A stretch of 41,701 nucleotides of DNA from Spirochaetota bacterium (GTDB lineage: Bacteria; Spirochaetota; Spirochaetia; DTKZ01). The stretch covers positions 1 to 41,701 of the forward strand of contig JAOABU010000021.1 in assembly GCA_026418195.1 (NCBI GenBank), in the 5' to 3' direction. Shown one piece after another: positions 1-41,701 of this stretch. Under the pieces are notes generated by a model. That model did not search any database, was not told the DNA's origin, and worked only from the letters and a program-made list of their open reading frames with translations. The position numbers and the translations under genes are program-made. Each line of letters starts with the position of its first letter. The stretch's first letter is position 1.

Positions 1-51
1 ATCTTCTACCCTCCACGGCTCGCTCTCCTTCACCCCAGCCGTGTAGCACGC

Positions 52-81
52 GTTATACCAACTTCCCCCTTACCCTGTCAA
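52..81 (-). promoter_or_regulatory. Strong sigma-70-like promoter reading off the left edge
   Basis: On the minus strand there is a perfect TTGACA (76-81) and TATAAC (52-57) separated by 18 bp. Transcription would start near 45 and run out of the window. Downstream on the same strand AAGGAG (25-30) lies 8 bases before a GTG at 14-16, so a protein gene may begin there, but only about five codons are visible. The product cannot be identified. Confidence 0.6.
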
Positions 82-322
82 GTACTTTCTCCCACTTTCC
101 TCAAACTTTTTAGCTCACAGGGACAATTATTTTACCCCTCCCCCCCTCACCCGTCAAGATATAATCGAATCGAGAACAATCACCTACCACGACTAGTAAG
201 ACTCAGGTCCTCCTTATCTCAACCATCCCAATGCGAAGACTATAGGACTCGAGGTTTCCTAGTACTCATCAATGAGGAAGAACATGTCCCCTATATTCAA
301 CAAAAACCCAGTGTTCCAAACC
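82..322. other. Gene-free intergenic stretch
   Basis: No convincing coding region or RNA gene is seen on either strand. The part around 121-150 is pyrimidine-rich with a C-run. A lone TATAAT occurs at 160-165 on the plus strand but has no good -35 partner at 16-19 bp, so I do not call it a promoter. Confidence 0.5.
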
Positions 323-351
323 TTGTGTTTACAGTTTTTTTCAAGTATGAT
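323..351 (+). promoter_or_regulatory. Candidate promoter of the DHOD-like gene
   Basis: TTGTGT (323-328) and TATGAT (346-351) are 17 bp apart. The predicted start of transcription near 358 would leave a leader of about 14 bases, which still contains part of the GGAG ribosome-binding site at 362-365. Confidence 0.45.
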
Positions 352-371
352 ATCGGAGAAAGGAGCAGTGC

Positions 372-1355
372 ATGGTAAACCTTCAAGTGCAGTATCTCGG
401 CAAAACCCTCCCTTCCCCACTTATCGTATCCAGTTCCAGTCTTACCCAGAGTGTAGAAAGCATTAAAAAATGTGAAGAGGCTGGTGCAGGAGCAGTAGTG
501 CTCAAATCGCTGTTCGAAGAACAGATTGAAGCGGACATCAATCGGGAGGAGTATAATGGTTTGTCCAGATTTCATCCGGAAGCGCAAGACTACTTCGAAC
601 AGATGGGAAGACATCTCGGTGCGGCAGGGTACCTGAAATTGATAGAATCGGCAAAGAAACTGGTGAAAATACCGATTTTTGCCAGTCTGAACTGTGTGTC
701 AGAGCCTTGGTGGATTCGGTACGCGGAACAATTAGTCTCTGCAGGTGTAGATGGGATCGAGTTGAATCTTTCCCGAATGCCTAGAAATCCAGCCGAAACT
801 TCCCAAATGGTAGAGGATCGTCTGATTCGTATCGTGGAAAAAGTAACCCAACGGGTATCTGTACCCATTGCAGCAAAAATTGGCCCCTATTTTACCTCCC
901 TCCTACACCTAGCCTATCGGATGCAAAGGGCAGGAATTAAAGGGTTGGTGTTATTCAACCGTTTCTATCAATTAGATATCGATCCACAAAACCTTCGACT
1001 TGCTCCAGGATACCAATTTTCTACCCCCCAGGAGGTATATACATCCCTCCGATGGATCTCCATCCTCAGTGGTCAAATCGAGTGTGATTTATCCGCTTCC
1101 ACGGGAGTACACGATGGGATTACTGCCGTAAAACTCCTTTTAGCAGGAGCCTCCAGTGTGCAGGTCTGCTCTGTCTTATACCGAAAAGGAATCGGCGAGT
1201 TGCGAAACCTACGGAAAGGAATTGAAAGCTGGATGGAAGAGAAAAAGTTTAATTCCATCGATCAATTCAGAGGAAAGCTCAGTCAGACGGAGAGTGAACA
1301 ACCCGAAGTGTATGAACGACTCCAGTATGTAAAGGCCTTAACGGGGATTTCCTAA
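372..1355 (+). CDS. Dihydroorotate dehydrogenase-like flavoprotein
   Basis: A 327-residue TIM-barrel protein of the dihydroorotate dehydrogenase superfamily. The family-typical parts are SSSLTQSVESIKKCEEAGAGAVVLKS near the N-terminus, AAKIGPYF, LVLFNRFYQ.DID, LRWI.ILSG and the C-terminal phosphate-binding region STGVHDG...LLAGASSVQVCS. Genuine class 1 enzymes have the catalytic cysteine in an NLSCPN loop. Here the same place reads ELNLSRMPRNP, with no Cys or Ser base. This matches the 'dihydroorotate dehydrogenase-like' group, which is probably not PyrD, and its substrate is unknown. The ATG at 372 is preceded by GAGAAAGGAG at 356-365, a good SD. It is a single gene that converges on the FAD oxidoreductase. 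Identification as DHOD-like is firm; its role in pyrimidine synthesis is doubtful. Confidence 0.85.
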   Translation: MVNLQVQYLGKTLPSPLIVSSSSLTQSVESIKKCEEAGAGAVVLKSLFEEQIEADINREEYNGLSRFHPEAQDYFEQMGRHLGAAGYLKLIESAKKLVKIPIFASLNCVSEPWWIRYAEQLVSAGVDGIELNLSRMPRNPAETSQMVEDRLIRIVEKVTQRVSVPIAAKIGPYFTSLLHLAYRMQRAGIKGLVLFNRFYQLDIDPQNLRLAPGYQFSTPQEVYTSLRWISILSGQIECDLSASTGVHDGITAVKLLLAGASSVQVCSVLYRKGIGELRNLRKGIESWMEEKKFNSIDQFRGKLSQTESEQPEVYERLQYVKALTGIS

Positions 1356-1365
1356 GACCGAAGAC

Positions 1366-1395
1366 ATCCTAAGGAGCAATTCTCTACCTTAGGAT
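1366..1395. terminator. Inverted repeat between convergent genes
   Basis: ATCCTAAGG (1366-1374) and CCTTAGGAT (1387-1395) form a perfect 9-bp stem with a 12-base loop, just after the DHOD-like stop and overlapping the end of the opposing gene. There is no T-run on either side, so it may be a bidirectional, non-canonical terminator. Confidence 0.4.
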
Positions 1396-2655
1396 CCCTT
1401 CCACTGCCCGAATTCCACTGGCCCAAGCCGCAGTAATTCCTCTACTCGTACCCGCTCCATCTCCTATCAGGTAGATATGAGGAAAAGCCTGAAAAAAAGG
1501 ATCCATAAAGCGAGGTTTGTTGCCGTACAACTTGATCTCTGGATAATACATGATCGTACTAGGATGGAGTACGCCGGGAACTATCGTATCCAGAAGCTTC
1601 ATGGCCTTCCAAATAGCGCGTAATATTTTCGCAGGAATCGACAGACTGATATCCCCTGGTGTACAGTGAAGGGTAGGTTCGAAAAAGTACAGATCCCCAG
1701 TGAATGCGGCTTCGGTGGATCGCTTTCCCAACCTAAAATCCCCTACCCGTTGCATGATCGGCCGCCCCCCACCCAATAGCATCGCCTGAAGACCAATCAT
1801 TTCTGCATACTTCTGACCACTAGCCAGCGGTTCCGTGAACATCACTGTCTTCAGAAGAGCAAAGTTCACGAGCCCATTTTCCTGTCGTTTGGAAGAATAG
1901 GCATGACCATTCACCGAATAGTAGGGCTCCCCATTAGCTGTAAGGTACTTTTCCTGTACCACATAGGCCCGAAAAGCATTCGTGCAGAAAGTCCGCACCT
2001 TATCAGGAAACAAGAACTTGGGATCATAGTAATCCCTTACAATAGGATACTGTTCGATGGTAGTTTCCAATCGGATCCCAATGTCCAAAATATGGTCTAT
2101 GAACGAAATTCTTAGCCTTTTCATAAGATCTTGAAGAAAGGAGAACCCTCGTCTACCAGGAGCGATAACCAAATTACCATACTTATACTTGCCCTTGTCA
2201 GTAAAAAGTATTTGATCCTTAGGATCAACCTCTGAAGCGGTTTCTTCCAAGTGGATCTCTATCCCACGATTCTTCAAGCGGTCCATTAACTCTTTAATCA
2301 GTTCTAAGCCTCCATCAGTCCCTAAATGAGATTGACGAACTTCCAAAAGTTTGACGCCAAGTTTCTCGGCCCGCTTTTCGTAAATGGAAAGGTTTTTCTT
2401 TTCCATGAAACGTGGTTGTAATTCTTCGATAACCTCTGCAAGGTATCGATTGGCGCTTTCTGAGTCCCAATACTCATCAGGGAATCCGATGGGATAAGTA
2501 AAATTCATCTTGCAATCGTTTCTGAGCCCCCCTGTAGAATACCGTTCCTTTTCGATAAGGAGAACTTTCCCTCCGGGTTTTCGTTTCGAATATGCAAATG
2601 CGGTTCCAAGCCCTGCCGGCCCAGAACCCACAATGATCAAATCGAATTGTTCCAT
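1384..2655 (-). CDS. FAD-dependent oxidoreductase (COG2509-like)
   Basis: A 423-residue flavoprotein. The N-terminus has the dinucleotide-binding motif IIVGSGPAGLGTAFA (about residues 7-21), followed by an acidic end-of-strand residue in LLIEKE. The C-terminus has the second FAD motif YLIGDGAGTSRGITAAWASG, where the flavin diphosphate is bound. The middle (SVNGHAYSSKRQENGLVNFALL, LHCTPGDISLSIPAKI) resembles the uncharacterised FAD-dependent dehydrogenase group COG2509. No extra Fe-S or membrane segments are present. It lies 33 bases downstream of the membrane polyferredoxin gene on the same strand, so the two are likely cotranscribed, and electron transfer between them is possible (inference). 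The region upstream of the ATG has no clear SD. Substrate unknown. Confidence 0.8.
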   Translation of the reverse strand: MEQFDLIIVGSGPAGLGTAFAYSKRKPGGKVLLIEKERYSTGGLRNDCKMNFTYPIGFPDEYWDSESANRYLAEVIEELQPRFMEKKNLSIYEKRAEKLGVKLLEVRQSHLGTDGGLELIKELMDRLKNRGIEIHLEETASEVDPKDQILFTDKGKYKYGNLVIAPGRRGFSFLQDLMKRLRISFIDHILDIGIRLETTIEQYPIVRDYYDPKFLFPDKVRTFCTNAFRAYVVQEKYLTANGEPYYSVNGHAYSSKRQENGLVNFALLKTVMFTEPLASGQKYAEMIGLQAMLLGGGRPIMQRVGDFRLGKRSTEAAFTGDLYFFEPTLHCTPGDISLSIPAKILRAIWKAMKLLDTIVPGVLHPSTIMYYPEIKLYGNKPRFMDPFFQAFPHIYLIGDGAGTSRGITAAWASGIRAVEGILR

Positions 2656-2688
2656 ACCAGAAAGAATACGATATAGAAGTGAAGAATA

Positions 2689-3843
2689 CTACTTGCCCAG
2701 TCTTTTCTTCACATACTCTCTCACTTCCGATACCTCCCGAGTAGAACCTGGTTTATGGGCCCACTCCCTCAGGGTCCCAAAGAACTCTTTTTCCGTTAAT
2801 CCGAAGGTTTTCATGAACTCCTCTTTTGGAATTCCGGAAAGTTCCGAAACCGCCTTCCACGTGTCGGATCCCTTGATCTCGTCCGGATTGAACCTTCCTG
2901 TATGCAAGGTGATTTCCTGGATGCTTTTCACACTCCAAGCAAACCCTCCCGTATAGGTTGAAATACCCACTACTAACAAAAAGATCCCTAGGGTAGCCGC
3001 CAGAACTGAGATTGAAGCTAAGCGACCTTTCCGTTTGCCCACGATGGTGAGAGTGTTTTCCACCGGGCATGCATTCACACATAGATTGCAGGATATACAC
3101 TCAGCTGAAGTTACTACCTGTAACTCTGCCACAGGGAGATTCACTGGGCATACCTTGGTGCAGACTTTGCAATTGATGCACGTTGTTTCGTTCCTCCGAA
3201 TTCGGAAGTAACCGACCTTGGACAGTATTCCTAGAAATCCGCCCAATGGGCATAGATACTTACAGAACACCCGGTCGTAGAAAAAGGACCCTATCAGTGA
3301 AAGGATTAAAACCACGAATCCTCCTAGTAGGGAACTAAACAGTTCATCCGAAGTCAAGTGTTGGTATGCCACCCAGGGGTCGTAGGGACGAAACACCAAT
3401 TCACCTAGAATTGCGGAGAATGCTACCACCAAAACGAACACAATGTATTTCCCAAATCGAATATACCGATCGACAGAGGAAGCAAGGGTAAGCCGTTTCC
3501 CAAGAAGCTTTTTCCCTAACCTCCCAAATAACTCTTGTAATGTCCCTAAAGGACATAGGTAACCGCAGAAGGAACGGCGAAACACTAAAGCGGTGATCAT
3601 GGTAGCGAGAAGCAAGATGAAACTGCTCAGGGCGATTTTCTCTAGGAATCGTCCCGTTTGTAAGACTGTAATTAAAGATTCCACCCCACCGAAGGGGCAA
3701 AAGGCATCTACCCCGACAGGTCTCCATCCCTGGGGATACTGGTGAAGGATTCCAAATACCGTCAAGGTGACTAGGATGAGAATCAACACCCCAAGTCGAA
3801 GAAGGTTTGCCATTTTTTGTTTTTTACGAAACTCTTGCGCCAT
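2689..3843 (-). CDS. Membrane-bound 4Fe-4S polyferredoxin (NapH/MauN-like)
   Basis: A 384-residue integral membrane iron-sulfur protein. Hydrophobic segments lie near residues 14-32, 70-88, 133-150, 172-190 and 278-298. Two membrane-linked cysteine motifs, FCGYLCPLG (92-100) and FCKYLCPLGG (193-202), together with an N-terminal FCPFGG, are typical of the NapH/MauN/CcoG type. Two 4Fe-4S clusters follow: CINCKVCTKVCP (222-233) and CISCNLCVNACP (249-260). The last 65 residues are soluble (IKGSDTWKAVSELSGI.KEEFMKTFGL) and resemble C-terminal tails of other membrane Fe-S proteins. It probably passes electrons between a quinone or cytoplasmic donor and a partner, perhaps the FAD protein downstream. 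A strong SD (GGAGGA, 7 bases upstream) supports the ATG at 3843. Confidence 0.82.
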   Translation of the reverse strand: MAQEFRKKQKMANLLRLGVLILILVTLTVFGILHQYPQGWRPVGVDAFCPFGGVESLITVLQTGRFLEKIALSSFILLLATMITALVFRRSFCGYLCPLGTLQELFGRLGKKLLGKRLTLASSVDRYIRFGKYIVFVLVVAFSAILGELVFRPYDPWVAYQHLTSDELFSSLLGGFVVLILSLIGSFFYDRVFCKYLCPLGGFLGILSKVGYFRIRRNETTCINCKVCTKVCPVNLPVAELQVVTSAECISCNLCVNACPVENTLTIVGKRKGRLASISVLAATLGIFLLVVGISTYTGGFAWSVKSIQEITLHTGRFNPDEIKGSDTWKAVSELSGIPKEEFMKTFGLTEKEFFGTLREWAHKPGSTREVSEVREYVKKRLGK

Positions 3844-3875
3844 ACTTAGATCCTCCTATTCCAGACTTTCAATCC

Positions 3876-3904
3876 TTGACCGGAAAAGCTCTTTTTCCTA
3901 CAAT
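3876..3904 (+). promoter_or_regulatory. Promoter of ileS
   Basis: TTGACC (3876-3881) and TACAAT (3899-3904) with a 17-bp spacer. Transcription should start near 3911, giving a leader of about 69 bases before the TTG start at 3980. The leader has a short CTCTT/AAGAG hairpin near 3924-3938 but is too short for a T-box. Confidence 0.65.
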
Positions 3905-3979
3905 ACCATCTTCGTATATAACAACTCTTCATTCAAGAGAACAGATGCACTCTGGAAAGCAGGGAAGAAGGAGGACACT

Positions 3980-6900
3980 TTGTACACCCCGGTGGATCCA
4001 AAACAGAATTTCCCCAAACTAGAAGAAGAGGTTCTTGCCTTCTGGGAAGCAAACGATACGTTCAAACGATCCATCGCTATACGGGAAGGATCGGATGAGT
4101 ACGTGTTCTATGATGGGCCCCCTTTTGCCACAGGGCTACCCCATTTCGGGCATTTCGTGCCGGGAACAATCAAAGACATCATTCCTCGATATCAAACGAT
4201 GCGGGGAAAGAAAGTGGAACGCAGATTCGGTTGGGATTGCCATGGACTTCCCGTAGAATACGAGATGGAGAAGGAACTGGGTATCTCGGGGAAGCGGGAA
4301 ATCGAATCCTTCGGCATTGCAAAGTTCAACGAATCCTGCCGGTCCATTGTACTCCGATATGTGAAAGAGTGGCGGAAAATCGTCACCCGGATGGGAAGGT
4401 GGGTAGATTTTGACAACGATTACAAGACGATGGATCCCGATTACATGGAATCCATCTGGTGGGTGGTGAAACAACTCTGGGAAAAAGGACTCCTATATGA
4501 AGGATTCTATATCCTTCCCTATTGTCCGAGGTGCTCCACCGTCCTATCCAACCATGAATTGAACCTTGGAGGGTATCAGGACGTTCACGATCCTGCCATC
4601 ACGGTAAAGTTTCGCGTAGTAGATGAACCGGATACGTATATCCTTGCTTGGACCACCACACCCTGGACTCTTCCCTCGAACCTTGCCCTCGCACTGGGCC
4701 CGGAGATCGTGTATGTAAAAGTGAAAGATGGGCAGGAGCACTATATTTTGGCTAAGGATAGGCTTTCTGCTTATTATAAATCGGAAAAGGAATACCAGAT
4801 CCTTTGGGAAAGAAAAGGAAAAGAACTCGTAGGGATCCAATACGAACCTCTATTCCCCTATTTTGTCCACCTGAGAGAGAAAAAGGCCTTCCGCACCCTC
4901 TTAGGGGACTTCGTAAGCACCGAAGACGGGACCGGGATCGTGCATATTGCCCCTGGGTTTGGAGAGGATGACTATCGAGTTTTACAGGGAACAGGTGTTC
5001 CAGTGATTTGCCCCATCGACGAGGAATGTAGGTTTACCGACGAGGTATCAGATTACAAGGGGACCTTCGTTAAGGAAGCAGACAAAGCCATCATAAAGCG
5101 TCTGAAAGAGGAACGTAAGGTAGTAAAGCATGAGCAGTACCTCCATGCTTACCCCCACTGCTGGCGCTGTAAATCTCCTCTCATCTACCGGGCCATCTCT
5201 TCCTGGTTCGTGAACATTGCCAAGATAAAGGACCGGATGATCGCCACAAACCAGGAGATCTACTGGATGCCTGAACATATCAAGGATGGGCGATTTGGCA
5301 AGTGGTTAGAGGGAGCTCGAGAGTGGGCAATCTCCCGAAACCGGTACTGGGGAAACCCAATTCCCATCTGGAAATGTGATACTTGTGGGGAGTTGGAGTG
5401 TATTGGTTCACGGGAAGAACTTAAATCCCGTTCCGGACAGTATCCAGAGGATCTCCATAAGCACTTTGTGGACAACATCATCTGGAAATGTTCCTGTGGG
5501 GGCACAAAACGCAGGATTCCTGAGGTACTGGATTGCTGGTTCGAATCAGGTGCTATGCCGTATGCACAGAACCATTATCCGTTCGAGAATAAGGAGCATT
5601 TCGAGAACCATTTCCCTGCCGACTTCATCTGTGAAAGTTTGGATCAAACTCGAGGTTGGTTCTATACCCTCCATGTTCTGGCTACAGCTTTGTTTGATAA
5701 ACCTGCTTTCCTTCATAACATTACTAGTGGTCTAGTACTAGCTTCCGATGGCAAAAAAATGTCCAAGTCTGCCCGGAACTACACCGATCCGGTAGATGTG
5801 ATCAACACGTATGGAGCCGAAGCTCTGCGATTGTTCCTCATGCGATCCGCGGTTGTCCGGGCAGAAGAGATTCGGTATAACGACGAGGGTGTAAAGGAAA
5901 CCCTGAAAACCGTAATCATCCCCCTATGGAACGCCTATAGTTTTTACGTAACCTACGCGAATATCGATCAGATCTTCCCCACCTCAGGACCGAAAGAACC
6001 GTCCAATCCTCTGGATCAGTGGATCCTTTCTGAGTTGGAACGGTTGATCGATGAGGTAACAAGAGAGATGGATCGGTACGATCTCATGAAAGCCATTGAG
6101 CCTTTAGTAGATTTCATCGATCTATTAAACAATTGGTACATTCGTCGGTCTAGAAGGCGTTTCTGGAGGAGTGAGAACGACTATGATAAACGTCAGGCGT
6201 ATGAAACTCTATACTGGGTTCTTCTCACTTTCTCCAAAGTGGCTGCTCCGATTCTGCCTTTCATTACAGAAGCGATTTATCGGAACCTTCGGTCACCCGA
6301 AATGCCTGAATCCGTTCATTTGACGGACTATCCAGTAGCTCAGATGGAAAAAAGGAACCTATCCCTTGAGCAGAAGATGAAGTTCGTCCGTAGAGCTGTT
6401 ACCATGGGGCGTGCCCTACGGAGTATGCATGGAATCAAGGTTCGCCAACCTCTGAAAGCTCTCCATTTGGTCACCAAGGATCCAGAAGAACGAAGGATTT
6501 TGCGAGAAATGGAGGACATTATCCGGGAAGAACTCAACGTGAAAGAGGTGGTTTTCCGAGAAAACGAAGAAGATCTCGTGGAGTACAAAGCTAAACCGAA
6601 CTATAAAGTCCTGGGAAAATCCCTAGGGAAAGACATGAAGCGGGCGGCGGAAAAAATCGAAGCTCTATCATTCAAAGAAATTCAGAGTCTTCTGGAAGGA
6701 TCTACTCTTGTGATTGATATTGGGCGGGATCTTGAGATCACAAAGGATCACATCGAAGTACGAAGGATCGAAAAGGAAAATCTGAAGGTTTTGAACGAAG
6801 GTTCGTTGACAGTAGCTTTAGACCCTGAACTTACAGAAGACTTGAAAGCCGAAGGGATTGTGCGGGACATCGTTCGGGCTGTTCAAACCCTCAGGAAGGA

Positions 6901-7102
6901 TATGGGTCTGGAAGTAACAGACAGGATCGAACTTTTCCTCCATACGCAGGACCCAGATGTTCAGGATGCAGTAGAAGAGTTCCAAGAATACCTGATGAAT
7001 GAAACCCTCGCAGTTTCGCTAAAGTGGAGTAAGAATGGGACTCAAAGGGACGCTCCGTGCGGAGACTCTACATGCGCTATTGGGCTGGCCAAAGCCTCTT
7101 GA
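3980..7102 (+). CDS. ileS: Isoleucyl-tRNA synthetase, eukaryote/archaea-like (IleS2 type)
   Basis: This charges tRNA-Ile with isoleucine in the cytoplasm. I choose the TTG at 3980 because AAGAAGGAGG (3965-3974) lies 5 bases before it and the product then begins MYTPVDPKQNFPKLEEEVLAFW, as in the family; the open frame reaches further upstream but runs through the promoter. Length is 1040 residues. The HIGH motif is HFGH (55-58) in YDGPPFATGLPHFGH, and the KMSKS signature is at 593-597. Several zinc-type CxxC pairs occur (CPRCS, CWRCK, CDTCG). The GLPH form of HIGH and the long C-terminal part mark the class that is naturally less sensitive to mupirocin (family knowledge). The end overlaps the next frame by up to 68 bases if that gene starts at 7035. 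Confidence 0.95.
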   Translation: MYTPVDPKQNFPKLEEEVLAFWEANDTFKRSIAIREGSDEYVFYDGPPFATGLPHFGHFVPGTIKDIIPRYQTMRGKKVERRFGWDCHGLPVEYEMEKELGISGKREIESFGIAKFNESCRSIVLRYVKEWRKIVTRMGRWVDFDNDYKTMDPDYMESIWWVVKQLWEKGLLYEGFYILPYCPRCSTVLSNHELNLGGYQDVHDPAITVKFRVVDEPDTYILAWTTTPWTLPSNLALALGPEIVYVKVKDGQEHYILAKDRLSAYYKSEKEYQILWERKGKELVGIQYEPLFPYFVHLREKKAFRTLLGDFVSTEDGTGIVHIAPGFGEDDYRVLQGTGVPVICPIDEECRFTDEVSDYKGTFVKEADKAIIKRLKEERKVVKHEQYLHAYPHCWRCKSPLIYRAISSWFVNIAKIKDRMIATNQEIYWMPEHIKDGRFGKWLEGAREWAISRNRYWGNPIPIWKCDTCGELECIGSREELKSRSGQYPEDLHKHFVDNIIWKCSCGGTKRRIPEVLDCWFESGAMPYAQNHYPFENKEHFENHFPADFICESLDQTRGWFYTLHVLATALFDKPAFLHNITSGLVLASDGKKMSKSARNYTDPVDVINTYGAEALRLFLMRSAVVRAEEIRYNDEGVKETLKTVIIPLWNAYSFYVTYANIDQIFPTSGPKEPSNPLDQWILSELERLIDEVTREMDRYDLMKAIEPLVDFIDLLNNWYIRRSRRRFWRSENDYDKRQAYETLYWVLLTFSKVAAPILPFITEAIYRNLRSPEMPESVHLTDYPVAQMEKRNLSLEQKMKFVRRAVTMGRALRSMHGIKVRQPLKALHLVTKDPEERRILREMEDIIREELNVKEVVFRENEEDLVEYKAKPNYKVLGKSLGKDMKRAAEKIEALSFKEIQSLLEGSTLVIDIGRDLEITKDHIEVRRIEKENLKVLNEGSLTVALDPELTEDLKAEGIVRDIVRAVQTLRKDMGLEVTDRIELFLHTQDPDVQDAVEEFQEYLMNETLAVSLKWSKNGTQRDAPCGDSTCAIGLAKAS

Positions 7103-8186
7103 AGACATATACCCGATCCCTGTGGAGGAACCTACGGAGAAGTCGAGAAGCCGAAGAGAGGTACATGGTTCGAACAGTATCCGGTTCATACTGGTAGCAA
7201 CGCTTTGGTTTACCAGCTGCCAAACCCTACCCCGGTGGGAAGCCCAAAATCCCTGGGGGCTCTTCCCATCCGATGGATCCCTCTATCTGTACATGCCCAT
7301 TCCAGAACATCGGGATCTTCTCTTTACCCTTCTCACTCGTGAAATGGAGGGTTCTCGAAACAAGGCGGAGGAAGTAAAAGGGATCACGTACTTCCTCGAC
7401 CATACATCTGAAGTGTTTTTAGTAGTTCTTGGAAGAGAAACTGCGGGATTTTTTTCCTCAATAACTGGACATCGTTGGATTTTTGCAGGGGTAGGAGAGT
7501 ATTCATCGTTTCTTCTACGCCTTGCCCTGACACCCGAGGAGGGGTGGGAGCAGAGAAAGATTCGAACTAGCGGATACTCCCTTTCCTACTTTCAGCATCG
7601 GGGTAAAGGACTACAGGTAGCTTTACCCGACACACACCTTCTCATTGTATCATCCGGCGAAATCGAGTTTCCTTTGAAACAATTCGTCCTTCCTCGCACG
7701 GATCCTTCCCGGTATTTCCAACCTCCCATCTGTCCGGATAGGAGATCCGGTAGTCATCCCTCGACTACAAACGAAAAGCTAACTGCTTCAGCAGCAGGAA
7801 CGAAGACACCCTTTAGCCTCTATATCCCCAAAACCGGCATTTCTTTAGTTACGGTACTTCTCGAATCAGTAATCCCAATAGGAAACACGGAATTCACACC
7901 AGAAGCATTCTGTATGAATTTATATAAAGAGGATTTCACATACTATTTTGCAAATGGGTCAATTTTTTTTCAGAAAGCAGAACAAGCCCGATCTATGTCT
8001 GTTCTTTTTCGATTGGCTATTGCAGGATGGTTCCTCCAGCAAGTAGGGAAAGGAGTACCCACCTCGGTTCAGATTCGGGTGAATGGGTCCACTATCGAGT
8101 TTTCAGGGATCCCCTTCTCGAGGGAAACAATTGCTCAATTCTTCGATTCCATGGTAGATACAAAGACAAGGACTTACCCATGGTAA
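7035..8186 (+). CDS. Putative lipoprotein of unknown function
   Basis: I do not recognise this 383-residue product. A hydrophobic stretch, RFILVATLWFTSC (residues 50-62), followed by a polar region, looks like a lipoprotein signal with the lipidated cysteine at 62, in the relaxed style of spirochaetal lipoboxes. The start is uncertain. ATG 7035 has GGAG 5 bases upstream but gives a long N-terminal extension and a 68-base overlap with ileS. GTG 7122 would give a shorter, more normal signal peptide but has no evident SD. The body contains no motif I can name; some segments (VFLVVLGRETAGFF, HRWIFAGVGEYSSFLLR) suggest beta-rich structure. Its stop overlaps the hisH start by 7 bases, so it is probably cotranslated with hisH and hisF. 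Confidence 0.6.
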   Translation: MGLKGTLRAETLHALLGWPKPLEDIYPIPVEEPTEKSRSRREVHGSNSIRFILVATLWFTSCQTLPRWEAQNPWGLFPSDGSLYLYMPIPEHRDLLFTLLTREMEGSRNKAEEVKGITYFLDHTSEVFLVVLGRETAGFFSSITGHRWIFAGVGEYSSFLLRLALTPEEGWEQRKIRTSGYSLSYFQHRGKGLQVALPDTHLLIVSSGEIEFPLKQFVLPRTDPSRYFQPPICPDRRSGSHPSTTNEKLTASAAGTKTPFSLYIPKTGISLVTVLLESVIPIGNTEFTPEAFCMNLYKEDFTYYFANGSIFFQKAEQARSMSVLFRLAIAGWFLQQVGKGVPTSVQIRVNGSTIEFSGIPFSRETIAQFFDSMVDTKTRTYPW

Positions 8187-8791
8187 CCATTGGAATCATG
8201 GATTATAAAGCAGGCAATATTCGCAGTGTGATGACTGCCGTACAATACTTAGGGGCCAAAGGGATCATTTCCGAAGACCCCAATGTGCTTCAAAAATGCG
8301 ACAAACTGATCATTCCTGGGGACGGAGAAGCCAAAGCAGTGATGGAAGTACTTAACACCACAGGGCTATCCGATTTCCTGCGAGAATACTTCAACTCGGG
8401 TCGACCGATTCTGGGTATCTGCATCGGGTGTCAAATTGTCCTCGAGAAATCGGAAGAACGCTCGACCCCCTGTCTGGGCTTCATACCCGGTGAGGTAGTT
8501 CGGTTTCCCCAACAACCAGGCTTGAAAGTGCCTCATATGGGTTGGAATCAGGTTCACCATGAACACTCCCATCCTATTTTCCACGGAGTTCCAGAGGATT
8601 CTCCCTGTTACTTCGTTCATTCCTACTACCCTGTCCCTCGATTCGAAGAGCATCAAGCAGCGAGGACAGAATATGGGGTATCCTTCGTTTCTGCGATAAA
8701 GAAGGAGAATCTTGTAGCATTACAATTCCATCCCGAGAAATCCGCAGCTCCAGGTTTAAAGATGATCGAGAATTTCATTTTTCACTGTTAA
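8180..8791 (+). CDS. hisH: Imidazole glycerol phosphate synthase glutaminase subunit
   Basis: A 203-residue class I glutamine amidotransferase that hydrolyses glutamine and feeds ammonia to HisF. The ATG at 8180 gives the family N-terminus (TIGIMDYKAGNIRSV) and has AAGGA 7 bases upstream. The nucleophile is Cys81 in LGICIGCQ; the other triad residues are His184 and Glu186 in QFHPEKS. The oxyanion-strand region reads IPGDGEA rather than the usual LPGVGAF, a mild divergence. PHMGWNQV and YFVHSYYP are typical of HisH. It is followed 17 bases later by hisF. No other histidine gene is in the window, so a non-histidine role for the pair is possible, though the sequences look like true HisH/HisF. 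Confidence 0.92.
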   Translation: MVTIGIMDYKAGNIRSVMTAVQYLGAKGIISEDPNVLQKCDKLIIPGDGEAKAVMEVLNTTGLSDFLREYFNSGRPILGICIGCQIVLEKSEERSTPCLGFIPGEVVRFPQQPGLKVPHMGWNQVHHEHSHPIFHGVPEDSPCYFVHSYYPVPRFEEHQAARTEYGVSFVSAIKKENLVALQFHPEKSAAPGLKMIENFIFHC

Positions 8792-8808
8792 ACCCAAAGG
8801 AATAGACC

Positions 8809-9591
8809 ATGTTACTGAAAAGGATCATTGTTTGCTTGGATGTGCGAAATGGAATGACCACAAAGGGGATTCGCTTCAAGGGAAACATAGATATTGGGGA
8901 TCCTGTGGTAATGGCTCGTCAGTACTATGAAGAGGGAGTAGATGAGTTGGTTTTTTATGATATTACCGCTTCTGCGGAAGGTAGAAGATTGTTCCTAGAT
9001 GTAGTGGAACGAGTGGCGGAACAGATCTTCATCCCCTTCTGTGTGGGTGGAGGGATCGGATCTATACAGGATATGCGGGACACTCTATTGGCTGGAGCAG
9101 AAAAGGTGAGCATCAACTCCCAAGCGGTGAAGAATCCTCGGATCATCCAGGAGGGTGCCTCTCGTTTCGGGAGTCAGTGCATCGTGCTGGGAATGGATGC
9201 TCTTCGGGATCCCGCTATGCCGTCGGGATACCGGGTAGTGATTAACGGAGGCCGAACACCTACGGAGCGAGATGCCTTAGAGTGGGCTCTGGAGGCCGAG
9301 AAACTAGGAGCTGGAGAGATCGTGATCAACTCTATCGATGCAGACGGGACAAAGGAAGGGTACGAACTACCCCTAACTCGAATGCTTTCGGAGGCTGTAC
9401 AGATCCCCGTTGTTGCCTCGGGAGGAGCTGGCAAACCTGAGCATCTCGCGGATGTACTTATTGAAGGCAAAGCCGATGCAGCCCTGATCGCTTCCATGGT
9501 ACACTATGGGGAATACACGATTCCCCAAATCAAAGAGTACCTATCTACCAGAGGAATCCCTGTACGAGTTGTCCCTCCCCTTCGTTCCTAA
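8809..9591 (+). CDS. hisF: Imidazole glycerol phosphate synthase cyclase subunit
   Basis: A 260-residue TIM barrel that uses ammonia from HisH to convert PRFAR to imidazole glycerol phosphate and AICAR. Key residues are visible: Asp11 in the IIVCLDV strand and the second catalytic Asp in VLGMDAL. The phosphate-binding loops CVGGGIGS and SGGAGKPEH are present, as are DITAS and [11 protein letters not shown]. The usual RVVKG loop near the N-terminus is replaced by [11 protein letters not shown], a modest deviation. AAGGA lies 7 bases before the ATG. It is the last gene of the lipoprotein-hisH-hisF group; the next gene is 103 bases away. Confidence 0.94.
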
Positions 9592-9694
9592 GCTACCGTT
9601 CCACCCAAGCTAACACTATATTGCCGCACCCTTTTTCATTTTGTATATTAGTAATAAACCGACGCTTTAATTTTCCGTACTAGAGGAGACAGAT

Positions 9695-9982
9695 ATGCCA
9701 AGTTACGATTATGAATGCACCGTTTGCGGACATCGGTTTGAGGCTTTCCAGAACATGTCTGATCCCCCGCTTACGGACTGCCCCCAGTGCGGAAAAAGGG
9801 TACGGCGGCTTATTGGGGGAGGAACGGGGGTAATCTTCAAGGGAAGTGGGTTCTACGTAACAGACAACCGGAAATCCTCTACGAACGGGTCCAAGCATTC
9901 AGAAAAGAAAGAAACTCTCGATACTACCACTAAGACAGATTCCAAAACAGAAACTTCTACAAAAGAAAAGGTGGCTGTCTAA
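9695..9982 (+). CDS. FmdB-type zinc-ribbon protein
   Basis: A 95-residue protein. The N-terminal zinc ribbon, MPSYDYECTVCGHRFE followed by CPQCGKRVRRL, carries four cysteines in two CxxC pairs and matches the FmdB putative regulatory family. A conserved GTGVIFKGSGFYVTD segment follows, and then a low-complexity tail rich in Lys, Thr and Ser (about residues 60-95). AGAGGAG lies 8 bases upstream of the ATG. The 103-base gap before it is A/T-rich with only weak promoter-like sequences. The role is not established for the family; binding of nucleic acid or a partner protein is often assumed. Confidence 0.85.
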   Translation: MPSYDYECTVCGHRFEAFQNMSDPPLTDCPQCGKRVRRLIGGGTGVIFKGSGFYVTDNRKSSTNGSKHSEKKETLDTTTKTDSKTETSTKEKVAV

Positions 9983-10010
9983 CCTGTGGGACGGCCACTC
10001 ATGGCTTTTT
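9971..10010 (+). terminator. Terminator after the zinc-ribbon gene
   Basis: GTGGCTGTC (9971-9979) can pair with GACGGCCAC (9990-9998) with one wobble. An alternative small stem, GCCA-CTCA-TGGC (9994-10005), is followed directly by TTTTT (10006-10010). The two overlap and exclude each other. Placement between convergent genes supports a termination role. Confidence 0.6.
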
Positions 10011-11184
10011 AAACCTTTCTATATCTAAAGGTTCTCCGATCAACCCGTTCGATGGCTCTTTCGAGGATGTCGTTTAGCATTAAGTCCTCCCAATGCCTCT
10101 GTAGAATTGACGGGTTTGGTCGCGTAAGAGGATGAGGGGGGGAAAAAAGAGAGCAGCAGTCCTCATACGGTAAAATGGAGATCTCATACGTACCAATCTC
10201 CCGAGCCTTTTCCATGATCCATTCTTTGTCCATGCCGATCAAAGGTCGGAGTACGGGGATATCGGAAAACCGATTGGTAAACCCAATACTTTCAATGGTT
10301 TGACTGGCCACTTGACCTAGACTCTCTCCGGTGATGAGACAATGAGCTTGTCGCTGGCGAGCTATCTTGGAAGCAATTTTCATCATAGCTGCCCGGTTCA
10401 TCAACGTAGATTCATCCAATACCCCTCTATCCCGTATGGCTACCTGCACCTCGGCAAAGGGGACTACATGAAGGGTAAGGTACCCTGTAACCTGGGCCAG
10501 ACATTCCGAAAGAGACTCTACCTTCTTTAAGGCTTGTTCTCCTGTGTAGGGAGGTGAATGAAAGTACACTGCTTCAATCACCATTCCACGTACTCCCATG
10601 AGAAACCCAGCAACCGGTGAGTCTATCCCTCCAGACAGTAAAAGCAATCCTCGTCCACTCGTGCCGGTTGGAAGCCCCCGTAGTCCTCTTTCGTTGTCTA
10701 CATAGAGGTATCCCCTGTCCCGAATCTCTACGTACAGGACCCAGTCAGGATGATAAAGATCCACAATCAACTCTGGAAATTCTTTCTGGAGGGCTGCCCC
10801 TAATGTGCAAGCTATCTCATAGGAAGTGAGGGGAAATGTCTTGTCCTCCCGTCTCGCTTCGACCTTGAAACGCTTCCCCCTCCTCTGCGAAACCATCCTT
10901 CTACCCAAAGCCAACGCTTCCTGCACGAGTTGGGTAGGCTCTTTTTCGCATCCGATTGTAGGGGCGAAACCCGAAATCCCAGGGGTGGTTCGCAAACATC
11001 GATCCACTTCTGTACTAAATGGCTCCTCTACCTCAAGGTACATTCGGCCCGAGCGATTCGTTATCTTGTACGGTATGCCTTCCAGCTTTCTATGAATAGT
11101 AGCCTGAAGACGATCTTCGAAAAACTTGCGATTCTTACCCTTTAGGGTAAGCTCGCCAGGTTTGATCAAGTACAGTACACCCAT
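10009..11184 (-). CDS. thiI: tRNA 4-thiouridine synthase ThiI
   Basis: A 391-residue enzyme that adenylates U8 of tRNA and transfers sulfur to make 4-thiouridine. It has an N-terminal ferredoxin-like/THUMP region (about 1-165, with RSGRMYLEVEEP and RFKVEARREDK.FPLTS) and a PP-loop ATPase domain with SGGIDSP (184-190). The likely active-site cysteine is in EDCCSLF (343-344), as in other ThiI proteins. The C-terminal rhodanese domain of the E. coli enzyme is absent, so sulfur is probably taken directly from the cysteine desulfurase encoded immediately upstream. The start overlaps the nifS-type stop (TAATG), indicating translational coupling. Confidence 0.95.
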   Translation of the reverse strand: MGVLYLIKPGELTLKGKNRKFFEDRLQATIHRKLEGIPYKITNRSGRMYLEVEEPFSTEVDRCLRTTPGISGFAPTIGCEKEPTQLVQEALALGRRMVSQRRGKRFKVEARREDKTFPLTSYEIACTLGAALQKEFPELIVDLYHPDWVLYVEIRDRGYLYVDNERGLRGLPTGTSGRGLLLLSGGIDSPVAGFLMGVRGMVIEAVYFHSPPYTGEQALKKVESLSECLAQVTGYLTLHVVPFAEVQVAIRDRGVLDESTLMNRAAMMKIASKIARQRQAHCLITGESLGQVASQTIESIGFTNRFSDIPVLRPLIGMDKEWIMEKAREIGTYEISILPYEDCCSLFSPPHPLTRPNPSILQRHWEDLMLNDILERAIERVDRRTFRYRKV

Positions 11185-12347
11185 TATTTCGCAACCTGAA
11201 AAAGGATGGAAGTTTCTTTTAGCAACGTATCAGCAAAGAGCTCTATCTGTTCCTTCGTCACGGTAGGTCCGATGGAAATCCGGATCGAGGAAAAGGCTAA
11301 AGAAGAAGATACCCCACTAGCCTCCAGCACCCTCGTGTCCCTTTTTTTTCGGGAAGAACAGGCTGAGCCCGTTGAAACGCCAAACCCTCTCTCGTTCAGG
11401 ACTCGAACTAACACTTCCCCTGGAATAGGAGGGAATGCGAGGCTAACAATATAAGGGGAATACCCTGTTGGGTTGCTTAACCGTGTTTCCGGGAGCACTT
11501 TGCATTCTTTGCACTTCTGAACTATAGAAAGTAATGTATTCATCCCCTGCTCTGCTTGACGGCGATTCTGTTCCATCTCCTCGTAGGCTAATTCCAAAGC
11601 TCGGGTCATCGCCACTATTCCAGGTACGTTTTCCGTGCCTGGCCGCACTCCAAACTCTTGACCTCCCCCCGTTAGAAGGGAAGAAAGAGATTTTCGAACC
11701 AGGAGCATTCCTACCCCTCGGGGTCCCCTGAATTTATGTGCACTTACGGAAAGAGAATCGATGCCAAGCTCCTGAAAATGAATGGGGAACTTACCTACTG
11801 CTTGGACGGCATCCACGTGGATATGAATCGGCCTGCGATTCCCTTCCTGGGTACGAATCCTTCGGACCACCTCTTCTATAGGTTGAAGGGCTCCGGTTTC
11901 ATTGTTCACCATCATTAAAGTTACCAATGCCGTATTCTTTGTTAATGCTTCCTCTAGTTTTTCTGGTTCGATCCGTCCATCTTTAGCCGTAGGAACTCTT
12001 GTCACCTCCCATCCGAATCGTTCCAGGATTCGGGAGGGTTCGTACACCGAGGCATGTTCGAAAAGTGGAACAATAGCATGACCAGGGTTAGCCTTCAACA
12101 GAAACGATAAAAACACGAGGTTATTCGACTCGCTTCCTCCCCCGGTGAAGATCACCTGCTTTTCTTTCGCTCCTAAAAGCTTCGCACATTTTTGCCGACA
12201 AGATTCCATACGATCTCGGGCCTCTAGTCCCCAGTCATGAATGGAGGAGGGGTTACCAAAGATCTCCTCTGCTACTTGCTTTTGTACCTTGGCAACTTCT
12301 GGATGGATCGGTGAAGTGGCAGCCCAATCAAGATAGAGATGTTTCAT
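11184..12347 (-). CDS. Cysteine desulfurase (NifS/IscS family)
   Basis: A 387-residue PLP enzyme that removes sulfur from cysteine to form a protein persulfide. Motifs are LDWAATSP at the N-terminus, HVDAVQAVGK, the PLP lysine Lys205 in SAHKFRGPRGVG, and the persulfide cysteine Cys330 in STGSACSS. RPGTENVPGIVA is also conserved. It lies between a DtxR-type regulator (gap 15 bases) and thiI (1-base overlap), so the main sulfur acceptor is probably ThiI; a role in Fe-S assembly cannot be excluded. The SD before the ATG is weak (GGTG), consistent with expression as a downstream operon gene. Confidence 0.95.
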   Translation of the reverse strand: MKHLYLDWAATSPIHPEVAKVQKQVAEEIFGNPSSIHDWGLEARDRMESCRQKCAKLLGAKEKQVIFTGGGSESNNLVFLSFLLKANPGHAIVPLFEHASVYEPSRILERFGWEVTRVPTAKDGRIEPEKLEEALTKNTALVTLMMVNNETGALQPIEEVVRRIRTQEGNRRPIHIHVDAVQAVGKFPIHFQELGIDSLSVSAHKFRGPRGVGMLLVRKSLSSLLTGGGQEFGVRPGTENVPGIVAMTRALELAYEEMEQNRRQAEQGMNTLLSIVQKCKECKVLPETRLSNPTGYSPYIVSLAFPPIPGEVLVRVLNERGFGVSTGSACSSRKKRDTRVLEASGVSSSLAFSSIRISIGPTVTKEQIELFADTLLKETSILFQVAK

Positions 12348-12362
12348 AATGGCACCACTTTC

Positions 12363-12812
12363 TTATTGAACGGATTTGGAGACCCAAGCCCGCCATTCCT
12401 CAGGATCCAATGTTTTTTCGAACACCTTTTCTTTTAGGTATTGAGTACAGTTATGAATCCTTAAGGTAGTTTCCGGATCGATCGAATGCTCCAGCTTACA
12501 TGCCATCTCCTTTGCTTGTGCTTTGGGGATCAGAAGAATATCTTCCAGGAAAGTTTGTAGAACCGTATGTCGCCGAAGAATCGAGCGAGCTACAGTATGC
12601 CCTTTTTCAGTCAAACTGATAAATGAGTTCTTCTCGTAATTTACTAGTTTTCTCTTTTTCAGATTCTTTACCGCACCCGTTACTGATGGCATCTGTACCG
12701 AAAGGAACTCTGCGATATCCTTAACCCGAGCTACCCGATTTCGTTTCTCCAAGTGATAGATTGCTTCAATATAATCTTCCAAGCTCTGGGTAAGAAGGTT
12801 GCCGTCTTTCAT
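12363..12812 (-). CDS. DtxR/MntR-family metal-dependent regulator
   Basis: A predicted metal-responsive repressor of 149 residues when started at the ATG at 12812. It has a winged helix near residues 5-60 (SLEDYIEAIYHLEKRN, VKDIAEFLSVQMPSVTGAVKNLKKRKLVNYEKNSFISLTEKG) and a metal-binding/dimerisation part (RRHTVLQTFLEDIL...EACKLEHSIDPETTLRI-like arrangement of His, Cys and Glu). No SH3-like third domain, so it is MntR-like in size. An upstream TTG (12851) also opens the frame, but it is the -35 hexamer of the promoter; the ATG lies 10 bases after the -10. It heads the cysteine desulfurase-thiI operon, which is unusual for a DtxR protein and suggests metal (Fe or Mn) control of sulfur use. Confidence 0.88.
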   Translation of the reverse strand: MKDGNLLTQSLEDYIEAIYHLEKRNRVARVKDIAEFLSVQMPSVTGAVKNLKKRKLVNYEKNSFISLTEKGHTVARSILRRHTVLQTFLEDILLIPKAQAKEMACKLEHSIDPETTLRIHNCTQYLKEKVFEKTLDPEEWRAWVSKSVQ

Positions 12813-12822
12813 ACGTAAAAAA

Positions 12823-12851
12823 ATTATAGGTGTTTCACTCAACTTAGACAA
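12823..12851 (-). promoter_or_regulatory. Near-leaderless promoter of the dtxR-type operon
   Basis: TTGTCT (12846-12851) and a perfect TATAAT (12823-12828) with a 17-bp spacer. The predicted start of transcription is only about 4 bases before the ATG at 12812, and no SD is present. A true start at TTG 12851 would put the promoter inside the coding region. Confidence 0.7.
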
Positions 12852-12884
12852 GGTAGAGATATTGTATCACAGAATTACCCTCCC

Positions 12885-12914
12885 TTGCCACTCCAAGTTG
12901 TTTTTCTGTACAAT
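12885..12914 (+). promoter_or_regulatory. Leaderless promoter of the activase fusion gene
   Basis: TTGCCA (12885-12890) and TACAAT (12909-12914) with an 18-bp spacer. Only six bases separate the -10 from the ATG at 12921, so transcription should begin at the start codon itself. There is no SD. The promoter is divergent from that of the dtxR-type gene, with 33 bases between the two -35 boxes. Confidence 0.7.
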
Positions 12915-12920
12915 GGTTTC

Positions 12921-15900
12921 ATGAAAAGAGCTTCCCTCCTGGTAGGAATCGATATTGGCTCTACCACTGTGAAAGTTGTTGTATGGGAATCAGAAGGGCG
13001 GAAGCTTCTTTTTTCCACGTATCAGAGGCATTACTCCTCTCAAATCGATACTCTTCGCTCCATTCTAGAAGAACTATTTCCTCGATTCGATGCCCCTCTC
13101 CAATTTGCCATTTGTGGATCCGGGGGGTTGGAAATCGCCCAAGCTCTAAGAGTTCCTTATGTACAGGAGGTAGTAGCCAATTCGTTTGCTATAAAAGAGT
13201 TCTATCCTGAGACTTCCGTAGCGATAGAATTGGGAGGACAGGATGCAAAGGTGATCTTTTTTCGCAAAGAGGGAGACCGTTTAGTTACCCATGACATGCG
13301 GATGAATGGTAGTTGTGCAGGGGGAACGGGAGCATTTTTGGAGCAAATAGCGGAGATTCTTCACATTCCCTTAGGAGAGTTCAACTCCTATGCGGAACGC
13401 GGTACCCATGTCTACGAGATTTCTGGTAGGTGCGGAGTTTTTGCGAAAACGGATATCCAACCTCTTCTGAATCAAGGGGTTTCGAAAGAAGACATAGCCC
13501 TCTCTGCCTTCCATGCGATAGCCAAACAAACGATTGGAGGGCTCGCTCAAGGAATGACCATTACCCCACCTGTGATCTTCGAGGGAGGTCCCCTAACCTT
13601 TAACCCAGTATTAGTGCGGGTATTCCAGGAACGACTTCACTTAGAAGATCATCAGATTATCCTTCCCCAACATCCCGAGCTAATCGTTGCCCTTGGGGCA
13701 GCTTTGGCCCTTTTGAAATTGCCTAAGGAAACTAAGGAAAGTCTGGGAAACAATTCTCCAAGCTGGGATATATTCAGAAATGCCTTGGACTCCTTGAAGG
13801 AACGGAATGCCTATCGGTTGGAAGAAGAGTCAGTTCCTTTCTTCACTTCCGAAGAAGAAAGAGAAGAGTTTCAACGTACCTATGGATTCCAGGATTTCAT
13901 CCCTCCTACAATACCTCCAGGAACAACCCTCAAAGGGTACATCGGGATTGATGCAGGATCCACCACGAGCAAGTTCGTATTGATGGACGAACAAGGTAAG
14001 CTGATTAATGCGTTCTATTCCAACAACCAAGGCGACCCCCTTAGAGTGATCCATCAAGGACTTATCCTGTTGCGGGATACCTATAGGAATCAAGGAGTGG
14101 ATCTGCAGATCCTTGGAGCAGGAACTACTGGGTATGGGGAAGTACTCTTCGCAAAAGCCTTCGATGCCGATTATCACACGGTAGAAACGGTGGCTCATGC
14201 GGAAGCTGCCCTTTCGGTTGATCCTAAGGTGTCTTTTATCCTCGACATTGGCGGGCAAGACATGAAGGCCATTTACATACAGAATGGCATCATCACAGGG
14301 ATTACTTTAAACGAGGCTTGCTCCGCGGGTTGTGGATCCTTTCTCGAAACCTACGCAGCTTCTTTAGGGGTTCCCGTACACCAGATTGCCACCCTTGCGT
14401 TCGAATCGAAACATCCTTCGCGTCTCGGTTCTCGATGCACCGTATTCATGAACAGTTCCATCATCACCGAACAAAAAAATGGCAAATCCCTCGAAGATAT
14501 CCTGGCAGGTCTATGCAGATCCATCATTGACAATGTGTTCACCAAAGTAATCCGGACCTCCAACCTAAACGCCATAGGGAACCGGATCCTCGTTCAAGGA
14601 GGAACGTTTCGGAACGACGCAGTGTTTCGTGCCCTTCAACTATACACAGGCAAATCCGTAACCCGAGCTCCGTATCCAGGTCTAATGGGAGCTATGGGGA
14701 TCGCACTTCTTACCAAACGCTTTGTAGAACAAAAAATCCGTTCAGAAGGTTCCTACAGATCGAGATTCATTCCTCTGGAAACATTAGAGCATTTTTCCTA
14801 TACAAAGGAACCTTCGTCCATCTGCCCCTTCTGTATGAATGCCTGCAATCGAAGCATCCTTCGCTTCTCCAATGGCAAGTATTTCGTTACGGGGAACCGC
14901 TGCGAACGGGGTGAAATACTCGAAGGGAAACCTCCACCCCGATCCATTATACCGGATATGGTTAGAAGACACGAAGAACTTCTCCTATCAGACTATAAAC
15001 CCCGAATACTTTCCGAACCACGGAAATGTAGGATTGGAATTCCCCGGGTATTGGAGTTCTACGAAAGCCTACCCTACTGGAAGGCATTGTTCACCTCCTT
15101 AGGATTCCAAGTAGTACTTTCTAGACGTAGTTCCTATCCACTCTTTGAAGCAGGGCTGAAAAATGTTCCCTCCGATACAGTATGCTTTCCCGCTAAGCTA
15201 GGACATGGTCATGTACTAGACCTAGTTGCCCAGGGTGTAGACCGGATATTCTGGCCCATGATGATCCGGATACCGAAAAAGAATCCTACCGCTCAAGGTG
15301 GGGAAATGTGCCCCATCGTACAAGGCTACCCCATGGTAGTAGACAAGAGTGATGAGCCCTTCTCTCGCTACGGAGTTCCTTTCGACCATCCCACCTTCCA
15401 TTGGTACGATCGGGATCTCAAGCACGAACAAACAATTCACTACATCAAACAGACTTACAGTATACCGGAATCCTTCATCGAGATGGCTATTCAGGAGGCT
15501 GAAATTGCCCATTCTAGATTCCGAAATCAGATGGAACGGGAAACCGAACAGATCCTGCATCGTTACACGAACCCTTCTGTAGATAAGGATCCGAACTCTT
15601 TTGCTGTGATCATCTCTGGTAGACCCTACCATGCGGATCCTCTGATTCATCACGGATTAACTTCTCTTTTTACCTCTCAGGGTATCCCTGTCCTATCCGC
15701 ATTGTTTCTTCCCCGGTTGTCAGAAATAGATCTCCAGTCTGTGCGGATGGAAACCTATAATCCTTATCATACTCGAATGCTGGAAGCAGCATTGTTTGCC
15801 GCTCGTCATCCCAATCTCGAATTGGTTCAGCTCGTTAGTTTTGGATGTGGCCACGATGCCATTATCTCGGATGAAATGGCAAGGATCCTGAAAGAAACTA

Positions 15901-17336
15901 GCGGCAAGGAACTCCTCGTGCTGAAACTCGACGAAGGAGAAGCTCGAGGACCCCTCAATATTCGTATCAAGTCTTTTGTGGAAACAATTCGGGCTAAGCG
16001 GAGGAATCGCATCCAAAAAGGAGAACCTGTAAACAACTTTAAACCCTTATCTCCCCCCTTCCCTGTACAGTACCTGAAGAGCGATCGAAAACGAAGGACT
16101 ATCCTTATCCCCAATCTTTCTCCAGCTTTTTCCTATATGACTGGTCGAATCCTGGAGGAACAGGGTTTTTCCGTGAAGGTTCTAGACGTAGCAGATCGTA
16201 ATGCCATTGAATTGGGTAAACGGTACGTACATAACGACATCTGCTTTCCTGCTCAGGTGAATATTGGAGAAATCCTTGCCGAACTCCAACGAGGACATCT
16301 ACACCCAAAGGAGGTAGTAGCAGGCCTTGCAAAGAACTGTGTAGCCTGCCGAGCAGGTCAGTATGCTGCTCTGTGCCGCAAAGCTCTGGACGAGGCTGGC
16401 TACCCGGAGGTTCCCATCATCACCACCGGAACCGAAGACGACAAACAGATGCACCCAGGCTTCCGCTTTTCCATTGGGGCACGATACAAACTCCTATGGG
16501 GCCTCCGAATGGTAGATGCACTGGAAACCATGTTACGAAGGATCCGCCCCTATGAAACTACTCAAGGTACATCGGATCGACTCTTCCAACTTCACCTGAA
16601 ACGGATTGCCGACTCATTACCAAAAGGGACAAAACAAGGATTGCATGCTCTAGAAGACGCGGTGGAAGATTTCAACTGTATTCCTCTTCGTAGCATTCCT
16701 CGCAAACCAAGGGTAGGAATTGTAGGAGAAATCCTTATGAACTACCATCCTGGAGCCAATCGATTCATCGAGGCATACCTGGAACGAAACGGGATGGAAA
16801 TTGTTCTTCCAGGTATGATCGAATTCTTTCGCAAGGGCAACATTGCTGAGCGCCACATGGCATTCCGGCGTCTCCATCCCCATCCTGTATTCCTCTCCAT
16901 GAAAGTAGAACTCCTGGAATGGATCTTCGGAAAGGCTCATGATGCGGTCGTTCATGTGATGGAAAGATTCAAGTATGGGGAAGAACCCTACTCTATTAAG
17001 GAAATCTCTCAAAACACTCTAGACCTGATCGATCCTACGTATCAGATAGGTGAAGGATGGCTCATGCCTGGGGAAATCATTCAACTTGCAAAGATGGGAA
17101 TCCATAGTTTCGTGATCTTGAATCCCTTTGGATGTATGCCCAACCATATTACGGGGAGGGGGATGATAAAAACCTTGAAAACCCTGTTCCCTCAAATCCA
17201 GATTCTCTCCCTCGATTTCGATCCTGATACAAGCTTCGCCAATATCGAAAACAGGCTTCAGATGTTGATCCTTACGGCTATGGAATTGGAAGAGAGGAAC
17301 AGAAAGCCCTATTCTCAACCCATCACTCTTTCTTAG
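12921..17336 (+). CDS. 2-hydroxyacyl-CoA dehydratase activase fusion protein
   Basis: A 1471-residue protein joining two ATPase modules of the BadF/BadG/BcrA/BcrD (HgdC) type with a HgdB-like dehydratase region. Module 1 has GIDIGSTT (9-16), Cys132 in NGSCAGGTGAF and Cys171 in GRCGVF, matching the cysteines that hold the bridging 4Fe-4S cluster in HgdC. Module 2 repeats this: GIDAGSTTSK (about 342), ACSAGCGSF (about 467) and SRCTVF. A CPFCMNACNRS motif follows near 635, then the part with VCFPAKLGHGHV, CFPAQVNIGEI and NCVACRAGQY. Related large proteins are widespread in anaerobes; their reaction is not established. ATP-driven electron transfer to an Fe-S partner is the likely chemistry. I prefer ATG 12921 over the TTG at 12885, which is the -35 box. 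Confidence 0.9.
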   Translation: MKRASLLVGIDIGSTTVKVVVWESEGRKLLFSTYQRHYSSQIDTLRSILEELFPRFDAPLQFAICGSGGLEIAQALRVPYVQEVVANSFAIKEFYPETSVAIELGGQDAKVIFFRKEGDRLVTHDMRMNGSCAGGTGAFLEQIAEILHIPLGEFNSYAERGTHVYEISGRCGVFAKTDIQPLLNQGVSKEDIALSAFHAIAKQTIGGLAQGMTITPPVIFEGGPLTFNPVLVRVFQERLHLEDHQIILPQHPELIVALGAALALLKLPKETKESLGNNSPSWDIFRNALDSLKERNAYRLEEESVPFFTSEEEREEFQRTYGFQDFIPPTIPPGTTLKGYIGIDAGSTTSKFVLMDEQGKLINAFYSNNQGDPLRVIHQGLILLRDTYRNQGVDLQILGAGTTGYGEVLFAKAFDADYHTVETVAHAEAALSVDPKVSFILDIGGQDMKAIYIQNGIITGITLNEACSAGCGSFLETYAASLGVPVHQIATLAFESKHPSRLGSRCTVFMNSSIITEQKNGKSLEDILAGLCRSIIDNVFTKVIRTSNLNAIGNRILVQGGTFRNDAVFRALQLYTGKSVTRAPYPGLMGAMGIALLTKRFVEQKIRSEGSYRSRFIPLETLEHFSYTKEPSSICPFCMNACNRSILRFSNGKYFVTGNRCERGEILEGKPPPRSIIPDMVRRHEELLLSDYKPRILSEPRKCRIGIPRVLEFYESLPYWKALFTSLGFQVVLSRRSSYPLFEAGLKNVPSDTVCFPAKLGHGHVLDLVAQGVDRIFWPMMIRIPKKNPTAQGGEMCPIVQGYPMVVDKSDEPFSRYGVPFDHPTFHWYDRDLKHEQTIHYIKQTYSIPESFIEMAIQEAEIAHSRFRNQMERETEQILHRYTNPSVDKDPNSFAVIISGRPYHADPLIHHGLTSLFTSQGIPVLSALFLPRLSEIDLQSVRMETYNPYHTRMLEAALFAARHPNLELVQLVSFGCGHDAIISDEMARILKETSGKELLVLKLDEGEARGPLNIRIKSFVETIRAKRRNRIQKGEPVNNFKPLSPPFPVQYLKSDRKRRTILIPNLSPAFSYMTGRILEEQGFSVKVLDVADRNAIELGKRYVHNDICFPAQVNIGEILAELQRGHLHPKEVVAGLAKNCVACRAGQYAALCRKALDEAGYPEVPIITTGTEDDKQMHPGFRFSIGARYKLLWGLRMVDALETMLRRIRPYETTQGTSDRLFQLHLKRIADSLPKGTKQGLHALEDAVEDFNCIPLRSIPRKPRVGIVGEILMNYHPGANRFIEAYLERNGMEIVLPGMIEFFRKGNIAERHMAFRRLHPHPVFLSMKVELLEWIFGKAHDAVVHVMERFKYGEEPYSIKEISQNTLDLIDPTYQIGEGWLMPGEIIQLAKMGIHSFVILNPFGCMPNHITGRGMIKTLKTLFPQIQILSLDFDPDTSFANIENRLQMLILTAMELEERNRKPYSQPITLS

Positions 17337-17387
17337 TACCCTGAAGTTTGTGGGGATTCATAGCAAGGGGTCGAGTTTTCAGTATCT

Positions 17388-18167
17388 ATGGTAGTAAGCG
17401 TAAGTCGACGAACCGACATTCCTGCCTTCTTCTTTGACTGGTTCTTGGAAAAATTGGACCTTGGGGTAGTAGAGGTTCCCCATCCCTTCAATCCCAACCA
17501 GAAAAAAGCGATTCCTTTGACCCATGAAGCCGTGGATGCCTTTGTATTCTGGACAAAAGATCCTAGTCGATTACTCCCTCCTCATCCCCTTCTAGACTCT
17601 TTTCCCTGGGTCGTACTTATCACTCTCACTCCTTACAGGAGGGATTGGGAGAACTCCTTTCCCGATAAAGAGTTCCTAATCCAACAATTCCAACGCCTCA
17701 GTGACCGCATTGGAAAGGAACGGGTAGTATGGCGGTACGATCCTATCATCCTAACCCAGGAAATCAGGGTAGACTGGCATAAGAGGCAGTTCGAAAAAAT
17801 TGCTCGAAGCCTATCAGGATATACAGATCGCTGTATCGTGAGTTTCGTTTCCCTTTACCGGAAAAATAAAGCCTTCCTAAATCGAATCGGGTGGATCGAC
17901 CCTACCCCTACCGAACGGATCACCCTCCTTCAATGTCTTCGGGAGTTGGCGGAGAACGAGTTCATCCAGCTCGTTACCTGCGCGGACCCTGTTTCTCCCT
18001 GGCCCGGAGCATGCATCGACGGAGACCTCTTATCTCGCGTGGCAGGGAGGGGCTTGGAATTAGAAAAGGATCCGAATCAACGCCCCGCCTGTCTCTGCAG
18101 GAAGAGCGTGGATATCGGCACCTATGGGACATGTAAAGGAGGATGTCTGTACTGTTATGCAAAGTAA
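17388..18167 (+). CDS. DUF1848 family protein
   Basis: A 259-residue protein of the DUF1848 family. Recognisable parts are SVSRRTDIPAFF at the N-terminus, VEVPHPFNPNQ, DAFVFWTKDP, WVVLITLTPY, ERVVWRYDPI and the C-terminal cysteine cluster ACLCRKSVDIGTYGTCKGGCLYCYAK. The cluster of five or more closely spaced Cys suggests an Fe-S centre, and the fold may be related to radical enzymes, but no function is known. It starts 51 bases after the activase gene. No proper SD precedes the ATG (AAGGGG is about 17 bases away), and no clear own promoter is found, so it may be read through from the activase gene. It ends 2 bases from the stop of the convergent dehydrogenase. Confidence 0.85.
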   Translation: MVVSVSRRTDIPAFFFDWFLEKLDLGVVEVPHPFNPNQKKAIPLTHEAVDAFVFWTKDPSRLLPPHPLLDSFPWVVLITLTPYRRDWENSFPDKEFLIQQFQRLSDRIGKERVVWRYDPIILTQEIRVDWHKRQFEKIARSLSGYTDRCIVSFVSLYRKNKAFLNRIGWIDPTPTERITLLQCLRELAENEFIQLVTCADPVSPWPGACIDGDLLSRVAGRGLELEKDPNQRPACLCRKSVDIGTYGTCKGGCLYCYAK

Positions 18168-18169
18168 GA

Positions 18170-19147
18170 CTAATACATCTGATGGAGATCCACCTCATTG
18201 GGCACCGGCCTTCCTTCCAGGTAAGCTTCCAAGTTCGCCACAGTAACTTTGATGTTTTCTATCGTCGCTTTCGGAGTGAACCCTCCCACGTGGGGAGATA
18301 GGACAACATTGGGAAGCTCATGAAAAGGAAAACGAGAGGGGAGGCAAATCTCTTCCCCTGTATTAGGATAGGAATACCAAGTATCAATCCCTGCTGCTTT
18401 CAAGATTCCTTCTTTCAAAGCCTGGTATAAAGCTTCTTCTTCAATTACTTCTCCTCGTCCCACATTCACCAGGATTTTCCCCTTCAGCAAGGATAGCTCT
18501 TCCTTTCCTATCAACCTGCGGGTTTTTTCTGTAAGGGGAAGGGTAGAAATTACAATATCCGCTACCTGTAGTGCTTCGGGAAGATCATAATATACTCCAT
18601 CGATCCCTTCGGGAATCGTTTCCATCACTCGTCTCCGATAGCAGACTACCTTGCAGTCGAAGGGCTGTAAGTAACGAGCTATCCATTGGGCAATGGCTCC
18701 TGCACCTAACAGTGTGACTGTATTGCCCACAATGGAATCCCAGGTATCAAAAATTCCTTTACCCGCCCAACCGTGCCAAACTCCACTGGCAAGATCCTGA
18801 TGATACTCCAACACTTTCCCTGTACAACAGAGGAGAAGGGCTAAGGCACGTTCTGCCACAAACCGAGCATTTCCATGAGAATTGAAGACTCTTACCCCTC
18901 GATTCATGAACACTTGCGCAGGTAGATGATCCACCCCAACGAAAGGAACGAACACTGCTCGAACGGAACGAGCCTGTTCATACACTCCCTTTGGTTCAAT
19001 TCCACCGACCAACACGTGAAAGGTTTCGATCTCCTTCAGTGTAGTTTCACGGTCTGTCACAAACTCATGCTCTGGATATCTTTCCATCAAGGGAGTGCAA
19101 TGTTCTTTCCATAGATCATTGAATCGGTAAGTGAATCCGATACGCAT
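18170..19147 (-). CDS. D-isomer-specific 2-hydroxyacid dehydrogenase
   Basis: A 325-residue NAD(P)-dependent enzyme reducing a 2-keto acid to a D-2-hydroxy acid, or the reverse. The Rossmann motif is LLGAGAIAQWIARYL. The substrate-binding arginine is in VNVGRGEVI, and the catalytic histidine in LSPHVGGFTPKA. The usual DVFEPEP loop is altered to GIDTWYSYPNTGE, so the acidic catalytic partner is less obvious and the substrate cannot be predicted. The ATG at 19147 is chosen because GGAGG lies 8 bases upstream; a GTG three codons earlier overlaps that SD. It is a single gene flanked by convergent DUF1848 and divergent helicase genes. Its nearness to a 2-hydroxyacyl-CoA dehydratase-type protein could reflect shared 2-hydroxyacid metabolism (speculative). 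Confidence 0.88.
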   Translation of the reverse strand: MRIGFTYRFNDLWKEHCTPLMERYPEHEFVTDRETTLKEIETFHVLVGGIEPKGVYEQARSVRAVFVPFVGVDHLPAQVFMNRGVRVFNSHGNARFVAERALALLLCCTGKVLEYHQDLASGVWHGWAGKGIFDTWDSIVGNTVTLLGAGAIAQWIARYLQPFDCKVVCYRRRVMETIPEGIDGVYYDLPEALQVADIVISTLPLTEKTRRLIGKEELSLLKGKILVNVGRGEVIEEEALYQALKEGILKAAGIDTWYSYPNTGEEICLPSRFPFHELPNVVLSPHVGGFTPKATIENIKVTVANLEAYLEGRPVPNEVDLHQMY

Positions 19148-19169
19148 TCTGTACACCTCCTACCAAACC

Positions 19170-19199
19170 TTACCATGAAACCCGTTCCTGTGGTATGGT
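19170..19199 (+). promoter_or_regulatory. Leaderless promoter of the DEAH helicase gene
   Basis: TTACCA (19170-19175) and TATGGT (19194-19199) with an 18-bp spacer. Seven bases separate the -10 from the ATG at 19207. No SD occurs. An upstream in-frame ATG at 19195 is inside the -10 hexamer. Confidence 0.6.
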
Positions 19200-19206
19200 T
19201 TTACTC

Positions 19207-21708
19207 ATGAAATTTCGCGAATTACCTGTATACACTCATAAAGATAGGATCCTCGAATCCCTTCAAAAGAGCCCAGTGATCGTGGTGGAAAGTCCCACAG
19301 GATCGGGGAAGACTACCCAGCTTCCAATTATCTTGTACGAAGCAGGATATTCGGAAAGAGGGGTGATCGGTGTCACCCAACCCCGGAGAATCGCAACCCT
19401 ATCGGTGAGTGACTTCATTGCACGACAATTGGGAGTCACTGTTCCTGGACTAGTAGGATACAAGATGCGGTTTGAGTATAAAACTACTCCAGAGACCCGT
19501 ATCAAGATCATGACGGACGGGATCCTGCTACAAGAGATCAAAGGTGACAATACCCTTTCCGAATACTCGGTGCTGATCGTGGATGAAGCCCATGAACGAA
19601 GCCTCAACATTGATTTCGTCCTAGGTTTGTTAAAACGAGTGTTGGAAATTCGTCCCCAGTTCAAAGTAATTATCTCATCAGCGACCATCAATGCGGAAGT
19701 CTTTTCCAGCTATTTCAACGACTGTCCCATCGTAAGAATCGACACTCCCATGTACCCGGTAACAGTGATTTACGATCCACCCGATCCAGAACTAGGAGAA
19801 GAAGGACTTCTAGTCAAGATCGAAAGTATCGTGGAGCGTTGTATTCGGGAGAAACGGAAGGGAGATATCCTAATTTTCCTTTCCGGAGAACAACAAATCA
19901 AAGATTGTATAGCTACTCTCTATGCGCAACCGTATCGGAAAAAGCTACACCTACTTCCTCTCTATGCGCGTCTAAGCAAGGAAGAGCAGGAACTCGTGTT
20001 CCTTCCGGCACCCAAGGGAAAAACAAAAGTGATCGTAGCCACTAACATCGCCGAAACCTCGGTCACCATCGATGGAGTCACCACCGTGATCGATTCTGGA
20101 TTGGCTAAAATCAATTACTATAATCCTAAAACCTACACCAGCAGTCTCATCGAAGGTCCCATCTCAAAGGCTTCCTGCAACCAGAGAAAAGGACGCGCAG
20201 GTCGAACTCAACCCGGAATCTGTTATAGGCTCTACACCAAAGAAGACTTCGAAGGCAGACCTCTCTTCACCACAGAAGAGATTCTCCGGACCGATCTCTC
20301 CGAGGTGGTTCTGCGAATGGCCGAGTTAGGGATCCGGGATTTCGAATCCTTTGATTTTATTTCTCCACCGGGCAAGCAAGGGATCGTGAGTGCAGTGGAA
20401 ACCCTATACCTGCTGGATGCCCTGAATCCGGATCGAACCCTCTCGAAAATCGGAACCATGATGGCTCAATTCCCCCTCATACCGCGACATGCCCGAATGA
20501 TCGTGGAAGCCATCCTTCGGTATCCAGACGTCTTGGAGGAAGTGTTGATTGCCAGCAGTTTCCTTACGGGGAATACCCCCTTCCTTCTACCCCAAGGAGA
20601 GGAAATAGCGGCCCGAAAGGCCCATCACACCTTTCGGGATCCCGCTGGTGATTTCGTTTCCTATATAAAAATCTTTCGAGCGTATGAACGAGCAGAAAAT
20701 AAGGAAAAATTCTGTGATCGATACTATCTGGACGCCCGAGTAATGGCAGAGATTCGAAACGTGAAAGACCAGCTCTCCCTTATTGTGAGCGAAATGGGAA
20801 TCCCCATCGGTTCAGGCGGCTCTATAAAAGACTTTCTCTGTGCTATTTCAAAGGGATTGATTCAGTTCGTCTGCGTACGGAGCGGAAAGGATGGATACCG
20901 TAGTCTCACGGCAGAACGTATCCTTATACACCCTAGCTCAGGGATGTACCGTGAGACCCCTCGATTTATCGTGGCGGGTGAAATCGTTCGAACTTCCCGC
21001 ATGTACGCTAGATCCGTTTCACCCTTAGAGAGAACCTGGCTTGAAGAAATTTCCCCAATTCTTGCTGAAGGGTTAAAGGCAGAAAAGGAGAAGAGAAAGG
21101 TTGAGATCGCAAAGGAGAAGGCTCCTCGTAGAGACACTACCTGGCAGATCAGCATTGGAAAGAAGATCTTCGAACTGAAACCCTTCAAGGGAAAGAAAAA
21201 AATCGCTCTCTTCCCATGGGAGGATTTGAAGGAGTTAGTGAGAAAAGAAGGAATCCAGATCCCAGGGCCCTATTTAAATTTACGAGGAAAGATCGTGATG
21301 GATGGCATGGATTTAGCTGTAGGAGAACGAATACCCAATATCTTTAAGATCGCTCGATTCCTGGATGTTTTCCTTCCATCCTGGCAAGGATCTCTACCTA
21401 AGGGAACCCTGAACAGTGGAGTGGGAAAAGCTCAATTGGTGGAGAGCCTCTCAAACCTCCTTCGGATCTGCAAGGTTAAAAAAGCTGGAAAGCGATACGG
21501 ATTCCTAGGTCTCCACACAGACCAGAAGGGAGTATACTGGTATAAACCCTCCCTTTCATTTTTTACCGCTCTTGAAACGAGTCTAGCCAGCTTGGAGACT
21601 CTCATTGACGAACTAGGATCTGAAGTTGAAGGGGGTTTGGAGGGTTTCTCCCTACGGGATCGGGTAAATAAGGCGTATCGAACGCTCAGTGCAGTGTTGG
21701 ATGCTTAA
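19207..21708 (+). CDS. DEAH-box ATP-dependent RNA helicase (HrpA-like)
   Basis: An 833-residue superfamily 2 helicase. Motifs: Walker A GSGKTTQ (32-38), motif Ia TQPRRIAT, DEAH (126-129), SAT (158-160), motif V TNIAETSVTIDG and motif VI QRKGRAGRTQPG. The helicase-associated and OB-fold regions follow (EILRTDLSEVVLRMAELGI; RFIVAGEIVRTSRMYAR). The length is nearer to HrpB than to the 1300-residue HrpA of E. coli, but the motif and OB-fold pattern is HrpA/DHX-like. Likely roles are RNA remodelling, ribosome rescue or mRNA turnover. The terminal 150 residues (after about 680) have no motif I recognise. The stop overlaps that of aroB in the shared palindrome TTAA (21705-21708). Confidence 0.93.
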   Translation: MKFRELPVYTHKDRILESLQKSPVIVVESPTGSGKTTQLPIILYEAGYSERGVIGVTQPRRIATLSVSDFIARQLGVTVPGLVGYKMRFEYKTTPETRIKIMTDGILLQEIKGDNTLSEYSVLIVDEAHERSLNIDFVLGLLKRVLEIRPQFKVIISSATINAEVFSSYFNDCPIVRIDTPMYPVTVIYDPPDPELGEEGLLVKIESIVERCIREKRKGDILIFLSGEQQIKDCIATLYAQPYRKKLHLLPLYARLSKEEQELVFLPAPKGKTKVIVATNIAETSVTIDGVTTVIDSGLAKINYYNPKTYTSSLIEGPISKASCNQRKGRAGRTQPGICYRLYTKEDFEGRPLFTTEEILRTDLSEVVLRMAELGIRDFESFDFISPPGKQGIVSAVETLYLLDALNPDRTLSKIGTMMAQFPLIPRHARMIVEAILRYPDVLEEVLIASSFLTGNTPFLLPQGEEIAARKAHHTFRDPAGDFVSYIKIFRAYERAENKEKFCDRYYLDARVMAEIRNVKDQLSLIVSEMGIPIGSGGSIKDFLCAISKGLIQFVCVRSGKDGYRSLTAERILIHPSSGMYRETPRFIVAGEIVRTSRMYARSVSPLERTWLEEISPILAEGLKAEKEKRKVEIAKEKAPRRDTTWQISIGKKIFELKPFKGKKKIALFPWEDLKELVRKEGIQIPGPYLNLRGKIVMDGMDLAVGERIPNIFKIARFLDVFLPSWQGSLPKGTLNSGVGKAQLVESLSNLLRICKVKKAGKRYGFLGLHTDQKGVYWYKPSLSFFTALETSLASLETLIDELGSEVEGGLEGFSLRDRVNKAYRTLSAVLDA

Positions 21709-22748
21709 GGTTCGAGGCCTCGTTCAATTACCTGTTTCACAAGGTCTGGATCCAGAGTAGTCAGAACTGTGTCCCCAAGAGTTCGTTGGAGAAGGAACCG
21801 AAGAGTACCTCGTTTCTTTTTATCCTGCTGCATGGCGTTCAAGATTTCTTCTGTGCGAACCCCAGAAACCCTTTCAGCATACCCAAACTTAGTTAAAAGG
21901 GCTTGTACCCGTTTCCCATAGGCTGGTTCCGTGACCCTTAACGATAGCCCTGCATCCATAGCCCGGTACAATCCCCATGCTACCGCTTCCCCATGGGTGT
22001 ATCTCTGGAAATGCGTAGCGGACTCCAGCCCATGGCCAAAGGTATGTCCAAGATTTAGATGGGCTCGTAGTTCTTGTTCCCTCAAATCTTTGGTTACATA
22101 AAAGGCCTTTACCAAGAGAGATCGTCGAATGAGAGTCTCATATGTGCCTAATGAAAGATTTTTCAATGAACCACCCTGTTCGGCAATCCCTTCTAGGAGC
22201 TGAAACAGTTCCGCATCCATCAGCATGGCGGATTTAATTACCTCGGCCATTCCTGACCGCAGTTCCCTCTCGGGAAGGGTTTTTAGCACCTTTGGATGGA
22301 TCCAGATTTGTTCGGCTGGATAGAAAGTTCCCACCATGTTTTTCCATCCTTGAAAATTGATGGCTGTCTTTCCTCCGAAGGATGCATCCACCATGGCTAA
22401 GAGAGTTGTAGGAACAAGATGGAGTCGGGCTCCTCGCATATAGAGGGACGCGGCAAAGGCGGTTACATCGCATACGACTCCCCCTCCGATTCCCACAAAA
22501 AGTGACCTTCGCTCTAGGCCTCGCGCTAGTGCTCTGCCCAGAATCTTTTCAATACTATGCCAATTTTTTCCTTCTTCTCCCGAAGGTATGATCACACGCT
22601 GCGTTTCGGGGTACGGAAATAGTACGGCCGTGTGCTCATCTTGTACTACTAGCACCGGATCGTCTGGGATTGAAGGGAAATCTTCTGAAAAGGTAACGGT
22701 GGTGCGGAAAGCACCTATCGAAAACTCGAAAGTAGAAGAATCCTTCAT
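21705..22748 (-). CDS. aroB: 3-dehydroquinate synthase
   Basis: A 347-residue enzyme making 3-dehydroquinate from DAHP, the second step of the shikimate pathway; it needs NAD and a divalent metal. Motifs: GIGGGVVCDVTAFAASLYMRG for NAD binding, PTTLLAMVDASFGGKTAINF, GMAEVIKSA, and the zinc ligands Glu in AEVIK, His in HLNLGHTFGHGLE and His in YTHGEAVAWG. The start lies inside the end of the upstream arsR-type gene (4-base ATGA overlap), so translation is coupled. No other aro gene is nearby, which makes the pairing with an ArsR-type regulator unusual. Confidence 0.95.
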   Translation of the reverse strand: MKDSSTFEFSIGAFRTTVTFSEDFPSIPDDPVLVVQDEHTAVLFPYPETQRVIIPSGEEGKNWHSIEKILGRALARGLERRSLFVGIGGGVVCDVTAFAASLYMRGARLHLVPTTLLAMVDASFGGKTAINFQGWKNMVGTFYPAEQIWIHPKVLKTLPERELRSGMAEVIKSAMLMDAELFQLLEGIAEQGGSLKNLSLGTYETLIRRSLLVKAFYVTKDLREQELRAHLNLGHTFGHGLESATHFQRYTHGEAVAWGLYRAMDAGLSLRVTEPAYGKRVQALLTKFGYAERVSGVRTEEILNAMQQDKKKRGTLRFLLQRTLGDTVLTTLDPDLVKQVIERGLEP

Positions 22749-23047
22749 TCGCTCTCTTTCGTCATGAGGGAACGAATGATCTTTTCCACAAAAGGGTCCA
22801 CGATTCTATAGATCCGTTTGTTCCCTTGTACATGGGACTGAACAATCCCTTTCTCTTTAAGGACCGCTAAATGTTGAGAAACTACAGGTTGGGGCTGGTT
22901 CAGACATGTCCATAACTCCGAGACACAGGGATCTTCCTCCCGAGCGATCAGACAAAGGAGTTTCAAGCGAATGGGATGCCCACATACTTTAAGCTTCTGG
23001 GAACATTCCTCTATTCGTTCATCTGAGCAGCAATCTAGAGAATTCAT
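22745..23047 (-). CDS. Cysteine-rich ArsR/SmtB-family regulator
   Basis: A 100-residue winged-helix repressor. The core LKVCGHPIRLKLLCLIA...CVSELWTCLNQPQPVVSQHLAVLKEKGIVQSHVQGNKRIYRI is typical of ArsR proteins, with the recognition helix around PQPVVSQHLAVLK. There are seven cysteines in the first half (positions 6, 7, 15, 22, 31, 40 and 48), including an N-terminal CC pair and the usual alpha-3 position PCVSELWTC. This suggests a thiol-based sensor of metal, arsenical, persulfide or redox state. It is translationally coupled to aroB. No SD is seen; a TATACT lies 4 bases before the ATG. Confidence 0.88.
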   Translation of the reverse strand: MNSLDCCSDERIEECSQKLKVCGHPIRLKLLCLIAREEDPCVSELWTCLNQPQPVVSQHLAVLKEKGIVQSHVQGNKRIYRIVDPFVEKIIRSLMTKESE

Positions 23048-23051
23048 ATAT

Positions 23052-23057
23052 AGTATA
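23052..23057 (-). promoter_or_regulatory. Possible -10 box of the arsR-aroB operon
   Basis: TATACT at 23052-23057 on the minus strand is followed after 4 bases by the ATG at 23047. The -35 at 17 bp is only TTTCTT (23075-23080). The surrounding AT-rich sequence contains the palindrome GTATAC, which could be part of an operator. Without an SD, a leaderless or near-leaderless mRNA is likely, but the promoter is weaker than the others. Confidence 0.35.
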
Positions 23058-23118
23058 CATACAATAAATTGAGAAAGAAATCAACTCTAATTCGTACCAA
23101 AATGATGAAATAGCACTA

Positions 23119-23147
23119 TTGACATCTAACCAAATTTTAATTACACT
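23119..23147 (+). promoter_or_regulatory. Promoter of the XRE-cupin regulator gene
   Basis: A perfect TTGACA (23119-23124) and TACACT (23142-23147) with a 17-bp spacer. Transcription should start near 23154, leaving a leader of about 9 bases with no SD before the ATG at 23163. Confidence 0.7.
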
Positions 23148-23161
23148 AAAATAAATTTAGT
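23145..23161. promoter_or_regulatory. Palindromic operator over the transcription start
   Basis: ACTAAA (23145-23150) and TTTAGT (23156-23161) form a perfect inverted repeat with a 5-base spacer. It overlaps the -10 box and the predicted transcription start. This is a natural place for autorepression by the XRE-cupin protein. Confidence 0.55.
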
Positions 23162-23162
23162 A

Positions 23163-23750
23163 ATGCTTAAGAATAGCGGCAAAACATACGGGGAAAGGAT
23201 ACGGGCCTTAAGGGAAATGCAGAAGCTCACCTTGAAAGGCGTAGCATCCTCAGTGGGGATCAGTGAAAGTCTTCTTTCCCAAATCGAACGCAACAAGGTT
23301 TCCCCTTCCATCGACACACTGATTCGTATTGCCGATACTCTTGGGGTGGATATGGAACACCTGTTCAAGGACTACCGTCAACAACGTACCGTATCCATCC
23401 TGCGAAAGGAAAATAGGAGCCGCCTAGAGAAGGATGGGGTGGTGTATGAACAGCTTTCCCGCTTGATCGATGGAGAGACAGAGACCGCAGTGGAAGTGGT
23501 CCTCCTAGAACTATCTCCCGGTTGTCGGAAAGGGAGTACCCAGTATGGGCATCGGGGGAAAGAGGTAGGAATTCTCTTGGAGGGTGAGGTAGAACTTCTC
23601 TATGGTGGAATATCTTACAATCTGCACGAAGGGGATAGTATTTCCTTTGATTCTACGATCCCACACACCCTTATCAATCATACCGATAAAAGGGTTCGGG
23701 CCATATGGGTTATGAGTCCCCCAAAACTGAATTTTTTTTCAGACTGGTAA
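23163..23750 (+). CDS. XRE-family regulator with cupin domain
   Basis: A 195-residue regulator. The N-terminal helix-turn-helix (about residues 8-65; YGERIRALREMQKLTLKGVASSVGISESLLSQIERNKVSPSIDTLIRIADTLGV) is the typical XRE type. A C-terminal small cupin (about 110-190; GHRGKEVGILLEGEVELLYGGISYNLHEGDSISFDSTIPHTLIN) should bind a small ligand. It stands 69 bases upstream of the LeuC/LeuD-type genes on the same strand, which suggests that it senses a substrate or product of that hydro-lyase. The start is supported by the promoter 16 bases upstream; there is no SD. Confidence 0.92.
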   Translation: MLKNSGKTYGERIRALREMQKLTLKGVASSVGISESLLSQIERNKVSPSIDTLIRIADTLGVDMEHLFKDYRQQRTVSILRKENRSRLEKDGVVYEQLSRLIDGETETAVEVVLLELSPGCRKGSTQYGHRGKEVGILLEGEVELLYGGISYNLHEGDSISFDSTIPHTLINHTDKRVRAIWVMSPPKLNFFSDW

Positions 23751-23819
23751 CCAGTAACAAGAACTAGGTTCCAACACACCGTTGGAGCAGCCCGAATAGG
23801 GACAGACGTAGGAGGATAT

Positions 23820-25106
23820 ATGGGTAAGACAATCGCAGAAAAGATCTTCGATGCCCACGAGGTGGATAGGCCCTTTCCGGATGTTAGGGTCTTGCGATTG
23901 GATCGGGTGTTCTGCCACGAGATTACCACCCCAACCGCAATCGATGATCTCATTCGAAGGGGAAAAGATCGGGTATTCGATCCAGAAAAAATCAAAGCCG
24001 TAATTGATCATGTGTCTCCCGCTAAGGATGAAAAGACCGCCTTACAAGGTAAAATCTTACGGGATTGGGTCCGAAGACACGGTATTAAGGATTTTTTCGA
24101 CATCGGGTCAAATGGGGTGTGCCATGCCCTGTTTCCGGAAAAGGGATTCATTCGCCCCGGTTTTACTGTGATTATGGGAGATTCCCATACGTGTACCTAT
24201 GGTGCCTTCGGTGCGTTTGCTGCAGGGGTAGGAACCACCGATTTAGAGGTAGGGATCCTCAAAGGAGTTTGCGCGTTTCGTACACCGCAAACGATTCGCA
24301 TCAATGTCCATGGAAACCTTCGGCCTGGTGTTTTCGCTAAAGATATTATTCTTGGAATCATCGGGAAGATTGGGGTGAATGGTGCCACCGATAGAGTAAT
24401 CGAGTTTCACGGCCCTGTAATCAGGACCCTGTCGATGGAATCACGAATGACCCTATGTAACATGGCCGTAGAAGCAGGAGCCACCAGTGGGATCTGCCAA
24501 CCGGACGAAACAACCGTGGAATACCTCTGGCCCTTCCTCAAAGGAGAATATTTTTCAAAACAAAAGGCCTTAGAGGATTTTTCTCAGTGGAAATCAGATC
24601 CCGATGCTGAGTATGAAACGGTAATCGATTTCGATGTGAGTGCCCTAGAACCCCTAGTTACCTTTGGGTACAAGCCAGACCAGGTAAAACCTGTTCGAGA
24701 GATGGAAGGTACGAAGGTTGATCAGGTGTACATTGGATCCTGTACAAACGGTCGGTACGAGGATCTGGAAGTCGCTGCTTCAGTTCTAAAAGGGAAGAAG
24801 ATCCATCCTCATGTCCGAGGAATCCTTGCACCTGCCACTCCTGAAGTGTATCGAAAAGCCCTAGAAACTGGCATCCTCAAGATCTTCCTCGACGCAGGAT
24901 TCTGCGTCACCAACCCTACCTGCGGTGCCTGTTTAGGCATGTCCAATGGAGTTCTTGCCCCAGGGGAAGTATGCGCATCCACTACCAATCGGAATTTCAA
25001 CGGTAGAATGGGCAAGGGAGGGATGATCCATCTGATGAGTCCTGCTACGGCTGCAGCTACCGCTATTGCGGGTGTAATAACCAACTCTTCCCTGTATACA
25101 AGATAG
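23820..25106 (+). CDS. Aconitase-family hydro-lyase, large subunit (LeuC/HacA-like)
   Basis: A 428-residue large subunit of a two-subunit 4Fe-4S hydro-lyase. The cluster ligands are Cys308 in IGSCTNGR and Cys368 and Cys371 in NPTCGACLG. Other motifs are VIMGDSHTCTYGAFGAFAAGVGTTD, EAGATSGI and the C-terminal NRNFNGRMG. It belongs to the prokaryotic LeuC/homoaconitase group of about 420 residues. The substrate could be isopropylmalate, homocitrate, citramalate/methylmalate or 2,3-dimethylmalate. No leuA or leuB lies nearby. A strong SD (AGGAGG) precedes the ATG. It is followed after 9 bases by the small subunit. Confidence 0.9.
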   Translation: MGKTIAEKIFDAHEVDRPFPDVRVLRLDRVFCHEITTPTAIDDLIRRGKDRVFDPEKIKAVIDHVSPAKDEKTALQGKILRDWVRRHGIKDFFDIGSNGVCHALFPEKGFIRPGFTVIMGDSHTCTYGAFGAFAAGVGTTDLEVGILKGVCAFRTPQTIRINVHGNLRPGVFAKDIILGIIGKIGVNGATDRVIEFHGPVIRTLSMESRMTLCNMAVEAGATSGICQPDETTVEYLWPFLKGEYFSKQKALEDFSQWKSDPDAEYETVIDFDVSALEPLVTFGYKPDQVKPVREMEGTKVDQVYIGSCTNGRYEDLEVAASVLKGKKIHPHVRGILAPATPEVYRKALETGILKIFLDAGFCVTNPTCGACLGMSNGVLAPGEVCASTTNRNFNGRMGKGGMIHLMSPATAAATAIAGVITNSSLYTR

Positions 25107-25115
25107 GAGGATTAC

Positions 25116-25640
25116 ATGAAACCCTTCGGTGGACCCGTACTATTTCTGGATCGTTCCGATATCAATACTGACGAAATTATTCCTGCCAAGTATCTTACAG
25201 AAATCTCTAAGGAAGCGTTGAAACCACACTTATTAGAGGATCTGAAGCTTGACGGATTCGATCCCGTTCGCGATTTAAAGGGTAAAGCCGCTATTGTAAC
25301 CAGAAAGAACTTCGGATGTGGTTCTTCCCGAGAACATGCTCCTTGGGCTTTGGAAGTGAATGGGATTTTTCTCGTAGTAGCGGAGAACTTTGCCCGGATC
25401 TTCAGGCAAAATATGTTCAATTGCGGGATGTTGGCCATTGAACTGCCGGCTGAAACCATCGATGAGTTGTTTAAAATCTTCAGTTCAGGTGAGACTCGGG
25501 TAGAAGTGGATTTTCCGAACGATCGATTGACCTTTTCCAATGGGAACACTAAAAAAACATACTCATACCTCCTTAGCCCCTTTGACAAAACCCTAGTGAA
25601 AGCAGGTGGATGGGTAGAGTACGCGGACGCAAAATACTAA
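25116..25640 (+). CDS. Aconitase-family hydro-lyase, small subunit (LeuD/HacB-like)
   Basis: A 174-residue swivelling-domain subunit that completes the active site with the upstream large subunit. Typical motifs are LFLDRSDINTDEIIPAKYL, the substrate-phosphate/carboxylate loop NFGCGSSREHAPWAL and AENFARIFRQNMFNCGMLAIEL. The specificity loop reads YLTE (26-29), whereas archaeal homoaconitases have YLRT and isopropylmalate isomerases YLV(Y/M) (family knowledge), so the substrate is left open. AGGAGG stands 6 bases before the ATG. Confidence 0.9.
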   Translation: MKPFGGPVLFLDRSDINTDEIIPAKYLTEISKEALKPHLLEDLKLDGFDPVRDLKGKAAIVTRKNFGCGSSREHAPWALEVNGIFLVVAENFARIFRQNMFNCGMLAIELPAETIDELFKIFSSGETRVEVDFPNDRLTFSNGNTKKTYSYLLSPFDKTLVKAGGWVEYADAKY

Positions 25641-25650
25641 CGATTTTGCA

Positions 25651-25679
25651 TTGACTTTGCAAAGCTTCCATCCTACAGT
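25651..25679 (+). promoter_or_regulatory. Leaderless promoter of the membrane/GGDEF-like gene
   Basis: TTGACT (25651-25656) and TACAGT (25674-25679) with a 17-bp spacer, starting 10 bases after the preceding stop codon. Seven bases separate the -10 from the ATG at 25687. The in-frame TTG at 25651 is the -35 hexamer, not a start codon. Confidence 0.7.
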
Positions 25680-25686
25680 GAAAGGT

Positions 25687-26568
25687 ATGGAAGCAATTAC
25701 AACCCAAAGGAGGATGGAAATCCTCATTTCCCATAGTGGAGGCGGGGAACTCTTCTGGGCAGGGTGTATCACTGCTGTAGTGAGTACCGTTGTTGTAGGG
25801 CTTCTATCCTACCTTCTCTTCCCTTCTGTTGCGTTGATCTATCGAATAGGAGCTAACATTCTACTCTTAGGAACTACGATGATCATGGGGTTTGTGCTGC
25901 GTTTAGAATACACCCTGTCTAAACGCTACCGATTATCCGGGGGTGTTCCCCTCTATGTGGTCCTAATGTTCCTGGTATGGTTTGGTTATGCGCTAGTTCT
26001 GCTCATAGGAGCTCCTACTCTAGCAATGGGCATCGTTTCTAAGGCTCTAGTTCTACCCCTAGTGCTCGTATTCATTGGGGCATTGGGATACGGATTCTTC
26101 ACAAAAAAGCTTTTCTTCTTTGTGTTGAGAAACCTTTCACATCCCGACTATGTTTCCCTCCACTATCGAGAACAGATTTGGGAGCACTTAAAGCCTCTAT
26201 GGGAAACAGTGCGTCGGTATAAGGATCCTTGCACCCTGGCTTTGATCCGTTTGAACATGACGGAACAGCCTGTATCGATCCTTGAAATACTGAACTATCT
26301 CGAATCAGCGAATCGCCTGGTAAAGAACCAACTCCGACTGACAGATAGGAATGGGATACGCTCGAGGGACACTCTCTATGTACTACTTCCCAACACCGAC
26401 TTGGAAGTGTCTGAAATACCCTTGAAACGGATTCAGCAAGCTCTGGTGAGTGGAGGTTTTCAAGTGGAAAAAATCGCAACAACGGACCTGCGTAACGCGG
26501 ACACTTCTCCTACCGAATTACTTTCTACCCTTGAAGGGGAACTCAGACCTGCCGGAGCAAAAGTCTAA
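25687..26568 (+). CDS. Membrane protein with degenerate GGDEF-like domain
   Basis: A 293-residue protein. About four hydrophobic segments occupy residues 22-145 (FWAGCITAVVSTVVVGLLSYLLF, IGANILLLGTTMIMGFVL, VPLYVVLMFLVWFGYALVLLI, ALVLPLVLVFIGALGYGFF). A cytoplasmic domain follows whose layout matches GGDEF: a strand LALIRLN, a helix, then DRNGIRSRDTLYVLLPNTDLE in place of D..GR.GGDEF.VLLP.TD. The catalytic GG[DE]EF is lost, so it cannot be an active diguanylate cyclase; it may bind nucleotide or act only as a scaffold. The start is chosen from the leaderless promoter. No SD spaced properly is present; an AAAGGAGG at 25703-25710 directly abuts a later ATG and has wrong spacing. Confidence 0.7.
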   Translation: MEAITTQRRMEILISHSGGGELFWAGCITAVVSTVVVGLLSYLLFPSVALIYRIGANILLLGTTMIMGFVLRLEYTLSKRYRLSGGVPLYVVLMFLVWFGYALVLLIGAPTLAMGIVSKALVLPLVLVFIGALGYGFFTKKLFFFVLRNLSHPDYVSLHYREQIWEHLKPLWETVRRYKDPCTLALIRLNMTEQPVSILEILNYLESANRLVKNQLRLTDRNGIRSRDTLYVLLPNTDLEVSEIPLKRIQQALVSGGFQVEKIATTDLRNADTSPTELLSTLEGELRPAGAKV

Positions 26569-26672
26569 ACCAATACTAGAATCGAAGAACCAAACCCTTT
26601 AAAGCTTTCCTGGTAGAGCAATCCATCGATTACCAAAGTGTGAGCACGGTGATTAAAGCCTCTAAGTAATCC

Positions 26673-27734
26673 CTACTTGCCTGCGGCTAACAGTCGTTCC
26701 TTCAATTCTGTTTCCAGTTTCAGTAGCTCTTTCTCTGCCTGCGCCCGTTTCTCTCTACCCTCCCGTTGGATTCGAAGGGTTTCTTCTAGCGTGGTAATAA
26801 GATCGTTATTCACCTGCTTAAGGGTTTCCAACTCCACGATGCCTCGTTCCGCTTCCTCTGCTACTCCCAGGCTTCCCTCTTTTAACAAGGCTGCATTCTG
26901 TTTCAATAAGGTATTGGTAGTCTGAGAAACTTCTTTCTGGAGTTCCAGAGCCTTCTTCTGACGAAACAAACTTACCGCCAATACAATTTGGTTCTTCCAC
27001 AGCGGAAGCGTTGTTAATATGGAACTCTGTATCTTCTCTACTAACACCTGATTGTTGTTTTGGATCAGCCGAATTTGGGGAGCCATCTGAAGAGAAACCA
27101 TACGGCTCAGTTTGAGATCGTGAAGTTTTTTCTCGAATCGGTCCACCAGGGAATTTACATCCTGGTACCTCTGAGCATCCGCAGGGTCTTTCGTGGTTTC
27201 TGCTCGATTCCTTAACTCGGGAAGCAGAGTGTTTCGCAACTCTTCCACTTTGAGTTTCCCCGCAGTCAAGAGGATATCCAACTCTTTCAGGTACTCTTGG
27301 TTCCGGTTGTACAATTCGTCCAACAACACGATATCTTTCAGCAAATTCCGTTGAGCGGTTTCTAATTCCAGAACGATTCGTTCGATCTGTGAGGAAACCT
27401 TCTCGTATCGAGTGACAAATCTGCGGATGGAACCCAACAGGTCCCCGAGCCCCGGAATACGCTGCCAGAAAGATTTTTCTTTGGTCAAACTTCCAACATC
27501 CAGTTCTTTGATTTTCTCCAACAGATTGGACAGGATCGTTCCTGCTTCTCCTGCGTCCTTGTTACGGATCTCCAAAAGGACGGAATCGGCAAAACTAGCT
27601 ATTTTTTGCTGGGCTCCCACTCCAAATTGAAGAACCGACTGTGAGTTCCGTATATCGATCTTGGAAGCTTCCTCGCGGGCTTTTTCCAGATCCCGGGGAT
27701 CCAGTACCGTTAACTCCATCGATTGGTCACTCAT
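26673..27734 (-). CDS. TelA-family toxic anion resistance protein
   Basis: A 353-residue, highly helical cytoplasmic protein of the TelA family, associated with tellurite and other envelope stresses, though its action is unclear. Family segments are SFWQRIPGLGDLLGSIRRFVTRYEKVSSQIERIVLELE, LLKDIVLLDELYNRNQEYLKELDILLTAGK and LQMAPQIRLIQNNNQVLVEKIQSSILTTLPLWKNQIVLAV. Coiled coil is likely over most of the length, with a charged C-terminal helix. GGAGG precedes the ATG by 5 bases. It overlaps the end of the XpaC-type gene by 8 bases; TelA and XpaC genes often occur together. Confidence 0.92.
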   Translation of the reverse strand: MSDQSMELTVLDPRDLEKAREEASKIDIRNSQSVLQFGVGAQQKIASFADSVLLEIRNKDAGEAGTILSNLLEKIKELDVGSLTKEKSFWQRIPGLGDLLGSIRRFVTRYEKVSSQIERIVLELETAQRNLLKDIVLLDELYNRNQEYLKELDILLTAGKLKVEELRNTLLPELRNRAETTKDPADAQRYQDVNSLVDRFEKKLHDLKLSRMVSLQMAPQIRLIQNNNQVLVEKIQSSILTTLPLWKNQIVLAVSLFRQKKALELQKEVSQTTNTLLKQNAALLKEGSLGVAEEAERGIVELETLKQVNNDLITTLEETLRIQREGREKRAQAEKELLKLETELKERLLAAGK

Positions 27735-28356
27735 GAACTCCTCCCTTTCTATCCGTTTCCATCTGAATCGTTTGTTCCAGCACCTTCAGTTCTGCATCCA
27801 AGTCCAACACATCGTTGGACAGCAACTTTTCGTACTGATACTCAAAAGCTTTGGCAATCTGTTGCAGGCTCGCTTCCACACGGCTTAAAGTCTCCTGAAC
27901 AGAAGACTCAGTAGAGGTTTTTTCCGCTAACTCCACATACTGTCGTAGGATTTTGGCCACCGCCCTGACGTGATAGTTTAGGAAAGACTTTGCGAGATAT
28001 ATGTCTTTGGGATCTTTCTCTACCTCTTGGATAATCTTCCTGGCAAGAGCGATAATTTTTTCAGCATGGTCCCGTACTCGGGGATCCCGAATCCTTTTGG
28101 TCCATATGGCCATTTCATCCACATTCCGCTTCCCCAGGGAAAGGAGTTCTTTCTGAAGATCCCCAGATAAAGAGGAGCCCTCCTGTTCTATTTTTTTCTT
28201 CGGCGACAAGAGGACCCATGAAGTTAAACATACTCCGATGGAAGCCCCTATAGCCAAGACAAAGGTTCCCCCCCATAGGAGGGTAGTGACAAAGGCTAAT
28301 GCCCCTAATCCCCCTGCCCAAATTCCCGAAAACTCCGAAAAGTCTTTCCTTTCCAT
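27727..28356 (-). CDS. XpaC-like membrane-associated protein
   Basis: A 209-residue protein from the ATG at 28356. Two hydrophobic segments (FSGIWAGGLGALAFVTTLLWGGTFVLAIGASIGVCLTSWVLLS, residues about 8-50) are followed by a long helical domain with RIRDPRVRDHAEKIIALARKIIQEVEKDPKD and FLNYHVRAVAKILRQYVELAEK, as in the XpaC family. The function is unknown; linkage to TelA suggests an envelope stress role. The frame also opens at an ATG at 28410, but that base lies in the -35 box of the candidate promoter, whereas the ATG at 28356 has AGGGG 5 bases upstream. Confidence 0.82.
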   Translation of the reverse strand: MERKDFSEFSGIWAGGLGALAFVTTLLWGGTFVLAIGASIGVCLTSWVLLSPKKKIEQEGSSLSGDLQKELLSLGKRNVDEMAIWTKRIRDPRVRDHAEKIIALARKIIQEVEKDPKDIYLAKSFLNYHVRAVAKILRQYVELAEKTSTESSVQETLSRVEASLQQIAKAFEYQYEKLLSNDVLDLDAELKVLEQTIQMETDRKGGVHE

Positions 28357-28381
28357 TGTAACCCCTGCATTACCCTTTCTA

Positions 28382-28410
28382 ATCCTACTCAAAAGCGCTC
28401 TATTTGTCAT
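28382..28410 (-). promoter_or_regulatory. Candidate promoter of the xpaC-telA operon
   Basis: ATGACA (28405-28410) and TAGGAT (28382-28387) with a 17-bp spacer. The leader to the ATG at 28356 would be about 19 bases and contain the SD-like AGGGG. Each hexamer has one or more mismatches, so this is moderate evidence. Confidence 0.4.
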
Positions 28411-28469
28411 CTCTGAGTTTCCGCTTCTCCCATACCAGAGGATCGTATGGTTTCAAGGGAGTCGATGCC

Positions 28470-28497
28470 TTGAAATACAGGAGAGTTCTTCTATAAG
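28470..28497 (+). promoter_or_regulatory. Promoter of the PPi-phosphofructokinase gene
   Basis: TTGAAA (28470-28475) and TATAAG (28492-28497) with a 16-bp spacer. The leader is about 33 bases and contains AAGGAG, 9 bases before the ATG at 28537. Confidence 0.55.
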
Positions 28498-28536
28498 ATA
28501 CATAGGAAAGATCCCAATGAGAAGGAGAAGCGAACA

Positions 28537-30273
28537 ATGGACATTTCACCCCTCCAAGAAGCCAGGTATGCGTACAAACCCAAAGTACCACCTTTATTGA
28601 AGAAGTCTGTGTCCTCCATAACCGTTGAGCTAGGGAAACCTACCGAAGCTCTCACAGATCGCAAAGAGTTGAAAGCTATCTTCAAACACACGTATGGGCA
28701 GCCCATAGCTACCCTCGTACCCGGGAAAAACTCTAATGCTTCTGCAAGGATCAATGTAGGGGTCATCCTTTCCGGAGGGCAAGCTCCAGGAGGGCATAAC
28801 GTCATTGCAGGATTGTTTGATGGTATCAAGAAAGGGAATCCCGCTTCCAAACTGATCGGGTTTTTAGGAGGCCCTTCGGGGATTATCAAGGACAAGGCCA
28901 TCGAGATCACCGCAAAATTAGTTGATCAGTATAGAAACACGGGCGGATTCGATATCATTGGTTCAGGCCGAACGAAGATCGAAACCGAAGAACAGTTCAC
29001 CGCAACCCTAGCTACCGCAAAGAAACGAAAACTCAACGCCATCGTTATCATCGGGGGTGATGATTCCAACACGAACGCCGCAGTTCTTGCTGAGTACTTC
29101 CGGGAAAAGGGTGAACCCATACAGGTGATCGGAGTCCCTAAAACGATCGATGGGGACCTAAAGAATGAATATGTGGAAACCTCCTTCGGGTTCGATACAG
29201 CGGTGAAAACCTACTCCGAGTTGATTGGCAATATCGCTCGGGATGCCAATTCTGCAAAAAAGTACTGGCATTTCATCAAGTTGATGGGGCGGGCCGCTAG
29301 CCATATCTGCCTGGAATGCGCCTTGCAGACTCAACCGAACATCGCTCTCATTTCCGAGGAGATAGAGGCAAAGAATCAAACCTTGAAGGATGTAGTGGAA
29401 TACATCTGCTCCGTCATCGTCAAACGGGCAGAAAAAGGGGAAAACTTCGGAATAGTTTTAGTCCCAGAGGGCCTAATCGAGTTCATCCCCGAAATGAAGA
29501 AACTTATCTCGGAAATTAACGATATCCTGGCTCACAAGAATACTGAGTTCTCCTCTCTTGAGCCCGGCCAACCTCAGATCGATTTCATTACAGGACAACT
29601 CTCTATAGAATCTCAAGCTGTGTTTTCTTCCCTTCCAAAGGAGATCCAGTCCCAGCTCCTGATGGACCGAGACCCGCATGGAAACGTACAGGTATCCCGA
29701 ATCGAGACAGAGAAGCTACTCATTACCTTGGTAGAAGCTCGATTGAAAGAAATGAAAACTGCAGGCTCCTATACTGGCAGCTTCAGTTATCAGAGTCATT
29801 TCTTGGGGTACGAGGGAAGATCCGCTTTCCCATCCAACTTCGATGCCGATTACTGCTACTCCCTTGGTTTCACCGCGTTTCTCCTTATAGCTAACGGTCT
29901 TTCGGGTTACATCTCCTCTATCCGGAATCTAGCAAGACCAGCTGTGGAATGGGTTGCGGGTGGAATCCCCCTCACCATGATGATGAACCTTGAACGGAGG
30001 CATGGGAAGGAAAAACCAGTCATTAAAAAAGCCCTAGTGGACTTAAAAGGGAAACCCTTCAAAACCTTTGCTGCCAAACGAGAGAAATGGGCTCTCAGTA
30101 CATCCTACCTATGCCCTGGTGCAATTCAATACTTTGGTCCGGATGAAGTTTGCAACATGCCCACAAAGACCCTTCTTCTCGAGGCAAAACCCTTAAAACC
30201 CTCAGGCACTGGTACTAAAGCCAAGAGGAGCAATACAAATAAGAATAAAGTGAAGGAGAAGCCGGAAAAGTAG
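28537..30273 (+). CDS. pfp: Pyrophosphate-dependent 6-phosphofructokinase (long type)
   Basis: A 578-residue glycolytic enzyme interconverting fructose 6-phosphate and fructose 1,6-bisphosphate with PPi/Pi. The long form, as in plants and spirochaetes, is clear from the length and from [21 protein letters not shown] and FGFDTAV. PPi use is supported by Asp in GGDDS (173-177) and Lys202 in PKTIDGDL, the two positions that separate PPi- from ATP-dependent enzymes. [19 protein letters not shown] and the C-terminal YEGRS.FPSNFD are also conserved. The tail of about 25 residues is Lys/Asn-rich. It ends 9 bases from a convergent PfkB-type kinase gene. Confidence 0.93.
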
Positions 30274-30282
30274 GTCTTCGCT

Positions 30283-31236
30283 TCAACGGATACGACCCGG
30301 TCTAACATGGACCGCATTGAGAAAAGCTACTCGATGGGCCTCTCGGATGTATCCTTCTAGGCCAGCCTGGAACACTTCGGAAGAAGGCGCAGGAAAGCCT
30401 TCCTCCTTCCAGGCTTTTAGGAACCCAGCTAAAAACGCATCCCCACAGCCTGTGGTATTTAACACACGAAGGTTGATATCCGAGTACACAGGTGCATGGA
30501 ACACATTGCCTCGATTGTAAAACAGGGTATCTTCTTTTCCATTGGTGGTTATACAAACAACCCCATACTCTTCTGCCAGCCGGGAGAATTCCTCTTCCAC
30601 CCGAAACATCAACCTATTATCCCGAATTTGTTCCTTCTCGGGTGACTTTCCTAAAAAGGTACTGATAAACTCGGCCAAGTTCGTTTTTACTACGTCAGGT
30701 CGATAGGGCAAACAATCGATGAGATCCTTCCCCCGAATATCTAGGATCACCCGTTTTCCAGCTTCCTTTGCTTGTAGCACGAACTCTGCATAGAGGGTTC
30801 CCGTGTAACCCGGGGCACGGGTTCCACTGATTACCACACAATCGGATTCTGGCAGGAGGGTTTGAAAACGGTCCCGTACATCCTTCTCTGTATCGGGTGA
30901 CACAGGTTTTGCTTCCTCTACCAACTCAGTGGTGGTACCTTTCTCTAAGTTTAGTAGGGTAGTACAGAAACGAACCTCTGAACCTGAGTCAGGGGCTATA
31001 ATTCGAAGGATGTCCTGTTCTGCAAGGGTTAAAAATAAATTTCGTAACATTCCTCCGGCATGGGTCAAATGAATGGTCGGGATTTGCAGTTGTTCCAACA
31101 CCCGTGCCACATTTACCCCTTTTCCTGAAGCATCAAGATAGTAGGTAGGCGTACGGTTTACCTCCCCTTCCCGCAAGGAAGAAAAGACAAGGGTCTTCTG
31201 CAGGGTAGGGTTCAGACATACCACTAGAACCATCAT
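30283..31236 (-). CDS. PfkB-family sugar kinase (1-phosphofructokinase/tagatose-6-P kinase type)
   Basis: A 317-residue ribokinase-fold kinase. The N-terminus VVCLNPTLQKTLVF and the substrate loop DASGKGVNVARVLEQL (35-50) resemble the FruK/LacC branch, which phosphorylates sugar phosphates. The ATP/anion-hole signature is NTTGCGDAFLAGF (260-272) with catalytic Asp266; the usual GAGD reads GCGD. The exact substrate is uncertain. The start overlaps the stop of the EamA gene by 4 bases (ATGA), so three genes (alcohol dehydrogenase, transporter, kinase) form one operon, suggesting uptake and processing of a small carbon compound. Confidence 0.88.
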   Translation of the reverse strand: MMVLVVCLNPTLQKTLVFSSLREGEVNRTPTYYLDASGKGVNVARVLEQLQIPTIHLTHAGGMLRNLFLTLAEQDILRIIAPDSGSEVRFCTTLLNLEKGTTTELVEEAKPVSPDTEKDVRDRFQTLLPESDCVVISGTRAPGYTGTLYAEFVLQAKEAGKRVILDIRGKDLIDCLPYRPDVVKTNLAEFISTFLGKSPEKEQIRDNRLMFRVEEEFSRLAEEYGVVCITTNGKEDTLFYNRGNVFHAPVYSDINLRVLNTTGCGDAFLAGFLKAWKEEGFPAPSSEVFQAGLEGYIREAHRVAFLNAVHVRPGRIR

Positions 31237-32075
31237 GTTTTCCGGAGTCGATAAGCTGACATGATAGAGGAAAAGGTCACAGCAAGCACGATCAAACCTC
31301 CTCCCATCAGGGCATTTCGGGTAGGGGCTTCACCAAGGACCAGAAACACCCATAGAGGGTTCAGAATCGGTTCTAATGTGGTAATAAGCATTGCTTGAAT
31401 TGTGTTGATCCTTTTAATTCCCCGAGCGAACAGGACAGAAGAAAGACCAATCTGAAAAAATCCCAACACCAAAAGGGAGATCCATCCGGAACTTGACAAA
31501 GCAGGGGGATGGGAGAGTATCGAGGGTAGGGAGAAGAGAAACACTATCAGATGGGAAAGGAGGATCGATTCTACAGGGGAACCTGATTTCTGCATCCGCA
31601 TAAAGATAGCATAAAAGGCAAAAGTGAAACCGCTTCCTATGGCTAACAGGTTTCCTAAGGAGTTACCTGGGGAGACCTTTTCCCTGAAAAAAAGGGCCAT
31701 CCCACATAAAATCATCACCAGACCGACCCAATGTTCCCACTGGGGATGCTCCTTTAAGAGGATCCAGGCAAAAATGGCTACATACAAAGGAGCTCCATAC
31801 TGTAAGAGAATCGCGTTTGCCGACGTGGTAAGCTTATTCGCATATACGAAAAGGATCATGGTTCCTGCATTACAGAGGGCAGCTAAGATCTGCGGAGCCG
31901 AGAACGTGATCTTTGGTTTCCGTATAAGTAGAAGAATCGTGAGGCCACCTAGCAAACTTCGGGCGCCCGCAATTCCCAGAGGAGTCCAATCGACTAATTT
32001 AATGAACAGTCCTCCTAAACTCCAAAGGAAAGCGCAAAAAACGAGGGAGAGGATGGCGATAACCGTGGGATGCAT
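31233..32075 (-). CDS. EamA/DMT-family transporter
   Basis: A 280-residue inner-membrane protein with about ten transmembrane helices arranged as two EamA repeats (LSLVFCAFLWSLGGLFIKLVDWTPLGIAGARSLLGGLTILLLIR in repeat 1, IGSGFTFAFYAIFMRMQKSG...LEPILNPLWVFLVLGEAPTRNALMGGGLIVLAV in repeat 2). Such proteins export or import small metabolites; the substrate cannot be told from sequence. It overlaps the alcohol dehydrogenase stop by one base (TGATG) and the kinase start by 4 bases, so all three are translationally coupled. Confidence 0.9.
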   Translation of the reverse strand: MHPTVIAILSLVFCAFLWSLGGLFIKLVDWTPLGIAGARSLLGGLTILLLIRKPKITFSAPQILAALCNAGTMILFVYANKLTTSANAILLQYGAPLYVAIFAWILLKEHPQWEHWVGLVMILCGMALFFREKVSPGNSLGNLLAIGSGFTFAFYAIFMRMQKSGSPVESILLSHLIVFLFSLPSILSHPPALSSSGWISLLVLGFFQIGLSSVLFARGIKRINTIQAMLITTLEPILNPLWVFLVLGEAPTRNALMGGGLIVLAVTFSSIMSAYRLRKT

Positions 32076-33265
32076 CAGTACCTATCCTTAAGAATTGTTT
32101 CGATGTCTTGTACGGTGAGGGGTATGGGGTGATACTTAGCTTCTGTCTTTGATGCAATCATGGAAAGATCGGACTCCTTTAACCCTAACTCTCGCAAAAG
32201 GGGCATTTTCGTTTCCGTACTGAACCGCTCCAATGTCTTGATTAAGAGTGCTGCATTCCCATTATCACTACCGGCATCCTTCCCGCTCAAGGCCATTCCA
32301 GCTCGAGCGTATCGCTTCAGTACAGAATCTTCCGAAGGATCATCCATCCGCATGGCTCTGCTAACGGTGAACCTTGTAGCTGAAACGACCAGGCTTCCAC
32401 AAACTATCCCATGAGGGATGGGAAACAATCCACCCATAGGAGACGCAATACCATGTACCACTCCCAGACCTGCCTGAGCAAGACATACCCCTGAGATATA
32501 GGCAGCATATGCCATCTGAGATCTCGCTACTAAGTTCCTGCCGTCCCTGTAAGCAGTTAGGAATCCTTTTCCGGCTAATTCGAGGGCTTTCAGTGATAGC
32601 CCGTCTGTAAAAGGATTGGCCCTTGTACATGTATAGGCCTCCAATAGTTGCGTGATGGCATCCAACCCCGAGGCAGCAGTAACCTCTGGCGGACAAGAAA
32701 TGGTCAGTTCAGGATCCAGTATGGCTACATCAGGGACAAAGTTGTCGTGACGAAGGGACTTTTTGAATCCCGAAGGGCCGATTCGGCTAATTACCGCGTT
32801 CTTCGTGGCTTCAGCACCTGTACCAGAGGTCGTGGGAATCGCAATAAGAGGAAGCCGGGTACCCAATGGTTTTCGAGTTCCCACCCCTTCAAGATACTCT
32901 TGAACAGAACCCTCCATCGTGTAAAGAGCCGCTACTGCCTTTCCAGTATCGATCACGCTTCCCCCTCCAATGGCAACCACACCCTCTGTACGGGACTGAT
33001 CCTTTACCGCTTTCAGGGTTGCCACAATGGAATCCACTGTTTCAGGGGACGGTTCTCCTACCACAGAAAATTCCGTATACCTGATATGGGCCTTCTTTAG
33101 ACTTTCGATCAAGCGATCATACGCGGGACTCTGTTTGAAAGACCTACCTCCTAAGATCAAAGCTATATTTTTTAATGATCGATCTTGTAGTATCTGGGAC
33201 AGCTGTGAACTACCTCCCGCTCCAAAGCGGAGTTCTGGAAGTCGGGTGATTTGAAAGGAATTCAT
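32075..33265 (-). CDS. Iron-containing alcohol dehydrogenase family protein
   Basis: A 396-residue group III alcohol dehydrogenase. Motifs are the NAD-binding VAIGGGSVIDTGKAVA, PTTSGTGAEATKNAVI, and the metal region SGLDAITQLLEAYTC with GVVHGIASPMGGLFPIPHG. In classical members the metal ligands are Asp, His, His, His; here the first His (DALTH) is Gln (DAITQ), while the two later histidines remain. This Gln occurs in a subgroup of the family, and the bound metal is not known. The ATG at 33265 has no SD; the promoter lies 8 bases upstream. First gene of the operon with the EamA transporter and PfkB kinase. Substrate unknown. Confidence 0.9.
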   Translation of the reverse strand: MNSFQITRLPELRFGAGGSSQLSQILQDRSLKNIALILGGRSFKQSPAYDRLIESLKKAHIRYTEFSVVGEPSPETVDSIVATLKAVKDQSRTEGVVAIGGGSVIDTGKAVAALYTMEGSVQEYLEGVGTRKPLGTRLPLIAIPTTSGTGAEATKNAVISRIGPSGFKKSLRHDNFVPDVAILDPELTISCPPEVTAASGLDAITQLLEAYTCTRANPFTDGLSLKALELAGKGFLTAYRDGRNLVARSQMAYAAYISGVCLAQAGLGVVHGIASPMGGLFPIPHGIVCGSLVVSATRFTVSRAMRMDDPSEDSVLKRYARAGMALSGKDAGSDNGNAALLIKTLERFSTETKMPLLRELGLKESDLSMIASKTEAKYHPIPLTVQDIETILKDRY

Positions 33266-33273
33266 GGATAGAA

Positions 33274-33302
33274 ACTGTACCGAAAAAATCGATTTAGGTA
33301 AA
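33274..33302 (-). promoter_or_regulatory. Leaderless promoter of the alcohol dehydrogenase operon
   Basis: On the minus strand TTTACC (33297-33302) and TACAGT (33274-33279) are 17 bp apart. Eight bases separate the -10 from the ATG at 33265, and no SD is present. The -35 overlaps that of the divergent promoter by two bases. Confidence 0.6.
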
Positions 33303-33321
33303 GCAAAAAGGATGATATACT
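33293..33321 (+). promoter_or_regulatory. Leaderless promoter of the dCMP-deaminase fusion gene
   Basis: TTTAGG (33293-33298) and TATACT (33316-33321) with a 17-bp spacer; seven bases then lead to the ATG at 33329. There is no correctly spaced SD. The -35 shares bases 33297-33298 with the opposite promoter, so RNA polymerase can probably serve only one side at a time. Confidence 0.6.
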
Positions 33322-33328
33322 TCTTTCC

Positions 33329-34921
33329 ATGATTCCAACTAAAATTATCGTTCTAGATACCCTTCCTCCCAGTGAACAGGGTTTCCATCACTGTATAGTA
33401 GTGAGGGATATAAGGGATCTACCCGAGGCGATACAGGATCCAACTCCGCTTGTTTTTTTCCTGTTGGATCCCATGGACTCCTTCACTGAGCAAGAAATCA
33501 TACCATCCCGTACTCTTGAAGGGACACAAAACCAGCATGACTCAGGTATCCTTGAGAGGGCGTTTGTTACCTTTTTAAAAACGGAGGTTTCCCCACTCGG
33601 ATCTACACAGGTAGCTTCTGTACTAAACCACCTCCAATCTCAATGGGGACCTTTCACTGTTTCGATGGGGATTTCCCTTCTCACCGAAGAGGTAGGGACA
33701 TGGGACTCCTATAGAACATTGCACTTACCTACCGAACCAGAAAAAACAATAAAAACGGTTTTGGAACTTGATTCAGATCAATGGTACCAATTCAAGGGTA
33801 CCTCACAACAGCTGCAATCCTTCTTTAAACTCCTTCCTCTTCTTTCCCAAATAGGGAAACGCTTTCTGTTTTCAGGTAGTGATCAAGTGTTACACGCACT
33901 ATACCATACCCTTATCCCCTCCCCTGCGGCTGATGTTTCCCAGAATACAAGGAACCCTCTTGGGTCATGGAGCAAGAAAGGGAGCCGAGGATTGATCATT
34001 GTGGACAAGCCCTTAGGGACATTAGAGTTGAAGGATGAGCGGATTACTTATCTCGATCTCCGATCGGACACAGAGAATCTAGAGGACACGATCGCAGAGG
34101 AGCCGTTTAGTAGAACTGTTCAGAGAACCTTACAAGAAGGCAAAACCCTATGCATCCCTATCCATCCAACCGACTCATCCATCCTTCGATGTTCCCCGTT
34201 GGTACAACAAATAGGAAAAGAGATACAGTTCCTTCTATTTTGGGGAACGCAATGGACCGAAAGGAATGTGGCCATCCCATTAAACCTACCTATCTATCGA
34301 ATCATTGGTTCTGTAGGGCAAGGGAAAGGGTTGATCATGCAAGGCTCCATTGATCCTTCGACTAGCCCTTTGCCCATCATCCTGGCTCATGGGGAAACGG
34401 GGTTCACGTTGCAGGAATTGTTTTACTACCTCTCTCCACAGGTACGGATTCGGCCTTCCTGGGACGATTATTTTCTGGGAATCGCTCGTGCGGTAGCAGA
34501 GCGAGCAACCTGTGATCGGGGTAGGAGCGGTTGTGTGATTGTACGCGACAAGGCAATTCTGGTAACCGGATACGTTGGTTCACCTACAGGACTTCCCCAC
34601 TGTGATGAAGAGGGTCACCAAATGAAAAAGATGATCCATGAGGATGGACGCATTACCCAACATTGCGTGCGTACGGTACATGCAGAGCAGAATGCCATCT
34701 GCCAAGCGGCCAAGTATGGAATTTCATTAAATGGCGGGACCTTGTATTGCAAAATGACCCCCTGTCGTACCTGCGCCATGCTCATCATCAACTGTGGGAT
34801 TCGGCGGGTAGTATGCGAGTACCGCTACCATGCAGGAGGAGAATCGGAAGAATTGTTTCGACTCGCGGGAATAAACCTTACATTCAAACATCCCGAGGTT
34901 CTTCCCTATTCCGATCAGTAG
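33329..34921 (+). CDS. dCMP deaminase-domain protein with unknown 370-residue N-terminal region
   Basis: A 530-residue protein. The C-terminal part (about 377-525) is a complete deoxycytidylate deaminase: RPSWDDYFLGIARAVAERATC, VGSPTGLPHC, catalytic HAE (451-453) in VRTVHAEQNAI, and zinc cysteines 479 and 482 in TPCRTCAML. Ordinary dCMP deaminases have about 150 residues. The first 370 residues match nothing I know: no Walker A, no signal peptide, no membrane helix, although alternating strands and helices (TKIIVLD, LVFFLL, RGLIIVDKP, KTLCIPIHP, IQFLLFWGT, IYRIIGSVGQGKG) suggest alpha/beta domains. The design recalls AvcD/DcdV anti-phage proteins of similar length. It could equally supply dUMP for dTMP synthesis with built-in regulation. 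Confidence 0.85.
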   Translation: MIPTKIIVLDTLPPSEQGFHHCIVVRDIRDLPEAIQDPTPLVFFLLDPMDSFTEQEIIPSRTLEGTQNQHDSGILERAFVTFLKTEVSPLGSTQVASVLNHLQSQWGPFTVSMGISLLTEEVGTWDSYRTLHLPTEPEKTIKTVLELDSDQWYQFKGTSQQLQSFFKLLPLLSQIGKRFLFSGSDQVLHALYHTLIPSPAADVSQNTRNPLGSWSKKGSRGLIIVDKPLGTLELKDERITYLDLRSDTENLEDTIAEEPFSRTVQRTLQEGKTLCIPIHPTDSSILRCSPLVQQIGKEIQFLLFWGTQWTERNVAIPLNLPIYRIIGSVGQGKGLIMQGSIDPSTSPLPIILAHGETGFTLQELFYYLSPQVRIRPSWDDYFLGIARAVAERATCDRGRSGCVIVRDKAILVTGYVGSPTGLPHCDEEGHQMKKMIHEDGRITQHCVRTVHAEQNAICQAAKYGISLNGGTLYCKMTPCRTCAMLIINCGIRRVVCEYRYHAGGESEELFRLAGINLTFKHPEVLPYSDQ

Positions 34922-34938
34922 ATTTTCGTAAAAATATC

Positions 34939-34967
34939 TTGAGAAGTTATGAAAACGGTTTTATCAT
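34939..34967 (+). promoter_or_regulatory. Promoter of the secreted-protein gene
   Basis: TTGAGA (34939-34944) and TATCAT (34962-34967) with a 17-bp spacer. The leader is about 53 bases and ends with GAGGAGGA, about 7 bases before the ATG at 35027. Confidence 0.6.
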
Positions 34968-35026
34968 AGAAGGTAATCCCTTGTATGGGATGCGGCATAA
35001 TCTAACTACTTTGAGGAGGATATACA

Positions 35027-35743
35027 ATGAAGAACCTCGCACTCTGCTTGTTTTTGATGGGGGCAGTAGTAGCGGCGCCCATTTTCGCCCAAACCGTCAT
35101 TGCACAGGATGATTTTTCCAAATTAGGAGATTGGAAGCCTGCGTATGGTACATGGAATGCTAATGGCGCACTGGTACAGTCCGACATCAAAGCGGGGATG
35201 GCTCGAATTGACCGACCTCTCCCGCAATCGGGCGTATATTTGTTGGAGTTTACTGCAAAATATATAGATGGCGGGTATGCGGATCCTAAAGCGTATGTAT
35301 CCGGGCCCTACCATGGAGGTTTTGGAATCCACATTGGAGTAGACAAACCCGCGCCAGGTAAAGCATGGGGAAATGGTAAATCTTACCTCCTCTGGATCAA
35401 CTATGACGATACCGTACCACCCAATTCTCCCCACTACGGATTGCGAGCTCAAGTATACCAGAGCACTTCCAACATTAAGATGGAACTGATGCCAAACTCG
35501 AGTATAGAAATCTATCCGAGAGATGTGGTACTTCAAAACCTGAATTACCTCCAGTACGCGCTTCCTGTTAAATTGCGGGTAGACACGAACACGGGAGAAA
35601 TCCGCGTTTACGATCCCATGGAAGAAGGCTACTATTATTACTTCTACCTGGATCCCAAACTCTTGAAAGGAGCGTACGTAAGCTTCCGGACGAACAAACT
35701 AGCGATGCAGTTTGACGATTTCAAGGTAACCAAACTCGAATAG
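35027..35743 (+). CDS. Secreted protein with concanavalin/LamG-like beta-sandwich fold
   Basis: A 238-residue exported protein. The first 27 residues (MKNLALCLFLMGAVVAAPIFAQ, then TVIAQ) are a signal peptide with cleavage likely after AxA-type residues near 21. The mature part is rich in aromatic and Gly residues and resembles beta-sandwich domains found in sugar-binding proteins: DDFSKLGDWKPAYGTWNANGALVQSD, GVYLLEFTAKYIDGGY, GGFGIHIGVDK, KLRVDTNTGEIRVY and the closing AYVSFRTNKLAMQFDDFKV. It may bind polysaccharide or sit in the periplasm or outer membrane of the cell. It has its own promoter and is followed by a strong hairpin. Fold assignment is inference from pattern. Confidence 0.75.
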   Translation: MKNLALCLFLMGAVVAAPIFAQTVIAQDDFSKLGDWKPAYGTWNANGALVQSDIKAGMARIDRPLPQSGVYLLEFTAKYIDGGYADPKAYVSGPYHGGFGIHIGVDKPAPGKAWGNGKSYLLWINYDDTVPPNSPHYGLRAQVYQSTSNIKMELMPNSSIEIYPRDVVLQNLNYLQYALPVKLRVDTNTGEIRVYDPMEEGYYYYFYLDPKLLKGAYVSFRTNKLAMQFDDFKVTKLE

Positions 35744-35765
35744 TCTTACTACGATCTCTTAAATA

Positions 35766-35786
35766 GGCCTGCCATCGAGGCAGGCC
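35766..35786. terminator. Hairpin between convergent secreted-protein and ftsH genes
   Basis: GGCCTGCC (35766-35773) and GGCAGGCC (35779-35786) form a perfect 8-bp GC-rich stem with a 5-base loop. On the plus strand it is followed by CTTTTCC; on the minus strand by TATTT. A bidirectional terminator is likely. Confidence 0.75.
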
Positions 35787-35801
35787 CGTACCTTTTCCTT
35801 C

Positions 35802-37724
35802 CTAATTCGAATGAACCAACGTTGCGAACTCTCCTTCTTCGATGGTTTCAGCTTCCAACAGACGATTGGCTAATTTCTCCAGCAGAGGTCTCTTTTCTTG
35901 TAACAGGTTCTTCACCTTCTCGTACCTATCATTCACAATCGAGGCGATTGTTTCGTCTATGTAACTCTGGGTAGCATCGGAATAATCCCGGTACATGGAG
36001 GGAGCTTCAGCCGTAGGCCCTAAGAACGTGGGCTGTCTTTGGTTCAATGCAACGTTTCTAAACTTAGGGCTCATTCCATACTCGGTGATCATTCGTTTGG
36101 CAATATCACTTACCTTTACCAAATCGTTGGCTGCTCCTGTGGAAACAGTTCCAAACACGATTTCTTCTGCTGCCCGACCGCCCAACAACGTATCGATTCG
36201 ACCGTACAATTCTTTTTCTGTCATTAGAAACTTATCCTCTGTGGGGATCTGTAGGGTGTATCCCAACGCGCCAATCCCACGGGGGACAATGGTGATCTTT
36301 CGTACAGGATCTGCCCCTTCGGTAAACGCAGCTACCAACGCATGCCCTGCCTCGTGGTATGCGACGATCCGCTTTTGTTCGGGACTGATCAATCGGTTTT
36401 TCTTCTGAAGCCCTGCGATGACCTTTTCGATAGCCTCGGTAAAGTCTGCTTGAGTAACCGCAGTTCTCCCGTTTCGCACAGCCAGCAAGGCCGCTTCATT
36501 AACCAGGTTTGCCAGATCCGCCCCTACGAAACCGGGAGTATCTCTGGCGACCTTATGGAGATCCACATCAGGAGCCAGCTTCACTCCCTTTACATGAATT
36601 TTCAGGATGGCTTCGCGGCCTGCGAGGTCCGGTCGATCCACTAGAACTTGCCGGTCAAACCTGCCTGCCCGAAGTAAAGCCGGATCCAAGATTTCGGGAC
36701 GGTTCGTTGCCGCTAGAATGATCACCCCGGTTCGAGAGTCGAATCCATCCATCTCCACCAACAACTGGTTCAACGTCTGTTCCCGTTCATCGTTTCCACC
36801 CAGGACATTCATCCTGCTTTTCCCAATGGCATCCAACTCGTCAATAAATATGATACAGGGAGCTTTTTCCCGAGCCTGACGGAACAGGTCCCGTACACGG
36901 GCTGCTCCTACTCCCACAAACATCTCGACGAAGTCCGAACCCGAAATCCGGAAAAAGGGGACTCCCGCTTCCCCTGCCACCGCTTTCGCTAACAAGGTTT
37001 TCCCCGTACCAGGAGGACCTACCAGAAGAACCCCTTTGGGGATCTTTCCTCCGATACTCGTGTATTTCATAGGGTTCTTCAGGAAGTCTACCACTTCCTT
37101 TAATTCCTCTTTCGCTTCCTCGCACCCCGCTACGTCGTTGAACGATACTCCTGTAGTTCCCTCAGCCACGATAGCAGCTCGATTCCTTCCTAGAGCTAAC
37201 ACGTTGGATCCGAGATTTCCCATTCTCTGGAACAGGATTCGCCAGATGAAGAAGAACATGAGGAACGGAACAGCCCAGGTAAGAAGGAAGTTGACAAATG
37301 CATTCCCTTTCTCCGAAATCTTTGTGTACGATACTCCCTTGGAATCCATCAAGGGGATAAAGGTCGGATCATTCACCGGAACGGTGCGGTATACCTTCTG
37401 AGGCCCCTTAGTCTCCGTTGGTTTTGCCGTATAGCCATAGTAGAAATTGTCTCCCAACTGAACGGAAACGATTTCCCCTTGTTCGATCTTCTTTTTAAAC
37501 TCACTGAACCCAACGAGAGAGTCGGGTGTCGGAACGAATAAGCTATTGATCATAAGTAATATGAACAAGGTCAGCAGGAAGTACCAAAGTGAAAACTTGA
37601 ACTGCCCTTTATTTGGCATTTTAAATAGGGGGCCAAACAAATCGGGTTCCTCACAGGTCCCCTTTTCCCAACATCCCTCTTCGTCTTTTTTCTTTTCAGG
37701 TTCCTTTTGATTTTGCTTAGCCAT
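35802..37724 (-). CDS. ftsH: ATP-dependent zinc metalloprotease FtsH
   Basis: A 640-residue membrane-anchored AAA+ protease that degrades damaged membrane and regulatory proteins. Two membrane spans (about 43-63 and 145-166) flank an external domain. Walker A is GPPGTGKT (236-243), Walker [12 protein letters not shown], the pore motif lies in [15 protein letters not shown] is [20 protein letters not shown], and the protease zinc site is HEAGH (457-461). The first 40 residues are an unusual Lys/Glu-rich cytosolic extension with two cysteines ([11 protein letters not shown], 17-27). AAAGGAG lies just before the ATG. It is the last gene of a run of six on this strand, downstream of stress-sensor-like proteins. 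Confidence 0.96.
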
Positions 37725-37777
37725 GTAGACTCCTTTTGCGTAAAGTGTCCTTATTAGCAGAAGCTCTTCCCTCCTAG

Positions 37778-38167
37778 TTATAGAAGCCGCTTTTCTCCTT
37801 CAAGGGATCTAGCTTCTGTAATATCTTGGGTTATCTCCACGGTCCCTAGATAGGTACCGTCTTTGTCCCGAACAGGAAAGTAATCAATTTTAATAAACCT
37901 CCCCTTATGCTGGATCCAGAAGGGCGCCTTGTCGAGGGTTCCCGTTTTGAACCCGTTCAGAATAGCATTGACTTTATCCAAACTCTGGGGAGGATGACAG
38001 TTTTGCACCTTTCGGCCTAGATCCATCTTAGTCCTTGGGAAAATTCTTCCTTCCCTAGGGGTATTGAAGTACGCGACTCGATCTTCATGATCGACAAAGG
38101 ATATGTCTACGTTGAGAGCATCCAACAAGGCCTCAATCGTCTCAATGGGTAAATTTTTCAAATTCAT
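37778..38167 (-). CDS. Single-domain PAS protein (DUF438-associated type)
   Basis: A 129-residue protein made of one PAS domain. The sequence [54 protein letters not shown]...[35 protein letters not shown] matches the PAS domain normally found at the C-terminal end of DUF438-hemerythrin proteins. The NCHPPQS motif may hold a ligand or cofactor. Here the PAS unit is a separate gene, 30 bases after the DUF438-hemerythrin gene, so the three-domain protein seems split in two. AAGGGGG gives a good SD. No kinase or other output domain is attached. Confidence 0.85.
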
Positions 38168-38197
38168 GTTGCCCCCTTATCAACTTTAGTATAGCCT

Positions 38198-38965
38198 TCA
38201 TACCTTGAAGTATCCCAAGGCATCGCACTCCTCTTTGATGTCCTTCCAGTCTTCATCTGTAAGCACTTCCAATGCAGCCTGATACAGGATATTTTTTTCC
38301 TTCAATGTATGATTCGCAAACTGCTCTTGCAGGAGAATGCTGTTTTGTACCATCAGATCGGCAAAGGTATGGAAATCCATCTCTTCTCTTTGCTCCAACA
38401 GCTTCTTCAACTTTTTTTTCTGTTCCTTCATTTCTGTATGTTCCATCCACATGATAGCAGGAGGCTGCTCCAATCCGTGCTTCTCAAGTAGAGGGAATAA
38501 GGTGTTTTCTTGCCGTACGTTGTGATTCTCCGCCTCCAGAAGTTTTTCAATCAGCTCGGTTAACCGTTCCAATTCCCTTGCTGCGTTTTTAAAGCTTCCT
38601 TTCTTGTTCAATTCACTGGCCCTTGTACGTAACTCGTCCATTAAGGCGAGAATTATGCGGTGATCTTCCTGAAACCTGGCAATAGGATGACCATCTGGTA
38701 CAGAGATTTCATTCTGTTCGATAGTGCTTCGGAATAGCTCTAGATGAACATCGCAAGCGGAAACAAGGTCCTGTTGAGTGAAGCCTTCCGCAATTAGTTC
38801 CTGCTCTGCTTGAGCGATTAAGAGGGGAGTCGCTTTTGAGAGGAGCCCTTTAAACTCTGCCCGTGCTTTATCTAGTTCTTCCGGAGAGGTACCACCCTTG
38901 ATTCTCTTGAGTAAAGCCTTCAATCCCTCTTTTACGGGATTCTCTGCCGGGGAGGTTTTTCCCAT
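38198..38965 (-). CDS. DUF438-hemerythrin protein
   Basis: A 255-residue protein. Residues about 10-80 form the DUF438 region (VKEGLKALLKRIKGGTSPEELDKARAEFKGLL...EGFTQQDLVSACDVHLELF). Residues about 90-240 are a hemerythrin (HHE) four-helix bundle with candidate iron ligands in DGHPIARFQEDHR, AENHNVRQENTLFPLLEKHG, MWMEHTEMKE and FANHTLKEKNILY. Such di-iron proteins sense or bind O2 or NO, or help repair Fe-S and di-iron sites. A strong SD (GGAGGCAGGAG) precedes the ATG. It sits between a DUF1858/DUF2249 gene and the PAS gene, and all appear cotranscribed. Confidence 0.88.
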   Translation of the reverse strand: MGKTSPAENPVKEGLKALLKRIKGGTSPEELDKARAEFKGLLSKATPLLIAQAEQELIAEGFTQQDLVSACDVHLELFRSTIEQNEISVPDGHPIARFQEDHRIILALMDELRTRASELNKKGSFKNAARELERLTELIEKLLEAENHNVRQENTLFPLLEKHGLEQPPAIMWMEHTEMKEQKKKLKKLLEQREEMDFHTFADLMVQNSILLQEQFANHTLKEKNILYQAALEVLTDEDWKDIKEECDALGYFKV

Positions 38966-38993
38966 GCTCCTGCCTCCATATTCAACATCTTTC

Positions 38994-39590
38994 CTATCTC
39001 TCTTTGATCAGATAAATCTTGTATTCCTGCGCGCCGATGCGCTCTGTATGATAAAGGAAACCTTTTTGGGAAAGGTTAGCAAGGAGAGGAAGGGGTTCGA
39101 AAGATTGCACTAGAATGAACCCTTCCCCTGCTTTAGTTCCTTCTGCTAGCTTCATCACTCGATCGAAGGGATCCTCTGCCAAAGTTCTCAGATCCATCGT
39201 TGGGAAATTTCTAGCTGCCTCTATCCAGGAAGGAGGAGAACTGGCTGCCATCCCCTTACTCGGGTGCTTACCTACCAGTTCCACCACTTTTTTCAAAGCC
39301 TCCCCCGAGCGGAGAGAATCCTGGATGGCAGCTTTTTCCACAGCTAGGTAATCGGCACCTAACCCTAACGCTTCGTTCAACCGATACAGCAGTTCTCGTA
39401 GGTATACCCCTCCGATTTTTGCAGCCCGTTCTAAGGTGGTAATCCGGGCCAAGGTATTGAACGCCACCGGATTGTCTAGCTTCTTGAACTTGGGACTCAA
39501 GGCCTGTAACACCGGTTTTAGTTCTGGGTATCGGGTGAGAACCTCGTACACAGTATGCTCTTTTCGGATTAGATCCCGTTCCTTTGACAT
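38994..39590 (-). CDS. DUF1858-DUF2249 protein
   Basis: A 198-residue protein. The N-terminus (TVYEVLTRYPELKPVLQALSPKFKKLDNPVAFNTLARITTLERAAKIGGV) is a DUF1858-type helical domain. The C-terminus (TMDLRTLAEDPFDRVMKLAEGTKAGEGFILVQSFEPLPLLANLSQKGFLYHTERIG) is a DUF2249/SirA-like alpha-beta fold. Such proteins are linked to hemerythrin and nitrosative-stress repair functions. The ATG at 39590 is chosen because AAGGG lies 5 bases beyond it; a TTG at 39614 also opens the frame but overlaps the upstream gene. Its start is 8 bases from the end of the TIM-barrel gene. Confidence 0.82.
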   Translation of the reverse strand: MSKERDLIRKEHTVYEVLTRYPELKPVLQALSPKFKKLDNPVAFNTLARITTLERAAKIGGVYLRELLYRLNEALGLGADYLAVEKAAIQDSLRSGEALKKVVELVGKHPSKGMAASSPPSWIEAARNFPTMDLRTLAEDPFDRVMKLAEGTKAGEGFILVQSFEPLPLLANLSQKGFLYHTERIGAQEYKIYLIKER

Positions 39591-39598
39591 CCTATCCC

Positions 39599-40510
39599 TT
39601 ATACCATGGTCCAAGCGCGGTTCAACACCCGCTTCGCATTGGCTATCACGAGATCCGGATCCTCGTCTCCCACAGGTTTCACCTCAAAACTCACGATGGG
39701 AGGATTCTGTTTGTTGAGGAACCCAATCTCTTTCAATACCCGCAGGTATTCCACCAATTGGTCCACATCGTTCTCGCTACCAGGGAACCCAAAGCGAGGA
39801 TGCTGATCCCCATAGGCAGGAAGATCCTTGCTTTTTACCACACAGTTCCCCATATGGGCGTGCACTAGATAATCCTTGATAGGATAGATCGCCTCCTTTG
39901 CGGATTCCCGAACTAGGGGCAGGTGACTCAAGTCTACCATAAGGCCAAAGTTATCGTACTCCTTCCGTATTTCTTCAGCATACCGCTTGGCCAGGGAGGT
40001 CGGTCCTATGATGCTTTTCTTCTCAATATCGAAATCGAAGATTTCATGCACCACCCTTAAATTCCCCTTAGACTTGGCATACGCACAGAGTTCTTTTGTG
40101 GAAGCCACGAGGGCTTTGAAGGCTTCTTCCTTTCGAGCTTCTTCATATTTACCGCTCAGAAAGGCAAACCCTACTGCCCCCAACTCGTAGGCTTCATCGA
40201 TACCTTCTTTCAATGTAGCGAGGGCTTTCTTCCTGCCCTCTTCGTTCAGATCGTTGATATTCAATCCTGTAGTGAGCAATCGAGGCTGTCCACCGTATGC
40301 AACCGTCATATGAGCAGTGTCCAGCATCTTCTTCACCTGTTTTCTCACCTCTGGATCCTTGATCCATGTCACTTCGATGACATCGAAATAGTCATCCAAG
40401 GCGATTTTTTTCACTGTTTCCAGAATCGGGCCTTCTCCCTTCATGGTGTTAGGATAGGCCATGAAATGAATAAGACCTACCTTCATGTACGCATGGATGG
40501 ATTCTTGCAT
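39599..40510 (-). CDS. Sugar phosphate isomerase/epimerase-like TIM-barrel protein
   Basis: A 303-residue AP-endonuclease-2/xylose-isomerase-like barrel. Recognisable strands are VGLIHFMAYP, DVIEVTWI, TVAYGGQP, AVGFAFLSG, RVVHEIFDFD, FGLMVDLSHLPL, LVHAHMGNCV and PIVSFEVKPV; the Glu and His residues of these strands would hold a divalent metal. Members of the family isomerise or epimerise sugars, or act on related keto-compounds; the substrate is not predictable. GGAGG lies 6-7 bases before the ATG. It follows an unusual metalloprotease-like gene and precedes a stress-sensor set, with no clear metabolic link between them. Confidence 0.85.
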   Translation of the reverse strand: MQESIHAYMKVGLIHFMAYPNTMKGEGPILETVKKIALDDYFDVIEVTWIKDPEVRKQVKKMLDTAHMTVAYGGQPRLLTTGLNINDLNEEGRKKALATLKEGIDEAYELGAVGFAFLSGKYEEARKEEAFKALVASTKELCAYAKSKGNLRVVHEIFDFDIEKKSIIGPTSLAKRYAEEIRKEYDNFGLMVDLSHLPLVRESAKEAIYPIKDYLVHAHMGNCVVKSKDLPAYGDQHPRFGFPGSENDVDQLVEYLRVLKEIGFLNKQNPPIVSFEVKPVGDEDPDLVIANAKRVLNRAWTMV

Positions 40511-40537
40511 TCCAGTCCTCCTGCTTTAGAATGATGT

Positions 40538-40572
40538 TTGCTTGGAATAAATGTACTGGTTTCCCCAAGCAA
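40538..40572. repeat. Perfect 8-bp inverted repeat upstream of the TIM-barrel gene
   Basis: TTGCTTGG (40538-40545) and CCAAGCAA (40565-40572) with a 19-base spacer, in the 78-base gap between the metalloprotease-like gene and the TIM-barrel gene. No T-run follows on either strand, so it may be an operator or an mRNA stem rather than a terminator. Confidence 0.45.
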
Positions 40573-40588
40573 GGTAAAGAGTAGCTAG

Positions 40589-41698
40589 TTAAGGCCGAAG
40601 GGTTGGGAGAGTAGTAGATCCAATTCCTAGTTCCTTTCCTAAAAAATCCTGTAACCGTTGAGCAGGCTTTGAAAACATATCCGGGTGTTTTTCGAACACT
40701 TCCTTGAAAAACCCTTCTGTTTCTGGATTTTTTTCCAGAACTCTCTGGACCATTGTCTCTTTGAAGTAACGATCTACCATATTCGGAGGTTGCTGGAGGA
40801 GGTAGGCTTGAAACTCGTTCACAACTAGATACGAGTCGGAGGAATCATACTGCATCCAGGATAGAAGGTACAACCAGAATTTCCGTTCATCCGAAGAAAG
40901 ACCTTTCCAGAGGGAGGCTACGAACTCTTGGAACGGTTTCGAAGCATAGTACACTCCATGGAACGCTTCGTGAGTTAGGAGAAGTCGACGGTGAGGATCG
41001 GAAGATTCTCTGGAAATACTTAGGATTCCTCCTCTGCCGGGCGCAACCTTATTATGTTGCCGCACCAATACCCCGTAGGTTACCAAGTATTCACGTAACC
41101 ACTGTTCTTTTGGATTCAAGGGAAAATTCGTTCTTTCTGCTTCGTTGAAAAAAGCAGCTAGTCCCTCACCTCTATAATTATGGGCATTCCATCCATGGAG
41201 ATCCCAGATTTTCTGATCCGGATGGAGTTTTCCTCGATATCCTTTTTTTTCCAGGAAAAAAGCCAGGCGATGGAACAATTCTTTCTGAAGAGTGTAGTCC
41301 TTCGTATCGAATACAAGAATTTCGGGAAAGAGGGACCACTGGAACACTTCCAACTCTTTCGCACGCCAGGCCTCCTGCGGGAAAGACAGGATGGTTTCCA
41401 AATCTGCGGGTAGTGGTGGAAGGAAGGTAACCGGAGGAAGAACGACAGAGGAGGATTCGCGATTTGAAATCCCTCTTTCCGGGGAACCGTTGATCCAGGT
41501 GAACACACTAGCTGTTAACGCAATTCCTTTATCTAAACCCTCCATCTGCACCCGTACTGGAGTAAATCCTAACCATTTATCGTACACGAACACATCTTCC
41601 TGTACAGGCCTTGTTCGAATGAAAATCGTTCGTCTCTCTTTCCCTAAACCGAAAAAAGTGGCACGGATTGAAGATGAGGGAAGGGAGCCTTTGTTCAT
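40589..41698 (-). CDS. Putative zinc metalloprotease, N-terminus cut by the window edge
   Basis: At least 369 residues. The core has HEAFH (243-247) in LLLTHEAFHGVYYASKPF and, about 50 residues on, a candidate third ligand in VVNEFQAYLLQ (Glu295), the gluzincin arrangement HExxH...E. The part before it (KWLGFTPVRVQMEGLDKGIALTASVFTWINGS) has a beta-rich look. The first Met is only 3 bases from the window end, and no signal peptide or SD can be seen, so the true start is likely outside. I do not recognise the family; a secreted or lipoprotein peptidase is possible but inference. It is the first visible gene of the six-gene minus-strand run. Confidence 0.7.
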   Translation of the reverse strand: MNKGSLPSSSIRATFFGLGKERRTIFIRTRPVQEDVFVYDKWLGFTPVRVQMEGLDKGIALTASVFTWINGSPERGISNRESSSVVLPPVTFLPPLPADLETILSFPQEAWRAKELEVFQWSLFPEILVFDTKDYTLQKELFHRLAFFLEKKGYRGKLHPDQKIWDLHGWNAHNYRGEGLAAFFNEAERTNFPLNPKEQWLREYLVTYGVLVRQHNKVAPGRGGILSISRESSDPHRRLLLTHEAFHGVYYASKPFQEFVASLWKGLSSDERKFWLYLLSWMQYDSSDSYLVVNEFQAYLLQQPPNMVDRYFKETMVQRVLEKNPETEGFFKEVFEKHPDMFSKPAQRLQDFLGKELGIGSTTLPTLRP

Positions 41699-41701
41699 CA
41701 G

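Follow-up and report, generated by a model that had tools for sequence, protein, structure and literature searches.

The window analysed here, a stretch of 41,701 nucleotides from a 3.13 Mb genome assembly, carries a single open reading frame that joins a complete dCMP deaminase to a long N-terminal region almost certainly derived from a four-carbon acid sugar kinase of the DUF1537 family. Our main reading, to which we give a probability of roughly 60%, is that the protein is a housekeeping dCMP deaminase that would feed ThyX, fused to a decayed DUF1537 kinase that is probably now a non-catalytic scaffold. It is an unusual protein architecture, most likely devoted to housekeeping rather than to anti-virus defence. 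The features assigned in the window are as follows (residue numbers refer to the fused protein).

33329..34921, + strand: fused ORF of 530 aa, putative degenerate DUF1537-kinase domain plus dCMP deaminase, with the same layout in three sister genomes
33329..34429, + strand: predicted degenerate four-carbon acid sugar kinase (pseudokinase) domain, residues 1-367, from profile matches, hhalign, shuffles and a reciprocal match
33338..33928, + strand: probable remnant of the sugar-binding lobe (SBD_N-like), residues 4-200, from a joint alignment, lacking about 65 residues that the kinases have
33356..33373, + strand: DTLPPS, residues 10-15, at the lost kinase DDDPTG position, from alignments
33983..34429, + strand: probable remnant of the nucleotide-binding lobe (NBD_C-like), residues 219-367, from hhalign and the joint alignment
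34241..34258, + strand: WGTQWT, residues 305-310, at the lost kinase KGGITS position; W305, G306 and W309 are invariant in the fusions
34448..34918, + strand: dCMP deaminase domain, residues 374-530 (PF00383, E = 1e-23)
34679..34687, + strand: H451-A-E453, zinc ligand and catalytic glutamate, invariant in the alignment of the four fusions (A1)
34760..34774, + strand: P478-C-R-T-C482, zinc cysteines, invariant in A1 except for R480

The fused ORF starts with ATG. The same single open frame is present in three sister genomes, recorded as uncultured Spirochaeta/Spirochaetales MAGs and each from a separate assembly, so an assembly or frameshift artefact is unlikely. At the junction of the four fusions, no in-frame ATG, GTG or TTG near the deaminase is common to all; a fused product is therefore expected, and nothing points to a deaminase made separately. 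The original prediction, made from the letters of the window, had described a complete deaminase domain (HAE, PCxxC) behind an N-terminal region of unknown type making up about 70% of the protein. Both the domain and the proportion were confirmed, and residues 1-367 indeed gave no Pfam match at E up to 10 (one sister gave a single chance match), but the region can be identified as a degenerate DUF1537 kinase, an identity that only a profile of the four related sequences reveals.

A search of 395 class genomes with that profile (A2), made from the four N-terminal regions, matched 10 non-self genomes at an E-value limit of 0.01, and 9 of the 10 matches lie in an ORF that contains a KIIVLDDDPTG-type motif. 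These nine belong to an alignment of 13 kinases (A3), every one of which matches PF07005 (SBD_N) and PF17042 (NBD_C); this identifies the A3 proteins as four-carbon acid sugar kinases of the DUF1537 family. In a profile-profile comparison, hhalign aligned A2 and A3 with 98.5% probability and P 3.3e-15 over 342 columns, co-linear end to end, while the best of 60 column shuffles reached 2.6% probability and the two reversals 0.1% and 0.4%. The N-terminal region of one sister, G003, reached P 4e-16 by profile on its own, and plain BLAST aligned it with the G251 kinase at 4e-11. Reciprocally, an A3 profile search matched the G003 fusion in two co-linear stretches (6e-8 and 5e-8). Thus, descent of the N-terminal region from DUF1537 kinases, with high divergence, appears very nearly certain on these comparisons, and the region would not be a new fold. 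The homology to the DUF1537 kinases (D-threonate/OtnK-type; solved as 4xfm and 4xfr) is co-linear and full-length; the N-terminal region differs from them in lacking the signature motifs, in being fused to a deaminase and in falling below Pfam detection.

Other searches were silent on this relationship. The PF07005 and PF17042 models detected the N-terminal region in none of the four fusions, a PDB sequence search with residues 1-367 returned no credible chain, and NCBIfam and PADLOC searches of the region gave nothing useful. AlphaFold2 models built from four sequences only had a mean pLDDT of 53 for the full protein and 55 for the N-terminal region, and Foldseek with the N-terminal model returned no structure of the DUF1537 family, all of its matches having E of 1e-3 or more. 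Its top match, the gephyrin E domain (TM 0.19, E 2e-3), was taken as chance. The missing Pfam and Foldseek matches would fit an unrelated new domain whose resemblance to DUF1537 is fortuitous, but the P value, the co-linear full-length alignment, the clean shuffles and the reciprocal profile matches make such a coincidence highly improbable. Genome-wide searches with PF07005 and PF17042 found only two matches, both to other, intact DUF1537 kinase genes. These are unlikely sources of the N-terminal region, as the kinases closest to it (G251, G151, G295, G263 and G267) all belong to other families.

We then compared the four fusions with the kinases at 70 kinase-invariant columns. All four fusions preserve the kinase residue at 11 of these, and only some of them do so at a further 15; of the remaining columns, 29 are replaced and 15 deleted. 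DDDPTG has become D[TD]xPP[SG] and KGGITS has become WGxxW[TN]; SRSDSTLRGH is lost, with SRS alone retained by G003; FPGNVG is absent from all four; and about 65 residues of the sugar-binding lobe, GRxT and TEFARD among them, are missing. The loss of DDDPTG, SRSDSTLRGH, KGGITS and FPGNVG marks the domain as a putative pseudokinase, and we consider it highly probable that kinase activity has been lost. The G003 fusion, which retains only VLDD and SRS of the kinase signature motifs, is the most kinase-like, so that the four species form a gradient. A GKT at residues 271-273 is invariant in the fusions, without an upstream glycine or alanine, at a position where some kinases have G[KR]T. It is no Walker A motif, and DUF1537 kinases are not P-loop proteins. 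The earlier remark that no P-loop is visible was correct: [AG]xxxxGK[ST] is absent from all four fusions.

The deaminase half is, by comparison, conventional. The PF00383 match covers residues 377-496 with 83.6 bits against a curated cut-off of 25, and in most of the class genomes with a standalone deaminase, that enzyme is 65-78% identical to the domain. Its nearest solved relative is the Streptococcus mutans dCMP deaminase 2hvv, and the full-length AlphaFold2 model retrieved the dCMP deaminases 5c2o and 2hvv in Foldseek. Conversion of dCMP to dUMP is the activity we infer for it. The standalone Spirochaetia enzymes (PF00383; solved relatives 2hvv, 2hvw and 5c2o) share the intact zinc and catalytic motifs and, in several families, an adjoining divergent Fe-alcohol dehydrogenase (Fe-ADH) gene, as in the fusion; they differ in being mostly about 160-200 aa long without such an N-terminal domain, whereas the fusion has 370 extra residues. 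No second dCMP deaminase was found in the window genome, where the fused gene is the sole deaminase match, and this genome has ThyX and no ThyA. The conversion of dCMP to dUMP would feed thymidylate synthesis by ThyX. A sole dCMP deaminase together with ThyX in the absence of ThyA points to housekeeping supply of dUMP. With the ancestral locus described below, these features favour the housekeeping fusion, one of three readings offered originally, and we regard such a role as quite probable.

Within a set of 395 class genomes, the fusion is confined to one Spirochaetales genus, where all four examined genomes have it. A search of the 60 nearest genomes found the full-length protein only in those four (the three sisters being 66, 61 and 47% identical to the window protein over the full length), and every match outside the genus covers the deaminase only. 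The deaminase is carried by 140 of the 395 class genomes at E up to 1e-20, and an open frame of more than 350 codons surrounds it in only four of these 140, all of the same genus. A family search with the N-terminal region returned the four fusions among nine genomes, plus two chance matches; weak matches in the sister genus g3 (G006) proved to be unrelated ORFs. The phylum-wide search added only two further weak matches, to residues 4-86, in frames of 480-490 aa. Divergence within the genus is uneven: the N-terminal region of the three sisters is 54, 46 and 28% identical to that of the window, and the deaminase 97, 94 and 87%.

In G004, and likewise in several further families of the class, the Fe-ADH and deaminase genes form a divergent pair that lacks the kinase part, indicating that the deaminase is ancestral at the locus and the kinase part a newcomer. 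FtsH and a downstream 238-aa protein are common to the window locus and G004. Adjacent kinase-deaminase pairs, a possible pre-fusion state, were not seen near 16 standalone deaminases or on the kinase contigs of the genomes searched. The gene for the 238-aa protein (35027-35743, + strand), which has a signal-peptide-like start and no Pfam match, lies downstream of the deaminase in the window's family and near the deaminase in a few other class genomes as well.

Selection was estimated by the Nei-Gojobori method on three usable pairs; pairs with G003 are saturated at synonymous sites. For the G000-G001 pair (dS about 0.9), dN/dS was 0.35 in the N-terminal region (bootstrap 0.27-0.46) and 0.02 in the deaminase, dN being about 15-fold higher in the former. 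Over the whole N-terminal region dN/dS was 0.35-0.37, with bootstrap upper limits near 0.5, and all estimates for five sub-blocks were below 1, one upper limit touching 0.99 (G000-G002). Estimates below 1 imply that the N-terminal region is constrained as a protein, far less tightly than the deaminase.

We propose that a DUF1537 kinase gene landed between the divergent Fe-ADH and deaminase genes in the ancestor of the genus and fused in frame with the deaminase gene. The kinase part would then have lost the motifs for substrate and nucleotide, along with a portion of the sugar-binding lobe, its core being retained under moderate purifying selection. The N-terminal domain is now most likely an appendage that catalyses nothing and serves as a scaffold for oligomerisation or stability; its start codon doubles as the only conserved start for the deaminase. 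We favour this scaffold role over sensing. Alternatively, the pseudokinase may have been repurposed as a sensor of a sugar acid, a nucleotide or another metabolite that regulates the fused deaminase allosterically. The moderate purifying selection fits a sensor as well as it fits a scaffold, dCMP deaminases are commonly allosteric, and the S. mutans enzyme has been solved with dTTP (5c2o). Invariant residues are also dense at the former active-site loops, with 11 of 20 at residues 4-23 (PPxExGFxxC) and 10 of 30 at residues 299-328 (FWGxxWxE), compared with 59 of 367 overall, in blocks picked after the alignment had been viewed. At the exact kinase-invariant columns, however, new invariants are no commoner than elsewhere (about 5 of 44), and a conserved ligand-binding domain would not usually fall below 30% identity between the deepest branches. 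A sensor is a minority reading by our estimate, at about one chance in four if put loosely, and its specific form, in which the pseudokinase gates the dCMP deaminase and couples carbon status to thymidylate precursor supply, seems somewhat less likely still. A regulatory role of the degenerate domain is nevertheless possible from its sequence; if true, sensing of a carbon metabolite or nucleotide would be a new kind of allosteric control over dUMP synthesis. A further possibility is a passive read-through leader whose frame stays open simply because the deaminase no longer has a start codon of its own. It would fit the rapid protein evolution with indels, the complete loss of catalytic motifs and the lack of any internal start conserved in the four fusions. 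The dN/dS of 0.35-0.37 and its bootstrap limits, and the conservation of core strands such as GKRFLF and FLLFWG, speak against this, and we consider it improbable.

It had also been suggested that the protein might be a variant of AvcD/DcdV, an anti-phage nucleotide-depletion enzyme, with a different N-terminal control domain. AvcD/DcdV proteins consist of an N-terminal kinase-like P-loop region and a C-terminal deaminase, about 500 aa in all, and the fusion resembles them in this two-part layout and in length. The PADLOC dCTPase and NCBIfam antiphage_deaminase models both touch its deaminase part. However, NF041025 scores 52.6 bits against a cut-off of 400, with the alignment confined to the deaminase, and the PADLOC dCTPase match spans 53 residues, again of the deaminase only. 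Walker A is missing, the N-terminus is apparently related to DUF1537 kinases and not to P-loop NTPases, and the gene encodes the sole dCMP deaminase found, at an ancestral housekeeping locus. Relatives of the N-terminal region were absent from 50,697 phage records, 72,556 plasmid records and viral contigs. Neither a defence or mobile context nor a patchy spread was observed; the same housekeeping locus is conserved in 4 of 4 examined genomes of the genus. An Rfam search of the window found no RNA, although an undescribed short RNA would escape this search; the gaps flanking the fused gene are only 63 and 105 bp and offer limited space for one. The AvcD/DcdV reading fails nearly all tests run and appears largely refuted, leaving it a very slim chance, and the housekeeping deaminase with a kinase-derived scaffold is the reading we retain. 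Resemblance to the AvcD layout can arise where a deaminase adjoins an N-terminal region of seemingly unknown type and nothing hints at defence.

To our knowledge, neither another DUF1537 pseudokinase nor a dCMP deaminase fused to one has been reported, and a literature search of open-licence papers found neither. The fusion would be a clear case in which an unrelated metabolic enzyme was captured and then stripped of its active site. As the four species stand at differing divergence, with VLDD and SRS still present in G003, the path from enzyme to pseudoenzyme may be traceable.

Several neighbouring features were recorded. A short ORF, MDRNCTEKIDLGKAKRMIYFFP, at 33264-33331 (+ strand) begins at the start of the divergent Fe-ADH gene, and its terminal TGA overlaps the ATG of the fused gene. 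Two sister genomes conserve the DNA here, AAAAATCGATTTAGGTAAAGCAAAA, and the third does so in part; the sequence is perhaps a divergent promoter or leader. At 37778-38965 (- strand), a DUF438+hemerythrin protein and a PAS_10 protein are encoded by separate adjacent genes. The two are often parts of a single polypeptide; here the split appears genuine, given a ribosome-binding-site-like sequence belonging to the PAS gene itself. Finally, the 28537-32075 region encodes a 578-aa phosphofructokinase (PF00365) on the + strand, adjoining genes for a PfkB kinase and an EamA transporter, which come after the Fe-ADH gene on the - strand.
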